Origin: an uncultured Gammaproteobacteria bacterium
GTDB taxonomy: Bacteria > Pseudomonadota > Gammaproteobacteria > Nitrosococcales > Methylophagaceae
DNA: 64,000 nucleotides
Direction of reading: 5' to 3'
Assembly: GCA_905479075.1 (NCBI GenBank)
Contig: CAJQLA010000006.1
Span: forward strand, 62,001 to 126,000
Shown here one piece after another: positions 1-64,000 of this stretch. The notes beneath the pieces were generated by a model. It was not told the DNA's origin and ran no database searches. It saw nothing but the letters and a program-made list of their open reading frames with translations. Each line of letters opens with the position of its first letter. Position 1 is the first letter of the stretch. The position numbers and the translations under genes are program-made.

Positions 1-289
1 CGGTGACGATGGTCACGGCCTGCCAGAACCCGAATAGCCAACCATAGACGATAGCTTTGCCCCCAGTTCCTGGTATCAACGACAGTACGGTATAAATTCC
101 GAAGCCCACAAGGAAGGAGCGCAATGGATCAAGGGCAATGACTGAGCGGATGTGGTCTTCCTGATATACAAGTTCCTTTAGTGATACGTATTGACTTATA
201 TACCATGCCAGAACGGTTAGAAGAACAACTGTTATCGCAAACACAAAAGACTTTTGTCTGCTTTTCCTTGTCGTCATTTGTGTGTTCAT
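1..289 (-). CDS. TVP38/TMEM64-like (VTT/SNARE-associated domain) membrane protein, C-terminus cut by window edge
   Basis: Reading leftward from the ATG at 289 gives 96 codons with no stop before the window edge. The product starts with a charged N-terminus, then a hydrophobic helix (about residues 14-30), then a segment containing SLIPGTGGKAIVYGWLFGFW. That G-rich motif followed by an aromatic helix is typical of the VTT (DedA/TVP38) membrane family. The start overlaps the stop of the upstream metallophosphoesterase by four bases (ATGA), so the two are translationally coupled. The substrate is unknown; family members are implicated in lipid scrambling and membrane homeostasis. Only the N-terminal part is visible. 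Confidence 0.7.
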   Translation of the reverse strand, partial: MNTQMTTRKSRQKSFVFAITVVLLTVLAWYISQYVSLKELVYQEDHIRSVIALDPLRSFLVGFGIYTVLSLIPGTGGKAIVYGWLFGFWQAVTIVT

Positions 290-1152
290 GATGGCGTCGT
301 TCCAGAAGATGAATCTTGGCTGTCAAAAGGTTGCCCTGAACGATTAAACATGTGTTTACTGATGGGGGCGAACTTGTGCGTCTCCTCAAAATACAGATAA
401 TGGCTTACGGTGAGGGTCTGTGCCCCAGCCTCAATTAGGTTGAAGGTGTTCTCGTCTCGTTCCCGTCCTTTACCTCGACTGGAAGTTGTTGTGCCGCATT
501 GGACTATGATGACGCCACGGTCCCGATGATGCCCGGGGAAAAAGTCCAATGAGTTCCCGATATAAGCTCGGTGTAAGTGTCCGCCTAGAATCATTTCGAC
601 TTTTTGCTCGACAAAGCAGTCGATCGCACGGCGTGCTTTAGGCATTGCAACATCGAAGACACGATCGTGTCCAGGTGCGAAGTGATGGTGGGCAACAACG
701 ATTCGAACCATGTCATCTGGCACAGTAGCAAAAGCCTCCGCGCAATGTTGAAGTTGATCGCGATCAATTCGGCCGTTAGAAATACTGCGCCTTGGAGCGG
801 TAGAATCAAGACCGACTAGCACGACATTGCCGACTTTGAGGATGGGGTTGAGATTGGGTGAGATGATTTCACAGTAGAGATCATGAGGCCTAAAGAAGCG
901 CTCAAAAACCCGCCATAACGCCACGTCATGGTTGCCGGGAATTACCAGCATTGGAATGTTTGGCATGCGGTCAAAGAACTGCCTGGCTTCCTCGAATTGG
1001 TGACGCTTGGCTCGCTGGGTCAGATCGCCGCTCACCACAATGGCGTCAAGGTCAAGCGACGGGATGGTTTGCAGCAAGACTTCAGCAACCTCAGACACGA
1101 ATGGAGGCCCGAAATGTAAGTCGGATATGTGGAGGATTTTGGTTGGCACCAC
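286..1152 (-). CDS. Calcineurin-like metallophosphoesterase
   Basis: 288-residue cytoplasmic protein with the full metallophosphoesterase signature in order: ISDLHFG near the N-terminus, SGDLTQRA, IPGNHDV, VAHHHF and GGHLHRA. These carry the Asp, His and Asn ligands of a di-metal centre. Families of this fold include cyclic-nucleotide phosphodiesterases and phospholipid-headgroup hydrolases; the substrate cannot be read from sequence. The start is GTG at 1152, preceded at good spacing by GAGGAGG on the minus strand. It overlaps the VTT-domain gene by four bases, so a membrane-linked role is plausible. The base composition is richer in GC than the DNA to its right. Confidence 0.85.
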   Translation of the reverse strand: MVPTKILHISDLHFGPPFVSEVAEVLLQTIPSLDLDAIVVSGDLTQRAKRHQFEEARQFFDRMPNIPMLVIPGNHDVALWRVFERFFRPHDLYCEIISPNLNPILKVGNVVLVGLDSTAPRRSISNGRIDRDQLQHCAEAFATVPDDMVRIVVAHHHFAPGHDRVFDVAMPKARRAIDCFVEQKVEMILGGHLHRAYIGNSLDFFPGHHRDRGVIIVQCGTTTSSRGKGRERDENTFNLIEAGAQTLTVSHYLYFEETHKFAPISKHMFNRSGQPFDSQDSSSGTTPS

Positions 1153-1655
1153 TATAGGAACCTCCTCATTGAAGCTACTCGTTCAACTAATGTCATAATA
1201 TCAGAAAACTCCTTTGATTCTATGTTCTAATTGAAGTTGTATACGAATTGCCCATATTTTACGTAACTTAAGAGGTGACTTTTACCCTATCAGCTTCCTT
1301 TTATTCAATGCTTCCAGTGGTTATTCTCAATAGTGATAAATAAAGCATGATATAGCCCTCCATTAGGGGTAGGCTATTAGTATGAGATATTGGAGTTGGT
1401 TACTATTCGATCCTAAGCTGACAGCCCTTTACTACATAACTCTTAAGTAATAGTTGTTTGATTTAAGGCAGACGGTACTTTATTCACTATTATCTGAATT
1501 GTACTGACTGTTAAAAGCATCATTAATAAATACTTTGCACAATCACCGTAGAAACTATCTATTGAGTGATCTGACTCAGACAGGAAGTTTGCTCATTAAA
1601 TTTTAAAGGCGTAGCATGAAATCTACCTGATACAGGTTTATTGGAGACATTAATA
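1153..1655. other. 503-base stretch without a convincing gene
   Basis: AT-rich and stop-dense on both strands. Two minor things are visible. The first is an imperfect hairpin around 1352-1379 (ATAGCC pairing with GGCTAT, inner CCT with AGG). The second, just after it, is a 22-codon frame from ATG 1382 to TAA 1450 beginning MRYWSWLLFDPKL, hydrophobic and without a well-placed ribosome binding site. The part next to 1656 presumably carries that gene's promoter, but no clear -35/-10 pair was found. Confidence 0.4.
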
Positions 1656-2048
1656 ATGGAACTAATAGTAGTATCAATACTCGTCATTGGTCTTGCGATA
1701 TGGTGGAGAATGGATAGAAAAGCGCCATCTAAAGCCATCTCTGAAAAGATTAAGCAACACCATCCTTATGCAGCAGTCCAACTCCTTCCTTGTGTTAATG
1801 CCTGTGATTCAGCCCACAGGGTTTCAAAAAACACTTATCTAACAACTGAATTTCAGCATCTGCCAATAGATGATTGCGATAGAATTGAAGATTGCGACTG
1901 TAAATTTAAACATTTAGATGATAGAAGGCTTCAAGAAGATAGACGTTCATTTAATTATTTTATGCAAGATATATTTCACGCTGAAGAGCATAGAAATATG
2001 AAAAAGATGGGAAGGCGTAGGACCGATGGTTTTTTACAGTATGAATAG
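1656..2048 (+). CDS. Small single-pass membrane protein of unknown function with Cys-rich CDCKxxHxDRR-type motif
   Basis: 130 residues when started at ATG 1656, chosen because GGAG (1643-1646) sits nine bases upstream; an in-frame TTG at 1641 would place the start inside that site. Residues 1-16 form one hydrophobic helix, followed by a basic stretch, so the rest probably faces the cytoplasm. The middle contains PCVNAC and then DDCDRIEDCDCKFKHLDDRR, a Cys/Asp-rich block followed by repeated DRR. I recall this kind of block from small uncharacterised gammaproteobacterial proteins and it could bind a metal, but no function is known to me. The gene stands alone. Confidence 0.6.
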   Translation: MELIVVSILVIGLAIWWRMDRKAPSKAISEKIKQHHPYAAVQLLPCVNACDSAHRVSKNTYLTTEFQHLPIDDCDRIEDCDCKFKHLDDRRLQEDRRSFNYFMQDIFHAEEHRNMKKMGRRRTDGFLQYE

Positions 2049-2263
2049 TTAAGTTTTTTATACAACTTGTGTGGATACGCTGACGGAGATGACTAGAAGG
2101 CCAAAGGCTCGAACCTTTTTTAATGCCTAAAAATACCGTTTTCCATATTTAATGGTAAATAGATCTCCGTTATCCGAAATGACTGCTTTTGGCACGTTAG
2201 TGACGAATTGTTCAAAGGTCGCTATTCGACCCATAGCGGACATGTCTAGTTAAAAATGCAAAG
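2049..2263. other. Intergenic, nothing recognised
   Basis: About 215 bases between the small membrane protein and the ferritin leader, with stops in all frames. A TGTGGATAC at 2070-2078 resembles a single DnaA box but is isolated. No tRNA, terminator with a good stem or gene is visible. Confidence 0.35.
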
Positions 2264-2293
2264 TGGACATTTGGAATAAATACTCGCTATACT
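2264..2293 (+). promoter_or_regulatory. Probable sigma70 promoter for the ferritin leader
   Basis: TGGACA at 2264-2269 (five of six to TTGACA) and TATACT at 2288-2293 (five of six to TATAAT) are separated by 18 bases. Transcription would start near 2300, giving a leader of about 160 bases ahead of the ferritin gene that contains a very short reading frame and a palindrome. Confidence 0.55.
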
Positions 2294-2335
2294 AAAATCA
2301 CACCGTATCTTATTGAAACAAGGAGGGTTTCTACG

Positions 2336-2392
2336 ATGTTTCCATTCAGCACTTATAATACGTTATCGGACAATGTGCCCCTTAAACTCTAG
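2336..2392 (+). CDS. Possible 18-codon leader peptide upstream of ferritin
   Basis: A frame of 18 codons (MFPFSTYNTLSDNVPLKL) from ATG 2336 to TAG 2392. It is preceded by a near-perfect ribosome binding site (AAGGAGGG, about 2320-2327) nine bases upstream and lies just downstream of the probable promoter at 2264-2293. It ends about 70 bases before ferritin. It could be a translated regulatory leader, or the stump of a decayed gene. The strong binding site is the only support; the peptide resembles nothing I recognise. Confidence 0.25.
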   Translation: MFPFSTYNTLSDNVPLKL

Positions 2393-2427
2393 CTAGCTGT
2401 AAAAAGTAATTAGAGTAACTATCTTTA

Positions 2428-2442
2428 CATGCACAGTGCATG
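2428..2442. promoter_or_regulatory. 15-bp palindrome (CATGCAC-A-GTGCATG) before ferritin
   Basis: Seven-base arms CATGCAC and GTGCATG around a single A, ending 19 bases before the ferritin start codon. The size and position suit an operator for a dimeric regulator, or a small RNA hairpin near the ribosome binding site. It does not resemble the AT-rich Fur box. Confidence 0.4.
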
Positions 2443-2461
2443 AATTATATGAGAGAAGAAT

Positions 2462-2968
2462 ATGATTAGTAAAAAAATGGCAGAAAAACTGAATGACCAA
2501 CTGAATAAAGAATTCTTTTCAGCATATCTTTACTTGTCCATTTCAGCTTCTTGTAGTAGCCAAGGATTTAATGGTGCATCTAACTGGTTTTTTATCCAAT
2601 ATCAGGAAGAGAACGCCCATGCTTTAAAACTATTTCGATATCTAGATGATCAAAATGTCGATTTAGATTTAAGAACTATCTCTGCCCCTGAGCTAGAGGG
2701 TTTAAGTTTTATCGGGGCTTTTGAAGCTTCACTCAATCATGAGCAGAAAATGACACGTCATCTCAATGAGTTAAGCGATTTTTCATTTCAAGAAAAGGAT
2801 CATGCAACTTACAACTTTTTACAATGGTATGTTACAGAGCAAGTTGAGGAGGAGGCTACGCTAAATCATATTATCGACCAAATCAGAATAGTAGGTAATG
2901 ATGGATATGGATTATTAACAATAGATAAAGAGCTGGGAACTCGAACATTTATCGATCCTACGCTTTAG
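2462..2968 (+). CDS. ftnA: Bacterial non-heme ferritin
   Basis: 168 residues, the usual length of bacterial FtnA, without a signal peptide, so a cytoplasmic iron store. The four-helix ferritin fold is visible: N-terminal LNDQLNKEFFSAYLYLS with the ferroxidase Glu, then QYQEENAHALKLFRY supplying the Glu and EExxH-type ligands. The later helix FLQWYVTEQVEEEA supplies further acidic ligands. No heme-binding Met as in bacterioferritin is evident. The AGAGAAGA before ATG 2462 serves as ribosome binding site. It is transcribed alone or with the VOC gene 88 bases downstream; its leader contains a promoter, a tiny frame and a palindrome. Confidence 0.9.
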   Translation: MISKKMAEKLNDQLNKEFFSAYLYLSISASCSSQGFNGASNWFFIQYQEENAHALKLFRYLDDQNVDLDLRTISAPELEGLSFIGAFEASLNHEQKMTRHLNELSDFSFQEKDHATYNFLQWYVTEQVEEEATLNHIIDQIRIVGNDGYGLLTIDKELGTRTFIDPTL

Positions 2969-2996
2969 TATAATGAATTCTGGTGCACATAACCCC

Positions 2997-3018
2997 AACA
3001 ATCTAATTATAGATTGTT
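2997..3018. promoter_or_regulatory. Inverted repeat AACAATCTA-atta-TAGATTGTT
   Basis: Perfect nine-base arms (2997-3005 and 3010-3018) with a four-base loop, between the ferritin stop and the VOC gene. There is no T-run, so it is a poor intrinsic terminator. It could be an operator or an mRNA hairpin 38 bases upstream of the VOC start. Confidence 0.4.
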
Positions 3019-3056
3019 ATGGTTAAAAGACTATATTTCGCACTAAGGAGCATGTA

Positions 3057-3452
3057 ATGCAAGAAATTACCAGAATTAATCATATTGGCTTAAGAGTTAA
3101 GGATCTAAATACATCGAGAGCCTTTTACGAAAAGCTAGGTTTTGTATTTATCGTTGGTCCAGTTGGCCCAGAGCCTGTTGCAATAATGGAACATCCTTCA
3201 GGCATCAATATAAATTTTATTCTCAATGCTGATTCTGAAAGTAAAGAAAATATACTGATGGATACACCCAAAAAATATACTGGCTTTACCCATATCGCAT
3301 TAGAAGTAAGTAATGCATTTTCAGCGTTACATACAGTTAAAGAACTCGGAATTAAAATTACGGAAGAAGTTGAGTTTGAAGGTGCTAATTTCTTTTTTAT
3401 ACGAGATCCTGATAATAATGTTATCGAGTTTCACCAGCCAGCTAGCAGTTAA
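3057..3452 (+). CDS. VOC-superfamily (glyoxalase/dioxygenase fold) protein
   Basis: 131 residues forming two beta-alpha-beta-beta-beta repeats. The first begins INHIGLRVKDLNTSRAFYEKLGF and the second FTHIALEVSNAFSALHTVKELG. The C-terminus IRDPDNNVIEFHQP is the classic metal-ligand-bearing end (Glu in IEFH). The His of NHIG and FTHI are the other expected ligands. Such proteins are lactoylglutathione-lyase-like enzymes, dioxygenases or resistance proteins; the substrate is not readable. GGAG at 3047-3050 precedes ATG 3057 at six bases. Confidence 0.8.
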   Translation: MQEITRINHIGLRVKDLNTSRAFYEKLGFVFIVGPVGPEPVAIMEHPSGININFILNADSESKENILMDTPKKYTGFTHIALEVSNAFSALHTVKELGIKITEEVEFEGANFFFIRDPDNNVIEFHQPASS

Positions 3453-3506
3453 CAAGCGCATCATGCTGGTACCGTACTGGAGAGAAGTGCCTAAGCTTTT
3501 TTGAAC

Positions 3507-3542
3507 AAAAAAGGCTGATGTCTCAATGCGACACCAGCCTTT
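3507..3542 (-). terminator. Rho-independent terminator (mainly minus strand)
   Basis: Stem AAAGGCTG-x-TGTC (3510-3522) pairs with GACA-x-CAGCCTTT (3530-3542) around a seven-base loop, with one A/C mismatch. On the minus strand the stem is followed by a run of T (from the A-run at 3507-3512), so it best terminates the convergent gene at 3606-4100. Confidence 0.65.
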
Positions 3543-3564
3543 ACGTTTGTTATCTAAGAAGTGG

Positions 3565-3592
3565 AAACCGTCATTACGCAGACGGTTTTTAT
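3565..3592 (+). terminator. Rho-independent terminator
   Basis: Stem AAACCGTC (3565-3572) and GACGGTTT (3581-3588) with an eight-base loop and a following T-rich tail. It is oriented to end transcription from the ferritin/VOC genes before the convergent membrane-protein gene. Confidence 0.65.
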
Positions 3593-3605
3593 TTAAGTTT
3601 TGTGT

Positions 3606-4100
3606 TTAGCCCGTGACCCCGGCAGGCTGTAGGTGTGGATGAGCACGAATAACACTATCCACGGCTGGTTCTTGTTGTTTATTAGTGTCAACCAACAGCA
3701 CATGCTTGCCTTCTTGTAGTATTTTTTGGAAAGGAGCGTAATTAACATTGGGTTTTTGTATGCCAATTGAGCCGCCTTCCCAAGTACAAAAGCCGAAAAT
3801 AATTATTGCTAAAAAGACAAAAGGTAGCCAACCAGCGGCACTTGTTGTCCAACCCATAAAGTAAGCGAGGGCTAAAACAAATAAGGCGCCTACGGCACCG
3901 ACTATGGCGCCAATTTCTCCTGAGTGAATTATGTCTTGTTTAAGCAGTGAATTGACGGGATGTAGATGGTGGTTTTCTACATCTGCAGTACTTTCACTTA
4001 GTACGTGGATTTGTGAGTCTTTGATGCCTACGGACTCAAGTTCTTTCTCAACTTGTTCTAATTCATCAAGATCGTCTGAAACATAATAATGTTTTGTCAT
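3606..4100 (-). CDS. Conserved membrane protein of unknown function
   Basis: 164 residues beginning MTKHYYVSDDLDELEQVEKEL. This N-terminal soluble part ends in HVLSESTADVENHHLH and is followed by two hydrophobic helices (about residues 63-82 and 88-107), a GG-containing turn and a soluble C-terminal tail. The layout (small alpha/beta domain, glycine-rich two-helix hairpin, tail) matches uncharacterised gammaproteobacterial proteins sometimes mislabelled as NAD/FAD enzymes. No catalytic motif is visible. It is monocistronic, with a terminator on its 3' side and TGGAGGAG-like ribosome binding sequence before ATG 4100. Confidence 0.65.
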   Translation of the reverse strand: MTKHYYVSDDLDELEQVEKELESVGIKDSQIHVLSESTADVENHHLHPVNSLLKQDIIHSGEIGAIVGAVGALFVLALAYFMGWTTSAAGWLPFVFLAIIIFGFCTWEGGSIGIQKPNVNYAPFQKILQEGKHVLLVDTNKQQEPAVDSVIRAHPHLQPAGVTG

Positions 4101-4433
4101 TACATCTACTCCTCCAGCTGTATAACAGCCTATTGCAAGATTAAAAGGAAAATGTACCTAGATAGACTATACCTTTAAATAAATTTCAGCAATAGGATAT
4201 TGATGACTCAGAAACACAAAAAATCAAAACAAGCCTTTGTTTATTAAGAAGAGAATCGAGAGTGCGGACTTTTATTATTTCTCTAGATCTAGAGAAATAA
4301 GTATTTCAGTAATAAAAAAGGCTGGATAAAATGGTATTGATTCAATAAGAAAAATTAATGTCCCATGTAGATCATATTTGCTGTATCCTCCTCGCTTCTT
4401 GTTTGCCAAGGTCTTTGGCGAATAAGTCAGTGC
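4101..4433. other. 333-base gap between membrane-protein gene and tRNA-Asp
   Basis: It contains the 26-bp perfect palindrome described separately (4275-4300) and presumably the promoters for the leftward gene and for the tRNA. Nothing else with coding character is visible; an antisense frame running out of the tRNA is a known artefact. Confidence 0.4.
4275..4300. repeat. 26-bp perfect palindrome with no spacer
   Basis: Arm TTATTTCTCTAGA (4275-4287) is followed directly by its exact reverse complement (4288-4300). Zero-loop palindromes of this length are not typical terminators and suit protein binding or cruciform formation. It lies 134 bases before tRNA-Asp and 175 bases before the leftward gene start. 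Confidence 0.6.
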
Positions 4434-4510
4434 GGAGCGGTAGTTCAGCTGGTTAGAATGCTGGCCTGTCACGCCGGAGGTCGCGGGTTCGAGTCCCGTC
4501 CGCTCCGCCA
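4434..4510 (+). tRNA. tRNA-Asp (anticodon GTC)
   Basis: 77 bases with encoded CCA. Acceptor GGAGCGG (4434-4440) pairs perfectly with CCGCTCC (4500-4506), G4507 is the discriminator and CCA is at 4508-4510. The anticodon stem CTGGC/GCCGG encloses loop CTGTCAC with anticodon GTC at 4468-4470. The TTCGAGTCC T-arm is canonical. Confidence 0.97.
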
Positions 4511-4677
4511 TTTCTTATTTTTCAATGTGGTTTTCTAGCCAGTATTCAAAATTAATTCTCATTGTAAGTCTTAATGCATAACAATCTTTAGACAAACACT
4601 TGTGATATGAACGATATCAAGGATGGTGTTGTCTATTATTGACTCTGTTTTTTTATAAAGTGTGTTAGATTCAACGC

Positions 4678-5070
4678 GTGAGAAAAATCTTTAGCCAGTT
4701 GTTAATTATCTTTATGTGTATGCCTTATTTGGCATGCGCGATGTCTGACTGTGGTCATGAAACTGCTGTTGTTCAATCCGAGGTTCAGCCTTGTGCTGAC
4801 CATGACCAAAGGGCTGATAATAAAGAGCAGGCATCAGCAGACGTTATGTTTTTGCTTGATTGTGCAGGTGTTGATGCACAGTTAATTGCTCACGATTCTA
4901 CAGTCTTAAAAGTAGACTTTAAAAACAATGATGCTGCGAGTGCAAATCATGAGTCTGAGCTGTTTAAAGCGCAGACTTTTGTTGAAACAACTGTCTGTCG
5001 TCCCGTTTGGGATGCCAGCACGCATTTCCCCCCTGATATTATCTTAACAACACAGCGTTTTCGCCTGTAA
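4678..5070 (+). CDS. Small secreted Cys/Asp/His-containing protein upstream of the copper oxidase
   Basis: 130 residues from GTG 4678; chosen because it gives a good signal peptide (RKIFSQLLIIFMCMPYLACA, cleavage near CA-MSD). The next in-frame ATG would destroy it. The mature part has several Cys (SDCGHE, QPCADHD, LLDCAG, TTVCRP) and ends PPDIILTTQRFRL. Small proteins with such an ILTTQR-like end next to copA are, as I recall, common in proteobacterial copper loci. Function unknown; a periplasmic copper-binding or folding partner is an inference. A possible -10 (TTAGAT, 4665-4670) is so close to the GTG that the mRNA may be leaderless. Confidence 0.6.
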   Translation: MRKIFSQLLIIFMCMPYLACAMSDCGHETAVVQSEVQPCADHDQRADNKEQASADVMFLLDCAGVDAQLIAHDSTVLKVDFKNNDAASANHESELFKAQTFVETTVCRPVWDASTHFPPDIILTTQRFRL

Positions 5071-5140
5071 ACCTTCCTTCTTGTATTGAAGCTATGCCTA
5101 GTGTTTGGCATGGCAGTTTTATTTTTTGGAAGGAAGAAAG

Positions 5141-7171
5141 ATGAATAAAATAATTAAATCATCAGTTTTTATCGTGGGAATGATGCTGTTAAGCCCTTCG
5201 ATAGTCTTGGCTAAAGTGGTCGAGTATCAGTTTAATGTCGATTATAAAACCGTTAATTTTACGGGGAAGTCGGTGCAAGGGCTTTCAGTAGGTGGGACAA
5301 TTCCTGCGCCGACAATTGAAGCGACTGTCGGTGATACGCTAAGGGTGACATTTCATAATAAACTGGATGTTGAGACATCTGTGCATTGGCACGGCATTTT
5401 ATTACCCCAAGATCAAGATGGTGTGCCTTATTTGACATCGTCACCCATTAAACCAGGGGGCTCGCATACATATGAGTATCCGGTGATCCATCATGGCACT
5501 TATTGGTATCACTCGCACACGGGGTTGCAGGAGCAGCGCGGTATTTATGGCGCTCTTGTTTTTCATCCGAAACAGGCTGAAAAGGTTGAGACTGATCACG
5601 ATGTGGTGGTGGTCTTGTCAGACTGGATAGATGAAAACCCGAATCAAGTGATGCATAATCTTAAAAAGTCAGATGATTATTATGCTTTAGAAAAGGATAG
5701 TGTTCAGTCTTGGTTTAAAGTGATAAGTCATGGCACAGAAGCGATTAATAATCGTTTGAAAGGGGCATGGATGCGTATGGGGCCAATGGATATCTCTGAT
5801 GTGGCTTATGATACTTTTTTAGCCAATGGTGAACGGCGATATGATCTCCCCAATATCAAAGCGGGCGAGACGGTTCGGTTGCGACTAGTTAATGCTGGAG
5901 CATCGAGTTATTTCAATGTGGCTTATGCTGGTGGGCCGATGACAGTTGTTGCGGCAGATGGGGTGGATGTGGTGCCTTTTGATACCGAGCAACAATACAT
6001 GGCGGTTGCTGAAACCTTTGATGTGATTGTGGCAGTGCCAAGTAATGGGGCTTATGAGTTTAGGGCAACATCTGAAGATGCTACGGGCTACAGTAGTGTT
6101 GTTTTGGGCGAAGGTAAGCTGGTGTCCGCCCCAACAATAGCTAAGCCAGCGTTGTTAATGATGGATCATGCCAAGCATGAGATGCCCGAGATGGATCATG
6201 CGGCAATGGGTCATAAAATGGATATAGATATGTCGTCGATACAGCCGACTGGCTATGACTCATTACGCTCACTGACACCGACAAACTTTAATAAGAACAA
6301 TCCAAAAAGAACGGTTAATTTAGCGCTAACAGGTGATATGGAGCGTTATGCATGGTCATTTGATAATAAGGTGCTCAGTGAAAGTGGTCAGATCCTAATT
6401 CGTCGAGGTGAAACCGTTCAGTTTGTTTTGGAAAATAAAACCATGATGGCGCACCCGATTCATCTTCATGGCCATTTTTTCCGCGTGTTAAATGGTCAGG
6501 GCGATTATTCACCTCTAAAACATACCGTGAGTGTGCCTGCCTTGCAGACGGTCACCATTGAGTTTTTGGCAAATGAAGAGAAAGACTGGTTTTTCCATTG
6601 CCATAATCTTTATCACATGAAAACGGGTATGGCACGGGTTGTCAGTTATGAACAAACTTCACTGCTTAATCAAGATATGTTATCCAAGATGTTTTCCGAG
6701 CAGGATTGGTTTTATTTTGCTGATGTGGCGGTGCAAAGCCATTTTCTAGCGGGTGAACTACGTGCTGAGAACACGCGTAATGCATTTAATGTTGAGTATG
6801 ACTGGAATTATGAAGGTGCATATGAGGTTGAAGCGACCTATGAGCGTAGCTTTAATCGCTTTTTTGAACTTTATGCGGGTGCACAGTTTGAGAAAGAAGA
6901 AGATGAGGTTGAAAACAAGGTCATTGCGGGCGCACATTATCTGCTGCCACTATTGATCGAGGCCGATCTGCGCATAGATAGTGAAGGTGATGCCCGCTTG
7001 GGGCTTGGTAGTGACATACAGTTAAGTGATCGTCTGTCATTTGAGTGGGATGCCAATACCGATCACGAATATCGCCTGGAACTAGATTACGAGGTGAATA
7101 AAATGGTTTCCTTCATTGGTAGCCACGATGATCAATATGGATGGGGCCTTGGTATTAAAGCGGCATTTTAA
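5141..7171 (+). CDS. copA: CopA-type multicopper oxidase with a C-terminal beta-barrel-like extension
   Basis: 676 residues from ATG 5141, preceded by GGAAGGAAG; a longer in-frame start at 5105 would bury the signal peptide (about residues 1-25, Sec type, no twin arginine). Three cupredoxin domains carry the copper ligands: HWHG (82-85), YHSH (123-126), HPIHLHGH (438-445) and HCHNLYH (486-492) with Cys487 as type-1 ligand. A Met/His-rich insert (MDHAKHEMPEMDHAAMGHKM) is typical of CopA and PcoA. Residues about 520-676 are not oxidase. They show alternating polar/hydrophobic strands ending in Phe, like a small outer-membrane barrel. Probable periplasmic cuprous oxidase for copper tolerance. 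Confidence 0.88.
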   Translation: MNKIIKSSVFIVGMMLLSPSIVLAKVVEYQFNVDYKTVNFTGKSVQGLSVGGTIPAPTIEATVGDTLRVTFHNKLDVETSVHWHGILLPQDQDGVPYLTSSPIKPGGSHTYEYPVIHHGTYWYHSHTGLQEQRGIYGALVFHPKQAEKVETDHDVVVVLSDWIDENPNQVMHNLKKSDDYYALEKDSVQSWFKVISHGTEAINNRLKGAWMRMGPMDISDVAYDTFLANGERRYDLPNIKAGETVRLRLVNAGASSYFNVAYAGGPMTVVAADGVDVVPFDTEQQYMAVAETFDVIVAVPSNGAYEFRATSEDATGYSSVVLGEGKLVSAPTIAKPALLMMDHAKHEMPEMDHAAMGHKMDIDMSSIQPTGYDSLRSLTPTNFNKNNPKRTVNLALTGDMERYAWSFDNKVLSESGQILIRRGETVQFVLENKTMMAHPIHLHGHFFRVLNGQGDYSPLKHTVSVPALQTVTIEFLANEEKDWFFHCHNLYHMKTGMARVVSYEQTSLLNQDMLSKMFSEQDWFYFADVAVQSHFLAGELRAENTRNAFNVEYDWNYEGAYEVEATYERSFNRFFELYAGAQFEKEEDEVENKVIAGAHYLLPLLIEADLRIDSEGDARLGLGSDIQLSDRLSFEWDANTDHEYRLELDYEVNKMVSFIGSHDDQYGWGLGIKAAF

Positions 7172-7227
7172 GTTGAAAAATTAAATCAAGGTTTATGGAG
7201 GACAAAGAAGCGCCAAGAAACTTTGTT

Positions 7228-7268
7228 AACATGTATTTTTTGTTAAATGTTGTAATCTTGCGTATTCT
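7228..7268 (+). promoter_or_regulatory. Candidate promoter of the H-NOX operon with an NsrR-like half-site
   Basis: TTGTTA (7240-7245) and TATTCT (7263-7268), 17 bases apart, give a plausible though weak sigma70 promoter 40 bases before the H-NOX start. Just upstream, AACATGTATTT (7228-7238) differs at one base from the NsrR half-site AAGATGYATTT known from enterobacteria. An NO-responsive repressor here would fit, but AT-rich matches of this kind arise by chance. Confidence 0.35.
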
Positions 7269-7307
7269 CTTATAGGTTAATTTTTTATCCTGGGTTGGGA
7301 GAAAGTT

Positions 7308-7871
7308 ATGAAAGGCATTATTTTTACGAGCTTTATCGACTTAGTAGAAGAGAAGTTTGGCTTGGAAATGCTTGAAGACGTCATCTCAAGCGCCAAGCTG
7401 CCAAATAATGGTGCTTATACCGCCGTAGGCACTTACGACCATTCTCAACTGATCGAGATGGTGATGATCTTGAGTGAAAAATCAGCCATCCCGGCAACGG
7501 ATTTAGTGAAAGCCTTCGGTGAGCACTTATTTGGCGTTTTGTCTAAAACTTACCCGGACTTGCTCGAGGGCCTTGATTCGGCTTTTGAGCTTTTAGAGAA
7601 CGTGGATGGCTTTATCCATATTGAAGTCCTGAAGCTCTACCCAGATGCAAAACCACCAAGTTTTGATTGTCGTCGAATTGATGATAATCAATTAGAAATG
7701 ATTTATCACTCACCTCGTGGCATGGGCGATGTTGCAGAAGGTTTAATTTTGGGGTGTGCAGCCTACTACAGCCAAAATATTGAGGTTCAGCGTGAAAAGA
7801 AGGAGCCTGATAATGGAGAAACTGAGCGGTTTTTGCTGACGCTAAGATCGGGGGCAAAACCAAATGAGTGA
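7308..7871 (+). CDS. H-NOX heme nitric-oxide-binding sensor protein
   Basis: 187 residues beginning MKGIIFTSFIDLVEEKFG, the standard H-NOX opening. The proximal heme ligand is His104 in FIHIEVLKLYPDA. The heme-propionate clamp YxSxR is present as Y133-H-S135-P-R137. There is no tail beyond the domain, so it is a stand-alone sensor acting in trans, as in Shewanella and Vibrio, where NO-bound H-NOX changes kinase activity. The distal pocket cannot be judged from sequence alone, but facultative-anaerobe H-NOX proteins bind NO selectively. It overlaps the kinase gene by eight bases, so the partner is nearly certain. Cytoplasmic. Confidence 0.93.
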   Translation: MKGIIFTSFIDLVEEKFGLEMLEDVISSAKLPNNGAYTAVGTYDHSQLIEMVMILSEKSAIPATDLVKAFGEHLFGVLSKTYPDLLEGLDSAFELLENVDGFIHIEVLKLYPDAKPPSFDCRRIDDNQLEMIYHSPRGMGDVAEGLILGCAAYYSQNIEVQREKKEPDNGETERFLLTLRSGAKPNE

Positions 7872-8877
7872 GTTAGCACTGATGAGAAAAAAGATCAGCA
7901 GGGAGCGTGAAGCAAGAAAAGCTGCAGAGCAGTTGTTGGAGGATAAAAGCAGAGAACTTTATTTGATCAATAAAGAGCTGGAAAAGCGTAGCAATAAAGT
8001 CACTGAACAAAAAGAAAAGCTGCAGAAAAAAGTTGATGAATTGCAATTAACTCGCTCCCAATTAGTTCAATCAGAAAAAATGGCGGCTATTGGTCAACTG
8101 GCTGCTGGTATTGCTCACGAAATTAATAACCCCATCGGGTACATTTTGTGTAATTTGAGCTCGCTGAATGAGTATCTTGATGATCTTCAACAAGTGCTAA
8201 AGAAGCAGACAGAGTGCATGGGGAATATGTACGTTACTAAGGGTGCAGAGAAGCAGGCGATTCGAGAGTTAGCTGAACTAAAAAAGCAGGTTGGTTTAGC
8301 GTTTATTTTATCCGATATCGATCAACTTATGAAAGATTGTATGGAAGGTGCCCATCGTGTAAAAGACATCATTGCTGAGCTGTCTGAGTTTTCATCTATA
8401 CGAAATCCAGGGCTTACCAGAGAAGATATTAATGAGCTTATCGAAAAGGCAATCAAAGTTGCTTGGAACGAGCTTAAATACAAAGCAGAGGTAGAAAAGC
8501 AGTTTTCTGAACTCCCTTTGGTTTTATGCAATGGTGGCAAGTTAGTGCAGGTTTTTCTCAATTTATTAGTTAATGCTGTTCAGTCGGTTGAGTCCAGAGG
8601 GGTGATTACGCTACGGAGTAGACATGAAGGGTCACTCATTTGGATCGAGTTCCAAGATACAGGTTCTGGCATGCCAGAGCATATTGTTAGCAAGATTTTT
8701 GATCCGTTTTTTACGACTAAAGAAGTGGGTAAGGGGACAGGGCTAGGTCTCCATGTGGTGCAAAGTGTCATTGATAGCCATGGAGGAAAAATTGCCGTTT
8801 CGAGCAAAGTAGGTAAAGGAACGCTTTTTAGGATAACACTGCCTGTCGATGGGGTGCTTGGCATGGAGTCAGACTAA
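7864..8877 (+). CDS. Soluble sensor histidine kinase, H-NOX partner
   Basis: 337 residues without membrane segments. Residues 1-70 are a charged coiled coil (repeated Glu/Lys/Arg), followed by H-box GQLAAGIAHEINNPIGYI with phospho-acceptor His85. The N-box NLLVNAVQS is near residue 230, DTGSGMP near 263 and GKGTGLGLHVVQSV near 290. It has no sensory domain of its own, so input must come from the H-NOX protein encoded in an overlapping frame just upstream. By analogy with HnoK, NO-bound H-NOX is expected to inhibit autophosphorylation. The two downstream genes both start with receiver domains and are the likely phosphate acceptors. Confidence 0.92.
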   Translation: MSELALMRKKISREREARKAAEQLLEDKSRELYLINKELEKRSNKVTEQKEKLQKKVDELQLTRSQLVQSEKMAAIGQLAAGIAHEINNPIGYILCNLSSLNEYLDDLQQVLKKQTECMGNMYVTKGAEKQAIRELAELKKQVGLAFILSDIDQLMKDCMEGAHRVKDIIAELSEFSSIRNPGLTREDINELIEKAIKVAWNELKYKAEVEKQFSELPLVLCNGGKLVQVFLNLLVNAVQSVESRGVITLRSRHEGSLIWIEFQDTGSGMPEHIVSKIFDPFFTTKEVGKGTGLGLHVVQSVIDSHGGKIAVSSKVGKGTLFRITLPVDGVLGMESD

Positions 8878-8900
8878 TAATGGGTAAGGGCAGCTGAGTA

Positions 8901-10205
8901 ATGACAGATAATCAAATAAATTCCAAAGATCAGACGGTGTTATTTGTTGATGATGAGAAAGCCATTTTACAGTCGCTCAATCGAGCTTGTCGCAATACGG
9001 GATGGCGTATTCTCACTGCAACAAGTGGTCGATCGGGGTTAGAGTTGTTAGGCAAAGAGCAAGTAGATTTGATTGTTTCTGATATGCGAATGCCAGAAAT
9101 GGATGGTGCTGAGTTTTTGGAAAAATCGAAGGAGGCCTCACCTGAGTCTGTACGTGTTTTGTTAACGGGTTTTTCGGATATTGCCTCGACAATAGCGGCA
9201 ATTAACAAAGGCAAAATTTTTAGCTATATTACCAAGCCTTGGGACAATGACGAGTTAAAAAACACCTTAAAACAAGCAATGCATGTCAAGCTGTTAGAGA
9301 GTGAGCGGCAGAGGTTAGAGCTGTTGACTCAACAACAAAATCAAGAACTACAGGATTTAAATGCTGGCTTAGAAGAAAAAGTTGCTATAAGAACACGTGC
9401 TTTACAGTTAACGCATCAAAAATTAAAGCAGTCCTATAATAACTCTGTAGAAGTGTTTGCTAGTTTATTAGAAAGGCGCAGCGAAAACACATCAGGCCAT
9501 GGCCGTCGAGTGGCAGCTATTTGTCAGAAAATGTGTAATGCATTAGAACTTGACGCCGAAACAGGTGAGCAGGTTTATTTTGCTGCGTTATTACATGATA
9601 TTGGTAAAATTGCCTTGCCAGATCAGTTGATTGATGTCGCTTATGAAAAGATGACGAGAAAGCAGCAAGTCATATATGAAATGCATAGTAAAATTGGAGA
9701 GTCGACCTTATTGGCTATTGAATACTTGAATGAAGCGGCTTCTTACATCAGGCATCATCATGAAAGTAAAGATGGCAAGGGCTTTCCAGACCAGCTCCGC
9801 GATGGCGAAATCCCGTTTGGCGCCCAACTCATTGGTTTAGCGAGTTATTATGATGAGTTAGCATCAGGGCTATATGGCAGTGAGCCTTTGCTAGAAGATG
9901 AACTTGATAGGGCATTGCAAGCGAAAGCGGGCAATAGATTTGATGAACAGCTAGTGTTAGCGTTTCTTGAGCAGTTGCATCAAGGTAATTTGTCTGAGAA
10001 TAAAGCGGCGGATAGGCAGCTTACAATAGGAGACTTAAAGCCAGGAATGGTGTTGTCTAGAGACGTTTATACCCCTGATGGTAGAATGATTTTGTCGCGA
10101 AATAGGGAGTTGACTGAGGGTGTTATTCTCAAACTTAGAATTTTTCAGCAAGAAACAGATGGACTTCTGCAGCTATATGTTTTTAATGATGAGTTAAAAC
10201 GGTAA
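8901..10205 (+). CDS. Response regulator with HD-GYP c-di-GMP phosphodiesterase domain
   Basis: 434 residues. An N-terminal receiver (TVLFVDDEKAI; phospho-acceptor Asp61 in SDMRMP; conserved Lys in TKPW) is joined through a coiled coil (about 130-170) to an HD-GYP domain. Metal ligands include the HD pair at 232-233 in LLHDIGK and the HHHES block. The signature GYP reads GFP (294-296) in DGKGFPDQL. HD-GYP enzymes hydrolyse c-di-GMP to pGpG or GMP; the Tyr-to-Phe change is mild, so activity is likely but not proven. It resembles Shewanella HnoD, which lacks activity and acts as a regulator, so either role is possible. It lies 23 bases after the kinase, in the same operon. Confidence 0.88.
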   Translation: MTDNQINSKDQTVLFVDDEKAILQSLNRACRNTGWRILTATSGRSGLELLGKEQVDLIVSDMRMPEMDGAEFLEKSKEASPESVRVLLTGFSDIASTIAAINKGKIFSYITKPWDNDELKNTLKQAMHVKLLESERQRLELLTQQQNQELQDLNAGLEEKVAIRTRALQLTHQKLKQSYNNSVEVFASLLERRSENTSGHGRRVAAICQKMCNALELDAETGEQVYFAALLHDIGKIALPDQLIDVAYEKMTRKQQVIYEMHSKIGESTLLAIEYLNEAASYIRHHHESKDGKGFPDQLRDGEIPFGAQLIGLASYYDELASGLYGSEPLLEDELDRALQAKAGNRFDEQLVLAFLEQLHQGNLSENKAADRQLTIGDLKPGMVLSRDVYTPDGRMILSRNRELTEGVILKLRIFQQETDGLLQLYVFNDELKR

Positions 10206-10216
10206 GGGTAGAAACT

Positions 10217-11599
10217 GTGCAGCCAACTCTTTTAATCGTTGATGATGACCCTGAAATTATTTCTTCACTTCTTCGATGCCTGCATCGCTTGGGGTTAAAC
10301 CTTGTCCACTACACATCACCAGAACAGGCCCTTGAATACATCGAGAGTCACCGACCGGACTTAGTCATTTCTGATCAACATATGCCGGGTATGCCGGGCA
10401 GTGAAATGCTGAAGAGAATGAAGGAAATTTGGCCAGATGTACATAATATTTTATTGAGTTCTTACCATGACTTTGATGTGGTAGCCGAGGCGTTTAACCA
10501 GAAAATTATCGAGCAATATATAAGCAAACCTTGGGATAATGATGAGCTCAGGTTTGTTGTCAGGAAAACATTGAAAGCTCAGGCATCAGATGTGAGTGAT
10601 CACAACAAGCAGGCTAAGTTAGTAAGTATTCATGGCATGTTGGGTGAAGATGAGTCGATGCATAGAGTCTTTGATCGTATTAGCAAGGCAGCAACAGCCA
10701 ATATACCCATCTTTATTACTGGTGAAACAGGAACAGGGAAAGAGCTTGTCGCACGATCTTGTCATTTAGAAAGCTTTAGAAAATCACACCCTTTTATAGC
10801 CGTTAATTGTGCCAACTTTACGGAAAATTTAATGGAGTCACAGCTGTTTGGCCATAAAAAAGGGGCCTTCACTGGGGCGACGGGTAATCAATTTGGTTTG
10901 TTTGCAACAGCAGGCGAAGGTACGTTGTTTTTGGATGAGGTCACAACCTTGCCGCTGCCATTACAAGCAAAGTTATTACGTGTAATACAAGAAAGAGAGT
11001 ATGCGCCATTAGGCAGCCATGAAATGCAGCCATTCCATGCGCAAATAGTAACAGCTTCATCAACACAGCTTACAGATGCCGTTGATAGAGGGGAGTTTCG
11101 AGAGGACTTATATTATCGTTTGAATGTTCTTTCCATCGAGTTGCCCCCATTAAGGAAAAGGGGCCAAGACATAGTGTTACTTGCAGGCTATTTTTTGAAG
11201 GAGTTTAATGCTCTTGAGAATAAGTCCTTCGTTGATTTTAGTGATGAGGCTAAATCGTTATTGATGGCTTTTCGTTGGCCCGGCAATGTCAGGCAGCTAG
11301 AGAACTTATTGCACAGTATTGTCATACTGAATGATGGAACACAAATTACATCAGAAGTTTTAAATCAAGCATTACTGGGTGAACGAAACCGCCTTTCGGA
11401 CAGAAATCCTTCTTCAGATAATACGCAACATAATGAAACATTAAATGATAATTTTGCCGAAATAAGGCCCTTATGGCAAGTTGAAAAAGAAACCATAGAG
11501 CGGGCAATAACACTGTGTAAAGGCAATATTCCTAAAGCAGCAGCTTTACTTGATGTGAGCGCATCAACTATATACAGAAAACATAAAAAGTGGGAGTAA
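10217..11599 (+). CDS. NtrC-family sigma54 activator (REC-AAA+-Fis HTH)
   Basis: 460 residues from GTG 10217, 11 bases after the HD-GYP gene. The receiver has Asp53 in SDQHMP and Lys in SKPW. The AAA+ domain is intact: Walker A GETGTGKE (169-176), sigma54-contacting GAFTGA (216-221), Walker B TLFLDEV, and the arginine-finger region FREDLYYRLNVL. The C-terminal Fis helix-turn-helix reads NIPKAAALLDVSASTIYRK. It should therefore be a functional enhancer-binding protein phosphorylated by the H-NOX kinase. The divergent sigma54 promoters at 17412-17655, 6 kb away, are the only alginate-side candidates in the window and make attractive targets. Confidence 0.92.
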   Translation: MQPTLLIVDDDPEIISSLLRCLHRLGLNLVHYTSPEQALEYIESHRPDLVISDQHMPGMPGSEMLKRMKEIWPDVHNILLSSYHDFDVVAEAFNQKIIEQYISKPWDNDELRFVVRKTLKAQASDVSDHNKQAKLVSIHGMLGEDESMHRVFDRISKAATANIPIFITGETGTGKELVARSCHLESFRKSHPFIAVNCANFTENLMESQLFGHKKGAFTGATGNQFGLFATAGEGTLFLDEVTTLPLPLQAKLLRVIQEREYAPLGSHEMQPFHAQIVTASSTQLTDAVDRGEFREDLYYRLNVLSIELPPLRKRGQDIVLLAGYFLKEFNALENKSFVDFSDEAKSLLMAFRWPGNVRQLENLLHSIVILNDGTQITSEVLNQALLGERNRLSDRNPSSDNTQHNETLNDNFAEIRPLWQVEKETIERAITLCKGNIPKAAALLDVSASTIYRKHKKWE

Positions 11600-11602
11600 G
11601 CA

Positions 11603-12112
11603 CTAACCATGGTCTTGGTATTGTCTTGCCCAGAATTGCATTTGGTGATGGACCGCCGAGTTTAGGCTTGGGTATAACTTAACCTTATTAATCAAATTCG
11701 GGTAACGCAATTCGTTACTTGTTATCCCCCCGGTATTTTGTATGGCAACAACAGGTTTTGAGTGTCCTAAAAACTTTTGAATAAGATTGAATGTACCTGT
11801 TCCTCCACCGATAACAAGGGCACCAATACACAGCTCCGCGAGCATGTTATGTTTAATGGCACAACTTGGGACAATTTCTAAGATGTCACAATTTTGGTGG
11901 CTATAATAATTTTGAGTTTGCTCAAGAATAGCAAGTGTAGTGCCACTGCATTGCTTAGCACCATTAAATGCATGCTTCGGTGTACCAAACAAATTTCCGG
12001 CGGCAACACCAAAGCCTAAGTTGACTATTTCTTGGCCAGCTTTAAAAGCAATAGCTTGATTTCGTTCTGGACAGGACTGGGCAAACCCTAAAATGGCAAT
12101 GTAATTTAACAT
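11603..12112 (-). CDS. LOG/SLOG-superfamily Rossmann protein
   Basis: 169 residues from ATG 12112, chosen because AGGAG lies six bases upstream; the frame could be extended to 12139 but without a binding site. It opens with a nucleotide-binding fold (NYIAILGFAQS), carries FGVAAGNLFGTPKHAF, and has GALVIGGGTGTFN in the position of the PGGxGT motif of LOG phosphoribohydrolases. SLOG proteins bind or process nucleotides; the substrate here is unknown. It converges on the sigma54 activator with a three-base gap and lies downstream of the RTX gene in the same direction, but separated from it by a hairpin. Confidence 0.6.
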   Translation of the reverse strand: MLNYIAILGFAQSCPERNQAIAFKAGQEIVNLGFGVAAGNLFGTPKHAFNGAKQCSGTTLAILEQTQNYYSHQNCDILEIVPSCAIKHNMLAELCIGALVIGGGTGTFNLIQKFLGHSKPVVAIQNTGGITSNELRYPNLINKVKLYPSLNSAVHHQMQFWARQYQDHG

Positions 12113-12178
12113 GATGATCTCCTTGCTAGCGTCATGCATAGCGGCGTTAGATGATCTAAAATAATTTTGATTAAATAT

Positions 12179-12203
12179 CCTGACAATGATCCCTCCTGTC
12201 AGG
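12179..12203 (-). terminator. Possible terminator after the alg44-alg8-RTX operon
   Basis: CCTGACA (12179-12185) and TGTCAGG (12197-12203) form a seven-base stem with an 11-base loop, 36 bases past the RTX stop on the minus strand, followed by an AT-rich but not pure-T tail. Modest stem, so a leaky terminator at best. Confidence 0.4.
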
Positions 12204-12238
12204 ACGTTGCCTTAGCTTATCCTCTGATTAACAAATCA

Positions 12239-14089
12239 TTATCCGACTACGACTGATAAATCTTCTAGCCCAAAACCAGAGAAGTTCTCTAATACAACGA
12301 AGGCTGTATTGGCATAATTATTACCACTGCCATCACGATCGATATAAAGTGTCGTGCTGGTACCATCGTCGATTAGACTTAGCCATTCACTTTGACCTGT
12401 TTGAGCTAAGCTGTTTGAGACATCAAATTCCAAGATGTCTTCGATTAATGAAAAGTCGCTAATCTGATCTAGATCATTGGCGAAATCTTTTGCTCTCCAG
12501 AAAAAGGTGTCAGCACCCGCACCACCCGTTAGCAAGTCGTTACCCATGCCTCCACGAATGAAGTCGTTGCCTTGTCCGCCGTTAAGTTCATTGTCACGTT
12601 TGTCTCCACGAAACCAGTCATCATGATTTGACCCAATAGCATTCTCTATCGAGAGTAGTGTGTCTGAGTCGCCTTCTGTAGAACGGTTTTTATGAATATC
12701 AACACGTACACTGCTATCTGCATTCTGATAACTGACAGTGTCGTTACCGCTACCACCATTAACAGTATCTCTGCCATTACCTGTGAAGAATAAATCGTCA
12801 CCTGATCCGCCATCGAGGATGTCCATACCAGCACCACCTATTAGGGTGTCGCTGCCTGAACCACCTTCGAGTGTGTCATGACCTGAGCCACCATCCAAGG
12901 TGTCGTCATGCGAGCCGCCAATTAGTAGATCGTTACCTGAGCCACCGTCAACAATATCGTTCCCTGTCCCACCTGTTAAGATGTCGTTACCTGAGCCACC
13001 ATATAAATGGTCACCGCCTGATCCCCCGTAAATTTTATCGTGGCCTTTGTTACCGTAGGCTGTGTCTGTACCTGACCCACCAAATATTTCGTCATAACCA
13101 TCGTTGCCGAACAATTGATCACTCCCACTGCGGCCATGTATTTCATCGGCTCCTGTACCACCATAAATAATATCGTTTTCTGAGCTGGTTACATCGCCAG
13201 TGTTGTTTGTGTTATCTGTACCTACAACGTTGTTGTCAGTGTCTGATCCGTTGTCATTATTGCTGACATTAGGGTCAAGTACTTTGGCATTGCTGGTGCC
13301 AATGTCGACAGAAAAAACAGCATCATCAAAATCCTTATCACCCCCGTTGTAGAGATCTTCAAAACCTAGGGTGATTTCTCCGGCATCGGTATTTAGCAAT
13401 CCTACGGTATGTGGAATGCCATCAGGATTGAGGCTGTAATCAGTGTCACCAACCCCTGCCGCAGTATGGTATTTGTGAAGCTGTAGTTGTGTTGCCATCT
13501 CATTTTCAGCAATATGCCAAAGGCTTGGGTTAGTACTATTTATGTTGGCAGCTGTACCATCACTTTCTCTGAAAGCGAGGGTGCCAGAAGACAGATCGAT
13601 ATTGCTGTAACCGCTGTTAATGCTATAGCCATTTGAGATAATGAAAAACCCTAACTGATCTCCTGCTTGCAGGGATAAATTACTTTCACTGACACCGGCA
13701 ATAAGGTTACCACCTGATCCCGATAAACTGGCATTAGGAAAATGGATTTGAACATCATAAATAGTGCCAGTATTATCGACTTTATAACTACCTAAAGTAT
13801 TGCGGTAACCAGCAGTTTCACCTTCAAAAATCACCTTGCCTTGGTAGTCATTAGCAATAGTTAATTGTGGAAGATCAATATATGACGGCCCACCGCCACC
13901 ATAAAGAATATCTTGTCCTCGCTGTCCGTACAGTGTGTCATCACCTGAACCACCCCAGGCTTTATCATGGCCGTTACGTGCATAGACAGTATCATCGCCT
14001 GCTCGCCCAGAAAAGATTTCATGGGCACTACCACCACTCAAGGTGTCGTTTGCTTGTGTGCCGATAATAGGTTTAATTGCGGTACTCAT
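12239..14089 (-). CDS. RTX-repeat protein with DUF4114-like domain, probable type I secretion substrate
   Basis: 616 residues. It has a short N-terminal RTX block (about 15-65, [15 protein letters not shown] type) and then a beta-rich domain. That domain holds [19 protein letters not shown] near residue 250, the hallmark of DUF4114 calcium-binding modules. A Asn/Asp-rich linker is followed by a long RTX block (about 300-540) and an end typical of type I secretion targets (DQISDFS, ending [16 protein letters not shown]). There is no Sec signal and no ABC exporter nearby. It follows alg8 by 18 bases, so it is co-transcribed with polymer synthesis genes. It may be a matrix protein or adhesin. 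It has no epimerase A-module as in Azotobacter AlgE. Confidence 0.85.
12510..13175 (-). repeat. Tandem RTX nonapeptide repeats (main block)
   Basis: About two dozen 27-base units encoding GGSGxDxLx-type calcium-binding nonapeptides; on the plus strand the recurring string is CCTGAGCCACC and variants. Degenerate at DNA level, conserved at protein level. It could look like a CRISPR or minisatellite to automated tools but is coding. Confidence 0.75.
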
Positions 14090-14107
14090 TGGTCTCTCCT
14101 TTGTAAA

Positions 14108-15700
14108 TTAACTTGATGCCAAAAATGCGGTCACGGATTGCCACGAAGGTGGCATTAGAACGGATGTATAAAGTGCGACACCAAATATCAGGGCGAAAAC
14201 CCAAACAGTGGTGACATACGTTGCCATCCAGTTTCGTAGTTGCTCAGTCCAGCTTTCATTAAAGCCAGAGGATTGATCGCCTCGATTTGTCCAGCGCTGT
14301 TTCGATAGCCGGAAAATACAGTAGACCTTCACAGATGCATTAAGCAATTGATTGAAATAAAGGATCCAAGGAAACCACATGTAAACCTGTTCACAGTAGC
14401 GATACAGAAAGAGTGAAAGCGCCATTCGTGAGATGGCTATCCAGAGGAAATAAGAAAGAATATAAGTTGGCTCTATGAGTAAACTTACATTGAAAGCAAC
14501 GATGGGGCTGACCAGCATAGTCCACATAGCGATACGCTGATCGAGTACACACCACCAGATAAAAAAGCCGACTTTTCGTGGGCCAAGTTTTAATGCACGA
14601 GCACCATTTCTGAGCATATTGCCTGACCAGCGCCGGAAGTTTTGAGTCATTCTTTCAATACCCGATCCTTCAACTTCTTCGACTGTGTAAACTAGAGCAT
14701 CTGGCACGTATAACATTTTGGCATCTTGTTTTAACATGTAATACCAGGTGCTTTTATCATCGCCACTAAGGAAACGGAATTTACCCCATAACCAATGTTC
14801 TAAATGGTCCGATTCAAGTATTCGGATGAATTCGTGGCGAGTAAGGTGGTTGGCTCTAAAGACCGACATACGCCCAGTCAAAGTGAGCACTTTTTGGGAG
14901 AGTGAATGGGACTGCATGGCAATGCGCCGTTGGGCAAAACGCATGGTGAGCCAAGTTTGCATCCACTTAGGCCCAAAGCACAGCACGTCTTCATCTGTTG
15001 TCACTGCTTGAAGTTTGGGGTCACCAGCAAACAACGGTAAGCATTTTTCAAGGATGTCAGGAGCGAGAATGGCATCGCCATCCATAAAAACAATCATGTC
15101 ATCAGGATGAATGCCTCGTCTTGACATGGCACGAAGTACTAGGCCTATCGCTAATCGTTTACCTGGTTGGTTTTGGCGAACCATAATAAATTCGAGATCT
15201 AAATCTTGAGCATATTGGCGAAGGTAATTACTGATTATTTTTTCATCGTAACTATCTCCTGAACCTAGCCAAAGTGTTGCTTTCATCCCACTTGATCGGA
15301 CTTCTCTACAAATACTTTGTATAACGCGTTCTGTAGTATCTCGACGTTCGAGATAGGTGGTCATCATGAAATGGACATGACTAGGTCGCCAACCTTTATG
15401 CCAAATGACATTGGCTTTTTGTCTAAGTTTTGGGAAGACTTTGTGTTGGTAGAGTTCTGAGCGAACGACGTGTACAGACCACCAGGAATAGCGCCAGATC
15501 CCTAAGACACCAAGAATAATTGTAAAGCGCTTTAATTCATCATCCCAGATATTATTGGGTATTTGTGTCGCGGCTAGAAAGCAAAAACCAAAATAAAGGA
15601 ATAGCTTATAGGCAGAGAGAAATGTCCATTTCTTAGCTTTCTCAATGACGGGATCGCCACTGACTAATGACGTAGGCTTAAATTGAGAATCCACTGTCAT
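14108..15700 (-). CDS. alg8: Alg8-like processive family-2 glycosyltransferase
   Basis: 530 residues from ATG 15700, which overlaps the end of alg44 by 23 bases; a TTG six bases earlier is less likely. N-terminal membrane helices are followed by the cytosolic GT-A domain with FMDGDAI (DxD), SGDDKSTWYYML and the acceptor-site motif NFRRWSGNMLRNG (QxxRW-like), then further helices to the C-terminus. Alg8 polymerises mannuronate from GDP-mannuronate at the inner membrane and requires Alg44. The neighbours (PilZ-Alg44, AlgD, AlgA, AlgC) support a GDP-mannuronate-type substrate, although cellulose- and hyaluronan-like synthases share these motifs. Confidence 0.83.
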   Translation of the reverse strand: MTVDSQFKPTSLVSGDPVIEKAKKWTFLSAYKLFLYFGFCFLAATQIPNNIWDDELKRFTIILGVLGIWRYSWWSVHVVRSELYQHKVFPKLRQKANVIWHKGWRPSHVHFMMTTYLERRDTTERVIQSICREVRSSGMKATLWLGSGDSYDEKIISNYLRQYAQDLDLEFIMVRQNQPGKRLAIGLVLRAMSRRGIHPDDMIVFMDGDAILAPDILEKCLPLFAGDPKLQAVTTDEDVLCFGPKWMQTWLTMRFAQRRIAMQSHSLSQKVLTLTGRMSVFRANHLTRHEFIRILESDHLEHWLWGKFRFLSGDDKSTWYYMLKQDAKMLYVPDALVYTVEEVEGSGIERMTQNFRRWSGNMLRNGARALKLGPRKVGFFIWWCVLDQRIAMWTMLVSPIVAFNVSLLIEPTYILSYFLWIAISRMALSLFLYRYCEQVYMWFPWILYFNQLLNASVKVYCIFRLSKQRWTNRGDQSSGFNESWTEQLRNWMATYVTTVWVFALIFGVALYTSVLMPPSWQSVTAFLASS

Positions 15701-17351
15701 TCTCAATTTGTTGGTTATCTGAAGGAGCAGGGTCGCTATAACCGCTATTTACTTCATCCCTAGTATGCGATTTAAATGAACGAATGAAGTCACCAAACGT
15801 CCCTGTAGCAAGACTAGGAAAAACAATGATAGCGGGCAAGCCGGGCTTATATTTGAGGCGTATTTGCTCTTTGCTCAAATTGATAAACGCTAATGTGACT
15901 TTCGCTGTTCGCTCTTCACTGGCTCTCCAGCTGTACCGGCTTTCTCTCTCATGTAAAAAGCCTTCTGTACGATCAACGGCGATGACTTTACCAACTACAA
16001 GGCTGTCGAGAGATGGGAAATAAATACGAGCGCGTTGATAGAGCTCTACGCCAATAACTTCATCTTGAGTGAGATAAACATCCACTAGGCGTTGTTCATC
16101 TCGCTCAAATAAGGCGATAGTTTCTCCACGCTTGGTACTGCTGCCATTCGATTTGACTACTTGTATGATTCGGCCTTGACTCGAGGCGTGCACAGTTAAG
16201 CTTTCTCTCCGCTGGTATAAAGCAAGTAATTCCTGAGTGGTATGCGTGACTTCCTGCTTTAATCGATTAACCTCAGCTTTGAGTTCTTTTACTTGTCCTT
16301 CAAAACGTTCACCAGTGAAATAACGACCATTACGAACGCCTCTCAGGGCATCTTGCTGTTTGCCTAAAGCGACTTTTGCAAGCTTTAACTCACCAGAGAG
16401 TGATGTTTGCAGGCGTATGGCTTCATCAAGCTGTTTTTTGGAGACCGCGCCAGAATCAACGAGTTGATAATGTCGGCTCACATCTTTCTGTGCCAGACGT
16501 GCTTGCGCGGTGAGTGATTCAACTAAGATCCGTGCCTGTTGAATACTCTTTTCAACGAAACTGTGGTAATCGATAAGTTTTTCTTGTTCGAGGGCCAGTT
16601 CTTCACGGCGAGCTTCTAATAACGACCTGTCACGTTCAATACTAATTTGTGCTAAAGCAATTTGTTCCTCAATTTTGGCATCTTGAATTTGTATAAGAGC
16701 CGTACCTTGGGGTACAAGGGTATCTATGGTGACAGCCACTTTCTGGATACGGCCATCGGTGGTTGAAAAAATGCGTTCGATAGGTGCTGAAACAACACCA
16801 GACTCTACTTCCAAACTGAAAAAGTTGGCATATAAAGTAAAGGTGATGTAAACGAATAAGCCTAAACCAGCTGAAAAATAAAGCCCGCTCATTAGAATAG
16901 TTTTAGTTTTCCAGCGTGTTAGAGGCACTTCACCCTCAGGGCTCGGATCAGGAGCAGTTGAGACAGGTGTCACAGGAGAATCGATACGCAAAATGGTATC
17001 TGCAACAGGTGTCATTGAACCTCGAACAAGCTCTTCTATAAAGTGTGAAAGTAACTCTAATTGGCGTTCTGATAAATCAGAAAACTGAGCAGCTAGTTGC
17101 TCTGATTCCGAGTAAACAAAAACAATTTTAGCGGTGCCTTGGAAAGTAATGTCAAAGCCTTGGAACGGCAATTTAAAATGGTATTCAATTGTTTTACCTG
17201 GTGTTAGATCTGTACGTTGCCAATTTTCGAGACGAAACCCACCGAGACTCCAATCAACGGCTTCATAAGTGATGTCATCGACACGAATACCTAAAGGTGC
17301 TTGTACTCGATGGTGTCTTCTTTGACAGGGTTTCTCTCTTGTTATTTTCAT
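15678..17351 (-). CDS. alg44: Alg44-like c-di-GMP receptor / membrane-fusion co-polymerase
   Basis: 557 residues from ATG 17351. The frame extends to 17387, but the mapped sigma54 promoter would leave only about 14 bases there, against about 50 for 17351. The N-terminal PilZ domain has the c-di-GMP motifs RRHHR (RxxxR) and DWSLGG (D/NxSxxG). It is followed by one transmembrane helix (ILMSGLYFSAGLGLFVYI) and a periplasmic HlyD-like part with a long coiled coil and beta-barrel. In Pseudomonas, Alg44 binding of c-di-GMP switches on Alg8. It heads the leftward operon alg44-alg8-RTX. Confidence 0.83.
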   Translation of the reverse strand: MKITREKPCQRRHHRVQAPLGIRVDDITYEAVDWSLGGFRLENWQRTDLTPGKTIEYHFKLPFQGFDITFQGTAKIVFVYSESEQLAAQFSDLSERQLELLSHFIEELVRGSMTPVADTILRIDSPVTPVSTAPDPSPEGEVPLTRWKTKTILMSGLYFSAGLGLFVYITFTLYANFFSLEVESGVVSAPIERIFSTTDGRIQKVAVTIDTLVPQGTALIQIQDAKIEEQIALAQISIERDRSLLEARREELALEQEKLIDYHSFVEKSIQQARILVESLTAQARLAQKDVSRHYQLVDSGAVSKKQLDEAIRLQTSLSGELKLAKVALGKQQDALRGVRNGRYFTGERFEGQVKELKAEVNRLKQEVTHTTQELLALYQRRESLTVHASSQGRIIQVVKSNGSSTKRGETIALFERDEQRLVDVYLTQDEVIGVELYQRARIYFPSLDSLVVGKVIAVDRTEGFLHERESRYSWRASEERTAKVTLAFINLSKEQIRLKYKPGLPAIIVFPSLATGTFGDFIRSFKSHTRDEVNSGYSDPAPSDNQQIENDSGFSI

Positions 17352-17411
17352 TGTTCTGTCTCTACAGAAAAAATTATAGGGTTGCATACATATCTTTTAG
17401 ATCTTTGTTAA

Positions 17412-17427
17412 CGCAATCAGCATGCCA
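17412..17427 (-). promoter_or_regulatory. Sigma54 (-24/-12) promoter for alg44-alg8-RTX
   Basis: On the minus strand TGGCAT-N5-TTGCG runs from 17427 to 17412, with the invariant GG and GC exactly ten bases apart. Transcription would start near 17401, 50 bases before the alg44 ATG. It matches the consensus TGGCAC-N5-TTGCW at all key positions and mirrors the promoter of the divergent operon. Confidence 0.75.
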
Positions 17428-17512
17428 GCAGCAGCTAAGTTTCCCTCTAAAGCTTGATACACGGTCGTTTAGCAATATTTATAAGGCCAACAAGGCATCT
17501 GTTTTTCAACGC

Positions 17513-17553
17513 TTTTCGCAAAACCGTTTGCATTTTGCAAAACAATTTGCGAA
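17513..17553. promoter_or_regulatory. Putative shared enhancer (UAS) between divergent sigma54 promoters
   Basis: A cluster of TTTGC/GCAAA half-sites: outer arms TTCGCAAA (17515-17522) and TTTGCGAA (17546-17553) are exact reverse complements. Between them lie CGTTTGC (17525-17531 region) and the ten-base palindrome TTTTGCAAAA (17533-17542). The centre (about 17534) is 107 bases from one -24 element and 106 from the other, a normal enhancer distance for NtrC-type activators. Confidence 0.6.
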
Positions 17554-17639
17554 TTCATGGAGAGTTTGAGTGCTAGTTTTATGCGAGGTGTTCGTTTAAG
17601 TTATTGAATTATATTGACAATATGGGAGTTTCCCAGTTA

Positions 17640-17655
17640 TGGCATGGCCGTTGCG
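17640..17655 (+). promoter_or_regulatory. Sigma54 (-24/-12) promoter for algD-algA-algC
   Basis: TGGCAT (17640-17645), five bases, TTGCG (17651-17655); GG and GC are separated by exactly ten bases. The predicted start is near 17666, giving a 54-base leader to the algD ATG at 17720. Its -24 and -12 blocks are identical to those of the opposite promoter. Confidence 0.78.
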
Positions 17656-17719
17656 ATAAAAGCTACAGAGTGTGCAAGCATTCACAAATTATTTTGCAAA
17701 TGTCATAGAGGACAGAGAA

Positions 17720-19156
17720 ATGTTTAATAAAAACAGATTAAATCCAGAGGATACTTTTATTGAGTCTGAACCTAGAGCTAATGTCGAAAAATTAACATTA
17801 CCTATGCTTGTTAAAGGAAGGGATTCAAAGAGCATACAAGATGCTAAAACGGACGAAAAACCTAGCCTAAGTATTCTTGGTTTAGGCTATGTTGGTGCCG
17901 TATCTACAGCCTGCTTTTCAGATAGAGGTCATGATGTTATTGGTGTCGATCCTGATGAGGAAAAAGTAGCAACATTAAATTTAGGTGAATCGCCCATCGT
18001 AGAAGAGGGTTTAGGTGACCTGCTATTAAAAGGTGTTAAAAAAGGCAACCTAAAAGCAATTTCTGACACAGTTGTAGCTGTAAAACAAACAGATGTGACT
18101 TTTGTGAGCGTTGGAACACCAACAGATGCTGATGGTGTTTGCCAGTTAGGTTATTTAAAAACGGCTTCTGAGCAAATTGGTGAGGCTTTGCGGTCTAAAG
18201 ACGGATATCACTTAATTGTTTATCGCAGTACGGTCCCACCAAAAACTACCCGTGACATCATGATACCGATTCTTGAAAAATTGTCTGGTAAACAAAGTGG
18301 TAAAGACTTTGGTGTGTGTTTCAACCCAGAGTTTTTACGTGAAAGTACTGCAATAAAAGATTTTTATTCGCCACCTAAAACAGTGATTGGTGCCATTGAT
18401 GAACGCAGTGGTGCCTATGCAGCAAAACTTTATGAAGGCATTGAAGGTGAGTTAATTCAAACCAGTATCGAAGCCGCTGAATTTGTGAAATATATCGACA
18501 ATACTTGGCATGCACTAAAGGTTGCCTTTGGTAATGAGGTAGGCCGTTTATGTCAGTCTACCGGGGTTGATGGCCATGATGTCATGGATATATTTGTTAA
18601 AGATACCAAACTGAATCTATCGCCTTATTATTTAAAACCAGGTTTTGCATTTGGTGGTTCTTGTCTTCCAAAGGATACCCGTGGGATTACCCATATGGCA
18701 GAGCAACAAGGTATCGATATTCCATTAATTAACAATATTATTGCGAGTAATGATCAGCATATTGCACATGCTTTAAAACTGGTTAAAAAAGCCAATGTAA
18801 ATCGAGTAGGCATCGTTGGTATGACCTTTAAACCTGGTACGGATGATCTGCGTGAAAGTCCTTCGGTCGAGTTAATGCAACGTTTGCATGAATGTGGTCA
18901 TGAGCTGACTTATTACGATCCAAACGTTAATCCAGAACGCATGCTGCGAGCTGGGCTGAGTATGGACTTAAGCCACAGCGGTTGCCTTGACATTTTTTTG
19001 TTAATACGCAAAACAGACTTATTGATTGTTACTCATAAAAGTGCTGATGCTCGGAGAATCGCCAGGTTTGCTAAACAACATATCCCAGTGATCGATTTGG
19101 TGGGTTTAGATGATGACCTCAAAGGAACAGACAATTATCAAGGTATTTGCTGGTAG
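17720..19156 (+). CDS. algD: GDP-mannose 6-dehydrogenase
   Basis: 478 residues from ATG 17720, with AGAGGA seven bases upstream; an earlier in-frame GTG (17672) would lie about six bases from the predicted transcript start. The NAD-binding motif LGLGYVGAVSTACFSDRGHD and SPIVEEGLGDLL match AlgD. VGTPTDADG follows, and the catalytic Cys is in GGSCLPKDTRG. It oxidises GDP-mannose to GDP-mannuronate, the committed step of alginate synthesis. The oddity is an extra leader of about 48 residues, polar and with no signal peptide, before a Rossmann fold that normally begins at residue 1-3. First gene of algD-algA-algC. Confidence 0.88.
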   Translation: MFNKNRLNPEDTFIESEPRANVEKLTLPMLVKGRDSKSIQDAKTDEKPSLSILGLGYVGAVSTACFSDRGHDVIGVDPDEEKVATLNLGESPIVEEGLGDLLLKGVKKGNLKAISDTVVAVKQTDVTFVSVGTPTDADGVCQLGYLKTASEQIGEALRSKDGYHLIVYRSTVPPKTTRDIMIPILEKLSGKQSGKDFGVCFNPEFLRESTAIKDFYSPPKTVIGAIDERSGAYAAKLYEGIEGELIQTSIEAAEFVKYIDNTWHALKVAFGNEVGRLCQSTGVDGHDVMDIFVKDTKLNLSPYYLKPGFAFGGSCLPKDTRGITHMAEQQGIDIPLINNIIASNDQHIAHALKLVKKANVNRVGIVGMTFKPGTDDLRESPSVELMQRLHECGHELTYYDPNVNPERMLRAGLSMDLSHSGCLDIFLLIRKTDLLIVTHKSADARRIARFAKQHIPVIDLVGLDDDLKGTDNYQGICW

Positions 19157-19214
19157 AAAAGCCAAGCAATTTTATTTGGTGATTTTAAGTGAAGGATTAA
19201 TGGAGGATAGGACA

Positions 19215-20633
19215 ATGATTAATACAGTGATTAATGTAGTTCTCTCGGGTGGTAGTGGGACACGTTTATGGCCAATGTCTAGGAAACACCATCCTAAGCA
19301 GTTGCTGAAATTGAATGGTGACGACTCTATGCTACAACAGACGATAAGGCGAGCATGCCAGGGTAACGGCCCTATAGTCATCTGTAATGAGGAGCAGCGC
19401 TTTATGATCCATCGTCAACTACAAGAAATTAATTGTAATGGATCGATGATTTTAGAGCCCGTTGCGAGGAATACAGCACCCGCTATTGCGATAGCAGCTA
19501 TGCAAGCGCTTAAACAAGCCGATGATCCCGTGTTGGTGATTTTACCTGCAGATCATCAAATTGATGATGAGCTAGCATTGCAAAAGGCCCATGAGCTGGC
19601 TATTCAGCATGCGTTAAAAGGTAAGCTAGTGACGTTTGGAATCCAGCCTAAAGCTGCTGAAACAGGCTTTGGCTATATTCGTGTAGATGAGGCTGTGGAT
19701 GATAATGGGGCGGCGGTTATGGAGTTTACAGAAAAGCCTGATCTGGAAACGGCTCAAGAATTCTTACAGCAAGGTGATTATTTTTGGAATACCGGCATGT
19801 TTGTGTTCAAGGCTAGTGTCTATTTGGCTGAATTGGCTAAGCAAAACCCTGAGATGTTGGCTTGCTGTGAGCAGGCGTTTAAACAAGGCATAGAAGAAGG
19901 GCGCGCACTGCTTTTAGATAAGGCTGCTTTTGGACAATGTCCTGATGATTCTATTGATTATGCGGTTATGGAACATGCCAAAAATGTATGGCTGGTGCCA
20001 CTGCGTTCAGAGTGGAATGATCTGGGAAATTGGTCTGCATTATGGGACATAGCAGACAAGGATGAGCACAACAATGTTGAAAGGGGTGATGTGTTATCTG
20101 AGGATTGTTCAGGCAGTTTATTTTACAGTGACGATAGGTTGATAGCGGCGATTGGTCTAGATGATTTGGTTGTCGTAGATACCAAAGACGCGGTGTTAAT
20201 CGCGCCTAAACATCGGGTGCAGGAAGTTAAAAAGCTGGTATCTAAATTAGAGCAGCAGGGACGAACGGAACATGTCAATCATCGTGAGGTGGTAAGGCCA
20301 TGGGGCAGTTATGACTCAATTGACCAAGGGCCACGTTATCAGGTTAAACACATTGAAGTTAGCCCAGGAGAATCCCTATCGCTACAAATGCATCATCATC
20401 GAGCAGAGCATTGGATAGTGGTCAGTGGCACAGCATTAGTACAAAGAAATGATGAAGAAATGTTGGTGTCAGAAAATGAGTCTGTTTATATCTCTATTGG
20501 TGAAAAGCATCGCTTATCTAATCCAGGGAAATTACCTTTACAGTTAATCGAAGTACAAAGTGGCTGTTATTTGGGCGAGGATGACATTGTTCGGTATAGC
20601 GATATTTATGATCGTGTGGAAAATGAGAATTAG
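19215..20633 (+). CDS. algA: Mannose-1-phosphate guanylyltransferase / mannose-6-phosphate isomerase
   Basis: 472 residues from ATG 19215, with GGAGG eight bases upstream; longer in-frame starts overlap algD. The N-terminal nucleotidyltransferase has VVLSGGSGTRLWPMSRKHHP (pyrophosphorylase signature) and FTEKPD. The C-terminal cupin isomerase domain has RPWGSYDSID and HHHRAEHWIVVSGTA, supplying metal ligands. The bifunctional enzyme makes mannose-6-P from fructose-6-P and GDP-mannose from mannose-1-P, so with algC and algD it completes GDP-mannuronate supply. It could also feed other mannose polymers. Confidence 0.93.
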   Translation: MINTVINVVLSGGSGTRLWPMSRKHHPKQLLKLNGDDSMLQQTIRRACQGNGPIVICNEEQRFMIHRQLQEINCNGSMILEPVARNTAPAIAIAAMQALKQADDPVLVILPADHQIDDELALQKAHELAIQHALKGKLVTFGIQPKAAETGFGYIRVDEAVDDNGAAVMEFTEKPDLETAQEFLQQGDYFWNTGMFVFKASVYLAELAKQNPEMLACCEQAFKQGIEEGRALLLDKAAFGQCPDDSIDYAVMEHAKNVWLVPLRSEWNDLGNWSALWDIADKDEHNNVERGDVLSEDCSGSLFYSDDRLIAAIGLDDLVVVDTKDAVLIAPKHRVQEVKKLVSKLEQQGRTEHVNHREVVRPWGSYDSIDQGPRYQVKHIEVSPGESLSLQMHHHRAEHWIVVSGTALVQRNDEEMLVSENESVYISIGEKHRLSNPGKLPLQLIEVQSGCYLGEDDIVRYSDIYDRVENEN

Positions 20634-20684
20634 GGTTTAGTGGACGTGAATCTTCATTAATTATCGACGATCAGGGAGAGAGTG

Positions 20685-22040
20685 ATGAAATTAACATGTT
20701 TTAAAGCTTACGATATCCGTGGCAAATTGGGTAATGAACTGGATGAAGGGATTGCTTATAGAATAGGTCGGGCTTACGCTCAGTTTCTAAAGCCCAAAAA
20801 TGTGGTGGTTGGAGGCGATATACGTCTTAGTAGTGAATCGCTGAAGTTAAGTTTGTCAGATGGCTTAAGAGACGAGGGGGTCGACGTATTTGATATAGGT
20901 ATGTGTGGTACGGAAGAGATCTATTTTGCGACCAGCCACTTGTCTATGGGAGGTGGGATCGTGGTTACTGCGAGTCATAATCCAATTGATTACAATGGCA
21001 TGAAGCTCGTTCGCGAAGACTCTCGTCCGATCAGTGGTGATACTGGACTCGATGAGATTAAGAGACTAGCCGAAAAAAATGGCTTTACTTCGGCTAAAGG
21101 TACTAAGCGAGGTAGTTATCAAAAAATTAGCATTTTAGATGATTATGTTCAGCATTTATTGACCTACATTGACATGGTAAATTTGAAACCACTTAAGTTG
21201 GTTGTAAATGCTGGTAATGGTGCAGCTGGACATGTGATTGATGCGCTTGAAGGTTTTTTACCTTTTGAGTTTATTAAGATTAATCACGATGCTGACGGTC
21301 GATTCCCCAATGGGATCCCGAACCCACTATTGACTGAAAACAGATCGCAAACGCAAAAAGCGGTTATTCAGCATGGAGCAGACTTTGGCATTGCCTGGGA
21401 TGGAGACTTTGATCGCTGTTTTATTTTTGATGAAAACGGTGCATTTATAGAGGGCTATTACATTGTCGGCCTATTAGCCCAGGCGTATTTACAAAAAAAT
21501 CGAGGGGAGCGAATCGTTCATGATCCACGTTTGACTTGGAACACCATTGATATTGTCAATAATGCTGGCGGGCAGGCCATTTTAAGTAAAACAGGCCATG
21601 CCTTTATTAAGGAGCGTATGCGACAAGAAAATGCCATTTATGGTGGTGAAATGAGTGCACATCATTATTTTAGAGACTTTTTTTACTGTGATAGCGGAAT
21701 GATACCCTGGTTATTGATTAGTGAACTGGTGAGTTTGGCTGAACAGCCACTATCAGCTATGTTGGATATGATGGTCTATGACTTTCCTTCATCAGGAGAA
21801 ATTAATTGCCAGCTCGATAATAAAAAGCAAGCTATCCAGTGTGTGCTTGAGCATTATACGGCTGAGGCAAAAAAACTAGACTATACGGACGGTATCAGTG
21901 TCGAATTTGAGGAGTGGCGTTTTAACTTGCGGGAGTCAAACACAGAGCCTCTTGTGCGTTTAAATGTTGAAAGTAAAAGAAATGCTGAGATCGTTAATAA
22001 TAAGACAAGTGAAATTTTGGCACTACTTGACAGCAGATAA
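20685..22040 (+). CDS. algC: Phosphomannomutase / phosphoglucomutase
   Basis: 451 residues from ATG 20685 (GGGAGAGAG upstream). It shows the four phosphohexomutase loops: active-site phosphoserine TASHNP, metal-binding DGDFDRC, sugar-binding [10 protein letters not shown] and phosphate-binding [12 protein letters not shown]. It converts mannose-6-P to mannose-1-P for AlgA; many such enzymes also act on glucose phosphates. Third gene of the algD operon, 51 bases after algA. Confidence 0.92.
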
Positions 22041-22050
22041 GAACTAAACC

Positions 22051-22800
22051 TTATAGTTTAGAAAGCTCTGTAAGGTTAATGCTGTTGATATTTAAGTCGT
22101 TAACGCTGTTTTTATCCTGTTGGGTGCTATAACCCCAATCGGCAAAATAAAGTTCTACTTTGGATAGCTGTTGATCATTGATTACATTGATTAAGGTTGG
22201 CAGACGGTCTTCAACAAAAATGATGGCATTTTCTGGGTATCGTTGTTGCAGATCAGCCAACACTTGCTGTTTACTTAGGTTGCGATCCAGTCCAAATACG
22301 CGCTCGGGGTCTAGTACAATGTTATTAGCGTTTAGGATTTGATGCACAAAGCGTTCTTGTTTTGTGGTGATGATGTAGCACTTGCTTGGTTCTATACTTT
22401 TTAGGGTCTTGTTCACATCCTCGAAAAGCGGGTTCATTGCTAACCAATGTTGAAGATCATCTTTTATCCAGTTGTCACGGACTTCGCCGAAGAGTTGTTT
22501 TAAATAAGCTGGATCAAGTTGGTCTCGCCTTACAATACTGTCCATTTTATGGCTAAAATCAGTCAACAAACTTTCAGGTGATACACCCTCAAAAAGAAGG
22601 CGTACGATTAAAATAGCTTCAAAACCTGTTTCTAGAGCAGGCCTGACGAGTTTGAATTGATCGACGATGTCGTCGCTAATGTCTGCCGGCATTTTCGGCC
22701 AAAGCAGGCGGGCAGCTTTCCAGCCTGTAATACTTGTTTCAATGGCGCTATCACAAATAACGCCATCGAAATCAAGTGCATAAACTTTTTCTGTTTGCAT
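22051..22800 (-). CDS. HAD-superfamily hydrolase
   Basis: 249 residues. Motif I is YALDFDGVICDSA, with the nucleophile and acid Asp. Motif II is IITTKQERF, and motif IV is IIFVEDRLPTL. The cap insertion between I and II is about 110 residues, mainly helical, as in phosphoglycolate-phosphatase-like C1-cap enzymes. The substrate is not readable. It lies end-to-end with algC (ten bases between the stops) and downstream of a DUF3012 lipoprotein gene, with only seven bases between them. Confidence 0.75.
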   Translation of the reverse strand: MQTEKVYALDFDGVICDSAIETSITGWKAARLLWPKMPADISDDIVDQFKLVRPALETGFEAILIVRLLFEGVSPESLLTDFSHKMDSIVRRDQLDPAYLKQLFGEVRDNWIKDDLQHWLAMNPLFEDVNKTLKSIEPSKCYIITTKQERFVHQILNANNIVLDPERVFGLDRNLSKQQVLADLQQRYPENAIIFVEDRLPTLINVINDQQLSKVELYFADWGYSTQQDKNSVNDLNINSINLTELSKL

Positions 22801-22807
22801 TGCGTGC

Positions 22808-22978
22808 TTAGTTTAGTAAACAGTGCTTGGCAAAGTCTCCGGCTTCATTGGCTGACCATTCGCCTTTTGGTTTTTCTTGCATTGCGCTACACCAGGCATC
22901 ACTTCCCACTTCAGGGGAGCAGGCTGATAGCAACGCAATTGTAAAGGCAGCGATTAAGGTTTTATTGAGAAACTGCAT
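22808..22978 (-). CDS. DUF3012-family small lipoprotein
   Basis: 56 residues read from ATG 22978 to TAA 22808. A signal peptide (MQFLNKTLIAAFTIALL) ends in the lipobox LSAC with the lipidated Cys20. The mature peptide contains SPEVGSDAWCSAMQEKPKGE and NEAGDFAKHC, the W-C...KPKG.W..NEA.DFAKHC pattern of DUF3012. Function unknown; probably attached to the outer membrane. It is easily missed because of its size. It is immediately followed by the HAD gene in the same direction. Confidence 0.8.
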   Translation of the reverse strand: MQFLNKTLIAAFTIALLSACSPEVGSDAWCSAMQEKPKGEWSANEAGDFAKHCLLN

Positions 22979-23001
22979 TTTTATTCCTTATTTTTAGTTG
23001 A

Positions 23002-23466
23002 CTATTGAGAAACGCGGGTTTGGCCATTAACTGTCATTAGCCGGACTCGGTCACCGACATAAAAAGGTTTGGCTGGATCGTGACCTTGAACGACAGAGAT
23101 TATTTTATTGCTTTCGCCTAATCGTATGACAAGTTCAACACCTTGCGATTTAGTGATGCCCTCTTCAGCAGCAGCACCTGCTAAACCACCTGCAACGGCA
23201 CCAATTACGGTAGCAACTGCGGCACCTTTGCCGTCACCAATGCTACTACCTGCAATACCGCCGATAGCTGCACCAGTGGCTGTACCTATAGGTGTTTTAG
23301 TGCCCTCTATCACGACAAGTCTTACATCTTCGACGGTACCATATTGCACTGATTGCACTTGTCTTGCATCCTGGCGAGAGTATGTGTCACCTTGTAAATT
23401 GCTTGCACAGCCAGTAACGGTTAAAGATGCGGTGAGTATTACTATTTTCGCTATATTAGATTTCAT
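23002..23466 (-). CDS. Glycine-zipper outer-membrane lipoprotein (SlyB/Pcp-like)
   Basis: 154 residues from ATG 23466, preceded by GAGGGAAG; the longer frame to 23508 adds a non-signal stretch. The lipobox is SLTVTGC. A glycine-zipper two-helix segment follows (GTATGAAIGGIAGSSIGDG and GAVAGGLAGAAAEEG). The C-terminal beta part ends DRVRLMTVNGQTRV. SlyB-type proteins stabilise the outer membrane under stress. It is monocistronic, between the DUF3012 gene and the pyrimidine genes. Confidence 0.82.
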   Translation of the reverse strand: MKSNIAKIVILTASLTVTGCASNLQGDTYSRQDARQVQSVQYGTVEDVRLVVIEGTKTPIGTATGAAIGGIAGSSIGDGKGAAVATVIGAVAGGLAGAAAEEGITKSQGVELVIRLGESNKIISVVQGHDPAKPFYVGDRVRLMTVNGQTRVSQ

Positions 23467-23519
23467 TTGTCTTCCCTCTTTTTGCGCTATCTGTAAATAC
23501 GACCGCAAGATGTTAGGTT

Positions 23520-24797
23520 TTATCCTTTTTGATAGACAATATTACCTTTATATACCGTATAAACAACTTCGTTATTAAAAGACCAGCCGTTGAAAGGGCT
23601 ATTCTTGCCTGCACTGATAAAGTCATTTGGTTGGCAATGGTTTTCTGCATTTGGATTAAATATACATAAATCAGCATTACCACCGAGACTTAAGTGGCCA
23701 GCATCAATGCCTAAAACTTGTGCTGGTTTTTGGCTCAGATTACTGATGGCTTGTTCTAGCGATAGTTCATCGTCATCAACTAGTTTTAGTGTCAGAGCGA
23801 GCAATGTTTCCAAGCCAGAAATACCTTGGCATGTTTCTGCGAAAGGCCCGAGTTTTTCGTCATTACTTAACGGCAAGTGATGTGAGCTAATGACAGATAT
23901 CACGCCTTCACGAACGCCTTGTTGGAGTTGCTCTCGGTCGCGTGTACTTCTAAGGGGCGGAATGACATGGCTGAGGCTGTCATAATTGCCAATATCATGT
24001 TCGCTAAGGTGTAGGTGGTGAGCGCTAACATCTGCTGTGATGGCTAAGCCTCTTTCTTGGGCTTCTTTAATTAACTTAACTGATTTACCACAGCTTATAT
24101 TATGGAAGTGAGCATTTACACCAACATGTTCTATTAATAATAAGTAACGTGAAATTGCAATCGTTTCGGCCGCTTCTGGAATGCCTCCTAAGCCCAACCT
24201 AGAGCTGACCATGCCTTCATGGATGCAACCTTGAGATTGTAACCAAGGATCGGCTGCATTGATGAATAATGTAAAATCAAGTGTTGCGGCATATTCCATT
24301 GCTCGGCGCAGAACCAGTGTGTTATCTATCTGCTGTAAGCCATTACTGATACCAAGGCACCCGGCTTGTTTAAGCGACAGCATTTCACTTAATAATTCGC
24401 CTTTTAAGCCTTGTGTTAAAGCGCCAATAGTATAAATTTTAGTTCGTTGACAATGTTTTGCTCGATCTTGGATTAACTCAACAACGGCTGGGATATCAAT
24501 GACAGGATCTGTATCGGGCGGTATACATAGTGTGGTTATGCCACCTTTTGCTGCGGCTTTGGTTTCGCTTGTAATATTGTCGGTATGCTGATGGCTAGGT
24601 TCACCAAGTCGGGCTGAGATATCAATAAGCCCTGGGCACACGATTAATCCGTTGGCATCAATTATTTTATCTGCATTAAAGCCATCAGGCTGTGTATGAA
24701 AGGCGATGATACGGCCTTGATCAATATAAATATCTTGCTGTTTATCAATATGATTGGCTGGATCAATAACGCGTCCATTGGCGATATGTAGCTTCAT
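23520..24797 (-). CDS. pyrX: Dihydroorotase-like protein, catalytically inactive (PyrC'/PyrX)
   Basis: 425 residues with the amidohydrolase barrel, but the metal site is lost. The DxHxHxR signature reads [12 protein letters not shown], so both His are replaced, and the later catalytic Asp region reads ISSHHLPL. This is the pattern of the non-catalytic partner of class A aspartate transcarbamoylases in Pseudomonas, where it is needed for assembly with PyrB. It overlaps the end of pyrB by four bases. A separate active dihydroorotase must exist elsewhere. Confidence 0.88.
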
Positions 24798-25768
24798 TCA
24801 ACGCTCTCTTGTTGTTCAGAGCGAGAGCCTAAAACCATAGACATCACCGCCATTCGAATGGCTATACCGTGGGTCACCTGTTCTAAAATGACAGATTGGT
24901 CTCCATCGGCGACATCTGAGCTGATTTCAACACCACGATTTATCGGGCCTGGGTGCATGACGATTGCATCGGGTTTTGCATAATTGAGTTTTTGCTGGTC
25001 AAGGCCAAAGCTATGGAAGTATTCATTTTCACTAGGCAATAAAGCACCTTGCATACGCTCAAACTGTAGGCGAAGCATAATAATAACGTCGACATCTTGC
25101 AGGCCTGTTTTCATGTCATGGTAGACGTGAACGCCTAAGGTTTGAGTGTTGGACGGCAGTAATGTTTTTGGCGCGATAACACGAATTTCACCTACACCCA
25201 GTGTTGATAGTGCGTGGATTTGTGATCTGGCTACCCTTGAATGCAAAATGTCGCCAACAATGGCGACACGGAGATCAGGGAAATGCTGCTTATGCCGTCG
25301 AATGGTAAACATATCCAGCATGGCTTGAGTTGGATGAGCATGACAACCATCACCCGCATTGATAACACTGACGTGAGGGGCAACGTGCTGGGCAATAAAC
25401 TCTGCAGCGCCACTTTGGGCATGCCTGACAACAAACATGTCAGTATGCATCGCTTGTAGGTTGTGCAAAGTATCAAGCAGGCTTTCACCTTTTGATGTGG
25501 CAGACGTCGTAATGTTGAGATTCATCACATCTGCTGAAAGACGTTTAGCAGCAAGTTCGAATGTCGTGCGAGTACGTGTGCTGTTTTCAAAAAACAGGTT
25601 CATAATGGTTTTGCCGCGCAGCAAAGGCACCTTTTTAACCTGTCGCCCAGAGATGCTTGAAAACTGTTCTGCCCGATCCATTATTTCAGTTAAAAGAGGT
25701 CGGTTTAGACCTTCTATGGTGAGAAAGTGGCGCAGTTGACCCTTTTCTGTCAGTTGATTATTAGTCAT
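24794..25768 (-). CDS. pyrB: Aspartate carbamoyltransferase catalytic chain
   Basis: 324 residues. The carbamoyl-phosphate loop [19 protein letters not shown] is present, with [12 protein letters not shown] and [12 protein letters not shown] further along, all diagnostic. It condenses carbamoyl phosphate and aspartate in pyrimidine synthesis. Overlaps on both sides (pyrR by eight bases, pyrX by four) show a tight operon ruvX-pyrR-pyrB-pyrX, as in Pseudomonas. Confidence 0.96.
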
Positions 25769-26288
25769 CTGGAGTCTCTTTCGACTTTATTTCAAGTTGA
25801 AGGCCATCATTATTAGTTAATTTAATATGTTGTTCAGGGCTTAGCGTAATTGATTGGCCAACAATATCAGCTTGAATAGGAAGTTCTCGGCCATTGCGTT
25901 CAATTAATACCGCCAAGGTAACCCCTGCGGGACGGCCATAGTCAAAAATTTCATTTAGGGCTGCACGTATCGTTCTTCCGCTATGTAATACGTCATCGAC
26001 CAGAATGAGCTGGCGGCCGTCAACAGCAAAGGGTAGATCGGAAGGCGTTACCTGGGGGTGCATACCTATGCGGGTAAAATCATCTCGATAATAGGCAATG
26101 TTAAGCGTGCCTAGCGGTGCATCAAAGAAATCTGCGCCAAGTATTGCGGCTAGTTCCTTGGCAACCCAGACACCACCTGTATGGATACCAATTAATAACG
26201 GCTCAGAATCTTGTAATGTCTGGCGGATAGACTCGGCCATAGACTCTAGTAATTCTTGGATATCGACTTGTGTTGTTGGAATCGTCAT
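25761..26288 (-). CDS. pyrR: PyrR: pyrimidine regulatory protein / uracil phosphoribosyltransferase
   Basis: 175 residues if started at ATG 26288, which forms an ATGA overlap with the ruvX stop; a start at 26303 is possible. The PRPP-binding motif [18 protein letters not shown] and [15 protein letters not shown] match PyrR. In Gram-negative bacteria its regulatory role is less clear than in Bacillus; no obvious PyrR-binding attenuator was seen upstream. Confidence 0.9.
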
Positions 26289-26704
26289 TGTTGGTTCAGC
26301 CATGATTGCAGAATGAGTTGTGCGGAGATGCGATCAACATCACCACGGGTATTAGACTGCATTTTACTGTTAATGCCAAGTTGATCTAGTGCTTCAAATG
26401 TCGTTAAGCGTTCATCTTGCCAGTCGACAGGCAGTTTAAAACGCGCATTCAAGCGGTTGCCAAAGCGGCGTGCAGCGGCAGTCATTTCCTGCTCACTACC
26501 ATCCATATTAAGGGGTAAGCCGACTATAAGTAGTTGGGGCTTCCACTGCTGTAATAAGGCTGCAATTTCATCCCAGTTTGGAATACCGTCTTTAGCTTTG
26601 ATCACCGTCAGCGGGTTGGCGGTATAGGTTAACTCTTGCCCAACAGCGACACCGATATTCTTCATACCAAAGTCGAAACCGAGAATCGTTCGCGTCGAAC
26701 TCAT
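26285..26704 (-). CDS. ruvX: RuvX/YqgF family Holliday-junction resolvase-like nuclease
   Basis: 139 residues, typical length. RNase H-like motifs: LGFDFGMKNIGVAVGQ at the N-terminus, LLIVGLPLNMDGSE in the middle and WQDERLTT (catalytic Glu), with a C-terminal Asp in DRISAQLILQ. The family has roles in 16S rRNA end processing and resolvase-like activity. ATGA-type overlaps with yqgE and pyrR indicate co-translation. Confidence 0.93.
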   Translation of the reverse strand: MSSTRTILGFDFGMKNIGVAVGQELTYTANPLTVIKAKDGIPNWDEIAALLQQWKPQLLIVGLPLNMDGSEQEMTAAARRFGNRLNARFKLPVDWQDERLTTFEALDQLGINSKMQSNTRGDVDRISAQLILQSWLNQQ

Positions 26705-27261
26705 GCATGCCCCACATCATCGGACAGTAATTTTATATCGATACCAAGGAGTGACGCAGCTTTTTGCCAACGCTGTTGGCTCGGCGTGGTGAATAAAACT
26801 TCTGTATTTGCAGGGGCCGACAGCCAGCTGTTTTCAGCAATTTCTTGTTCTAATTGTCCTTCACCCCAACTGGCATAACCAAGCGCAACAAGCATGTTTT
26901 CTGGGCCTTGATTATGTCCGATATCTTGTAAAATATCCGCTGAAGACGTTAGGAAAATATCTTCAGAAACTTTAATACTATTTGTCCAGCGGCCTTGAGG
27001 ATGATTATGGAGCACCATACCTTGGTTTTTGCTAACAGGACCGCCAAAGAGTACGGGTGTTGTCTTTGCGGCAGGGGCTTCACATGTAATTTGAAGATGC
27101 TCTAATAGCTCATTTAACATAATTTTAGTGGGCATATTGATGATTATGCCCATTGAGCCTTGTTCGGAGTGTTTACACAGATAGACAACCGAATGATAGA
27201 AAAAAGGATCATTCAGTGATGGCATTGCGATTAAAAAATTATTTTTAAGTGAGGCCACCAT
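26701..27261 (-). CDS. yqgE: YqgE/AlgH family protein (UPF0301)
   Basis: 186 residues beginning VASLKNNFLIAMPSLNDPFF, then CKHSEQGSMGIIINMP and VLFGGPVSKNQGMVLH, all conserved in the family. Molecular function unknown. The AlgH name from Pseudomonas refers to an effect on alginate production, but here the gene sits in the usual yqgE-ruvX-pyr order and its proximity to the alginate-like locus is probably incidental. Confidence 0.93.
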   Translation of the reverse strand: MVASLKNNFLIAMPSLNDPFFYHSVVYLCKHSEQGSMGIIINMPTKIMLNELLEHLQITCEAPAAKTTPVLFGGPVSKNQGMVLHNHPQGRWTNSIKVSEDIFLTSSADILQDIGHNQGPENMLVALGYASWGEGQLEQEIAENSWLSAPANTEVLFTTPSQQRWQKAASLLGIDIKLLSDDVGHA

Positions 27262-27272
27262 TTTAATTCTTC

Positions 27273-28646
27273 CTAGAAGAAATTAAAGCCTACGGAGAAC
27301 AAGCGTTCCACCTCTCTAATATAGCGCTTATTGATTAAAAAGAGTATTACGTGGTCTTCTGCTTCTATGACGGTGTCATGATGCGTGATAATCACTTCAT
27401 CACCCCTGACAATGGCACCGATAGTTGTACCTGGCGGTAATTTTATTTCAGCAATGCTGCGACCGACGACTAAGGATGAGTCCTTATCGCCATGAGCGAT
27501 AGCCTCTAAAGCTTCAGCAGCACCACGTCTTAGGGAGTGAACAGCGACGATATCGCCACGGCGAATATGGGCAAGTAAACTACCAATCGTGGCCTGTTGA
27601 GGGGATAAAGCAATGTCAATACTGCTGCTTTCAACTAGGTCAACATAGGCTGCGCGGTTGATGAGTGAAAGTACTTTGCGAGCGCCAAGACGTTTAGCAA
27701 GCATAGAAGAAAGAATATTGGCTTCGTCATCATTTGTAAGCGCACAGAATAAGTCGACTTTATCGATATCTTCTTCGATTAAGAGGTCTTTATTGGCGAC
27801 ATCACCTAGCAAAACAATAGTATTAGTGAGTTCTTCAGAGAGTGTTTCTGCGCGCTCCGGGTTTGCTTCAATAATTTTGACTTGAAAATCATCTTCAACA
27901 GCTTTAGCCAATCTTGCACCGATATTACCGCCACCAGCTAGAAGGATGCGTTTATAGGGTTTTTCTAGTCGCCGTAATTCCGCCATGACGGACAGAATGT
28001 CTTCTCTTGCTGCGATAAAAAAGACTTCATCATCTGCTTCTATCACGGTTTCAGCTTGAGGAATGATAGGGCTGCCATTTCTAAAAATAGCCGCTACCCG
28101 GGTGTCAGTTTTTGGGATATGGTCACGTAAATTTTTAAGTGGATTGCCGACCAACGGCCCACCATGAAAGGCTTTCACGGCAACAATTTGTACTTTTTCA
28201 TCTGCAAAATCGAGCACTTGTAGCGCATCGGGATGGTTGATGAGTCTTTCGATGTAATTCGTGACGATTTGTTCTGGACTGATCAACATGTCAATCGCAA
28301 TAGCTTCGGGGTCAAACAGCTCTGGGGTTTCAATATAAGCTGCGTTACGAATGCGTGCTATTTTCGTGGGTGTGCGATACAGGTTATGGCAAATTTGGCA
28401 GGCGATCATATTGGTTTCATCGCTATTGGTAACAGCGAGTATTAAGTCAGCATCCTCGGCACCTGCACGAGCAAGGACATCGGGGTGAGAGGCTTTGCCT
28501 TGCACAGTACGAATATCATAATGATCTTGTAATTTTTCTAACAGTACATTGCTGGTATCAACAACAGTAATATCGTCATCTTCACGAGCAAGGATAGCGG
28601 CTACGGATGAACCTACTTGCCCGGCACCAAGAATAAGAATTTTCAT
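27273..28646 (-). CDS. trkA: Trk system potassium uptake regulator TrkA
   Basis: 457 residues with two RCK units. The first opens [20 protein letters not shown], with VVDTSN following. The second opens [19 protein letters not shown], with IIEANPER. Each is followed by a TrkA-C domain. This is the peripheral NAD(H)-binding gating subunit for TrkH/TrkG channels, which are not in the window. It is 11 bases upstream of yqgE and five downstream of the ntrX-like gene, so one long leftward transcript is likely. Confidence 0.95.
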
Positions 28647-28651
28647 GGATG

Positions 28652-29926
28652 TTATACCTGCTTACTGTCAATATTAAGTGAACGAAGTTTGCGGTAAAGG
28701 TGCGTGCGTTCCATACCTGCAAGTTTTGCAGCTTTGCCTACATTGCCTTCGGTTTGTTGTAGTTTGTATAAAAGATAAATGCGCTCAAATTGCTCACGTG
28801 CTTCCCTTATCGGCAGCTCGTAATTAATACTGCCAGAAGTATCATGCTCCTGTTTTAAAGGCTGTAATGCCTTATCGACATCTTCTTCGTCAATATCTTC
28901 ATTTTCACTGAAAACTAATAAGCGTTGCACGATATTTTTTAATTCAACAACATTACCGGGCCAAGGGTAATTGCGAAGCCTATTTTGGGCTGCCACAGTG
29001 AAGTGTCTATAGGGTAATTGTGATTCGGCAATGTGTTGATCGACGAAATGATTAACCAGTTCAGGGATATCATCCACATGATCACGTAATGGGGGGATGA
29101 CAAGAGAAATACTGTTGATTTGATAGAGGAGTGATTCATTAAAATTATCGTTATCAACCGCTTCTTCAACTGGTTTTTGATTGGAAAAAATAAGTTGGCA
29201 ATTACCGAGTTTTTGATTCTCAAGTAGGTGTAGCAACAGCGCCTGAGCTTGTTCATTGAGCTGAGAGACATTATTGATATAGAGGCAATTGTTTTCAGTT
29301 AGCGCAGTAAATTTAAGTGAGTCGGTTGGAAAACTTTCAGCTGTCAGCTCTAGAAAACGACCTTCTGAGAAGCTGCCAAGGGAATGAAGATAGTGGGCAT
29401 AACAATGTTTACCAACGCCACCCTCGCCCAGAAGTAAGATCGGCATATTATGCTTTGACACACGTTGCGCTTGTTTTCGTAACATAGTCGCTTGAGGGCT
29501 TTTCCCAACGGGTTCAACGGACTGAAACTGCTTGGTAATAGTCTGTTTTTTCTTGTTTTCTAAGGCAAGTTCAACGCTGCGGAGAAGTTTGGCTGTAGAC
29601 AGTGGCTTTTCAATAAAATCACAGGCGCCGAGACGTGTCGCTTCGACAGCCGTTTCAATGGTGCCGTGACCAGACATCATGACAACCGTTAAAGAGGAAT
29701 CGTTTTGTTTAAACTCGCGAAGCAGACTGACGCCATCAATATCTGGCATCCAAATATCCAACAAGATAAGTTGAGGAGTATGTTCGTTTAAAAAGTCTCG
29801 CGCTGATTGGCCGTCAGATGCTGTTGCTACTCGATATCCTTCGTCTTCTAAAATATCTTTGATGAGCTCTCTTATGTCGGGTTCATCGTCGACAACTAGA
29901 ATATAGGACTTTTCATTCTGGCTCAC
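28652..29926 (-). CDS. ntrX: NtrX-like response regulator with degenerate AAA+ domain
   Basis: 424 residues from GTG 29926, chosen for the GTGA overlap with the ntrY stop and GAGGG eight bases upstream. The receiver is intact (VVDDEPDI, Asp in [11 protein letters not shown], Lys in EKPL), as is the C-terminal Fis helix-turn-helix ([20 protein letters not shown]). The central domain is decayed: Walker A reads [14 protein letters not shown] is absent, and the Walker B position reads [10 protein letters not shown] without the acidic pair. It therefore cannot be a normal sigma54 activator and probably acts as a DNA-binding regulator with sigma70. Confidence 0.85.
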
Positions 29927-32085
29927 AATGAAGCCCTCGTTATAGGTAAGCTGATTTGTATGCTGGCACCGCCTGGCTGCTTGTTTTCCACCCAAATTGT
30001 ACCTTGGTGTTCATCAATGATTTTTTTCACGATGGCTAGCCCAAGCCCTGTTCCACGTACTTTATTAGTGGCATAAGGTTCAAACAGGATGTTGACCATT
30101 TCATCTGGAATCCCTGGGCCGTAGTCACGAACAGTTAGCTCTAACATATCCTCCGCCGAATCTTTCTGTTGTATTAATTGATAATCTACATCAATTTTAA
30201 CAGGCATGTTGGCATCTTCACATGCCTCAATAGCATTCTTAATTAAGTTGTGGAGTACTTGACGAAAGCGGGTGACGTCCAATTCAACTTTGATATTGTC
30301 AAGCGTGCTTAAAAGCCTGATTTTATGCTCTCTATTGCTTCTGTACAAGGTAATAATCTCATTGATGAGAGTCCCAATGGGGTAGGGTCTAACCTGTAAT
30401 TCGCTATTTTTAGCATAATCAGAAAAATCGTTAACCATATCTTTCATAGCTTCAACTTGCTGAATAATCGTATTGGTTAATTTGTTTAATAAGCCTGTTT
30501 GATCCTCGGGCAATAGAGGATGATATTTGACCTGTAGGCGTTCAGCCGATAACTGAATAGGTGTAAGTGGGTTTTTAATTTCGTGGGCAAGTCTACGGGC
30601 AACTTCAGCCCACGCTGCATCCCTTTGCGCCCGCATTAAAGCCGTAATATCATCGAAAACAATAACCCAGCCAGCATTATCAGGTAAGGGCGTCCCTCTG
30701 CATATTAAGGTCAAAGAGCGCTTTTCTAGCAATAATTCAATTTGTTGCTGCCACCCTGACTGTTTATTAGTGATTTCATGAGAGATGAGTTGCTCGAATT
30801 CAATGAGATGATGATGGTCTTTGCCTAGCTCAACGAGTGGCTTCTCTATATAGCTTTGTAGGTTTATCCCTAAAATTCGTCCACTGGTTTCATTTGAAGT
30901 TTTCAATTGGTGTTGATCATTTAGAGTAATAACACCGCTCGATAAACTACTCAGCACGGTACTGAGATAATTGGTTTGTTGTTCCAGTAATTGGTGACTT
31001 TGCTGGGTAGCATCACGCGCTTTTGTAAGCCGTTGTGTCATTTTATTAAAAGATTGGACGAGGAAGCCAATTTCATCATGCCCCGTGGTCGTTAAATGGG
31101 TGTTGTAGTTGCCTGATGCAACTGATTGAGTACCATCCGCAAGCTCTTGCAATGGATGAACGATACGTTTGGAAATCCAAATGGCAAACCAGATCGACGC
31201 TAAAACCGTCAGAAGTACAATCAGGCTAAGTGTCAGGGTGAAAATAGTGATGAGTGGTTTGCGTAAATAGTTGAGCTCTTTGTAATCTGTGTAAGCCTCT
31301 TGTACTGTTTTTGCCAACACACTGAGTTGTTCATCAATAGGGAATAAAACTTGTAGAACTTGCGGATCTTCACCAATTATTTTTGACGGGATTTGAACAG
31401 CGGCACGTAATTGCAGCCTGTCACCATCAGCGGGGTCGAGACTAATATAGTCCTGCTGCTTTCTTAATTGCCTAAATATAGCCTCATTGGGTTTGTCGGG
31501 CACAATGACCTTGGTATTTTGAATAGTAGCAGCGACTAATTGCCCGTCTAATGTCCAAACGCTCATCTCTTCAGCGCTACTGAGATCAGATAGTTCTCGC
31601 AAACTGTAATTAAGATTAATCTCAGAGAGATTACTTAAAGTACCTGCCATCATTCTTGATTGTCTCAGCAACGTTCTCCGGCGGATATCGAAGGTCGTTT
31701 TACTAAGTTCAAGTGAATCATTTAAAGCTTGTTCAATTTCGACATCGAACCAGCTATTAATCCCGCGATGTAGGAAGTGAATTGAAAAACTATAGACAAT
31801 GGATGTCGAGATTAAAATGAGCAAGACGAATAAGGTAACAAGCCTCATTGTTAGTCGTGAGCCAGCTTGATTGTGTTTAAAGTTTTTATAAAGTCTATGC
31901 AAGCTCCTCACAAGGAGGATAGTTAATAGAATGAGGGTGGAAATGCCAAGGCCAAATATGATTAAGAACAAATCGTTTAAGCGCGAACTATCATTGGTAG
32001 CAGCACTTAATAGGTAAGCAAGTACTAGCAGGAGGAATGCTATAGAGTAATATGGCGTCGCGCCTGATTTCAGTTTTTGTAACAA
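29923..32085 (-). CDS. ntrY: NtrY-like membrane sensor histidine kinase
   Basis: 720 residues. Two or three N-terminal helices (from SIAFLLLVLAYLLSA), a periplasmic sensory region of about 170 residues and another helix (about 285-310) are visible. They are followed by HAMP, a PAS domain (VLSSLSSGVITLND), H-box RRLAHEIKNPLTPIQLSAER, N-box LHNLIKNAIEAC and G-boxes VRDYGPGIP and GTGLGLAIVKKI. NtrY kinases sense redox or nitrogen-related envelope signals. It forms a four-base overlap with its regulator and follows the DUF4390 gene by one base. Confidence 0.9.
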   Translation of the reverse strand: MLQKLKSGATPYYSIAFLLLVLAYLLSAATNDSSRLNDLFLIIFGLGISTLILLTILLVRSLHRLYKNFKHNQAGSRLTMRLVTLFVLLILISTSIVYSFSIHFLHRGINSWFDVEIEQALNDSLELSKTTFDIRRRTLLRQSRMMAGTLSNLSEINLNYSLRELSDLSSAEEMSVWTLDGQLVAATIQNTKVIVPDKPNEAIFRQLRKQQDYISLDPADGDRLQLRAAVQIPSKIIGEDPQVLQVLFPIDEQLSVLAKTVQEAYTDYKELNYLRKPLITIFTLTLSLIVLLTVLASIWFAIWISKRIVHPLQELADGTQSVASGNYNTHLTTTGHDEIGFLVQSFNKMTQRLTKARDATQQSHQLLEQQTNYLSTVLSSLSSGVITLNDQHQLKTSNETSGRILGINLQSYIEKPLVELGKDHHHLIEFEQLISHEITNKQSGWQQQIELLLEKRSLTLICRGTPLPDNAGWVIVFDDITALMRAQRDAAWAEVARRLAHEIKNPLTPIQLSAERLQVKYHPLLPEDQTGLLNKLTNTIIQQVEAMKDMVNDFSDYAKNSELQVRPYPIGTLINEIITLYRSNREHKIRLLSTLDNIKVELDVTRFRQVLHNLIKNAIEACEDANMPVKIDVDYQLIQQKDSAEDMLELTVRDYGPGIPDEMVNILFEPYATNKVRGTGLGLAIVKKIIDEHQGTIWVENKQPGGASIQISLPITRASL

Positions 32086-32086
32086 T

Positions 32087-32662
32087 TTACTGCCACTCTG
32101 CCATCGACCAAGGACTGCTTAATTGCCATTTACTGGAAATAAGTGCGCCAGGTCGCATTGGGGTCGGTAGTGCATGGAGATCTAAGCGACTACGTATTTG
32201 CAATCTGGTGACAATGGTATCGCTTAGTCTTTCAGGAGGCAGGTTTAATGATTCAATATGACCAAGTGCATCGAGTGCAGCAGTTAATGTGGGAAAACTA
32301 CGCTGATATGAGGTATCGAGTGCTTTCAAGATGTATTGTTCAGATAAGGCGTGATAACGTAATTGATAACTTAAGGTCGTTTCCCAGCGTGTTTTTTGCC
32401 ATTGCCAGTATTGCCCTAATAAGGGGATTGAGCGAATAAGGCGAATTTCTTGAAGGAAAGTAATGGGTACGCCATTAGATAGCGCTTCTTTCACTCTAGG
32501 GGTGAGAGGGTAGGCGATTTTGGCATTTAGAACATAGCCATTACCAATTTTTTTTACGGTCGCTGACTCCACTTTGAAAGATTCTGATGCCTGGCTCGCA
32601 AAGCTCAGCGAAAGCAGTAGAAGAAAAATAAAGAAAGGTCTAAATTTTTCGTATACAGACAT
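32087..32662 (-). CDS. DUF4390 secreted protein
   Basis: 191 residues from ATG 32662; the frame can be extended to a GTG at 32689 inside rsmB. The signal peptide (FFIFLLLLSLSFASQA) is followed by a beta-rich domain with IAYPLTPRVKEALSNGVPITF, typical of DUF4390 proteins that sit between rsmB and ntrY-type kinases. Function unknown; by position it may modulate the kinase's periplasmic sensor. The start overlaps the end of rsmB by 23 bases. Confidence 0.8.
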   Translation of the reverse strand: MSVYEKFRPFFIFLLLLSLSFASQASESFKVESATVKKIGNGYVLNAKIAYPLTPRVKEALSNGVPITFLQEIRLIRSIPLLGQYWQWQKTRWETTLSYQLRYHALSEQYILKALDTSYQRSFPTLTAALDALGHIESLNLPPERLSDTIVTRLQIRSRLDLHALPTPMRPGALISSKWQLSSPWSMAEWQ

Positions 32663-33941
32663 AGTAAAAGCCATCCATATTGCCTTCACCAGGCAAGCGC
32701 TGATAGCCTACAGGCCTTGGGCTTGCTGGTGGGGGTGAGCGCTTTATTTCTTCAGCTTCGGGGTGTTTCTGTAAGAAATTCATGACCTGTAGTTCATTTT
32801 CTTGTTTAAACACTGAGCAAGTAGTATAGACAATTAAGCCGCCAGTGTTGAGCAAAGGCCATAAATTTTCAAGTAATTGTTGTTGTTTATTGACCAAGCT
32901 TTGTAGATCTTCTGGACGGCGTAAGACTTTAATGTCTGGGTGTCGCCGGATAACGCCCGTTCCTGAGCAGGGTGCATCTATCAAGATACGATCAAATAAT
33001 TTTTTATCCCACCAAGCATCTATATCACCCGCGTCGGCAGCGATTAACTCAGCAGAAAGGTCTAATCGTTGTGTGTTTTCTTTTATTCGGAGTAAGCGCT
33101 CGGCATCAATATCAATTGCAACAACATCATTTGTGGGTTCAACCTCAAGAATATGGCAAGTTTTACCACCGGGTGCTGCACAAGCATCTAAGATGCGTTG
33201 ATTTTGTTTGATACCAAGGAGTTCGACTGTGTGTTGGGCCGCACCATCTTGAACCGATGCCGCACCTGTAAAAAAGCCGGGAAGCGCATTTACATCACAG
33301 GGCTTGTCTAGTTCGATGCCATCAACACAGCCATTAATAGCTTTCGCTTTAAAACCTTGCTCTTGTAGCCATTTTAAGTATTCATCACGACTATATTGTT
33401 GTCTATTTACCCGAAGCATCATAGGTGCTTGTTGGTTGTTTGCCTCAACTATTGATTGCCAATCCTCAGGCCAATCTTTTTGCAACTGATTGAGGATCCA
33501 TTTAGGGTGAGCATAGTGAGCTTTATCAGTCTTTGCTATGGCCGCTTCAAACTGTTGCTTATTGCGTTGATAGTTGCGAAGGCTAGCATTGATAAGGCCT
33601 TTAGCCCAGGGCTTGCCCAGAGTTTTACAACTATTAACCGTTTCGGAGAGCGCTGCATGTTCAGGTAAGCGCATGGAGCGAAGTTGGTATAATCCACATA
33701 ATAAAAGGGCGGCTATATCTGCATCTTTATTTTTCAATGGTTTTGCGATCAATTGATCAGCGATGGCTTGTAATGGAAGTTGCCAACGAATAACGCCATA
33801 GCAAAGCTGTTGGCAGAGTGCGCGTTCATTTTCGGGTAAAAGGCTTATGTTTTTGCGTAAAACAGCATTTAGTGATTGTTGCTGCTTGAGAACAAGGGTA
33901 ATGATTCGAGCAGCGGTAGCGCGTGCTGAATGTTTAGCCAA
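32640..33941 (-). CDS. rsmB: 16S rRNA m5C967 methyltransferase
   Basis: 433 residues: an N-terminal NusB-like RNA-binding domain (about 1-145), then a SAM-dependent methyltransferase with DACAAPGGKTCHILE, DAPCSGTGVIRRHPD (motif IV Cys) and YTTCSVFKQEN (catalytic Cys motif VI). The C-terminus MDGFYYVCIRKI matches RsmB. It overlaps fmt by eight bases; the order def-fmt-rsmB is conserved. Confidence 0.96.
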   Translation of the reverse strand: MAKHSARATAARIITLVLKQQQSLNAVLRKNISLLPENERALCQQLCYGVIRWQLPLQAIADQLIAKPLKNKDADIAALLLCGLYQLRSMRLPEHAALSETVNSCKTLGKPWAKGLINASLRNYQRNKQQFEAAIAKTDKAHYAHPKWILNQLQKDWPEDWQSIVEANNQQAPMMLRVNRQQYSRDEYLKWLQEQGFKAKAINGCVDGIELDKPCDVNALPGFFTGAASVQDGAAQHTVELLGIKQNQRILDACAAPGGKTCHILEVEPTNDVVAIDIDAERLLRIKENTQRLDLSAELIAADAGDIDAWWDKKLFDRILIDAPCSGTGVIRRHPDIKVLRRPEDLQSLVNKQQQLLENLWPLLNTGGLIVYTTCSVFKQENELQVMNFLQKHPEAEEIKRSPPPASPRPVGYQRLPGEGNMDGFYYVCIRKI

Positions 33942-34863
33942 GATAATTGCCTACAGTAAGTTTATTAGCGTTAAGGAAGTCCTTAACAGGCATGGCTTTT
34001 TTACCCGGTGTTTGAATTTCAGTAATAGCAATGGTGCCTTTTCCCGTAGCGACTAATATTTGGTCAGAATGAGTAGCAATGATTTCACCAGGTGTTGCTT
34101 CAATCTGTTGTTCAATAGCCTCTGCGAACCAAATACGTAAAACTTTATCTTGCCAAAGTGTTTGAGCAATTGGCCAAGGATTAAAAGCACGGATTTGTTG
34201 GGATATTGCAGTAGCAGATTGTTGCCAATCAATTATAGCTTCAGATTTAACTATTTTGTCCGCATAGCAAGTCATTGCATTATCTTGTGACTCTGCCTTG
34301 GTTTGTAATTCAGCTAGTTCAGGCAGGGTAGACAGTAATGTTTCTGCGCCTAATTGAGCAAGCGTATTGTGTAGACTTTGACTGGTATCTTTTTCTGAAA
34401 TTGGACAAGTAGCACGCGCAAGTACGGGCCCGGTATCAAGCCCCGCTTCCATCTGCATGATGCAGATACCTGTTTCACTGTCCCCTGCCAGTATGGCTCG
34501 TTGAATGGGCGCCGCTCCCCGCCAACGGGGTAATAGGGAAGCATGGATATTAATACAGCCCATTTTTGGTGTATCTAAAACTGACTGTGGTAGTAATATC
34601 CCATAAGCGACAACAATCATGACATCGGCTTGATAAGCTGCAAGCGTGTCTCGATCTTTTTTTTCTTTGAAATTCGTCGGCTGTACGACTGGGATATTGT
34701 GTTCTAAAGCAACTTGTTTGACAGCACTGGGCGTTAATTTCCTGCCGCGACCAGCAGGTCTGTCAGGCTGGGTGTAGACGGCACACACTTCGTATTCAGT
34801 TGTTAGCAAGGCTTTTAAGGACTGTGCTGCAAATTCTGGCGTGCCAGCAAAGATTATTCGCAT
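33934..34863 (-). CDS. fmt: Methionyl-tRNA formyltransferase
   Basis: 309 residues with FAGTPEFAAQSL at the N-terminus, the formyltransferase active site HASLLPRWRGAAPIQRAI and DTGPVLA. The C-terminal OB-like domain begins near residue 205. It formylates initiator Met-tRNA. It starts eight bases after def. Confidence 0.97.
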   Translation of the reverse strand: MRIIFAGTPEFAAQSLKALLTTEYEVCAVYTQPDRPAGRGRKLTPSAVKQVALEHNIPVVQPTNFKEKKDRDTLAAYQADVMIVVAYGILLPQSVLDTPKMGCINIHASLLPRWRGAAPIQRAILAGDSETGICIMQMEAGLDTGPVLARATCPISEKDTSQSLHNTLAQLGAETLLSTLPELAELQTKAESQDNAMTCYADKIVKSEAIIDWQQSATAISQQIRAFNPWPIAQTLWQDKVLRIWFAEAIEQQIEATPGEIIATHSDQILVATGKGTIAITEIQTPGKKAMPVKDFLNANKLTVGNYLG

Positions 34864-34870
34864 ATTGAGC

Positions 34871-35374
34871 CTAATTTTTTTGTTTTAATTGTTTTTCAAG
34901 CCTTTTTTTTATACGCTGGCGTTTTAGGTTGCTCAGATAGTCTACAAATAGTTTGCCATCGAGGTGATCGATTTCATGTTGGATGCAGGTGGCAAGTAAT
35001 TCTTCAGCCTCTAGATCAAATTGCTTACCTTCACGATCCAAGGCTCTGACGCAGACGGTATCTGCCCTTGTGACCATTTCATATGACTCGGGTACAGATA
35101 GACAGCCCTCTTCATGTTCACGCTCGCCATGTTGTTCAACAATCTCTGGATTAATAAATATAAGTGGTGAGGATTTGTCTTCGGAGACATCAATGACGAC
35201 GAGACGCTTTTGGACATTTATTTGAGTGGCCGCTAAACCAATACCTGGTGCTTCATACATGGTTTCAAGCATATCATCAGCAAGCTGGCGAATATTGTCA
35301 TCTACTTCCTTAATCTCAAGGGCTTTTTTTCGCAGGCGCGGATCGGGGAAATGTAATATAGGTCTTAGTGCCAT
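34871..35374 (-). CDS. def: Peptide deformylase
   Basis: 167 residues with the three diagnostic motifs [18 protein letters not shown] and [12 protein letters not shown], which supply Cys and two His to the metal. It removes the formyl group from nascent proteins, pairing functionally with fmt downstream. First gene of def-fmt-rsmB-DUF4390-ntrYX. Confidence 0.97.
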
Positions 35375-35479
35375 AATAATTTAATCTTGCAATGATGTAG
35401 ATTGAATATTAGTTTCTAAAATAACCAGGAGCTCACTTTTTTTGACGGCTGCAGAGCATTATAGCTAGTATTTTAGAGT

Positions 35480-35507
35480 AAAAAGGCGACCATGAGGCCG
35501 CCTTTTT
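35480..35507 (-). terminator. Rho-independent terminator of the cytochrome c gene (bidirectional)
   Basis: AAAAAGGCG (35480-35488) pairs with CGCCTTTTT (35499-35507) around a ten-base loop, about 25 bases after the cytochrome stop on the minus strand. The A-run/T-run symmetry would also work for plus-strand transcription. Confidence 0.8.
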
Positions 35508-35530
35508 ATCTACGAACTTGGAGTCTTAGA

Positions 35531-35848
35531 CTATTTTAAGCTTGCATAGTATGCAGCGAGATCTTCAATATCTGCATCTGACAAGTTAACAGCTTGCATT
35601 GACATGATTGTGGCAAATGCACCTGTACGTTGTTTGTTTTTATAGTCGTTCAAAGACGCAACTAAGTAACCTTCGTTTTGACCAGCAAGATTTGGATAGT
35701 TAGGAATCGCAGCGATGCCTTCAGCTCCGTGGCAGCTTACACAAGAAGCCGCTTTTGCTTTCCCAGCAGCAACGTCACCAGCAGCGTAAGAGGCTGATGC
35801 ACTAAATAATGCGGCTAATCCTAGTAATGCGAAAGCAGTATGTTTCAT
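35531..35848 (-). CDS. Periplasmic class I c-type cytochrome (c553-like)
   Basis: 105 residues with a signal peptide ([20 protein letters not shown]), one heme site CVSCH at about residue 36-40 and a probable axial Met in [12 protein letters not shown]. The end [13 protein letters not shown] is the usual last helix. It is a small soluble electron carrier; the donor and acceptor are not identifiable. It has its own terminator and lies divergent from the LysM gene. Confidence 0.9.
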
Positions 35849-36091
35849 AGGGTGTCTCCATTTGTTTTTATGATGAATAATTTTTAGTTTTACGCGATTA
35901 TAGCATCGCTTATAGGGATTTACACGATCATTTTTAGCCTAGAATTGAGGTGATGTATTGTGAAATCACAACGACTGGTTCACAAACTGTCAATTTCAGA
36001 TTTGCGATAGTCGTTAATTGCGTTTACGCTTACGTACTAAAGAGTAGTTGGTTTATGGATTTGTTTGGCTTTTTCGATTGAGGATTTATCG

Positions 36092-37099
36092 ATGATGCGT
36101 CGTATATTTTTTGGCTTTATTTTTGTCATGCTATCGTTGCCAGCACTCGCTGCTGATGTGGCTTTGAACCCTGATCATCCACAAAGACATGTCGTGGTTC
36201 CAGGTGATACCTTATGGGACATTTCAGGTAAATTTTTAAAGTACCCATGGCATTGGCCTGATATTTGGCATGTCAACACTCAAATTGAGAATCCCCACCT
36301 TATATACCCAGGTGATGTTCTAACGCTAGTGTATCGGGATGGTAAACCTGTACTTGAACTTTCTCGTGGACCACAAATTCGTGAGACACAATTAGAAAAA
36401 GCGATTTCGACCATCCCACTAGACGCAATTAGACCATTTTTGAGTCGACCTAGAGTGGTTAGTGAAGATGTATTGGCGAGTGCGCCATACGTCGTGGCGA
36501 GTTCTGATGAGCGACTTATTTCAGGCGCTGGCGATAAAGTGTATGCCCGTAATGTCAATGAGAGTGACGGTGAGGACTATAGTATTTTCCGAGGCGGCGA
36601 GGTATACACTGATCCTGTGACAGGTGAAATACTTGGGTATGAAGCTATTTATACAGCGGAAGCTAATGTCATCAGTTTTGCTGAGATTTCGACGGTTAAC
36701 TTAAGAGAGACCACTCGTGAAGTTATGATTGGCGATCGCCTATTGCCGGTAATCAATGAAGATTATGAAATGAATTTCTTCCCTCGCTCACCCGATACCG
36801 AGTTGGCCGGGTTTATTCTTTCGGTGTTTGACGGCGTTTCTCAGGTTGGACAATACCAGATAGTAGTGTTAAATCGTGGTGAACGTGAAGGTTTAGAGTC
36901 AGGACACGTCGTATCTGTTTATCAAGCAGGTGAAACAATCAAAGATCTTGTATCAGCCGATCGTCATGATGTCGTTACTTTGCCGGATGAGTATGCTGGT
37001 GTCGCAATGGTATTCAAGACCTTTGAAAAAGTAAGTTATGCCATTGTAATGAAAGCATCACGTGCTATTCATGTCGGTGATAAAATTAAAACGGAATAA
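36092..37099 (+). CDS. LysM-domain exported protein
   Basis: 335 residues from ATG 36092, with GAGGA (36080-36084) seven bases upstream; a TTG at 36065 is less likely. The signal peptide (MMRRIFFGFIFVMLSLPALA) is followed by a LysM domain with HVVVPGDTLWDISGKFL and IYPGDVLTLVYRDG. The rest is a long beta-rich domain. The gene sits directly before dprA, as its homologue does in Pseudomonas. Peptidoglycan binding in the periplasm is expected; the role of the C-terminal part is unknown. Confidence 0.9.
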   Translation: MMRRIFFGFIFVMLSLPALAADVALNPDHPQRHVVVPGDTLWDISGKFLKYPWHWPDIWHVNTQIENPHLIYPGDVLTLVYRDGKPVLELSRGPQIRETQLEKAISTIPLDAIRPFLSRPRVVSEDVLASAPYVVASSDERLISGAGDKVYARNVNESDGEDYSIFRGGEVYTDPVTGEILGYEAIYTAEANVISFAEISTVNLRETTREVMIGDRLLPVINEDYEMNFFPRSPDTELAGFILSVFDGVSQVGQYQIVVLNRGEREGLESGHVVSVYQAGETIKDLVSADRHDVVTLPDEYAGVAMVFKTFEKVSYAIVMKASRAIHVGDKIKTE

Positions 37100-37117
37100 T
37101 TATTTAAGGAGTTTGCT

Positions 37118-38230
37118 CTGAACCAGTTTTCAGACGAACAGTTAGAATTAGCATGTTGGCTGGCCCTGCATCGGACTCCCGGTGTGGGGCCAGTTACATT
37201 TGCACGTCTACTCGAGCAGTATCCAGATCTTCGGCAGCTATTTACCCATGCTAAACAAGTACAAAACGTCTCTGACAGAACGCGAAGCGCTTTAATTAAT
37301 CCTGACTGGCAGCAAATTGAGGATGATTTAGCATGGTTTTCCCAGCCTAATAGATACATCATTCTGCAAAAAGAAAACAATTATCCAAGTCTGTTAAAGG
37401 AAATTTCTGATCCGCCGAGTATTCTATATGCCCAGGGTGACATCGAATTGCTTTCACAATGGAAAATGGCAATAGTGGGTAGTCGTAACCCTTCGAGATC
37501 AGGTCGTGATACTGCATTTGAGTTTGGCCAGTTTTTGGCACAAGGTGATATTGCTATATGTAGTGGCATGGCGATGGGAATTGATGCTGCTGCACATCAA
37601 GGGGCGCTGTCAGGACAAGGCAAAACTATTGCTGTTATTGGTACAGGGCTAGATCGCATATATCCTGCAAAACATAGCGAGCTGGCGTATGAAATTGTCG
37701 AAAAGGGATTGATGGTCTCAGAGTTCCCGCTGGGCACGCCACCACGTTCTGAAAACTTTCCACGCCGAAACCGGATAATCAGCGGGTTATCGCTTGGGAC
37801 TTTAGTGGTCGAGGCTGCCACTAAAAGTGGCTCTTTAATTACAGCTAGACAAGCTTTAGAGCAAGGTCGAGAGGTATTTGCCATTCCTGGTTCAATTCAT
37901 AATCCTTTGGCTAGAGGTTGTCATCAATTGATACGAGAAGGCGCAAAGTTAGTTGAAACTGCCTCCGATATTATTGAAGAACTTGGCGCATTAGCTGCAG
38001 TAAGTTTACCTGCGACAGATTCTTTTCAAACAAGACAAAATGCTGATGAACTCGATGGGGAGTATCAGGTCTTACTGGATTGTCTTGCTTATGATCCGGT
38101 TGAGGTGGATAGTTTGATTCAAGTGAGTGGATTGACTGCCGACGCTGTTTCATCCATGCTGTTATTACTAGAGTTACAGGGCCAGGTGGAATCATTGCCA
38201 GGTGGTCGCTATGTACGGGTTGGCTCATGA
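37118..38230 (+). CDS. dprA: DNA processing protein DprA, apparent CTG start
   Basis: 370 residues if started at CTG 37118, with a perfect AAGGAG (37106-37111) six bases upstream. The only standard in-frame start, GTG 37184, lies inside the conserved N-terminal LALHRTPGVGPVTF motif and has no binding site. The Rossmann core has AIVGSRNPSRSGRD, CSGMAMGIDAAAHQGAL, GTGLDRIYP and FPRRNRIISGLS. The C-terminal winged helix is present. DprA loads RecA on incoming single-stranded DNA in transformation. It follows the LysM gene by 18 bases. Confidence 0.88.
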   Translation: MNQFSDEQLELACWLALHRTPGVGPVTFARLLEQYPDLRQLFTHAKQVQNVSDRTRSALINPDWQQIEDDLAWFSQPNRYIILQKENNYPSLLKEISDPPSILYAQGDIELLSQWKMAIVGSRNPSRSGRDTAFEFGQFLAQGDIAICSGMAMGIDAAAHQGALSGQGKTIAVIGTGLDRIYPAKHSELAYEIVEKGLMVSEFPLGTPPRSENFPRRNRIISGLSLGTLVVEAATKSGSLITARQALEQGREVFAIPGSIHNPLARGCHQLIREGAKLVETASDIIEELGALAAVSLPATDSFQTRQNADELDGEYQVLLDCLAYDPVEVDSLIQVSGLTADAVSSMLLLLELQGQVESLPGGRYVRVGS

Positions 38231-38252
38231 GCAGAGCCTTTAGAGGAGTCCA

Positions 38253-38735
38253 ATGAAAGAAAACGTGATTGATGTATTGCTGTATTTATTTGAGAATTAT
38301 ATCGACAGTGATGAGACCTCTAAACCGGACAAGCAGACCCTAGAGATTGAACTAGAGCAAGTGGGGTTTCCTGAATTAGAAATCCATAAGGCATTAGACT
38401 GGCTTGAAAATATGACCGTCATTGCTGAGCAAACAGTAGGACTGGAGACTGAGCCTAAAGTGGCTTCGATTAGGCAGTATGCTAATGAAGAGTTGGCACT
38501 GCTCAATGCTGAATGTCGCGGCTACCTTTTATTCCTAGAGCAAGTGGGTGTTTTAGATGAAGATACACGCGAAGTTGTAATAGAGCGTGTGTTAGCACTA
38601 GATGCCGAAGAGATCGATTTAGAACAGATGAAATGGGTTGTGTTAATGGTCTTATTTTATCAACCAGGCAGGGAAGTTGCCTATGCTTGGATGGAAGATC
38701 TTGTGTTTGAAGATATCGAAGCAGTCATACATTAA
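38253..38735 (+). CDS. smg: Smg protein (DUF494)
   Basis: 160 acidic residues beginning MKENVIDVLLYLFENYI, characteristic of Smg, and located between dprA and topA as usual. Mainly helical. In some bacteria smg affects transformation or DprA-related functions, but no biochemical role is established. GAGGAG precedes the ATG. A hairpin (CTGTCAGC/GCTGATAG) follows the stop and may separate it from topA. Confidence 0.93.
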   Translation: MKENVIDVLLYLFENYIDSDETSKPDKQTLEIELEQVGFPELEIHKALDWLENMTVIAEQTVGLETEPKVASIRQYANEELALLNAECRGYLLFLEQVGVLDEDTREVVIERVLALDAEEIDLEQMKWVVLMVLFYQPGREVAYAWMEDLVFEDIEAVIH

Positions 38736-38807
38736 ATTTATTAAGTCGCTATAAAAAGCCTGTCAGCCAAGCTGATAGTGGTTAAAGCCCGATGTGGTAA
38801 GAGGTCT

Positions 38808-41090
38808 ATGGGAAGTAAATTAGTCATTGTAGAGTCGCCTGCAAAAGCGAAGACAATTAAGAAGTATTTAGGTAAAGACGTAGAAGTCTTGGCTTCTTAT
38901 GGTCATGTGCGGGACTTATTGCCAAAAGAAGGGGCGGTAGATACAGCCAACGATTTTGCAATGAAATATCAAATCATTGACCGAAACAGTAAACATGTTG
39001 ATGCGATTGCCAAAGCGATGCGCAAGGCAGATGCTCTTTATCTTGCAACGGATCCAGATAGAGAAGGAGAGGCAATTTCTTGGCATCTATACGAGCTATT
39101 GAAAAAGCGAGGCACATTAAAAAATAAAGAAACACACCGTGTTGTGTTTCATGAGATTACCAAACAAGCTGTTAACGAAGCTGTGGCCAATCCTCGTGAA
39201 TTGTCTATGGATATGGTTAATGCGCAGCAAGCACGTCGTGCTTTAGATTATTTGGTTGGTTTTACCTTGTCACCATTGTTATGGAAAAAAGTCCGCCGAG
39301 GCTTGTCTGCTGGTCGTGTACAAAGTCCCGCTTTGCGAATGATTGTCGAACGTGAATTAGAAATAGAAGCGTTTAAGCCAAAAGAATATTGGACAATAGA
39401 AGCTGATGCAGTCCTTAAGAAAGCGACTTTTGAAGCTAAACTGACCCATTTCAAAGGTGAAAAGTTAGCACAATTTACAATTAATAATGAAACAGGTTCT
39501 GCCGAAGCAGTTGCTGCGTTAACAAAGGCGGCCGCTGGAAAATTATTAGTTACTAATGTCAGTAAAAAGCAGCGCAAACGTAATCCTGCAGCGCCATTTA
39601 CAACATCAACATTACAACAAGAAGCGTCACGTAAACTAGGCTTTGGTGCACAACGTACAATGAGCGTTGCACAGCAGCTTTATGAAGGTGTAGATACTGG
39701 CGATGGGGCAGTGGGTTTAATCACTTATATGCGTACTGACTCGGTGTCTTTAGCCAATGAAGCAGTCGAAGAATTACGTGGCTTTATTGCTGAAAAATAT
39801 GGCGCGACATCGGTGCCAAAGAAGCCCCAAGTCTATAAAACAAAATCTAAAAATGCTCAAGAGGCGCATGAGGCTATTCGTCCTACGTCTATTTTACGCA
39901 CGCCAGAATCATTAAAGTCCTATTTACCCGCTGATCAATTAAAGCTTTATACCTTGATTTGGCAACGTACTATCGCAAGTCAGATGATTCACGCCACGAT
40001 GAATACGGTCGCTGTAGACTTGGGCTGTGGTGCTGGCAACACTTTCAGAGCGAATGGTTCGACCGTCGTCAATCCTGGTTTTATGAGCGTTTACCTTGAA
40101 GGTAAAGACGATTCGAAATCAGATAAAGATGAGCGCCTGTTACCGGCGATGGAAGTGGGCGATGTTGTTGACTTAAAAGCGATTCGTCCTGAACAACACT
40201 TTACTGAGCCGCCACCCCGATATAGTGAAGCGAGCTTGGTTCGCAGTCTTGAGGAATATGACATTGGTCGGCCTTCCACCTATGCCAATATTATTTCGAC
40301 GCTATTACAACGTGAATATGTTGAGCTAGAGAAAAAACGTTTTCATCCGACTGATGTTGGTCGTGTGGTGGGAAAGTTCCTTGTAGATCATTTTACCAAG
40401 TATGTCGACTACGGATTCACTGCAAACCTTGAAGATGATCTTGATGCGGTCTCTCGCGGTGAAAAAGAATGGGTACCCCTCCTTAGAACCTTTTGGGGGC
40501 CTTTTAAAGCGCAAGTTGAAACCAAAGATAAAGAAGTGCAACGTAGCGACGTCACACAAGAATTATTGGATGAAGATTGTCCAAAATGCGGCCAAAAGCT
40601 GTCTAGCCGTCTAGGGCGAAGTGGTCGCTTTATAGGGTGTACCGCTTATCCTGAATGTGATTACACACGAAATATTGATGGTGAAGAAACCACGGCTAGC
40701 GAACCTGAAGTCGTCGCGGACAGGAAATGTCCGAAATGTGAATCTGACTTATGGGTGCGTACGGGTAAATATGGCAAATTTATTGGCTGTAGTAGCTATC
40801 CGAAATGTAAGCATATTGAGTCATTAGAGCAACCAACAAATACCGGAGTTGATTGTCCGCAATGTAAGAAGGGAGAGATCCTGACGCGTAAATCACGACG
40901 CGGTAAGATTTTCTATTCTTGTTCTGGCTATCCTGACTGCGATTATGCTTTGTGGAATGAACCTGTTAAAGAAGCCTGTCCTGACTGTGACTGGCCGATT
41001 TTGACGATTAAAACAACAAAGAGTCGTGGGACAGAGAAAGTGTGCCCTCAAAAAGGCTGTGGTTACACTGAAAAAGTTGAATCTAATTAA
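38808..41090 (+). CDS. topA: DNA topoisomerase I
   Basis: 760 residues from ATG 38808 ([16 protein letters not shown]); the frame extends further upstream without support. The Toprim domain has [12 protein letters not shown]; the catalytic Tyr is in [12 protein letters not shown]. The C-terminal part has four Cys4-type zinc ribbons (CPKC...CTAYPEC, CPKC...CSSYPKC, CPQC...CSGYPDC, CPDC...CPQKGC), a full set. It relaxes negative supercoils. It converges with the YaiI gene, overlapping it by four bases. Confidence 0.97.
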
Positions 41091-41539
41091 GCTTTAGCCT
41101 GCTGGGTTAAGATTTTATCAAGTTGGTCTGCAAACGTTTTGCGATCTGCTTGGTTGAGTGCTGGTGGCCCTCCAGTGTCAATACCGCTGGAACGGAGATT
41201 GTCCATAAAGTCACGCATAGTTAAACGTGCTTTGATATTGGTGACGGTATAAAGCTCGCCACGTGGACTCAATACTGTCGCGCCCTTTTCAATTGCCTCA
41301 GCTGCCAGTGGAATATCGCTACTGATCACTAAATCACCAGAGTTAAGCCGTTTTACAATTTCATCATCTGCGACATCAAAACCTTTATTAACCTGATACA
41401 AACTAATAAAAGGCGATCGAGGGACACGCATGGCATGATTTGCAATCAGTGTTGTTTGGATCTGTGTCCGTTCAGCGGCGCGAAACAAAATTTCTTTAAT
41501 GACACCAGGGCAGGCATCAGCATCAACCCAGATTTTCAT
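41087..41539 (-). CDS. YaiI/YqxD family protein (UPF0178)
   Basis: 150 residues with [17 protein letters not shown] at the N-terminus, [11 protein letters not shown] and SPRGELYT, the conserved Asp-rich motifs of this PIN-like fold family. Nuclease activity is suspected but function is not established. It follows purK directly (one-base step), so it is part of purE-purK-yaiI. Confidence 0.92.
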
Positions 41540-42670
41540 CTAGTTAGCTTTTAATTGTTCAAAGCTTGTATCTGCGATTTGAGTTGCTTGCTCTGTTGAT
41601 GTTGCGAGGGTATTGAAGTGACCCATCTTACGACCAGCACGGGCTTCTAACTTGCCATAGAGGTGTAATTTATTATTGGGTATAGAAAGCAATTCAAACC
41701 AATGCGGCTCAGTTTGCCCCCAAACATCTCCGAGCAGATTGATCATCACTACGGGTGACGTTAATTCACAATTACCGGACGGAAGGTTACATAACATACG
41801 TACTTGCTGTTCGAACTGAGAGGTTTCACAAGCATCAAGAGTGAAGTGACCAGAATTATGAGGTCTAGGCGCAATTTCATTAGCAAGGATATCGCCTTCT
41901 TTAGAAATAAAGAATTCGACGGCCATGGTGCCAATATAATCGAGGGCTTCAGCAATTTTATCAGCCATTTCCATAACGGTTTGTGTTTGGACTTGGTTAA
42001 TCACACTCGGGACAGTCGTACTGTGCAAAATACCATTAACATGCACATTTTCAGCAATAGGGAAGTTAGTAATATCGCCCAATTGGCTGCGTGCGAGAAC
42101 TGTTGAAACTTCACGTTCTAGATTAATACGTTGCTCTAAGACGCATTCTGCTTGATTGAGATCGGCAAAGGCTTGTTTGACATCATCTAGGTTATGACAA
42201 GTGACTTGGCCTTTACCGTCATAGCCAAAATTAGCCAACTTGAGAATAGCTGGAAAGGTGATTCCACCTTCGACATTATTGAAATCACTTTCATTATGAA
42301 TAGCCACAAATGGGGCAACAGCAATCCCCAAAGATGAGATGAATTCTTTTTCAGTAATGCGGTTTTGGGTTTTGGCTAAGGCAGCAGCAGAAGGATGAAC
42401 AACAGTTTTGTTTTCTAGAAAAGCTAAGGTCGCGGCCGGAATATTTTCAAATTCAGTGGTAATGGCATCACAAGCTTCAGCCAATATCGCTAAGGCTGAT
42501 TCATCATCATATTTTGCACAAATATGTTGGTTAGCGATCATGCCAGCGGGGCTATTAGTATCTGGATCTAACACAATCACTTTATAGCCCATAGTTTGAG
42601 CGGCTGTAGTGAACATACGGCCGAGTTGGCCACCGCCGAGCATACCGAGCGTAGCGCCTGGAAGAATCAT
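41540..42670 (-). CDS. purK: N5-carboxyaminoimidazole ribonucleotide synthetase
   Basis: 376 residues with ATP-grasp architecture: GMLGGGQLGRMFTTAA at the N-terminus, LKLANFGYDGKGQ (ATP loop), EREVSTVLARS, and NEIAPRPHNSGHFTLDAC. It uses ATP and bicarbonate to make N5-CAIR for purine synthesis. It starts 14 bases after purE. Confidence 0.96.
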   Translation of the reverse strand: MILPGATLGMLGGGQLGRMFTTAAQTMGYKVIVLDPDTNSPAGMIANQHICAKYDDESALAILAEACDAITTEFENIPAATLAFLENKTVVHPSAAALAKTQNRITEKEFISSLGIAVAPFVAIHNESDFNNVEGGITFPAILKLANFGYDGKGQVTCHNLDDVKQAFADLNQAECVLEQRINLEREVSTVLARSQLGDITNFPIAENVHVNGILHSTTVPSVINQVQTQTVMEMADKIAEALDYIGTMAVEFFISKEGDILANEIAPRPHNSGHFTLDACETSQFEQQVRMLCNLPSGNCELTSPVVMINLLGDVWGQTEPHWFELLSIPNNKLHLYGKLEARAGRKMGHFNTLATSTEQATQIADTSFEQLKAN

Positions 42671-42684
42671 AGTTATACTGTCCG

Positions 42685-43176
42685 TTATTGTGGTGGTAAT
42701 GTCATATTCAGCACTTGTTGGTGCTGGTCTGAGCGGAATTGTTTTAGTTTAGCGGCTAAGCTGGAATCGGTTGTGGCGAGTTGTGCAATGGCAAATAATG
42801 CCGCGTTGGCAGCGCCTGCTTCGCCAATTGCGAAGGTCGCAACGGGAATACCTTTAGGCATTTGCACGATCGATAACAGCGAATCTTCACCTTTTAAATA
42901 TTTTGAAGGTACGGGTACACCAAGCACTGGAACCGTTGTATTGGCGGCGAGCATACCGGGTAAATGTGCTGCGCCACCAGCGCCTGCGATGATACAACTC
43001 AGCCCTTTATCTTGGGCAGAAACAGCGTATTCAGTCAGCAGATCAGGGGTCCGGTGTGCTGAGACAACTTTTGCTTCGTAAGGGATACCAAAGGCTTCGA
43101 GTTGCTCGACTGCTTTTTGCATAACGGGCCAATCACTGTTGCTTCCCATGACGACACCAACGACAGGTTTATCCAT
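42685..43176 (-). CDS. purE: N5-CAIR mutase
   Basis: 163 residues, class I PurE length, with [23 protein letters not shown] and [12 protein letters not shown], all substrate-binding motifs. It converts N5-CAIR to CAIR. First gene of purEK-yaiI, divergent from gltB across 233 bases. That gap holds an imperfect inverted repeat (43348-43354 and 43372-43378) but no clear PurR box. Confidence 0.97.
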
Positions 43177-43409
43177 ATTTAATCCAATTCAGCTTTTTAG
43201 AGAACAGACTATTTTAGCTATTTTATTGAAACTAGGGAAGTTTGTTGTTTTTTCTGGCTTCTATCGGGCATGTATTCTGATTGAATGGTACTCAAACAGC
43301 AGCTATAATAGCTGATCCATTTTGCCGCCTTTTAGTTTCAAGGCAGTGCTTCTCTGGTTAAATTTGGTGACGAGAAGCCAGGCACTAACGCAATGTTGAA
43401 GGTATAGAC

Positions 43410-46400
43410 GTGAGTCAGCCAACTAAATTAACACAAGGCCTCTATCGGCCAGAATTTGAAAAAGATAACTGTGGCTTTGGTTTGATCGCCCAAATGGACG
43501 ATAAACCAAGTCATTGGCTTATTGAAACAGCAATAGAAGCATTGGGTAATTTAACCCATCGTGGTGCGATTGGTGCGGATGGTAAGACGGGTGATGGCTG
43601 CGGTCTTCTCATGAAAAAGCCCGATAGCTTTTTTCGTGCGGTTGCCGATGAGTTAGATTTCACATTAGCCGATCATTATGCAGTTGGCATGGTCTTTTTA
43701 TCGCAAGATGCGACAGACGCTGATGCTAATCAAGCGATCGTCTCTGAGCAATTAGCAGGACAAGGTTTAGATGTCCAAGGCTGGAGAGACGTCCCTGTCG
43801 ATCCAGAAGCCGCTTGTGGTGAACAAGCGATGCGTTCTTTGCCTATCATGCGTCAAGTATTTGTTAATGCTGGCCCAGATATGGAGCAGGCTGCATTTGA
43901 ACGTCATCTATATATTGCACGTCGTTTAGCAGAGAAAGCTGTTAACGATGATGCGTTTTATATCCCAAGTTTATCGTCACAAGTAGTGTCTTATAAAGGC
44001 TTGGTAATGCCAGCCTACTTACCTGTTTTTTACACAGATTTACAAGACAAACGCATGGAAACGGCGATTTGTGTTTTCCATCAGCGTTTTTCAACCAATA
44101 CTTTGCCGCAATGGCGTTTGGCACAACCATTTCGCTATCTTGCACATAATGGTGAAATTAATACGGTTCAAGGTAACCGCAATTGGGCTTTGGCCCGCGG
44201 TGCAAAATTTGCGACTTCTTTGATCGAAAATATGGATGATGTGCGTCCATTAGTTGGTATGACGGGCTCGGATTCATCTAGCATGGATAATATGCTAGAA
44301 GCGTTACTTGCAGGTGGCGTGAGCTTATTCCGTGCAATGCGCTTATTAGTGCCGCCTGCTTGGCAGAACGATCATACGATGGATGCTGATTTAAAAGCTT
44401 TCTATGACTATAACTCTATGCACATGGAGCCTTGGGATGGGCCGGCTGGAGTGGTGCTGACAGATGGCCGTTACGCGGCGTGTACGCTTGATCGTAACGG
44501 TTTGCGTCCAGCGCGATATATCATCACAAAAGATCGACACATTACCTTGGCATCAGAAGTAGGTGTCTATGGCTACAGACCTGAAGATGTGGTGGCAAAA
44601 GGTCGTTTAAAACCAGGTCAAATGCTAGCGGTTGATACTTCAACAGGCGAATTATTACTGCCGGAAGATATCAATACTGATTTAAAAGAAGCCCAGCCAT
44701 ACAAGGCTTGGCTTGAAGATAATTTACAGCGACTACAAGATAAAGCTGAGGATGAAGTGCCTCCAGCATTGTCTGATGACCTGTTTGACACCCATGAGAA
44801 GCTTTATCAAGTGAGCTTTGAAGAGCGCGATCAAGTCTTACGCGTTTTAGCTGAAGCGGGTCAAGAGGCAACAGGTTCAATGGGCGATGATACGCCTTTC
44901 CCTGTTTTGTCGGAACGTGAACGTTCGTTATTTGACTATTTCCGCCAGCAGTTCGCCCAAGTGACAAACCCGCCGATTGATTCATTACGTGAAAGTATCG
45001 TGATGTCTCTGGAGACATGCTTTGGTAAAGAGCATAACTTGTTTGAAGAAGGTGCTGAGCATGCTAAGCGTGTCGTTATTGACTCACCTGTTTTATCAAG
45101 CAGTCGTTTCAGTCAATTATTAGCCTTGGCTGATGATAATCAAGATTATAAAACCACGACTATATCCTTGCATTATGATCCAGCCGTTGGCTTGGAAGCA
45201 GCCATAGATAATGTGACAGAGCAAGCTGAAGAAGCAGTAAGAACTGGCACGGTTATTCTTGTGTTGACCGATAAAAATGCAACACAGGACACGTTACCCA
45301 TTCACGCGCTATTGGGGACGGGGGCGGTACATCATCGTTTGATTAAAGCAGGTCTGCGTTGTGATGCCAATATTGTGGTCGAGACAGCAACGGCCCGTGA
45401 TCCTCACCATTTCGCAGTGTTGTTAGGGTACGGTGCTACAGCGGTTTATCCTTATTTAGCCTATGCATGCCTAAATGACCTGATTGCCACAGGTGAATTA
45501 CAAAAAGATTATGCATCGGCTTGTGAGCAGTTCCGTAAAGGGATTAATAAAGGTCTTTATAAAATCACTTCTAAAATGGGTATTTCCACCATCGCTAGTT
45601 ATCGTGGTGCCCAGTTATACGAGATTGTGGGCCTTAATGAAGCGGTTGTTGATAAATGCTTTTTGGCAACAACGAGCCGAATTAGCGGTACGGGTTACGA
45701 AGAACTGCAAGCCGATCAGCAAGCAGTGGCAAGTAAAGCATGGAATAACCGTAAGAAGCGTGAGCAAGGCGGTCTATTAAAATTTGTCCATGGTGGTGAA
45801 TACCACGCCTATAACCCTGATGTTATTGGCGAACTTCATAAAGCGGTACAAGGTGGTAGTTATGATGACTATAAAGCCTATGCTGCTTTAGTAAATGAGC
45901 GTCCAGTAGCGGTTTTACGCGATTTACTCGACCTTAAATTGGCAGATAAGCCACTGGCTTTAGATCAAGTTGAAGAGATCGGCGCTATTCTGAAACGATT
46001 TGATAGTGCGGGTATGTCTTTGGGTGCTTTATCACCCGAAGCACATGAAGCCTTAGCTGTTGGCATGAATCGCTTAGGCGGTCGTTCTAACTCGGGTGAA
46101 GGTGGTGAAGATCCTGCACGCTTTAAGACTGAAAAAGTGTCTAAAATCAAGCAGGTTGCTTCAGGTCGTTTTGGCGTTACACCACATTATTTGGTTAATG
46201 CAGAAGTATTACAGATAAAAATCGCTCAAGGTGCGAAACCAGGCGAAGGTGGCCAATTACCTGGCGGCAAAGTTAATCAGATGATTGCGACTTTGCGTCA
46301 TTCGGTGCCAGGGGTGACGTTGATTTCACCGCCACCACATCATGATATTTACTCAATTGAAGATTTGGCTCAACTGATCTTTGATTTGAAACAGGTTAAT

Positions 46401-47885
46401 CCGGATGCACTAGTGTCTGTGAAGCTGGTCTCTGAAGCCGGTGTCGGTACTATCGCAGCAGGTGTCGCTAAGGCTTATGCCGACTTGATTACAATTTCAG
46501 GTTATGACGGTGGTACGGGTGCGAGTCCATTAACCTCAGTGAAATATGCTGGTGGTCCATGGGAGTTAGGCCTGTCTGAAGCACATCAGACATTAAGGAT
46601 GAATGATTTGCGGGATAAGGTTCGCCTACAAACCGATGGTGGCTTAAAAACAGGTTTAGATGTTGTTAAAGCAGCTATTTTAGGGGCTGAGAGCTTTGGT
46701 TTCGGTACCGGCCCGATGGTGGCGCTAGGTTGTAAATTCCTACGTATTTGTCATCTTAATAATTGTGCGACAGGTGTTGCAACTCAGAATGACAAGTTGC
46801 GTTCACAGCACTTTATTGGTCTGCCTCAAATGGTCATGAATTATTTCCAATTTGTTGCACGTGAAACACAAGAGTGGTTGGCTGCTTTGGGTGTTGAAAG
46901 TTTAGAGGCATTGATTGGCCGTACAGACTTGTTGACTATCTTGCCTGGAACTACTGATAAACAACGTAAGCTAGATTTGAGTCCGTTGTTATCAACAGCG
47001 GGCATTGATGCTGATAAACCGCAGTTCTGTATTGAGCCACATAATGAACCTTATGATAAAGGTGAGCTGGCTGAGCAGATGATTGCTGATATGAAAGAAG
47101 TTATCACTACTAAAGCGGGCGGCTTCTTTAATTATGATGTTCGAAATATAAATCGTTCTATTGGTGCGAGGATATCGGGTGAAATTGCCCGTCATCATGG
47201 CAATTACGGTATGAATGAAGCGCCAATCCGAGTGCAGCTCACGGGATCGGCAGGGCAAAGCTTTGGTGTTTGGAATGCTGGCGGTCTTGAAATGCGACTA
47301 GAAGGTGATGCCAATGACTATGTTGGTAAAGGTATGGCAGATGGCAAGTTAACCATTTACCCTTCACCAGAAAGCGACTTTGCAACACAAGAAGCCAGCA
47401 TAGTGGGCAACACTTGTTTGTACGGTGCAACTGGCGGTACTTTATATGCTGCAGGTATGGCAGGTGAACGTTTTGCCGTTCGTAATTCAGGCGCGATTGC
47501 CGTTGTTGAAGGTGTGGGCGACCATGGCTGTGAATATATGACGAGCGGTGTGGTCACGGTCTTGGGTGAAACGGGGCTGAACTTTGGTGCTGGTATGACG
47601 GGCGGTTTTGCTTATGTCCTCGATCTGGATGATACATTTGCAGAACGTTACAACACGGAGTTGGTTGAGTTAGTACGAATTGACGGTCAGGAGATGTCAG
47701 AGCATGCGCTTTATTTGAAAGCGATGATTGAAGATCATGTTCGTGAAACAGGAAGTATTTGGGGTAACCAGTTACTTGATATGTTTGAGCAACGCTTGAA
47801 GCAATTTTGGTTGGTTAAACCTAAAGCCGCTGCTGTTGATGGCTTAATTGAGTTAGTGAACAAACGTAAAGCAAAAGCCGCTTAA
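43410..47885 (+). CDS. gltB: Glutamate synthase (NADPH) large subunit
   Basis: 1491 residues from GTG 43410. A 20-residue propeptide precedes the catalytic N-terminal Cys21 ([10 protein letters not shown]). Then follow the class II glutaminase domain ([19 protein letters not shown]), the central domain, the FMN/3Fe-4S synthase barrel ([27 protein letters not shown]-like cluster) and the GXGXG beta-helix tail. It transfers the glutamine amide to 2-oxoglutarate. It pairs with gltD 21 bases downstream. A parS-consensus sequence lies within it (46853-46868). Confidence 0.97.
46853..46868. promoter_or_regulatory. parS-like centromere site inside gltB
   Basis: TGTTGCACGTGAAACA matches the bacterial chromosomal parS consensus TGTTNCACGTGAAACA at every defined position. 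It is on the coding strand of gltB (codons for Val-Ala-Arg-Glu-Thr) and about 12 kb from parAB, within the usual range from origin and parAB. It is the only such match I saw. Confidence 0.7.
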
Positions 47886-49310
<1,425 letters not shown>

Positions 49311-49356
49311 GTTTCATCATTAAGTAACTACTCATTACTACCGTTAAGGGGCTATT

Positions 49357-50427
49357 GTGTCTGAATTAAAAAACGATCGTTATTTACGCGCCTTATTGCG
49401 CCAACCGGTCGATAAAACGCCAGTCTGGGTGATGCGTCAAGCAGGTCGTTATTTACCGGAATATCGTGAAGTGCGTGCAAAGGCAGGCGATTTCATGACG
49501 CTATGTAGTACACCCGAATTAGCTTGTGAAGTCACGATGCAGCCGTTACGTCGTTATGATTTAGATGCAGCGATTATCTTTTCAGATATTTTAACCATTC
49601 CAGATGCGATGGGTTTAGGGTTACATTTTGTATCTGGGGAAGGCCCAAAGTTTGAACAGGTAATTCACTCTGCAGCTGATATCTCTAAATTGGGCGTGCC
49701 CGATATGGAAGATAATCTAGGTTATGTGATGGATGCGATCCGCGTCACACGACGCGAAATTGATGGCAAAGTCCCTTTAATTGGTTTTAGCGGCAGTCCA
49801 TGGACATTGGCCTGTTATATGGTCGAAGGTGGCTCGAGCAAAGATTTTGCCAAGGTCAAAGGCATGATGTTTGAGGCACCAGAACAAATGCATGCTTTAC
49901 TAGATGTGCTGGCAAAATCAGTAATTGCCTATTTGAATGCTCAAATAGCAGCAGGCGCCCAATCTATTATGTTATTTGATACATGGGGTGGGGCATTGAG
50001 TCAGGGAAATTACCAGCAATTTTCACTGGCCTATATGCAGCAAATAGTTGAAGGCTTAACACGTGAAAATGAGGGTCGCACTGTTCCAATAACCTTGTTC
50101 ACTAAAGGCGGTGGTCAGTGGCTAGAAATGATGGCTGAAACAGGTGTTGATGGTGTTGGCCTTGATTGGACAACTGATATTGCAGCCGCCCGGCAACGTG
50201 TTGGTGATAAAGTCACCTTGCAAGGTAATATGGATCCTTGTGTACTTTATGCATCTGCTGATCGAGTTGAGCAAGAAGTAGCTAATGTTCTAGCAGGGTT
50301 TGGCAAAGGCGAAACTGGCCATGTCTTTAATTTAGGTCATGGTATTCACCCAACTATTGCACCTGAAAATATGCAGCGTTTAGTTGACTCAGTCCATCGC
50401 TTAAGTGAACCTTATCATCAGAAATAG
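49357..50427 (+). CDS. hemE: Uroporphyrinogen decarboxylase
   Basis: 356 residues from GTG 49357, with AAGGGG seven bases upstream. Diagnostic [17 protein letters not shown] and [14 protein letters not shown]; the [16 protein letters not shown] motif is also present. It converts uroporphyrinogen III to coproporphyrinogen III in heme synthesis. It may be co-transcribed with gltBD, as no terminator is visible between them. Confidence 0.97.
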
Positions 50428-50455
50428 CAAACTTCTATATTAACAATTGTCAGGT

Positions 50456-50926
50456 TTAGTCTTTTGGCAGAGTAATATCTTGTTGTTTTTCTTTTGGGCT
50501 TTGCTTGAGCAACTGCTTGGCTAATTGTTTCACTTGTAGATCATACAATGCGAGTTGTCCTCCCGTTTTAATAGCACGAGAAGCGAGGCTACTAATTACC
50601 AGCAGTAAGATCATTGCTATTCCCCAAGCTAAAAAATAGGTCAGCCGGATTTTTGGCTTTTCTACATTGGGATCGTGGATGTTTTTTTCTGTATTGCTAG
50701 CATCATCAGTTGAATTGCTTGCAAAAGAGGCTATCAATGAGTCAAGTTGGGAACCTTGCTCGATTGCTTTGGCAAACCGTTCTATGCGCTGAGGCTCTTC
50801 ATACAAATGCCAAGCCTCAAATACAACTTTAATGCCGATATATAGGCCGACGAGAAGGACGACCATACCAAGAAGTCTAACGATGATGGTGATAACTTCT
50901 GTTAAGGCTGATTGCGAATTTTCCAT
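50456..50926 (-). CDS. Two-helix membrane protein of unknown function
   Basis: 156 residues with a hydrophobic helix at about 10-32 (VITIIVRLLGMVVLLVGLYI), a polar middle of about 60 residues and a second helix at about 95-113 (LAWGIAMILLLVISSLA), then a Lys/Gln-rich tail. No recognised domain. It converges with hemE and is separated from amtB by a strong terminator, so it is a lone gene. Confidence 0.65.
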   Translation of the reverse strand: MENSQSALTEVITIIVRLLGMVVLLVGLYIGIKVVFEAWHLYEEPQRIERFAKAIEQGSQLDSLIASFASNSTDDASNTEKNIHDPNVEKPKIRLTYFLAWGIAMILLLVISSLASRAIKTGGQLALYDLQVKQLAKQLLKQSPKEKQQDITLPKD

Positions 50927-50993
50927 AAAGCGTTTGCCAGAATGATCGTGTATATGAAAGGTAATACTTAGGCATCAATATTACAAGTTATAA

Positions 50994-51033
50994 AAAAGGG
51001 CGGCTCCAACTAAATTGTTGGAGCCGCCCTTTT
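50994..51033 (-). terminator. Strong rho-independent terminator after amtB
   Basis: GGGCGGCTCCAAC (50998-51010) pairs perfectly with GTTGGAGCCGCCC (51017-51029) around a six-base loop. On the minus strand it is followed by a run of T (complement of the A-run from 50992). It ends the glnK-amtB transcript. Confidence 0.92.
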
Positions 51034-51061
51034 ATCTAAGTTTTAAATAGAAAGCTATTTA

Positions 51062-52330
51062 TTAACGGTCTGTGAACTCAGGGTAAGCTTCAATACCACA
51101 TTCACTGATATCAACACCTTCGTACTCTTCTTCTTCAGAGACTCGGATGCCCATGACCATTTTCAAGATAGCCCATACGATGAAGCTAGTAACAAATACC
51201 CAAACAAAAATTGTTGCAGCACCGACTAATTGGCCAGTAAAGCTAGCATCAGAATTTGTTAAAGGAACAGCTAATAGACCCCATAAACCAACAACACCAT
51301 GGACAGAAATTGCACCAACCGGATCATCAATTTTTATTTTATCCATAAACAAGATTGATAAAACGACTAACGCACCACCGGCAGCACCAATTAATGTTGC
51401 AGCTAACGGTGTTGGTGTATCAGGTCCAGCAGTAATAGCAACCAGACCTGCTAAAGCGCCGTTAAGAATCATTGTTAAATCAGCTTTACCAAACATCATT
51501 TTCGCCATAAATAAAGCAGCAATGACACCACCCGCGGCAGCAGCATTAGTATTTAGGAAAACCATTGCAACTGCGTTAGCACTTGCCATATCACCTAGTT
51601 TTAATACTGAACCACCGTTAAAGCCGAACCAACCCATCCATAAGATAAAGGTACCTAATGTTGCTAAAGGTAAGTTTGCACCTGGAATTGGTTTTACTTC
51701 ACCGTTTTCGCCATATTTACCTTTACGAGCACCTAGTAACATGACACCTGCTAATGCAGCTGCAGCACCGGCCATATGAACAATACCTGAGCCAGCAAAA
51801 TCAAGGAAACCAAAGTCATCGCCAAGAGAGTACATGCCAAAGACAGAAGCACCGCCCCAAGTCCAAGCACCTTCCATTGGGTAGATGAACGCTGTCATAA
51901 CGACTGCAAAAAAAGCAAATGCGGTTAATTTCATACGCTCAGCAACAGCACCCGAAACGATAGACATTGCAGTTGCAACGAAAACCACTTGGAAGAAGAA
52001 ATCCGAAGCAGCTGAATAAACAGAGCCACCATCAAAACCTGCTTCTGCCGAAGCTGCTAACGCATCTTCAACCAGAGTGTCACCACCAGCAATACCATCT
52101 AAGAAGATACCGCCGCCGTACATGATGTCATAACCGACGACTAAATAAGCTGTACAAGCTATAGCGAAAAGCATGACGTTTTTTGTTAAAATTTCAGTTG
52201 TGTTTTTAGCACGAACAAGGCCAGCCTCTAGCATAGAGAAACCAGCTGCCATCCACATTACTAAGGCACCACAGACTAGGAAATAGAATGTGTCCATAGC
52301 ATACTGGAGTTGGAAAATTTGACTTTCCAT
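51062..52330 (-). CDS. amtB: Ammonium transporter AmtB
   Basis: 422 residues with about 11 membrane helices. The N-terminal helix FYFLVCGALVMWMAAGFSML and the conserved EAGLVRAKN follow one another. The pore twin His are in GIVHMAGAAAALAG and ISVHGVVGLWGLLA. It conducts ammonium across the inner membrane and is blocked by GlnK at high nitrogen. It is 19 bases downstream of glnK, the standard pair. Confidence 0.96.
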   Translation of the reverse strand: MESQIFQLQYAMDTFYFLVCGALVMWMAAGFSMLEAGLVRAKNTTEILTKNVMLFAIACTAYLVVGYDIMYGGGIFLDGIAGGDTLVEDALAASAEAGFDGGSVYSAASDFFFQVVFVATAMSIVSGAVAERMKLTAFAFFAVVMTAFIYPMEGAWTWGGASVFGMYSLGDDFGFLDFAGSGIVHMAGAAAALAGVMLLGARKGKYGENGEVKPIPGANLPLATLGTFILWMGWFGFNGGSVLKLGDMASANAVAMVFLNTNAAAAGGVIAALFMAKMMFGKADLTMILNGALAGLVAITAGPDTPTPLAATLIGAAGGALVVLSILFMDKIKIDDPVGAISVHGVVGLWGLLAVPLTNSDASFTGQLVGAATIFVWVFVTSFIVWAILKMVMGIRVSEEEEYEGVDISECGIEAYPEFTDR

Positions 52331-52349
52331 TACATTATCTCCTAATTAA

Positions 52350-52742
<393 letters not shown>

Positions 52743-52751
52743 ATGTGATTG

Positions 52752-53477
52752 TTATAGAGATTTTGAGACAGTGAAGATCAAACGACCATCAGCAACGTTT
52801 TCACCATAGAAATCTTCGCCATCACTATCTGTGTCTGTGTAAGTTAAATCTACACCGAAGCCAACGACTTCAGTAGAAAGGCCAATACGGTAATCGGTCG
52901 GGTTATCTACACCGCTCATGTCATAATCGTAATAGCCATATCCTAGACTTAGTGCAACATTCATTGGTAAGTCATAGTCAAAGCCTAAAGAATAATAAGT
53001 AGCATCTTCGTCGCTGCCGTATACATCATCTGTGTAAGCTACGCCAGCACTAAAGAGACTGTAGCTCAAACCAAGATAGTATTCATTCCAATCACCACTA
53101 TCTGTACCAGGGTAGATATAGCGCAACATACCGATATCATAACCAATGCCCGTATCGCCAATTTCACTGGCAAAACCGGCATAAACATCAACTTCAATAT
53201 GAGCTTGGTCAGTGTTGCCGTCAGAACCAGTAAGGCCGAAGTCTACATTTGATGCCCATGTACCAGCATAAAGACCGGAAGCATGACCGTAGTCAAAACT
53301 ACCTGAGATGGCAGGTTCGCTATCTGTTTGACTGTAACCACGCCATACGTAGTCAGATGACATAGCAACACTTGCAGATGTTGAGTGTTGGCCATCTTCA
53401 CTTTCCCACGCCATAGCAGAAGACGCCATCACTAACGTGCTTGCTGCTAATAGTGTAGATATTTTTTTCATTTTCAT
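52752..53477 (-). CDS. TIGR02001 (Gcw_chp) outer-membrane barrel protein, nitrogen-linked copy
   Basis: 241 residues: signal peptide (STLLAASTLVMASSAMA), then a barrel rich in aromatic strand ends. It shows the family pattern SSDYVWRGYSQTDSEPAISGSFDYGH...SGLYAGTWASNV, split by short turns, and a terminal SKSL. TIGR02001 proteins are uncharacterised and often sit beside glnK-amtB. Its own sigma54 promoter (53564-53578) strongly suggests expression under nitrogen limitation, perhaps as a porin for nitrogen compounds (inference). Confidence 0.85.
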   Translation of the reverse strand: MKMKKISTLLAASTLVMASSAMAWESEDGQHSTSASVAMSSDYVWRGYSQTDSEPAISGSFDYGHASGLYAGTWASNVDFGLTGSDGNTDQAHIEVDVYAGFASEIGDTGIGYDIGMLRYIYPGTDSGDWNEYYLGLSYSLFSAGVAYTDDVYGSDEDATYYSLGFDYDLPMNVALSLGYGYYDYDMSGVDNPTDYRIGLSTEVVGFGVDLTYTDTDSDGEDFYGENVADGRLIFTVSKSL

Positions 53478-53563
53478 TTTAATCCCCTAGAGCTTAAAAA
53501 ATTAGCGTTTGAACACGGTGGCAATTGTTACCACTAATAAGAGTTCAGACTAATATAGCTGTA

Positions 53564-53578
53564 GCAGAAGGCGTGCCA
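53564..53578 (-). promoter_or_regulatory. Sigma54 promoter before the TIGR02001-glnK-amtB genes
   Basis: On the minus strand TGGCAC-GCCTT-CTGCT runs from 53578 downward. The -24 block is a perfect TGGCAC, and GG and GC are ten bases apart. The start would be near 53552, 75 bases before the gene. The rest of the 392-base gap (53579-53806) is AT-rich and shows no gene; NtrC sites could be there but none was clear. Confidence 0.7.
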
Positions 53579-53806
53579 GAATAAAAAAAACAATAAAAAC
53601 AATAATATAGAATAATTTAAGGCGGGGTGGATATTAGAGATGGATCATATTGGTGCAGTTATGGCTTAAAAAAGTGCGATATTTAAGGTTGTGACTTTTT
53701 AAATACGAATACAAGAGGAAGTGGGTTGTGAGGGCCGGTTAAATTGGAGCTTAAAAAGAGGGCTAAAATACACCAGCTTGCGTGATGCCTTACGGAATAT
53801 GAGGGC

Positions 53807-53840
53807 AAAAAAAAGCCGCTGACCATAGTGGTCAGCGGCT
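53807..53840 (-). terminator. Strong rho-independent terminator after the second TIGR02001 gene
   Basis: AGCCGCTGACCA (53814-53825) pairs perfectly with TGGTCAGCGGCT (53829-53840) around TAG. On the minus strand it is followed by eight T. It separates the two paralogous outer-membrane genes into different transcription units. Confidence 0.92.
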
Positions 53841-53869
53841 CTTCAATTTAGCTCAAATCAACTATTAAA

Positions 53870-54583
53870 TTATAGAGATTTAGATACGGTCAAAACTACA
53901 CGATCATCTGTAAGGCTATCGTTACCAACAAAATCTTCCGCATCGCTAAGTGTTTTGTAGTAAGTAAGATCAAAATCAAAGCCTGCTAGGTTTTTAGTGA
54001 TACCAAGATTGTAGTCTTCAAGAGTGTCATCATTAATATCATCATCTAGATCGTAGAAAGCATAATTAGCGTGGAAGCCAATATCCATCGGTAGATCGTG
54101 ATTAAAGCCTAGTAAGTAGTGTGTGCCACTTTCACTTGTAGCCAAAGCATCACCAGAATGAGATACCTTAAGGCTGAACATGCTGTAGCTTAAACCAATG
54201 TATGCTTCATTCCAGTCTGCACCGTCAGTACCTGGGAAAGCATAACGAAGTGCACCAACATCGTAGCTGATACCTGTATCACCAATGTCGTTAGCAAAAC
54301 CAGCATAGTAGTTAAGCTCGATGTGAGCTTGGTCCGTGCCGATCATATAATCAATATTTGAAGCCCAAACACCGGCGTATAGACCTGATGCATGACCAAG
54401 ATCAAAGCTACCAGAGATAGCTGGTTCACTGTCAGTTTGTGAAGCTCCACGCCACATGTAGTCAGTTGAAAGCGCAACGCTAGCACTAGTAGTAAAAGCG
54501 CTAGCATGATCATCAGCCATTGCTGTAGAAGCTGCAACCATTGTGCTTGCTGCTAATAAGGCAGCTAATTTATTCATTTTCAT
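53870..54583 (-). CDS. TIGR02001 (Gcw_chp) outer-membrane barrel protein, second copy
   Basis: 237 residues with a signal peptide (LAALLAASTMVAASTAMA) and the same strand pattern as its neighbour (STDYMWRGASQTDSEPAISG, SGLYAGVWASNI, AHIELNYYAGF; ends TVSKSL). The two are clearly tandem paralogues that have diverged mainly in the loops. No sigma54 element was found upstream of this copy, and it is closed by its own terminator, so the copies appear to be regulated differently. Confidence 0.83.
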   Translation of the reverse strand: MKMNKLAALLAASTMVAASTAMADDHASAFTTSASVALSTDYMWRGASQTDSEPAISGSFDLGHASGLYAGVWASNIDYMIGTDQAHIELNYYAGFANDIGDTGISYDVGALRYAFPGTDGADWNEAYIGLSYSMFSLKVSHSGDALATSESGTHYLLGFNHDLPMDIGFHANYAFYDLDDDINDDTLEDYNLGITKNLAGFDFDLTYYKTLSDAEDFVGNDSLTDDRVVLTVSKSL

Positions 54584-54743
54584 TTTTTCCCGTCTCCTGG
54601 AATAGTAAAATTTATTGTCTTCTGACTTTTAAAAAGTGTTGTGAAAACAAGACAATTGGTGGTTATTCTAACGAGACTTGGTATGATGATCTAGCTTTTT
54701 GATGAATAAATGTGGTTTTATCAACGAATAATGAGTGGCCTGT

Positions 54744-55514
54744 ATGAATTTTACAACAATTGACCCTGTCGCCTTAGATTTAGGTTTAATACAAATCCAT
54801 TGGTATGGCCTAATGTATTTATTTGGTTTTCTTGGCGCATGGTTGTTAGGGCGAGCACGTGCAGAACGTTATGGCTGGACTGCTGAGGAAGTAGAAGACT
54901 TATTGTTTTACGGTGCTATAGGTGTGATTGTCGGTGGCCGTATGGGTTATGCCATATTTTATGATTTGACGACGACACTACATAACCCACTCAATATTAT
55001 TAAGGTATGGCAAGGCGGAATGTCTTTTCATGGTGGCTTATTAGGTGTGTTAACGGCCTTTTGGTTTTTCGCCAACAAAACAGGAAAATCCTATTTTGCC
55101 ATCAGTGACTTTATTGCTCCGATGGTGCCAATTGGCTTGTTCTTTGGTCGTATAGGTAACTTTATTAATGGTGAGTTATGGGGAAAAGTAACGGATGTGC
55201 CTTGGGCTATTGTTTTTCCGTCAGGCGGACCAGAACCTCGACATCCTTCACAATTGTATGAAGCAGGTTTAGAAGGGGCATTACTCTTTATTATATTATG
55301 GGTTTATTCTGCCACTCCGAAACCAGCAGGTGCTGTTTCAGGTTTATTCTTACTTGGTTATGGCTTTTTCCGTTTCCTTGTCGAGTTTGTGCGTATACCA
55401 GATCAGCAATATGGTTACTTATTAATGGATTGGATTACGATGGGGCAAATATTATCGTTACCAATGATTATTTTTGGTGGATTTTTAGTGTTCCGCGCTT
55501 ATCAAAAGGCTTAG
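54744..55514 (+). CDS. lgt: Prolipoprotein diacylglyceryl transferase
   Basis: 256 residues from ATG 54744 ([14 protein letters not shown]), preferred over GTG 54735. Seven membrane helices with the family motifs [38 protein letters not shown] and the signature [13 protein letters not shown]; the C-terminal HPSQLYEA is also present. It attaches diacylglycerol to lipoprotein Cys residues at the inner membrane. It converges with dgkA, overlapping it by four bases. Confidence 0.96.
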
Positions 55515-55867
55515 CTTAAAAGTATTACCGACCAGGTGAGGATGGCTATTAATAAGGCCATAAAAACAGCCAACGAACCATAGTCTTTAGCTCGCCCTGA
55601 TAAAGTATGTCGCTCGTCACTGATGCGGTCGACAACACATTCAATGGCCGAATTAATAATTTCTACAATCAAAATTAATAACAAGCTAATGAGCATGGCG
55701 ACCTGTTCATAAGTTGTGATGTCGAGAAAGAAGGTAAACGCACCAAGTAACACTAGCCCGATGACTTCTTGACGAAAAGCGGCCTCATTAACAAAAGCTG
55801 ATTTAAAACCTAGCCAAGAATATTGAGTCGCGTATACAAGACGCATCAGTCCGGTGTTTTTTTTCAT
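55511..55867 (-). CDS. dgkA: Diacylglycerol kinase
   Basis: 118 residues, three membrane helices, with the DgkA core [16 protein letters not shown] and [11 protein letters not shown]. The catalytic Glu lies in the N-terminal [13 protein letters not shown] helix. It rephosphorylates diacylglycerol to phosphatidate at the inner membrane. The 186-base gap to mnmG holds no DnaA-box cluster. Confidence 0.93.
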
Positions 55868-56053
55868 TAATTTGTCCGTAGAGAATAAAGTCTTAAGGTG
55901 TAACTTCTAGAATGAGAGATTAACTGAAAATTGTTTTTATGTCAGCGAGTTATATTATTAAATAAAAAAATGTGTGGCTATTATTTTGGCTCAAAGTTTT
56001 TACATGCATGTTAAAATGCTAAATTGAGATGAAGAACTAGTACAGGCGACTTT

Positions 56054-57937
56054 ATGGCTTATCAAGATCACTATGATGTTATTGTTGTTGGAGGAGGGCA
56101 TGCGGGCACAGAAGCCGCATTAGCTTCTGCACGGCAAGGCGTTAAGACATTGTTGCTCACTCAAAATATCGAAACCTTAGGCCAAATGAGCTGTAACCCA
56201 GCCATTGGCGGTATTGGTAAAGGGCATTTGGTGAAAGAGATTGATGCGCTTGGCGGTGTGATGGCCAAAGCAGCCGATCGTGGCGGCATCCAGTTTCGTA
56301 TTTTAAATGCGAGTAAAGGGCCTGCTGTAAGAGCAACACGTGCACAAGCCGATCGTGTTCGTTATAAGGCTGCAGTACGTGAAGCCATAGAGTCCCAAGA
56401 AAACCTGTATTTGTTTCAGCAAACGGTAGAGGATCTGATTGTCGAAAACGATCGTGTTGTCGGCGTTGTTACCCAGATAGGTTTGAAGTTCTCTGCCAAA
56501 TCTGTGGTGTTAACGGTAGGCACTTTCTTAGGCGGCTTAATTCATATTGGTATGCAAAACCATCAAGGTGGCCGTGCAGGAGATCCTGCTTCAATTGGCC
56601 TTGCTCAGCGTTTACGAGCGCTACCATTTCGGGTTGATCGTCTTAAAACAGGCACACCGCCAAGGATCGCGACAAGCACTATTGATTATACTGAATTAAC
56701 AGAACAACCTGGCGACACGCCGACACCCGTGTTCTCTTTTTTGGGTGATGCTAGCCAACATCCACAACAAATCTCTTGTCACATCACCCACACTAATGAA
56801 TCAACACACGATGTGATCCGAGCAAACTTGGATCGTTCGCCAATGTACAGTGGGGAGATTGAAGGGATAGGTCCTCGTTACTGCCCTTCGATTGAGGATA
56901 AGGTTGTTCGTTTTGCAGATAGAACTTCACACCAAATATTTTTAGAGCCTGAGGGGCTAGGTTGTGGTGAAGTCTATCCTAATGGGATTTCAACCAGCTT
57001 ACCTTTTGATGTGCAATATCAAATTGTACGTTCAATGAAAGGCTTAGAAAATGCCCATATCACAAGGCCAGGTTATGCGATTGAGTATGACTATTTTGAC
57101 CCGCGTGACTTGCAGCCATGGTTGGAAACAAAGCATATGCAGGGTCTCTTTTTTGCCGGACAAATCAATGGCACAACAGGCTATGAAGAAGCGGCAGCGC
57201 AAGGACTTATCGCAGGTTTAAATGCCGGCTTACAAGCACGGGAAATGGAGCCATGGTGTCCACGACGTGATGAAGCATATATTGGTGTGATGATTGATGA
57301 TTTGATTACATCAGGCACACAAGAGCCTTATCGGATGTTTACCAGTAGAGCTGAATATCGTTTGTTATTGCGTGAAGATAATGCCGATCAGCGTTTAACG
57401 CCTAAAGGCAGAGAATTAGGCTTGGTTGACGATGTGCGTTGGGCGGCCTTTTCTACCAAACAACAAGCTGTTGATGAAGAGTTTAGCCGATTGGAAGGGT
57501 TTACCTTTAGTCCTGAAAAAACCAATCAAGAGATTGCAGAGCGTGTTCTTGGTGAACCATTAAATAAAGTGAGTACAGCTTTAGATTTATTACGTCGCCC
57601 TACGGTTGATTATCAAGGTTTGTTGACTTTGCTGGAACAAGAACAGTCTGTCGAGGATATTGTGGCGGAACAAGTGGTAATCAGAACTAAATATGCTGGC
57701 TATATTAATCGACAACAAAATGAAATTAATCGACTGCAGCGCCATGAATCAACAGCTTTACCTGAAGATATAAATTATCAAAATGTCCGCGGTTTATCTC
57801 ATGAAGTCAGAGAGAAATTGGAACAGGCGAGGCCGAATAGTCTCGGTCAAGCAGCTAGAATTTCTGGTGTTACGCCTGCTGCTGTCTCTTTATTATTAGT
57901 TCACTTAAAACGTGATAATCAAAGTGTAGCAAGTTAA
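56054..57937 (+). CDS. mnmG: tRNA uridine-34 carboxymethylaminomethyl synthesis enzyme MnmG
   Basis: 627 residues with FAD motif [19 protein letters not shown], the [20 protein letters not shown] block with catalytic Cys, and [20 protein letters not shown]. With MnmE it modifies wobble uridines. It shares one base with rsmG (TAATG). The order mnmG-rsmG-parA-parB-atp is typical of gammaproteobacterial chromosomes near the origin. Confidence 0.97.
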
Positions 57938-58575
57938 TGTCGGGTGCTTTGCTTGAACAAATACAGCAAGGTTGTATTAATTTAGAGCTGGCTTTAAACG
58001 AGCAACAGCAGCACCAATTGTGCGCTTATGTTGAATTGTTGAACAAGTGGAATAAGGTCTATAACCTCACTTCCGTACGTGATGCATCAGAGATGGTGAG
58101 TCGACATTTACTGGATAGCTTAGCGATTTTGCCATATCTAAAAGGGCGTAGCTTATTAGATGTAGGATCTGGTGGAGGCTTACCTGGAATCCCTATTGCC
58201 ATTGCTAGACCTGACCTATCGGTTACCTTATTAGATAGTAATTCAAAAAAAACCCGTTTTTTACAGCAAGTAAAAGCGGAGTTAAAGCTCAATAATGTCA
58301 CCGTTGTACATGCACGCATTGAACAGGCTACACTGCCCCTTTTCGAGATAGTCACAGCCAGAGCCTTTTCGACAATTAGCGACATCATTGATTTAACGGC
58401 GAGACATTGTAATGATGATGGCAGACTTTTATTGATGAAAGGAGTATATCCTTCTGAGGAATTGGCGTCAGTGGGGGGGCGATTTGAATTGGCATCGGTG
58501 AGGTCGTTAACTGTACCGGGTTATGAAGGTCAGCGACATTTAGTCGAGCTCACTAAATCAACGACAGCGGTTTAA
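57937..58575 (+). CDS. rsmG: 16S rRNA m7G527 methyltransferase
   Basis: 212 residues with the SAM-binding LLDVGSGGGLPGIPIAIARPD region, NKWNKVYNLTSVRD and HLLDSLAI, all RsmG signatures. It is coupled to mnmG by a one-base stop/start overlap and followed by parA 17 bases later. Confidence 0.96.
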   Translation: MSGALLEQIQQGCINLELALNEQQQHQLCAYVELLNKWNKVYNLTSVRDASEMVSRHLLDSLAILPYLKGRSLLDVGSGGGLPGIPIAIARPDLSVTLLDSNSKKTRFLQQVKAELKLNNVTVVHARIEQATLPLFEIVTARAFSTISDIIDLTARHCNDDGRLLLMKGVYPSEELASVGGRFELASVRSLTVPGYEGQRHLVELTKSTTAV

Positions 58576-58592
58576 TCATAAGGTAGCAATGC

Positions 58593-59360
58593 ATGGGCAA
58601 AATCTTTGCTGTAACAAACCAAAAAGGTGGCGTCGGTAAAACCACCACCACTGTAAATTTAGCTGCCGCGTTGGCGGAAAATGCTAAACGAGTATTGTTA
58701 ATTGATTTAGATCCGCAAGGTAATGCGACGACAGGTTGTGGCATTGATAAAGCGACAATCGATAAAAGCAGCTATGACGTGTTAGTGGCTGAAGCCAGCG
58801 CAGAAGACGTCATATTAAGGCATGAGGATAGTTCATTTGATGTGATCCCAACCAATGCCGATCTGACAGCAGCTGAAATAGAATTATTAGATATAGAGCA
58901 AAGAGAACATTGTTTGAGGCTGGCACTTGAACCAGTGAGGAGCGATTACGATTACATCTTAATTGATTGCCCACCCTCATTAAGCATGCTGACACTTAAT
59001 GCGCTTGTAGCTTCAAAAGGCGTTATTATTCCAATCCAGTGCGAATACTATGCACTGGAAGGGTTATCTTCACTACTAAAAACGGTCGAACGAATTAAGC
59101 AAAGGGCGAACCCCGCTTTGGAAATTACCGGTTTGTTACGCACCATGTTTGATGCGCGTAATAATCTGGCTAACCAAGTATCGCGACAGCTTATTAATCA
59201 TTTTGATAAAAAAGTATTCCATGCGATTATCCCTCGAAATGTACGTTTAGCCGAGGCGCCAAGTCATGGTGTTTCCGTGGTAAGCTACGATCGCTCATCT
59301 CGAGGCGCTATAGCTTATATGGCATTGGCTAGTGAGTTTATGCGGCGTGAAAACAGTTAA
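58593..59360 (+). CDS. parA: Chromosome partitioning ATPase ParA (Soj)
   Basis: 255 residues, short chromosomal type without the N-terminal DNA-binding domain. Deviant Walker A KGGVGKTTTTVNLAAALA with the signature Lys, LLIDLDPQGNATTG and IDCPPSLSMLT. It forms nucleoid-bound dimers that move ParB-parS complexes. parB follows by 32 bases. Confidence 0.96.
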   Translation: MGKIFAVTNQKGGVGKTTTTVNLAAALAENAKRVLLIDLDPQGNATTGCGIDKATIDKSSYDVLVAEASAEDVILRHEDSSFDVIPTNADLTAAEIELLDIEQREHCLRLALEPVRSDYDYILIDCPPSLSMLTLNALVASKGVIIPIQCEYYALEGLSSLLKTVERIKQRANPALEITGLLRTMFDARNNLANQVSRQLINHFDKKVFHAIIPRNVRLAEAPSHGVSVVSYDRSSRGAIAYMALASEFMRRENS

Positions 59361-59392
59361 GATCGATATGCAACTTTAAAACAGGCAGACAG

Positions 59393-60250
59393 ATGGCGAC
59401 GAAAAAAAGAGGGTTAGGACGCGGTTTAGATGCACTATTAGCTGATGTTCAGCAAGATGATAGTGGTGTAAATGATAGCTTACAGTATTTCCCTTTGGAT
59501 CTACTCCAACCGGGAAAATATCAACCTCGGGTAGATATGTCGCAAGACTCCTTGGATGAGTTAGCAGATTCCATTAGAGCGCAAGGCCTAGTACAACCTA
59601 TTGTTGTCCGTCCAGTCAATGATGGTCACTATGAAATCATTGCTGGTGAACGACGCTGGCGGGCATCAAAAATAGCAGGTTTAGACACGGTGCCAGCGCT
59701 GGTGCGAGATGTCTCCGATCGTAATGCCATTGCTATGGCATTGATTGAAAATATTCAGCGTGAAAACTTAAACCCAATGGAAGAAGCGAATGCGCTTCAT
59801 CGTTTACGGGAAGAGTTTTCAATGACGCACCAAGAAGCAGCCGAAGCAGTGGGTCGTTCACGTGCTGCAGTTTCTAATCTATTACGTCTTAGAAACTTGA
59901 ATGACGAAGTAAAACGCTTAGTCGAAAACTGTGATCTTGAAATGGGTCATGCTCGCGCGCTATTGGCGTTAGAAGGTGAACAGCAATCGACAGCAGCACA
60001 GCACATTGTTGAGAAAGGTTTATCTGTTCGCGAAACAGAACAACTCGTTCGCAGGCTTTTAAAACCAGCAAAAGAAAAGCCGGAGCAATCAGAAGCCATC
60101 CTGGCTGAAATAGACGAACTTAAAAAGCTGATTAGTAATAAATTTGGTAATCAATTTTCACTGAAACATGCGGCAAATGGTAGAGGAAAGTTAGTCATTA
60201 GTTATTCTGATATCACGGAACTAAAAAATATCGTTAAAAAGATAAAGTAA
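59393..60250 (+). CDS. parB: Chromosome partitioning protein ParB (Spo0J)
   Basis: 285 residues beginning with the ParA-interacting KKRGLGRGLDALL. The CTPase/ParB domain follows (QPIVVRPVNDG, IIAGERRWRASKIAGL, ALIENIQRENLNPMEEA), then the parS-binding helix-turn-helix (MTHQEAAEAVGRSRAAVSNLLRL) and a C-terminal dimerisation part. Its expected site is present in gltB at 46853-46868. Confidence 0.96.
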   Translation: MATKKRGLGRGLDALLADVQQDDSGVNDSLQYFPLDLLQPGKYQPRVDMSQDSLDELADSIRAQGLVQPIVVRPVNDGHYEIIAGERRWRASKIAGLDTVPALVRDVSDRNAIAMALIENIQRENLNPMEEANALHRLREEFSMTHQEAAEAVGRSRAAVSNLLRLRNLNDEVKRLVENCDLEMGHARALLALEGEQQSTAAQHIVEKGLSVRETEQLVRRLLKPAKEKPEQSEAILAEIDELKKLISNKFGNQFSLKHAANGRGKLVISYSDITELKNIVKKIK

Positions 60251-60263
60251 ATCAACATTTTGA

Positions 60264-60293
60264 TTGACCCAACAGACCTCAGATCTATATAAT
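60264..60293 (+). promoter_or_regulatory. Sigma70 promoter of the ATP synthase operon
   Basis: TTGACC (60264-60269, five of six) and a perfect TATAAT (60288-60293) are 18 bases apart, giving a start near 60300 and a short leader to atpI. Confidence 0.75.
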
Positions 60294-60326
60294 GCTTGGC
60301 TTTATCTATGTAAGAAATGAAAATCG

Positions 60327-61615
<1,289 letters not shown>

Positions 61616-61663
61616 GTTTGAACAGGTTTTACTTTTAATTTTTTAGTATTTGGTTTTTGTTAG

Positions 61664-61906
<243 letters not shown>

Positions 61907-61946
61907 GCATTTTTAAACAGTATTGCGATAAAGAAGAGGTACTAGC

Positions 61947-62417
61947 ATGAATATGAATGCAACCTTGATAGGTCAAGCCTTAGCTTTCATAGTATTTATT
62001 GGCTTTTGCATGAAGTATGTGTGGCCGCCAATTATGCAAGCGCTCGAAGAGCGTACAAAAAAAATTGCAGATGGTTTGGCAGCAGCAGAACGTGGTCGTC
62101 ATGAGCAAGAATTAGCTGAAAAGCGCGCTCAACAAGTGATTCATGAAGCGAAAGAGCAAGCGAGTGAGATTGTTTCACAAGCGCAACGTCGTGGAAATGA
62201 GATTGTTGATGAGTCGAAAGACAATGCGCATGTTGAAGGCGAACGTATTTTAACGTCAGCTAAAACAGAGATTGAGCAAGAAGCTAATCGAGCTAAAGAT
62301 GAGCTTCGTGGACAAGTAGGCAGCATAGCTTTGGCTGGTGCCGCTAAAATTCTTGGACGTGAAATTGATGCTAAGGCGCATACCGATTTGTTAGAAGAAT
62401 TGGTCAGTCGGATCTAG
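61947..62417 (+). CDS. atpF: ATP synthase F0 subunit b
   Basis: 156 residues with one N-terminal helix (ATLIGQALAFIVFIGFCMKYVW) and a long charged coiled coil (EERTKKIADGLAAAERG onward), the usual peripheral stalk. It is a single b type, not b/b'. It lies between atpE and atpH. Confidence 0.96.
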   Translation: MNMNATLIGQALAFIVFIGFCMKYVWPPIMQALEERTKKIADGLAAAERGRHEQELAEKRAQQVIHEAKEQASEIVSQAQRRGNEIVDESKDNAHVEGERILTSAKTEIEQEANRAKDELRGQVGSIALAGAAKILGREIDAKAHTDLLEELVSRI

Positions 62418-62427
62418 GGGAAAGACG

Positions 62428-62961
62428 ATGGCAGAAGCAATTACTATCGCTCGCCCTTATGCAAACGCAGTTTTTGCGATTGCCCAAGAGAAGGCAGAAC
62501 TAAAAGCATGGTCAGAATTGCTAGAGGTTCTCTCTCAGACTGTGGCAGATCCTGCGATGCAGTCAATCATTGCAAGCCCATCGGTTAATGAAGAACAAGT
62601 GCTTGGCTTAATGACTGATATTGCTGGTGAAGCAATGACCGATGATGCGACAAGTTTTTTAGCATTATTGGCTAACAATAACCGTTTGCAATTATTAAGT
62701 GATATAGCCGTAATTTTTGAAGAATTGCGTGCCGAAGCAGAGCAAGTGATGATTGCAGAAGTAAGTGCTGCGAGAGCATTAACAAAAAAACAACAAGCCA
62801 ATATTGCGGCAGCGTTGAAAAAACGCACGGGCAGAGATGTCACGTTAAACGTTGAGATAGACGAAAGCTTATTGGGTGGAGCGATTATTCGAGCAGGTGA
62901 CCTGATTATTGATGGATCAGCCTTGGGTAAATTGAACAGACTGGCCAACGTTATTAACTAA
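62428..62961 (+). CDS. atpH: ATP synthase F1 subunit delta
   Basis: 177 residues beginning [15 protein letters not shown], with the C-terminal signature [23 protein letters not shown]. It connects the b stalk to the alpha subunits. It starts ten bases after atpF and is followed by atpA after 22. Confidence 0.96.
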
Positions 62962-62983
62962 CGGCCTGTATAGAGGAATAGAG

Positions 62984-64000
62984 ATGCAACTGAATTCAGC
63001 AGAGATCAGTGACTTAATCAAAAAGCGTATTGAAAGCTTTGATGGAGCTACTGAAGCACGTACAGAAGGTACGGTTGTCGGCGTAACTGACGGTATTGTA
63101 CGAATCCATGGTCTAGCAGATGTTATGGCTGGCGAAATGTTAGAGTTTCCAGATAACACTTTTGGTATGGCATTAAACTTAGAGCGCGACTCAGTCGGTG
63201 CTGTAATTTTAGGTGCTTACCAGCATATTACCGAAGGCGACAGTGTTAAATGTACTGGCCGTATTTTGGAAGTACCGGTAGGCGAAGGCCTATTAGGTCG
63301 TGTTGTTGATGCACTTGGTAATCCAATTGATGGTAAAGGCGAGATTACAAGCCAATCAACATCACCGATTGAAAAGGTTGCACCAGGTGTTATTTCACGT
63401 CAATCAGTTGATCAGCCTCTTCAATTAGGTTTGAAATCGGTTGATGCGATGATTCCCGTTGGTCGTGGTCAGCGTGAGTTGATTATCGGTGATAGACAAA
63501 CAGGTAAAACTGCGATTGCAATTGATGCGATTATTAATCAGAAAGATACCGGTGTTAAATGTATCTATGTTGCGATTGGTCAGAAAGCATCTTCAATTGC
63601 TAACGTAGTACGTAAGCTTGAAGAGCACGGTGCATTAGGTCATACAACTATCGTTGCCGCCGCTGCATCTGATTCAGCTGCCTTGCAATTTATAGCACCA
63701 TACGCTGGTTGTTCAATGGGTGAATATTTCCGTGATAAAGGTGAAGATGCCCTGATCATTTATGATGATTTAACAAAACAAGCTTGGGCTTATCGCCAAG
63801 TTTCATTGTTACTGCGTCGTCCGCCAGGTCGTGAAGCTTATCCTGGTGATGTTTTCTACATTCATTCTCGCCTACTAGAACGTGCTTCACGTGTTAGTGC
63901 GGATTATGTAGAAAAAGAGACTAACGGTGCTGTGACAGGTCAAACAGGATCTTTAACTGCTTTACCTATCATTGAAACACAAGCGGGTGACGTATCAGCA
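62984..64000 (+). CDS. atpA: ATP synthase F1 subunit alpha, C-terminus cut by window edge
   Basis: 339 codons from ATG 62984 (GAGGAATAGAG upstream), uninterrupted to the edge; the full protein is about 513 residues. N-terminal [17 protein letters not shown] and Walker [17 protein letters not shown], with [13 protein letters not shown], are diagnostic. Nucleotide-binding, mainly non-catalytic subunit. The rest of the operon (gamma, beta, epsilon) presumably follows. Confidence 0.97.

Follow-up and report, generated by a model that had tools for sequence, protein, structure and literature searches.

A single gene in the analysed window, a stretch of DNA of 64,000 nucleotides, joins a multicopper oxidase to a predicted CopB-like outer-membrane barrel, and we consider it probable that this gene encodes a one-chain PcoA-PcoB (CopA-CopB) unit acting at the outer membrane. 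The reading frame opens with the ATG at 5141, closes with the stop codon at 7169-7171 and contains no internal stops. The features of the gene, and the gene directly upstream of it, are as follows:

4678 to 5070, plus strand: small secreted protein bearing Cys and His, 130 aa, directly upstream of the fusion.
5141 to 7171, plus strand: fused multicopper oxidase and CopB-like outer-membrane barrel, 676 aa, a single open reading frame.
5141 to 5212, plus strand: Sec-type signal sequence, residues 1-24 (MNKI...VLA), lacking a twin arginine (sequence, motif count).
5213 to 6652, plus strand: three-domain multicopper oxidase, residues 25-504 (PF07732, PF00394 and PF07731 over cut-off; motifs).
6158 to 6250, plus strand: Met/His-rich segment, residues 340-370.
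6653 to 6721, plus strand: linker of about 23 aa, residues 505-527, with no His (sequence; the domain model begins with low pLDDT).
6722 to 7168, plus strand: predicted 12-strand barrel, residues 528-676 (AlphaFold2, Foldseek, CopB profile, two-faced strands).

All four copper-ligand motifs are present in the oxidase part (HWHG at 82, HSH at 124, HPIHLHGH at 438 and HCHNLYH at 486-492), with M497 at the axial ligand position after the last of them; an earlier note on this DNA had named HCHNLYH as the last copper-ligand motif, as the sequence confirms. The Met/His-rich segment, with 7 Met and 4 His in 31 residues, aligns with similar segments in relatives. The match to NCBIfam TIGR01480 (copper_res_A, CopA/PcoA) reached 408.7 bits, below the cut-off of 478.95, and L097, a separate CopA from within the genus, scored 843.7; the features of the TIGR01480 type, three cupredoxin domains and four copper-ligand motifs, are present in the window protein.

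Beyond residue 492 the chain continues for 184 residues, a long tail that the earlier note had recognised but measured at about 175. The alternating strands described in it proved real: the 12 predicted strands are two-faced, with a mean face difference of 3.81 on the Kyte-Doolittle scale, and none of 10,000 within-strand residue shuffles (1.74 +- 0.37) reached this value. The best AlphaFold2 model of residues 512-676, one of five built from a 7-row alignment, has 12 strands (pLDDT 72.8, pTM 0.56), and no soluble fold was predicted; the five models were uneven (mean pLDDT 72.8, 49.6, 41.6, 35.2 and 33.0), and the reading of the fold rests on the domain model rather than on the full-length model from 7 rows, with a pLDDT of 37.6. 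The top Foldseek match in the PDB, and the only one with E <= 0.001, was PcoB (7pge; E 8.8e-4, TMq 0.50). VIA-align ranked CymA, OmpG and KdgM best, with 7pge absent among the 50 rows listed, so that an outer-membrane barrel fold is firmer than the identity with PcoB. A PDB sequence search with the domain gave no match at E up to 10.

Profile comparisons point to the same family. The Pfam CopB profile (PF05275) matched the segment alone with E 1.9e-5 and 24.8 bits, just below the gathering cut-off of 27, which is passed by two of four orthologues from the genus (G003, 30.6 bits; G011, 29.0) and failed by the other two (G016, 25.9; G010, 22.9), and only five of the 12 members of family A4 matched at E <= 1. 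With hhalign, the family profile (12 members) aligned to 12 separate CopB proteins with E 6.7e-5 and a probability of 64%, and to eight Legionella-type barrels with E 3.5e-6 and a probability of 88%. A motif picked only once the sequences had been seen, GxxxxxPxx[FIV]xx[DEQ], occurs in 12/12 proteins of the window type, 11/12 CopB and 4/8 Legionella-type barrels, and in 1-2% of shuffled copies. The domain ends in Phe, and the terminal residue is Phe or Tyr in all 12 rows of its own type. That the extension could instead be a soluble beta domain resembling CopB by chance is highly improbable: the weak single-sequence scores and the uneven AlphaFold2 models would fit such a domain, whereas the two-faced strands beyond every shuffle, the aromatic terminal residue and the agreement of several CopB signals (orthologue scores, hhalign, Foldseek and the shared motif) would not. 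The earlier note had proposed part of a CopB-type barrel; the relation to CopB holds by profile and predicted fold, while the domain, as modelled, looks like a compact but whole 12-strand barrel related to CopB/PcoB. Its reading of the protein as a CopA-CopB hybrid is supported by the sequence, the predicted fold and the relatives.

For this probable one-chain unit we infer an outer-membrane location, copper flux and a direction of flux. Sec would export the chain unfolded, and the Bam machinery would insert the barrel into the outer membrane. According to the excerpted text of PMC9210255, PcoB is built of 12 strands, has its termini in the periplasm and encloses an electronegative pore; if both barrel ends face the periplasm here, as in the solved PcoB, the oxidase would be tethered next to the pore on its periplasmic side. 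The tethered oxidase would turn Cu(I) into Cu(II) in the periplasm, and the acidic pore would pass Cu(II), outward being only somewhat likelier than inward because the direction of copper through PcoB (in or out) is disputed, as is its joint working with PcoA.

Two other roles for the barrel were weighed. It could be an anchor only, holding the oxidase at the outer membrane with copper conduction lost; its compactness (149 residues, where the CopB profile has 208 positions), its divergence from CopB and the lack of PcoB's His/Met-rich arm would suit this reading, but an acidic residue lies on the more polar face of 11 of the 12 predicted strands and the domain carries 32 Asp/Glu against 12 Lys/Arg, which a bare anchor does not need, and we regard this alternative as rather unlikely. 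An autotransporter-like protein, in which a C-terminal 12-strand barrel brings the oxidase to the cell surface, would share the gross layout of N-terminal passenger and C-terminal barrel. It is very unlikely, given that Pfam at E up to 1 returns CopB and no autotransporter family, that PcoB ranks first in Foldseek, and that the copper setting would suit a periplasmic oxidase. Between oxidase and barrel, residues 503-527 (25 residues) contain no His and two Met, and nothing like the disordered His/Met-rich N-terminal arm of PcoB, which in Caulobacter supports the stability of PcoA according to the excerpts of PMC12509749. By analogy, the covalent link may have made such an arm unnecessary, and would do for the oxidase what the arm does for PcoA, holding and stabilising the partner. 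With the two parts covalently joined in nature, their stoichiometry is fixed and the membrane side probably is as well, so a single purified chain would allow oxidase activity and copper flux to be assayed side by side.

The signal sequence of the window protein, called by eye and with its cleavage site inferred, sets it apart from separate CopA proteins. Scoring the pattern RRx[FLMYIV] within the first 110 residues, by pattern match alone rather than with a signal predictor, we found it in 15/15 separate CopA rows and in 2/25 fused rows, both doubtful, the 40 rows being related and not independent cases. By group, the fused rows with the pattern were 0/4 of the window type, 1/8 from Bacteroidota and Fusobacteriota, 0/11 of the Legionella type and 1/2 of the others. 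In the Pontibacter row the pattern sits within the oxidase, and the annotation of that chain gives no signal; in the L088 row it reads RRRPL and is doubtful. The separate oxidases of Stanieria, Sphingomonas and Acetobacter all have it. Left out of the count and of the first tree were two long frames, L083 and L084, and the broken or cut oxidases L077, L079, L092, L093, L094, L095 and L098; among these, a twin arginine occurs in L084 and in the N-terminal pieces of L095 and L098, and not in the N-terminal piece of L077. The long frame in L083 (1079-4189) encodes a twin-arginine oxidase lacking the last HCH motif, followed by a CopB with its own signal-like stretch. Because that motif is missing, L083 looks like a disturbed gene pair and not a working fusion; it is the one case against the rule, and counting it as a fusion would give 3/26. 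Tat is probably missing from many Bacteroidota. The window's genome encodes TatC, so a lack of Tat does not explain the non-Tat signal of the window protein. The likely reason would be that Tat carries folded proteins, while the barrel must reach Bam unfolded. If upheld in wider sampling, the switch of signal would be a simple rule tying the export route to outer-membrane anchoring.

The fusion is conserved at full length in three relatives (L110, L111 and L113; 73-74% identity), and since it recurs in several assemblies a sequencing or assembly artefact was ruled out as its source. The barrel domain was found in 5/59 genomes searched, the window's own included, all of the same genus; of six named loci, five come from Piscirickettsiaceae assemblies and one is named only as uncultured Gammaproteobacteria, which points to Piscirickettsiaceae as the probable family of the window's own genome. 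One Piscirickettsiaceae assembly holds three copies of the fusion (L109, L112 and L114), all cut by contig ends, two of them diverged (42% and 38% in the barrel). A search of 398 genomes from the same phylum with the family profile gave five, again including the window's own, one of which was a weak match (E 6.9e-4) and is probably unrelated. A scan of viral contigs yielded no relative of the fusion. In a census of 29 genomes of the genus, five carry the fusion, 10 a separate CopB (one a fragment), 14 neither and none both, an absence of overlap with a chance probability of 0.098, so that mutual exclusion is not significant.

Among plasmids, the whole protein matches one on pILYOP02 of Ilyobacter polytropus (Fusobacteriota; 49% identity, 97% covered), and the other 19 of the best 20 plasmid records listed belong to Bacteroidota (Hymenobacter, Spirosoma, Fibrella, Mucilaginibacter, Bernardetia and Pontibacter; 40-46% identity over 90-98%), a lineage represented here by plasmids only. 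The barrel is matched by 24 plasmid records, each time within a gene annotated as a multicopper oxidase. Ranked by the oxidase part alone, the best 25 plasmid records come exclusively from Bacteroidota and Fusobacteriota: 24 are the barrel records, and the 25th, Ornithobacterium pOR1, has the barrel in two frames with no annotated gene. Three of the next 35 listed records were sampled (Stanieria, Sphingomonas and Acetobacter), and in all three the oxidase is separate and adjoins a gene annotated as copper resistance protein B. In 7/7 Bacteroidota plasmid copies inspected, the surrounding genes include one named for copper or heavy metals.

In the first of three trees of the oxidase part, the window clade groups with Ilyobacter (99/97) and with the Bacteroidota fusions (100/100), apart from the Tat-type CopA of its own genus. 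Two further trees had outgroups and more rows, L107 being excluded from the second onward and seven near-copies or long rows (LEG_L073, LEG_L074, Flavobacterium, TAT_L099, TAT_L101, TAT_L103 and PSD_L130) from the third. The join to Ilyobacter recurred in both (100/98 and 100/95), whereas that to the Bacteroidota fusions was unresolved in the second and 93/100 in the third. The window protein is most closely related to fused oxidases from Bacteroidota and from a Fusobacteriota plasmid, and the patchy spread together with the tree placement suggests that the fusion was likely transferred laterally. An origin by fusion of copA with copB within the genus itself was considered and, on the trees, dropped.

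A second set of fusions (L069-L081) forms a clade of its own, its named kin being four Legionella records and one Aquicella record; within it, the gene in L077 is in pieces and an intact copy, L076, lies in the same genome. The oxidase-CopB fusions L087 (1371-3815) and L088 (1466-3946), which have a near-canonical CopB barrel, make up a third set, placed beside separate CopA in the second tree and among them in the third. A single clade of all fusions was not rejected in the second tree (p-AU 0.055) and was weakly rejected in the third (0.036). The placement of L087 and L088, which would represent a probable independent fusion, points to more than one fusion event. It is possible, if somewhat doubtful, that fusion occurred repeatedly and that Sec replaced Tat each time because Bam has to receive the barrel unfolded. 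The fused forms would then be oxidases that acquire their copper in the periplasm and are locked 1:1 onto a Cu(II) pore. If so, they would offer a natural test piece for the coupling of oxidation to copper flux.

Around the gene, the small secreted protein at 4678-5070, which had no credible Pfam match, probably belongs to the same operon; its homologues lie directly 5' of the fusion in L110, L111, L113 and L114 (31-62% identity). Promoter- and terminator-like sites around the fusion gene were no more frequent than in shuffles. In the window's genome there is a single CopB-like match, and PF07732 is matched three times. Besides the fusion, the proteins matching PF07732 are L123 and L125 (on contig 17 of G000), which have 320 and 365 aa, too short for CopA, and flank a 239-aa open reading frame bearing CxxCH. 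Downstream, 7308-11599 encodes a Haem-NO-binding (HNOB) protein, a histidine kinase-like frame, a response regulator with an HD domain and an NtrC-like regulator, and looks like an H-NOX signalling operon, the kinase and NtrC-like names being read from the sequence. The stretch at 12239-20633 encodes an RTX-repeat protein, a glycosyltransferase, a PilZ-HlyD protein, a UDPG/GDP-mannose dehydrogenase and a nucleotidyl transferase with a mannose-phosphate isomerase domain, presumably resembling an alginate-type polysaccharide cluster.

Oxidase-barrel fusions are a kind already known and barely studied. In a literature search mostly of journals open without subscription, we recognised no paper on such fusions, or on a switch from Tat to Sec, beyond those cited here. 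Fused PcoA-PcoB proteins in five Legionella species are already in print, according to the excerpts of PMC3548706. These fusions (here L069-L076, L078-L081 and L136 of L. fallonii) likewise combine an oxidase and a CopB-like barrel in one open reading frame and, as in the window protein, have no twin-arginine motif (0/11 rows). They differ in forming a separate clade of the oxidase tree (100/100), in a barrel that is larger and closer to CopB (hhalign E 1.7e-18), and in a mostly longer linker. For the oxidase BZARG_1772 (G2EDV6) of Bizionia argentinensis, the excerpts of PMC11213822 describe residues 611-809 as seemingly porin-like and somewhat similar to PcoB. This too is a single chain with a signal peptide, an oxidase and then a porin-like C-terminus, but it is larger, comes from Bacteroidota and is set beside the window protein by that description only. 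The Ilyobacter polytropus protein WP_013389237.1 agrees with the window protein in domain order and closely in length (49% identity over 97%), but its gene lies on a plasmid from Fusobacteriota, in the neighbourhood of two-component and heavy-metal genes. The separate PcoA/CopA and PcoB/CopB pair, often encoded by adjacent genes, would be expected to have the same two activities; it differs in consisting of two proteins, in the Tat-type motif of CopA (15/15 rows) and in the disordered His/Met-rich arm of PcoB described in the excerpts of PMC12509749. Set against these systems, the window fusion is a little-described type whose other members known here are mostly from another phylum.
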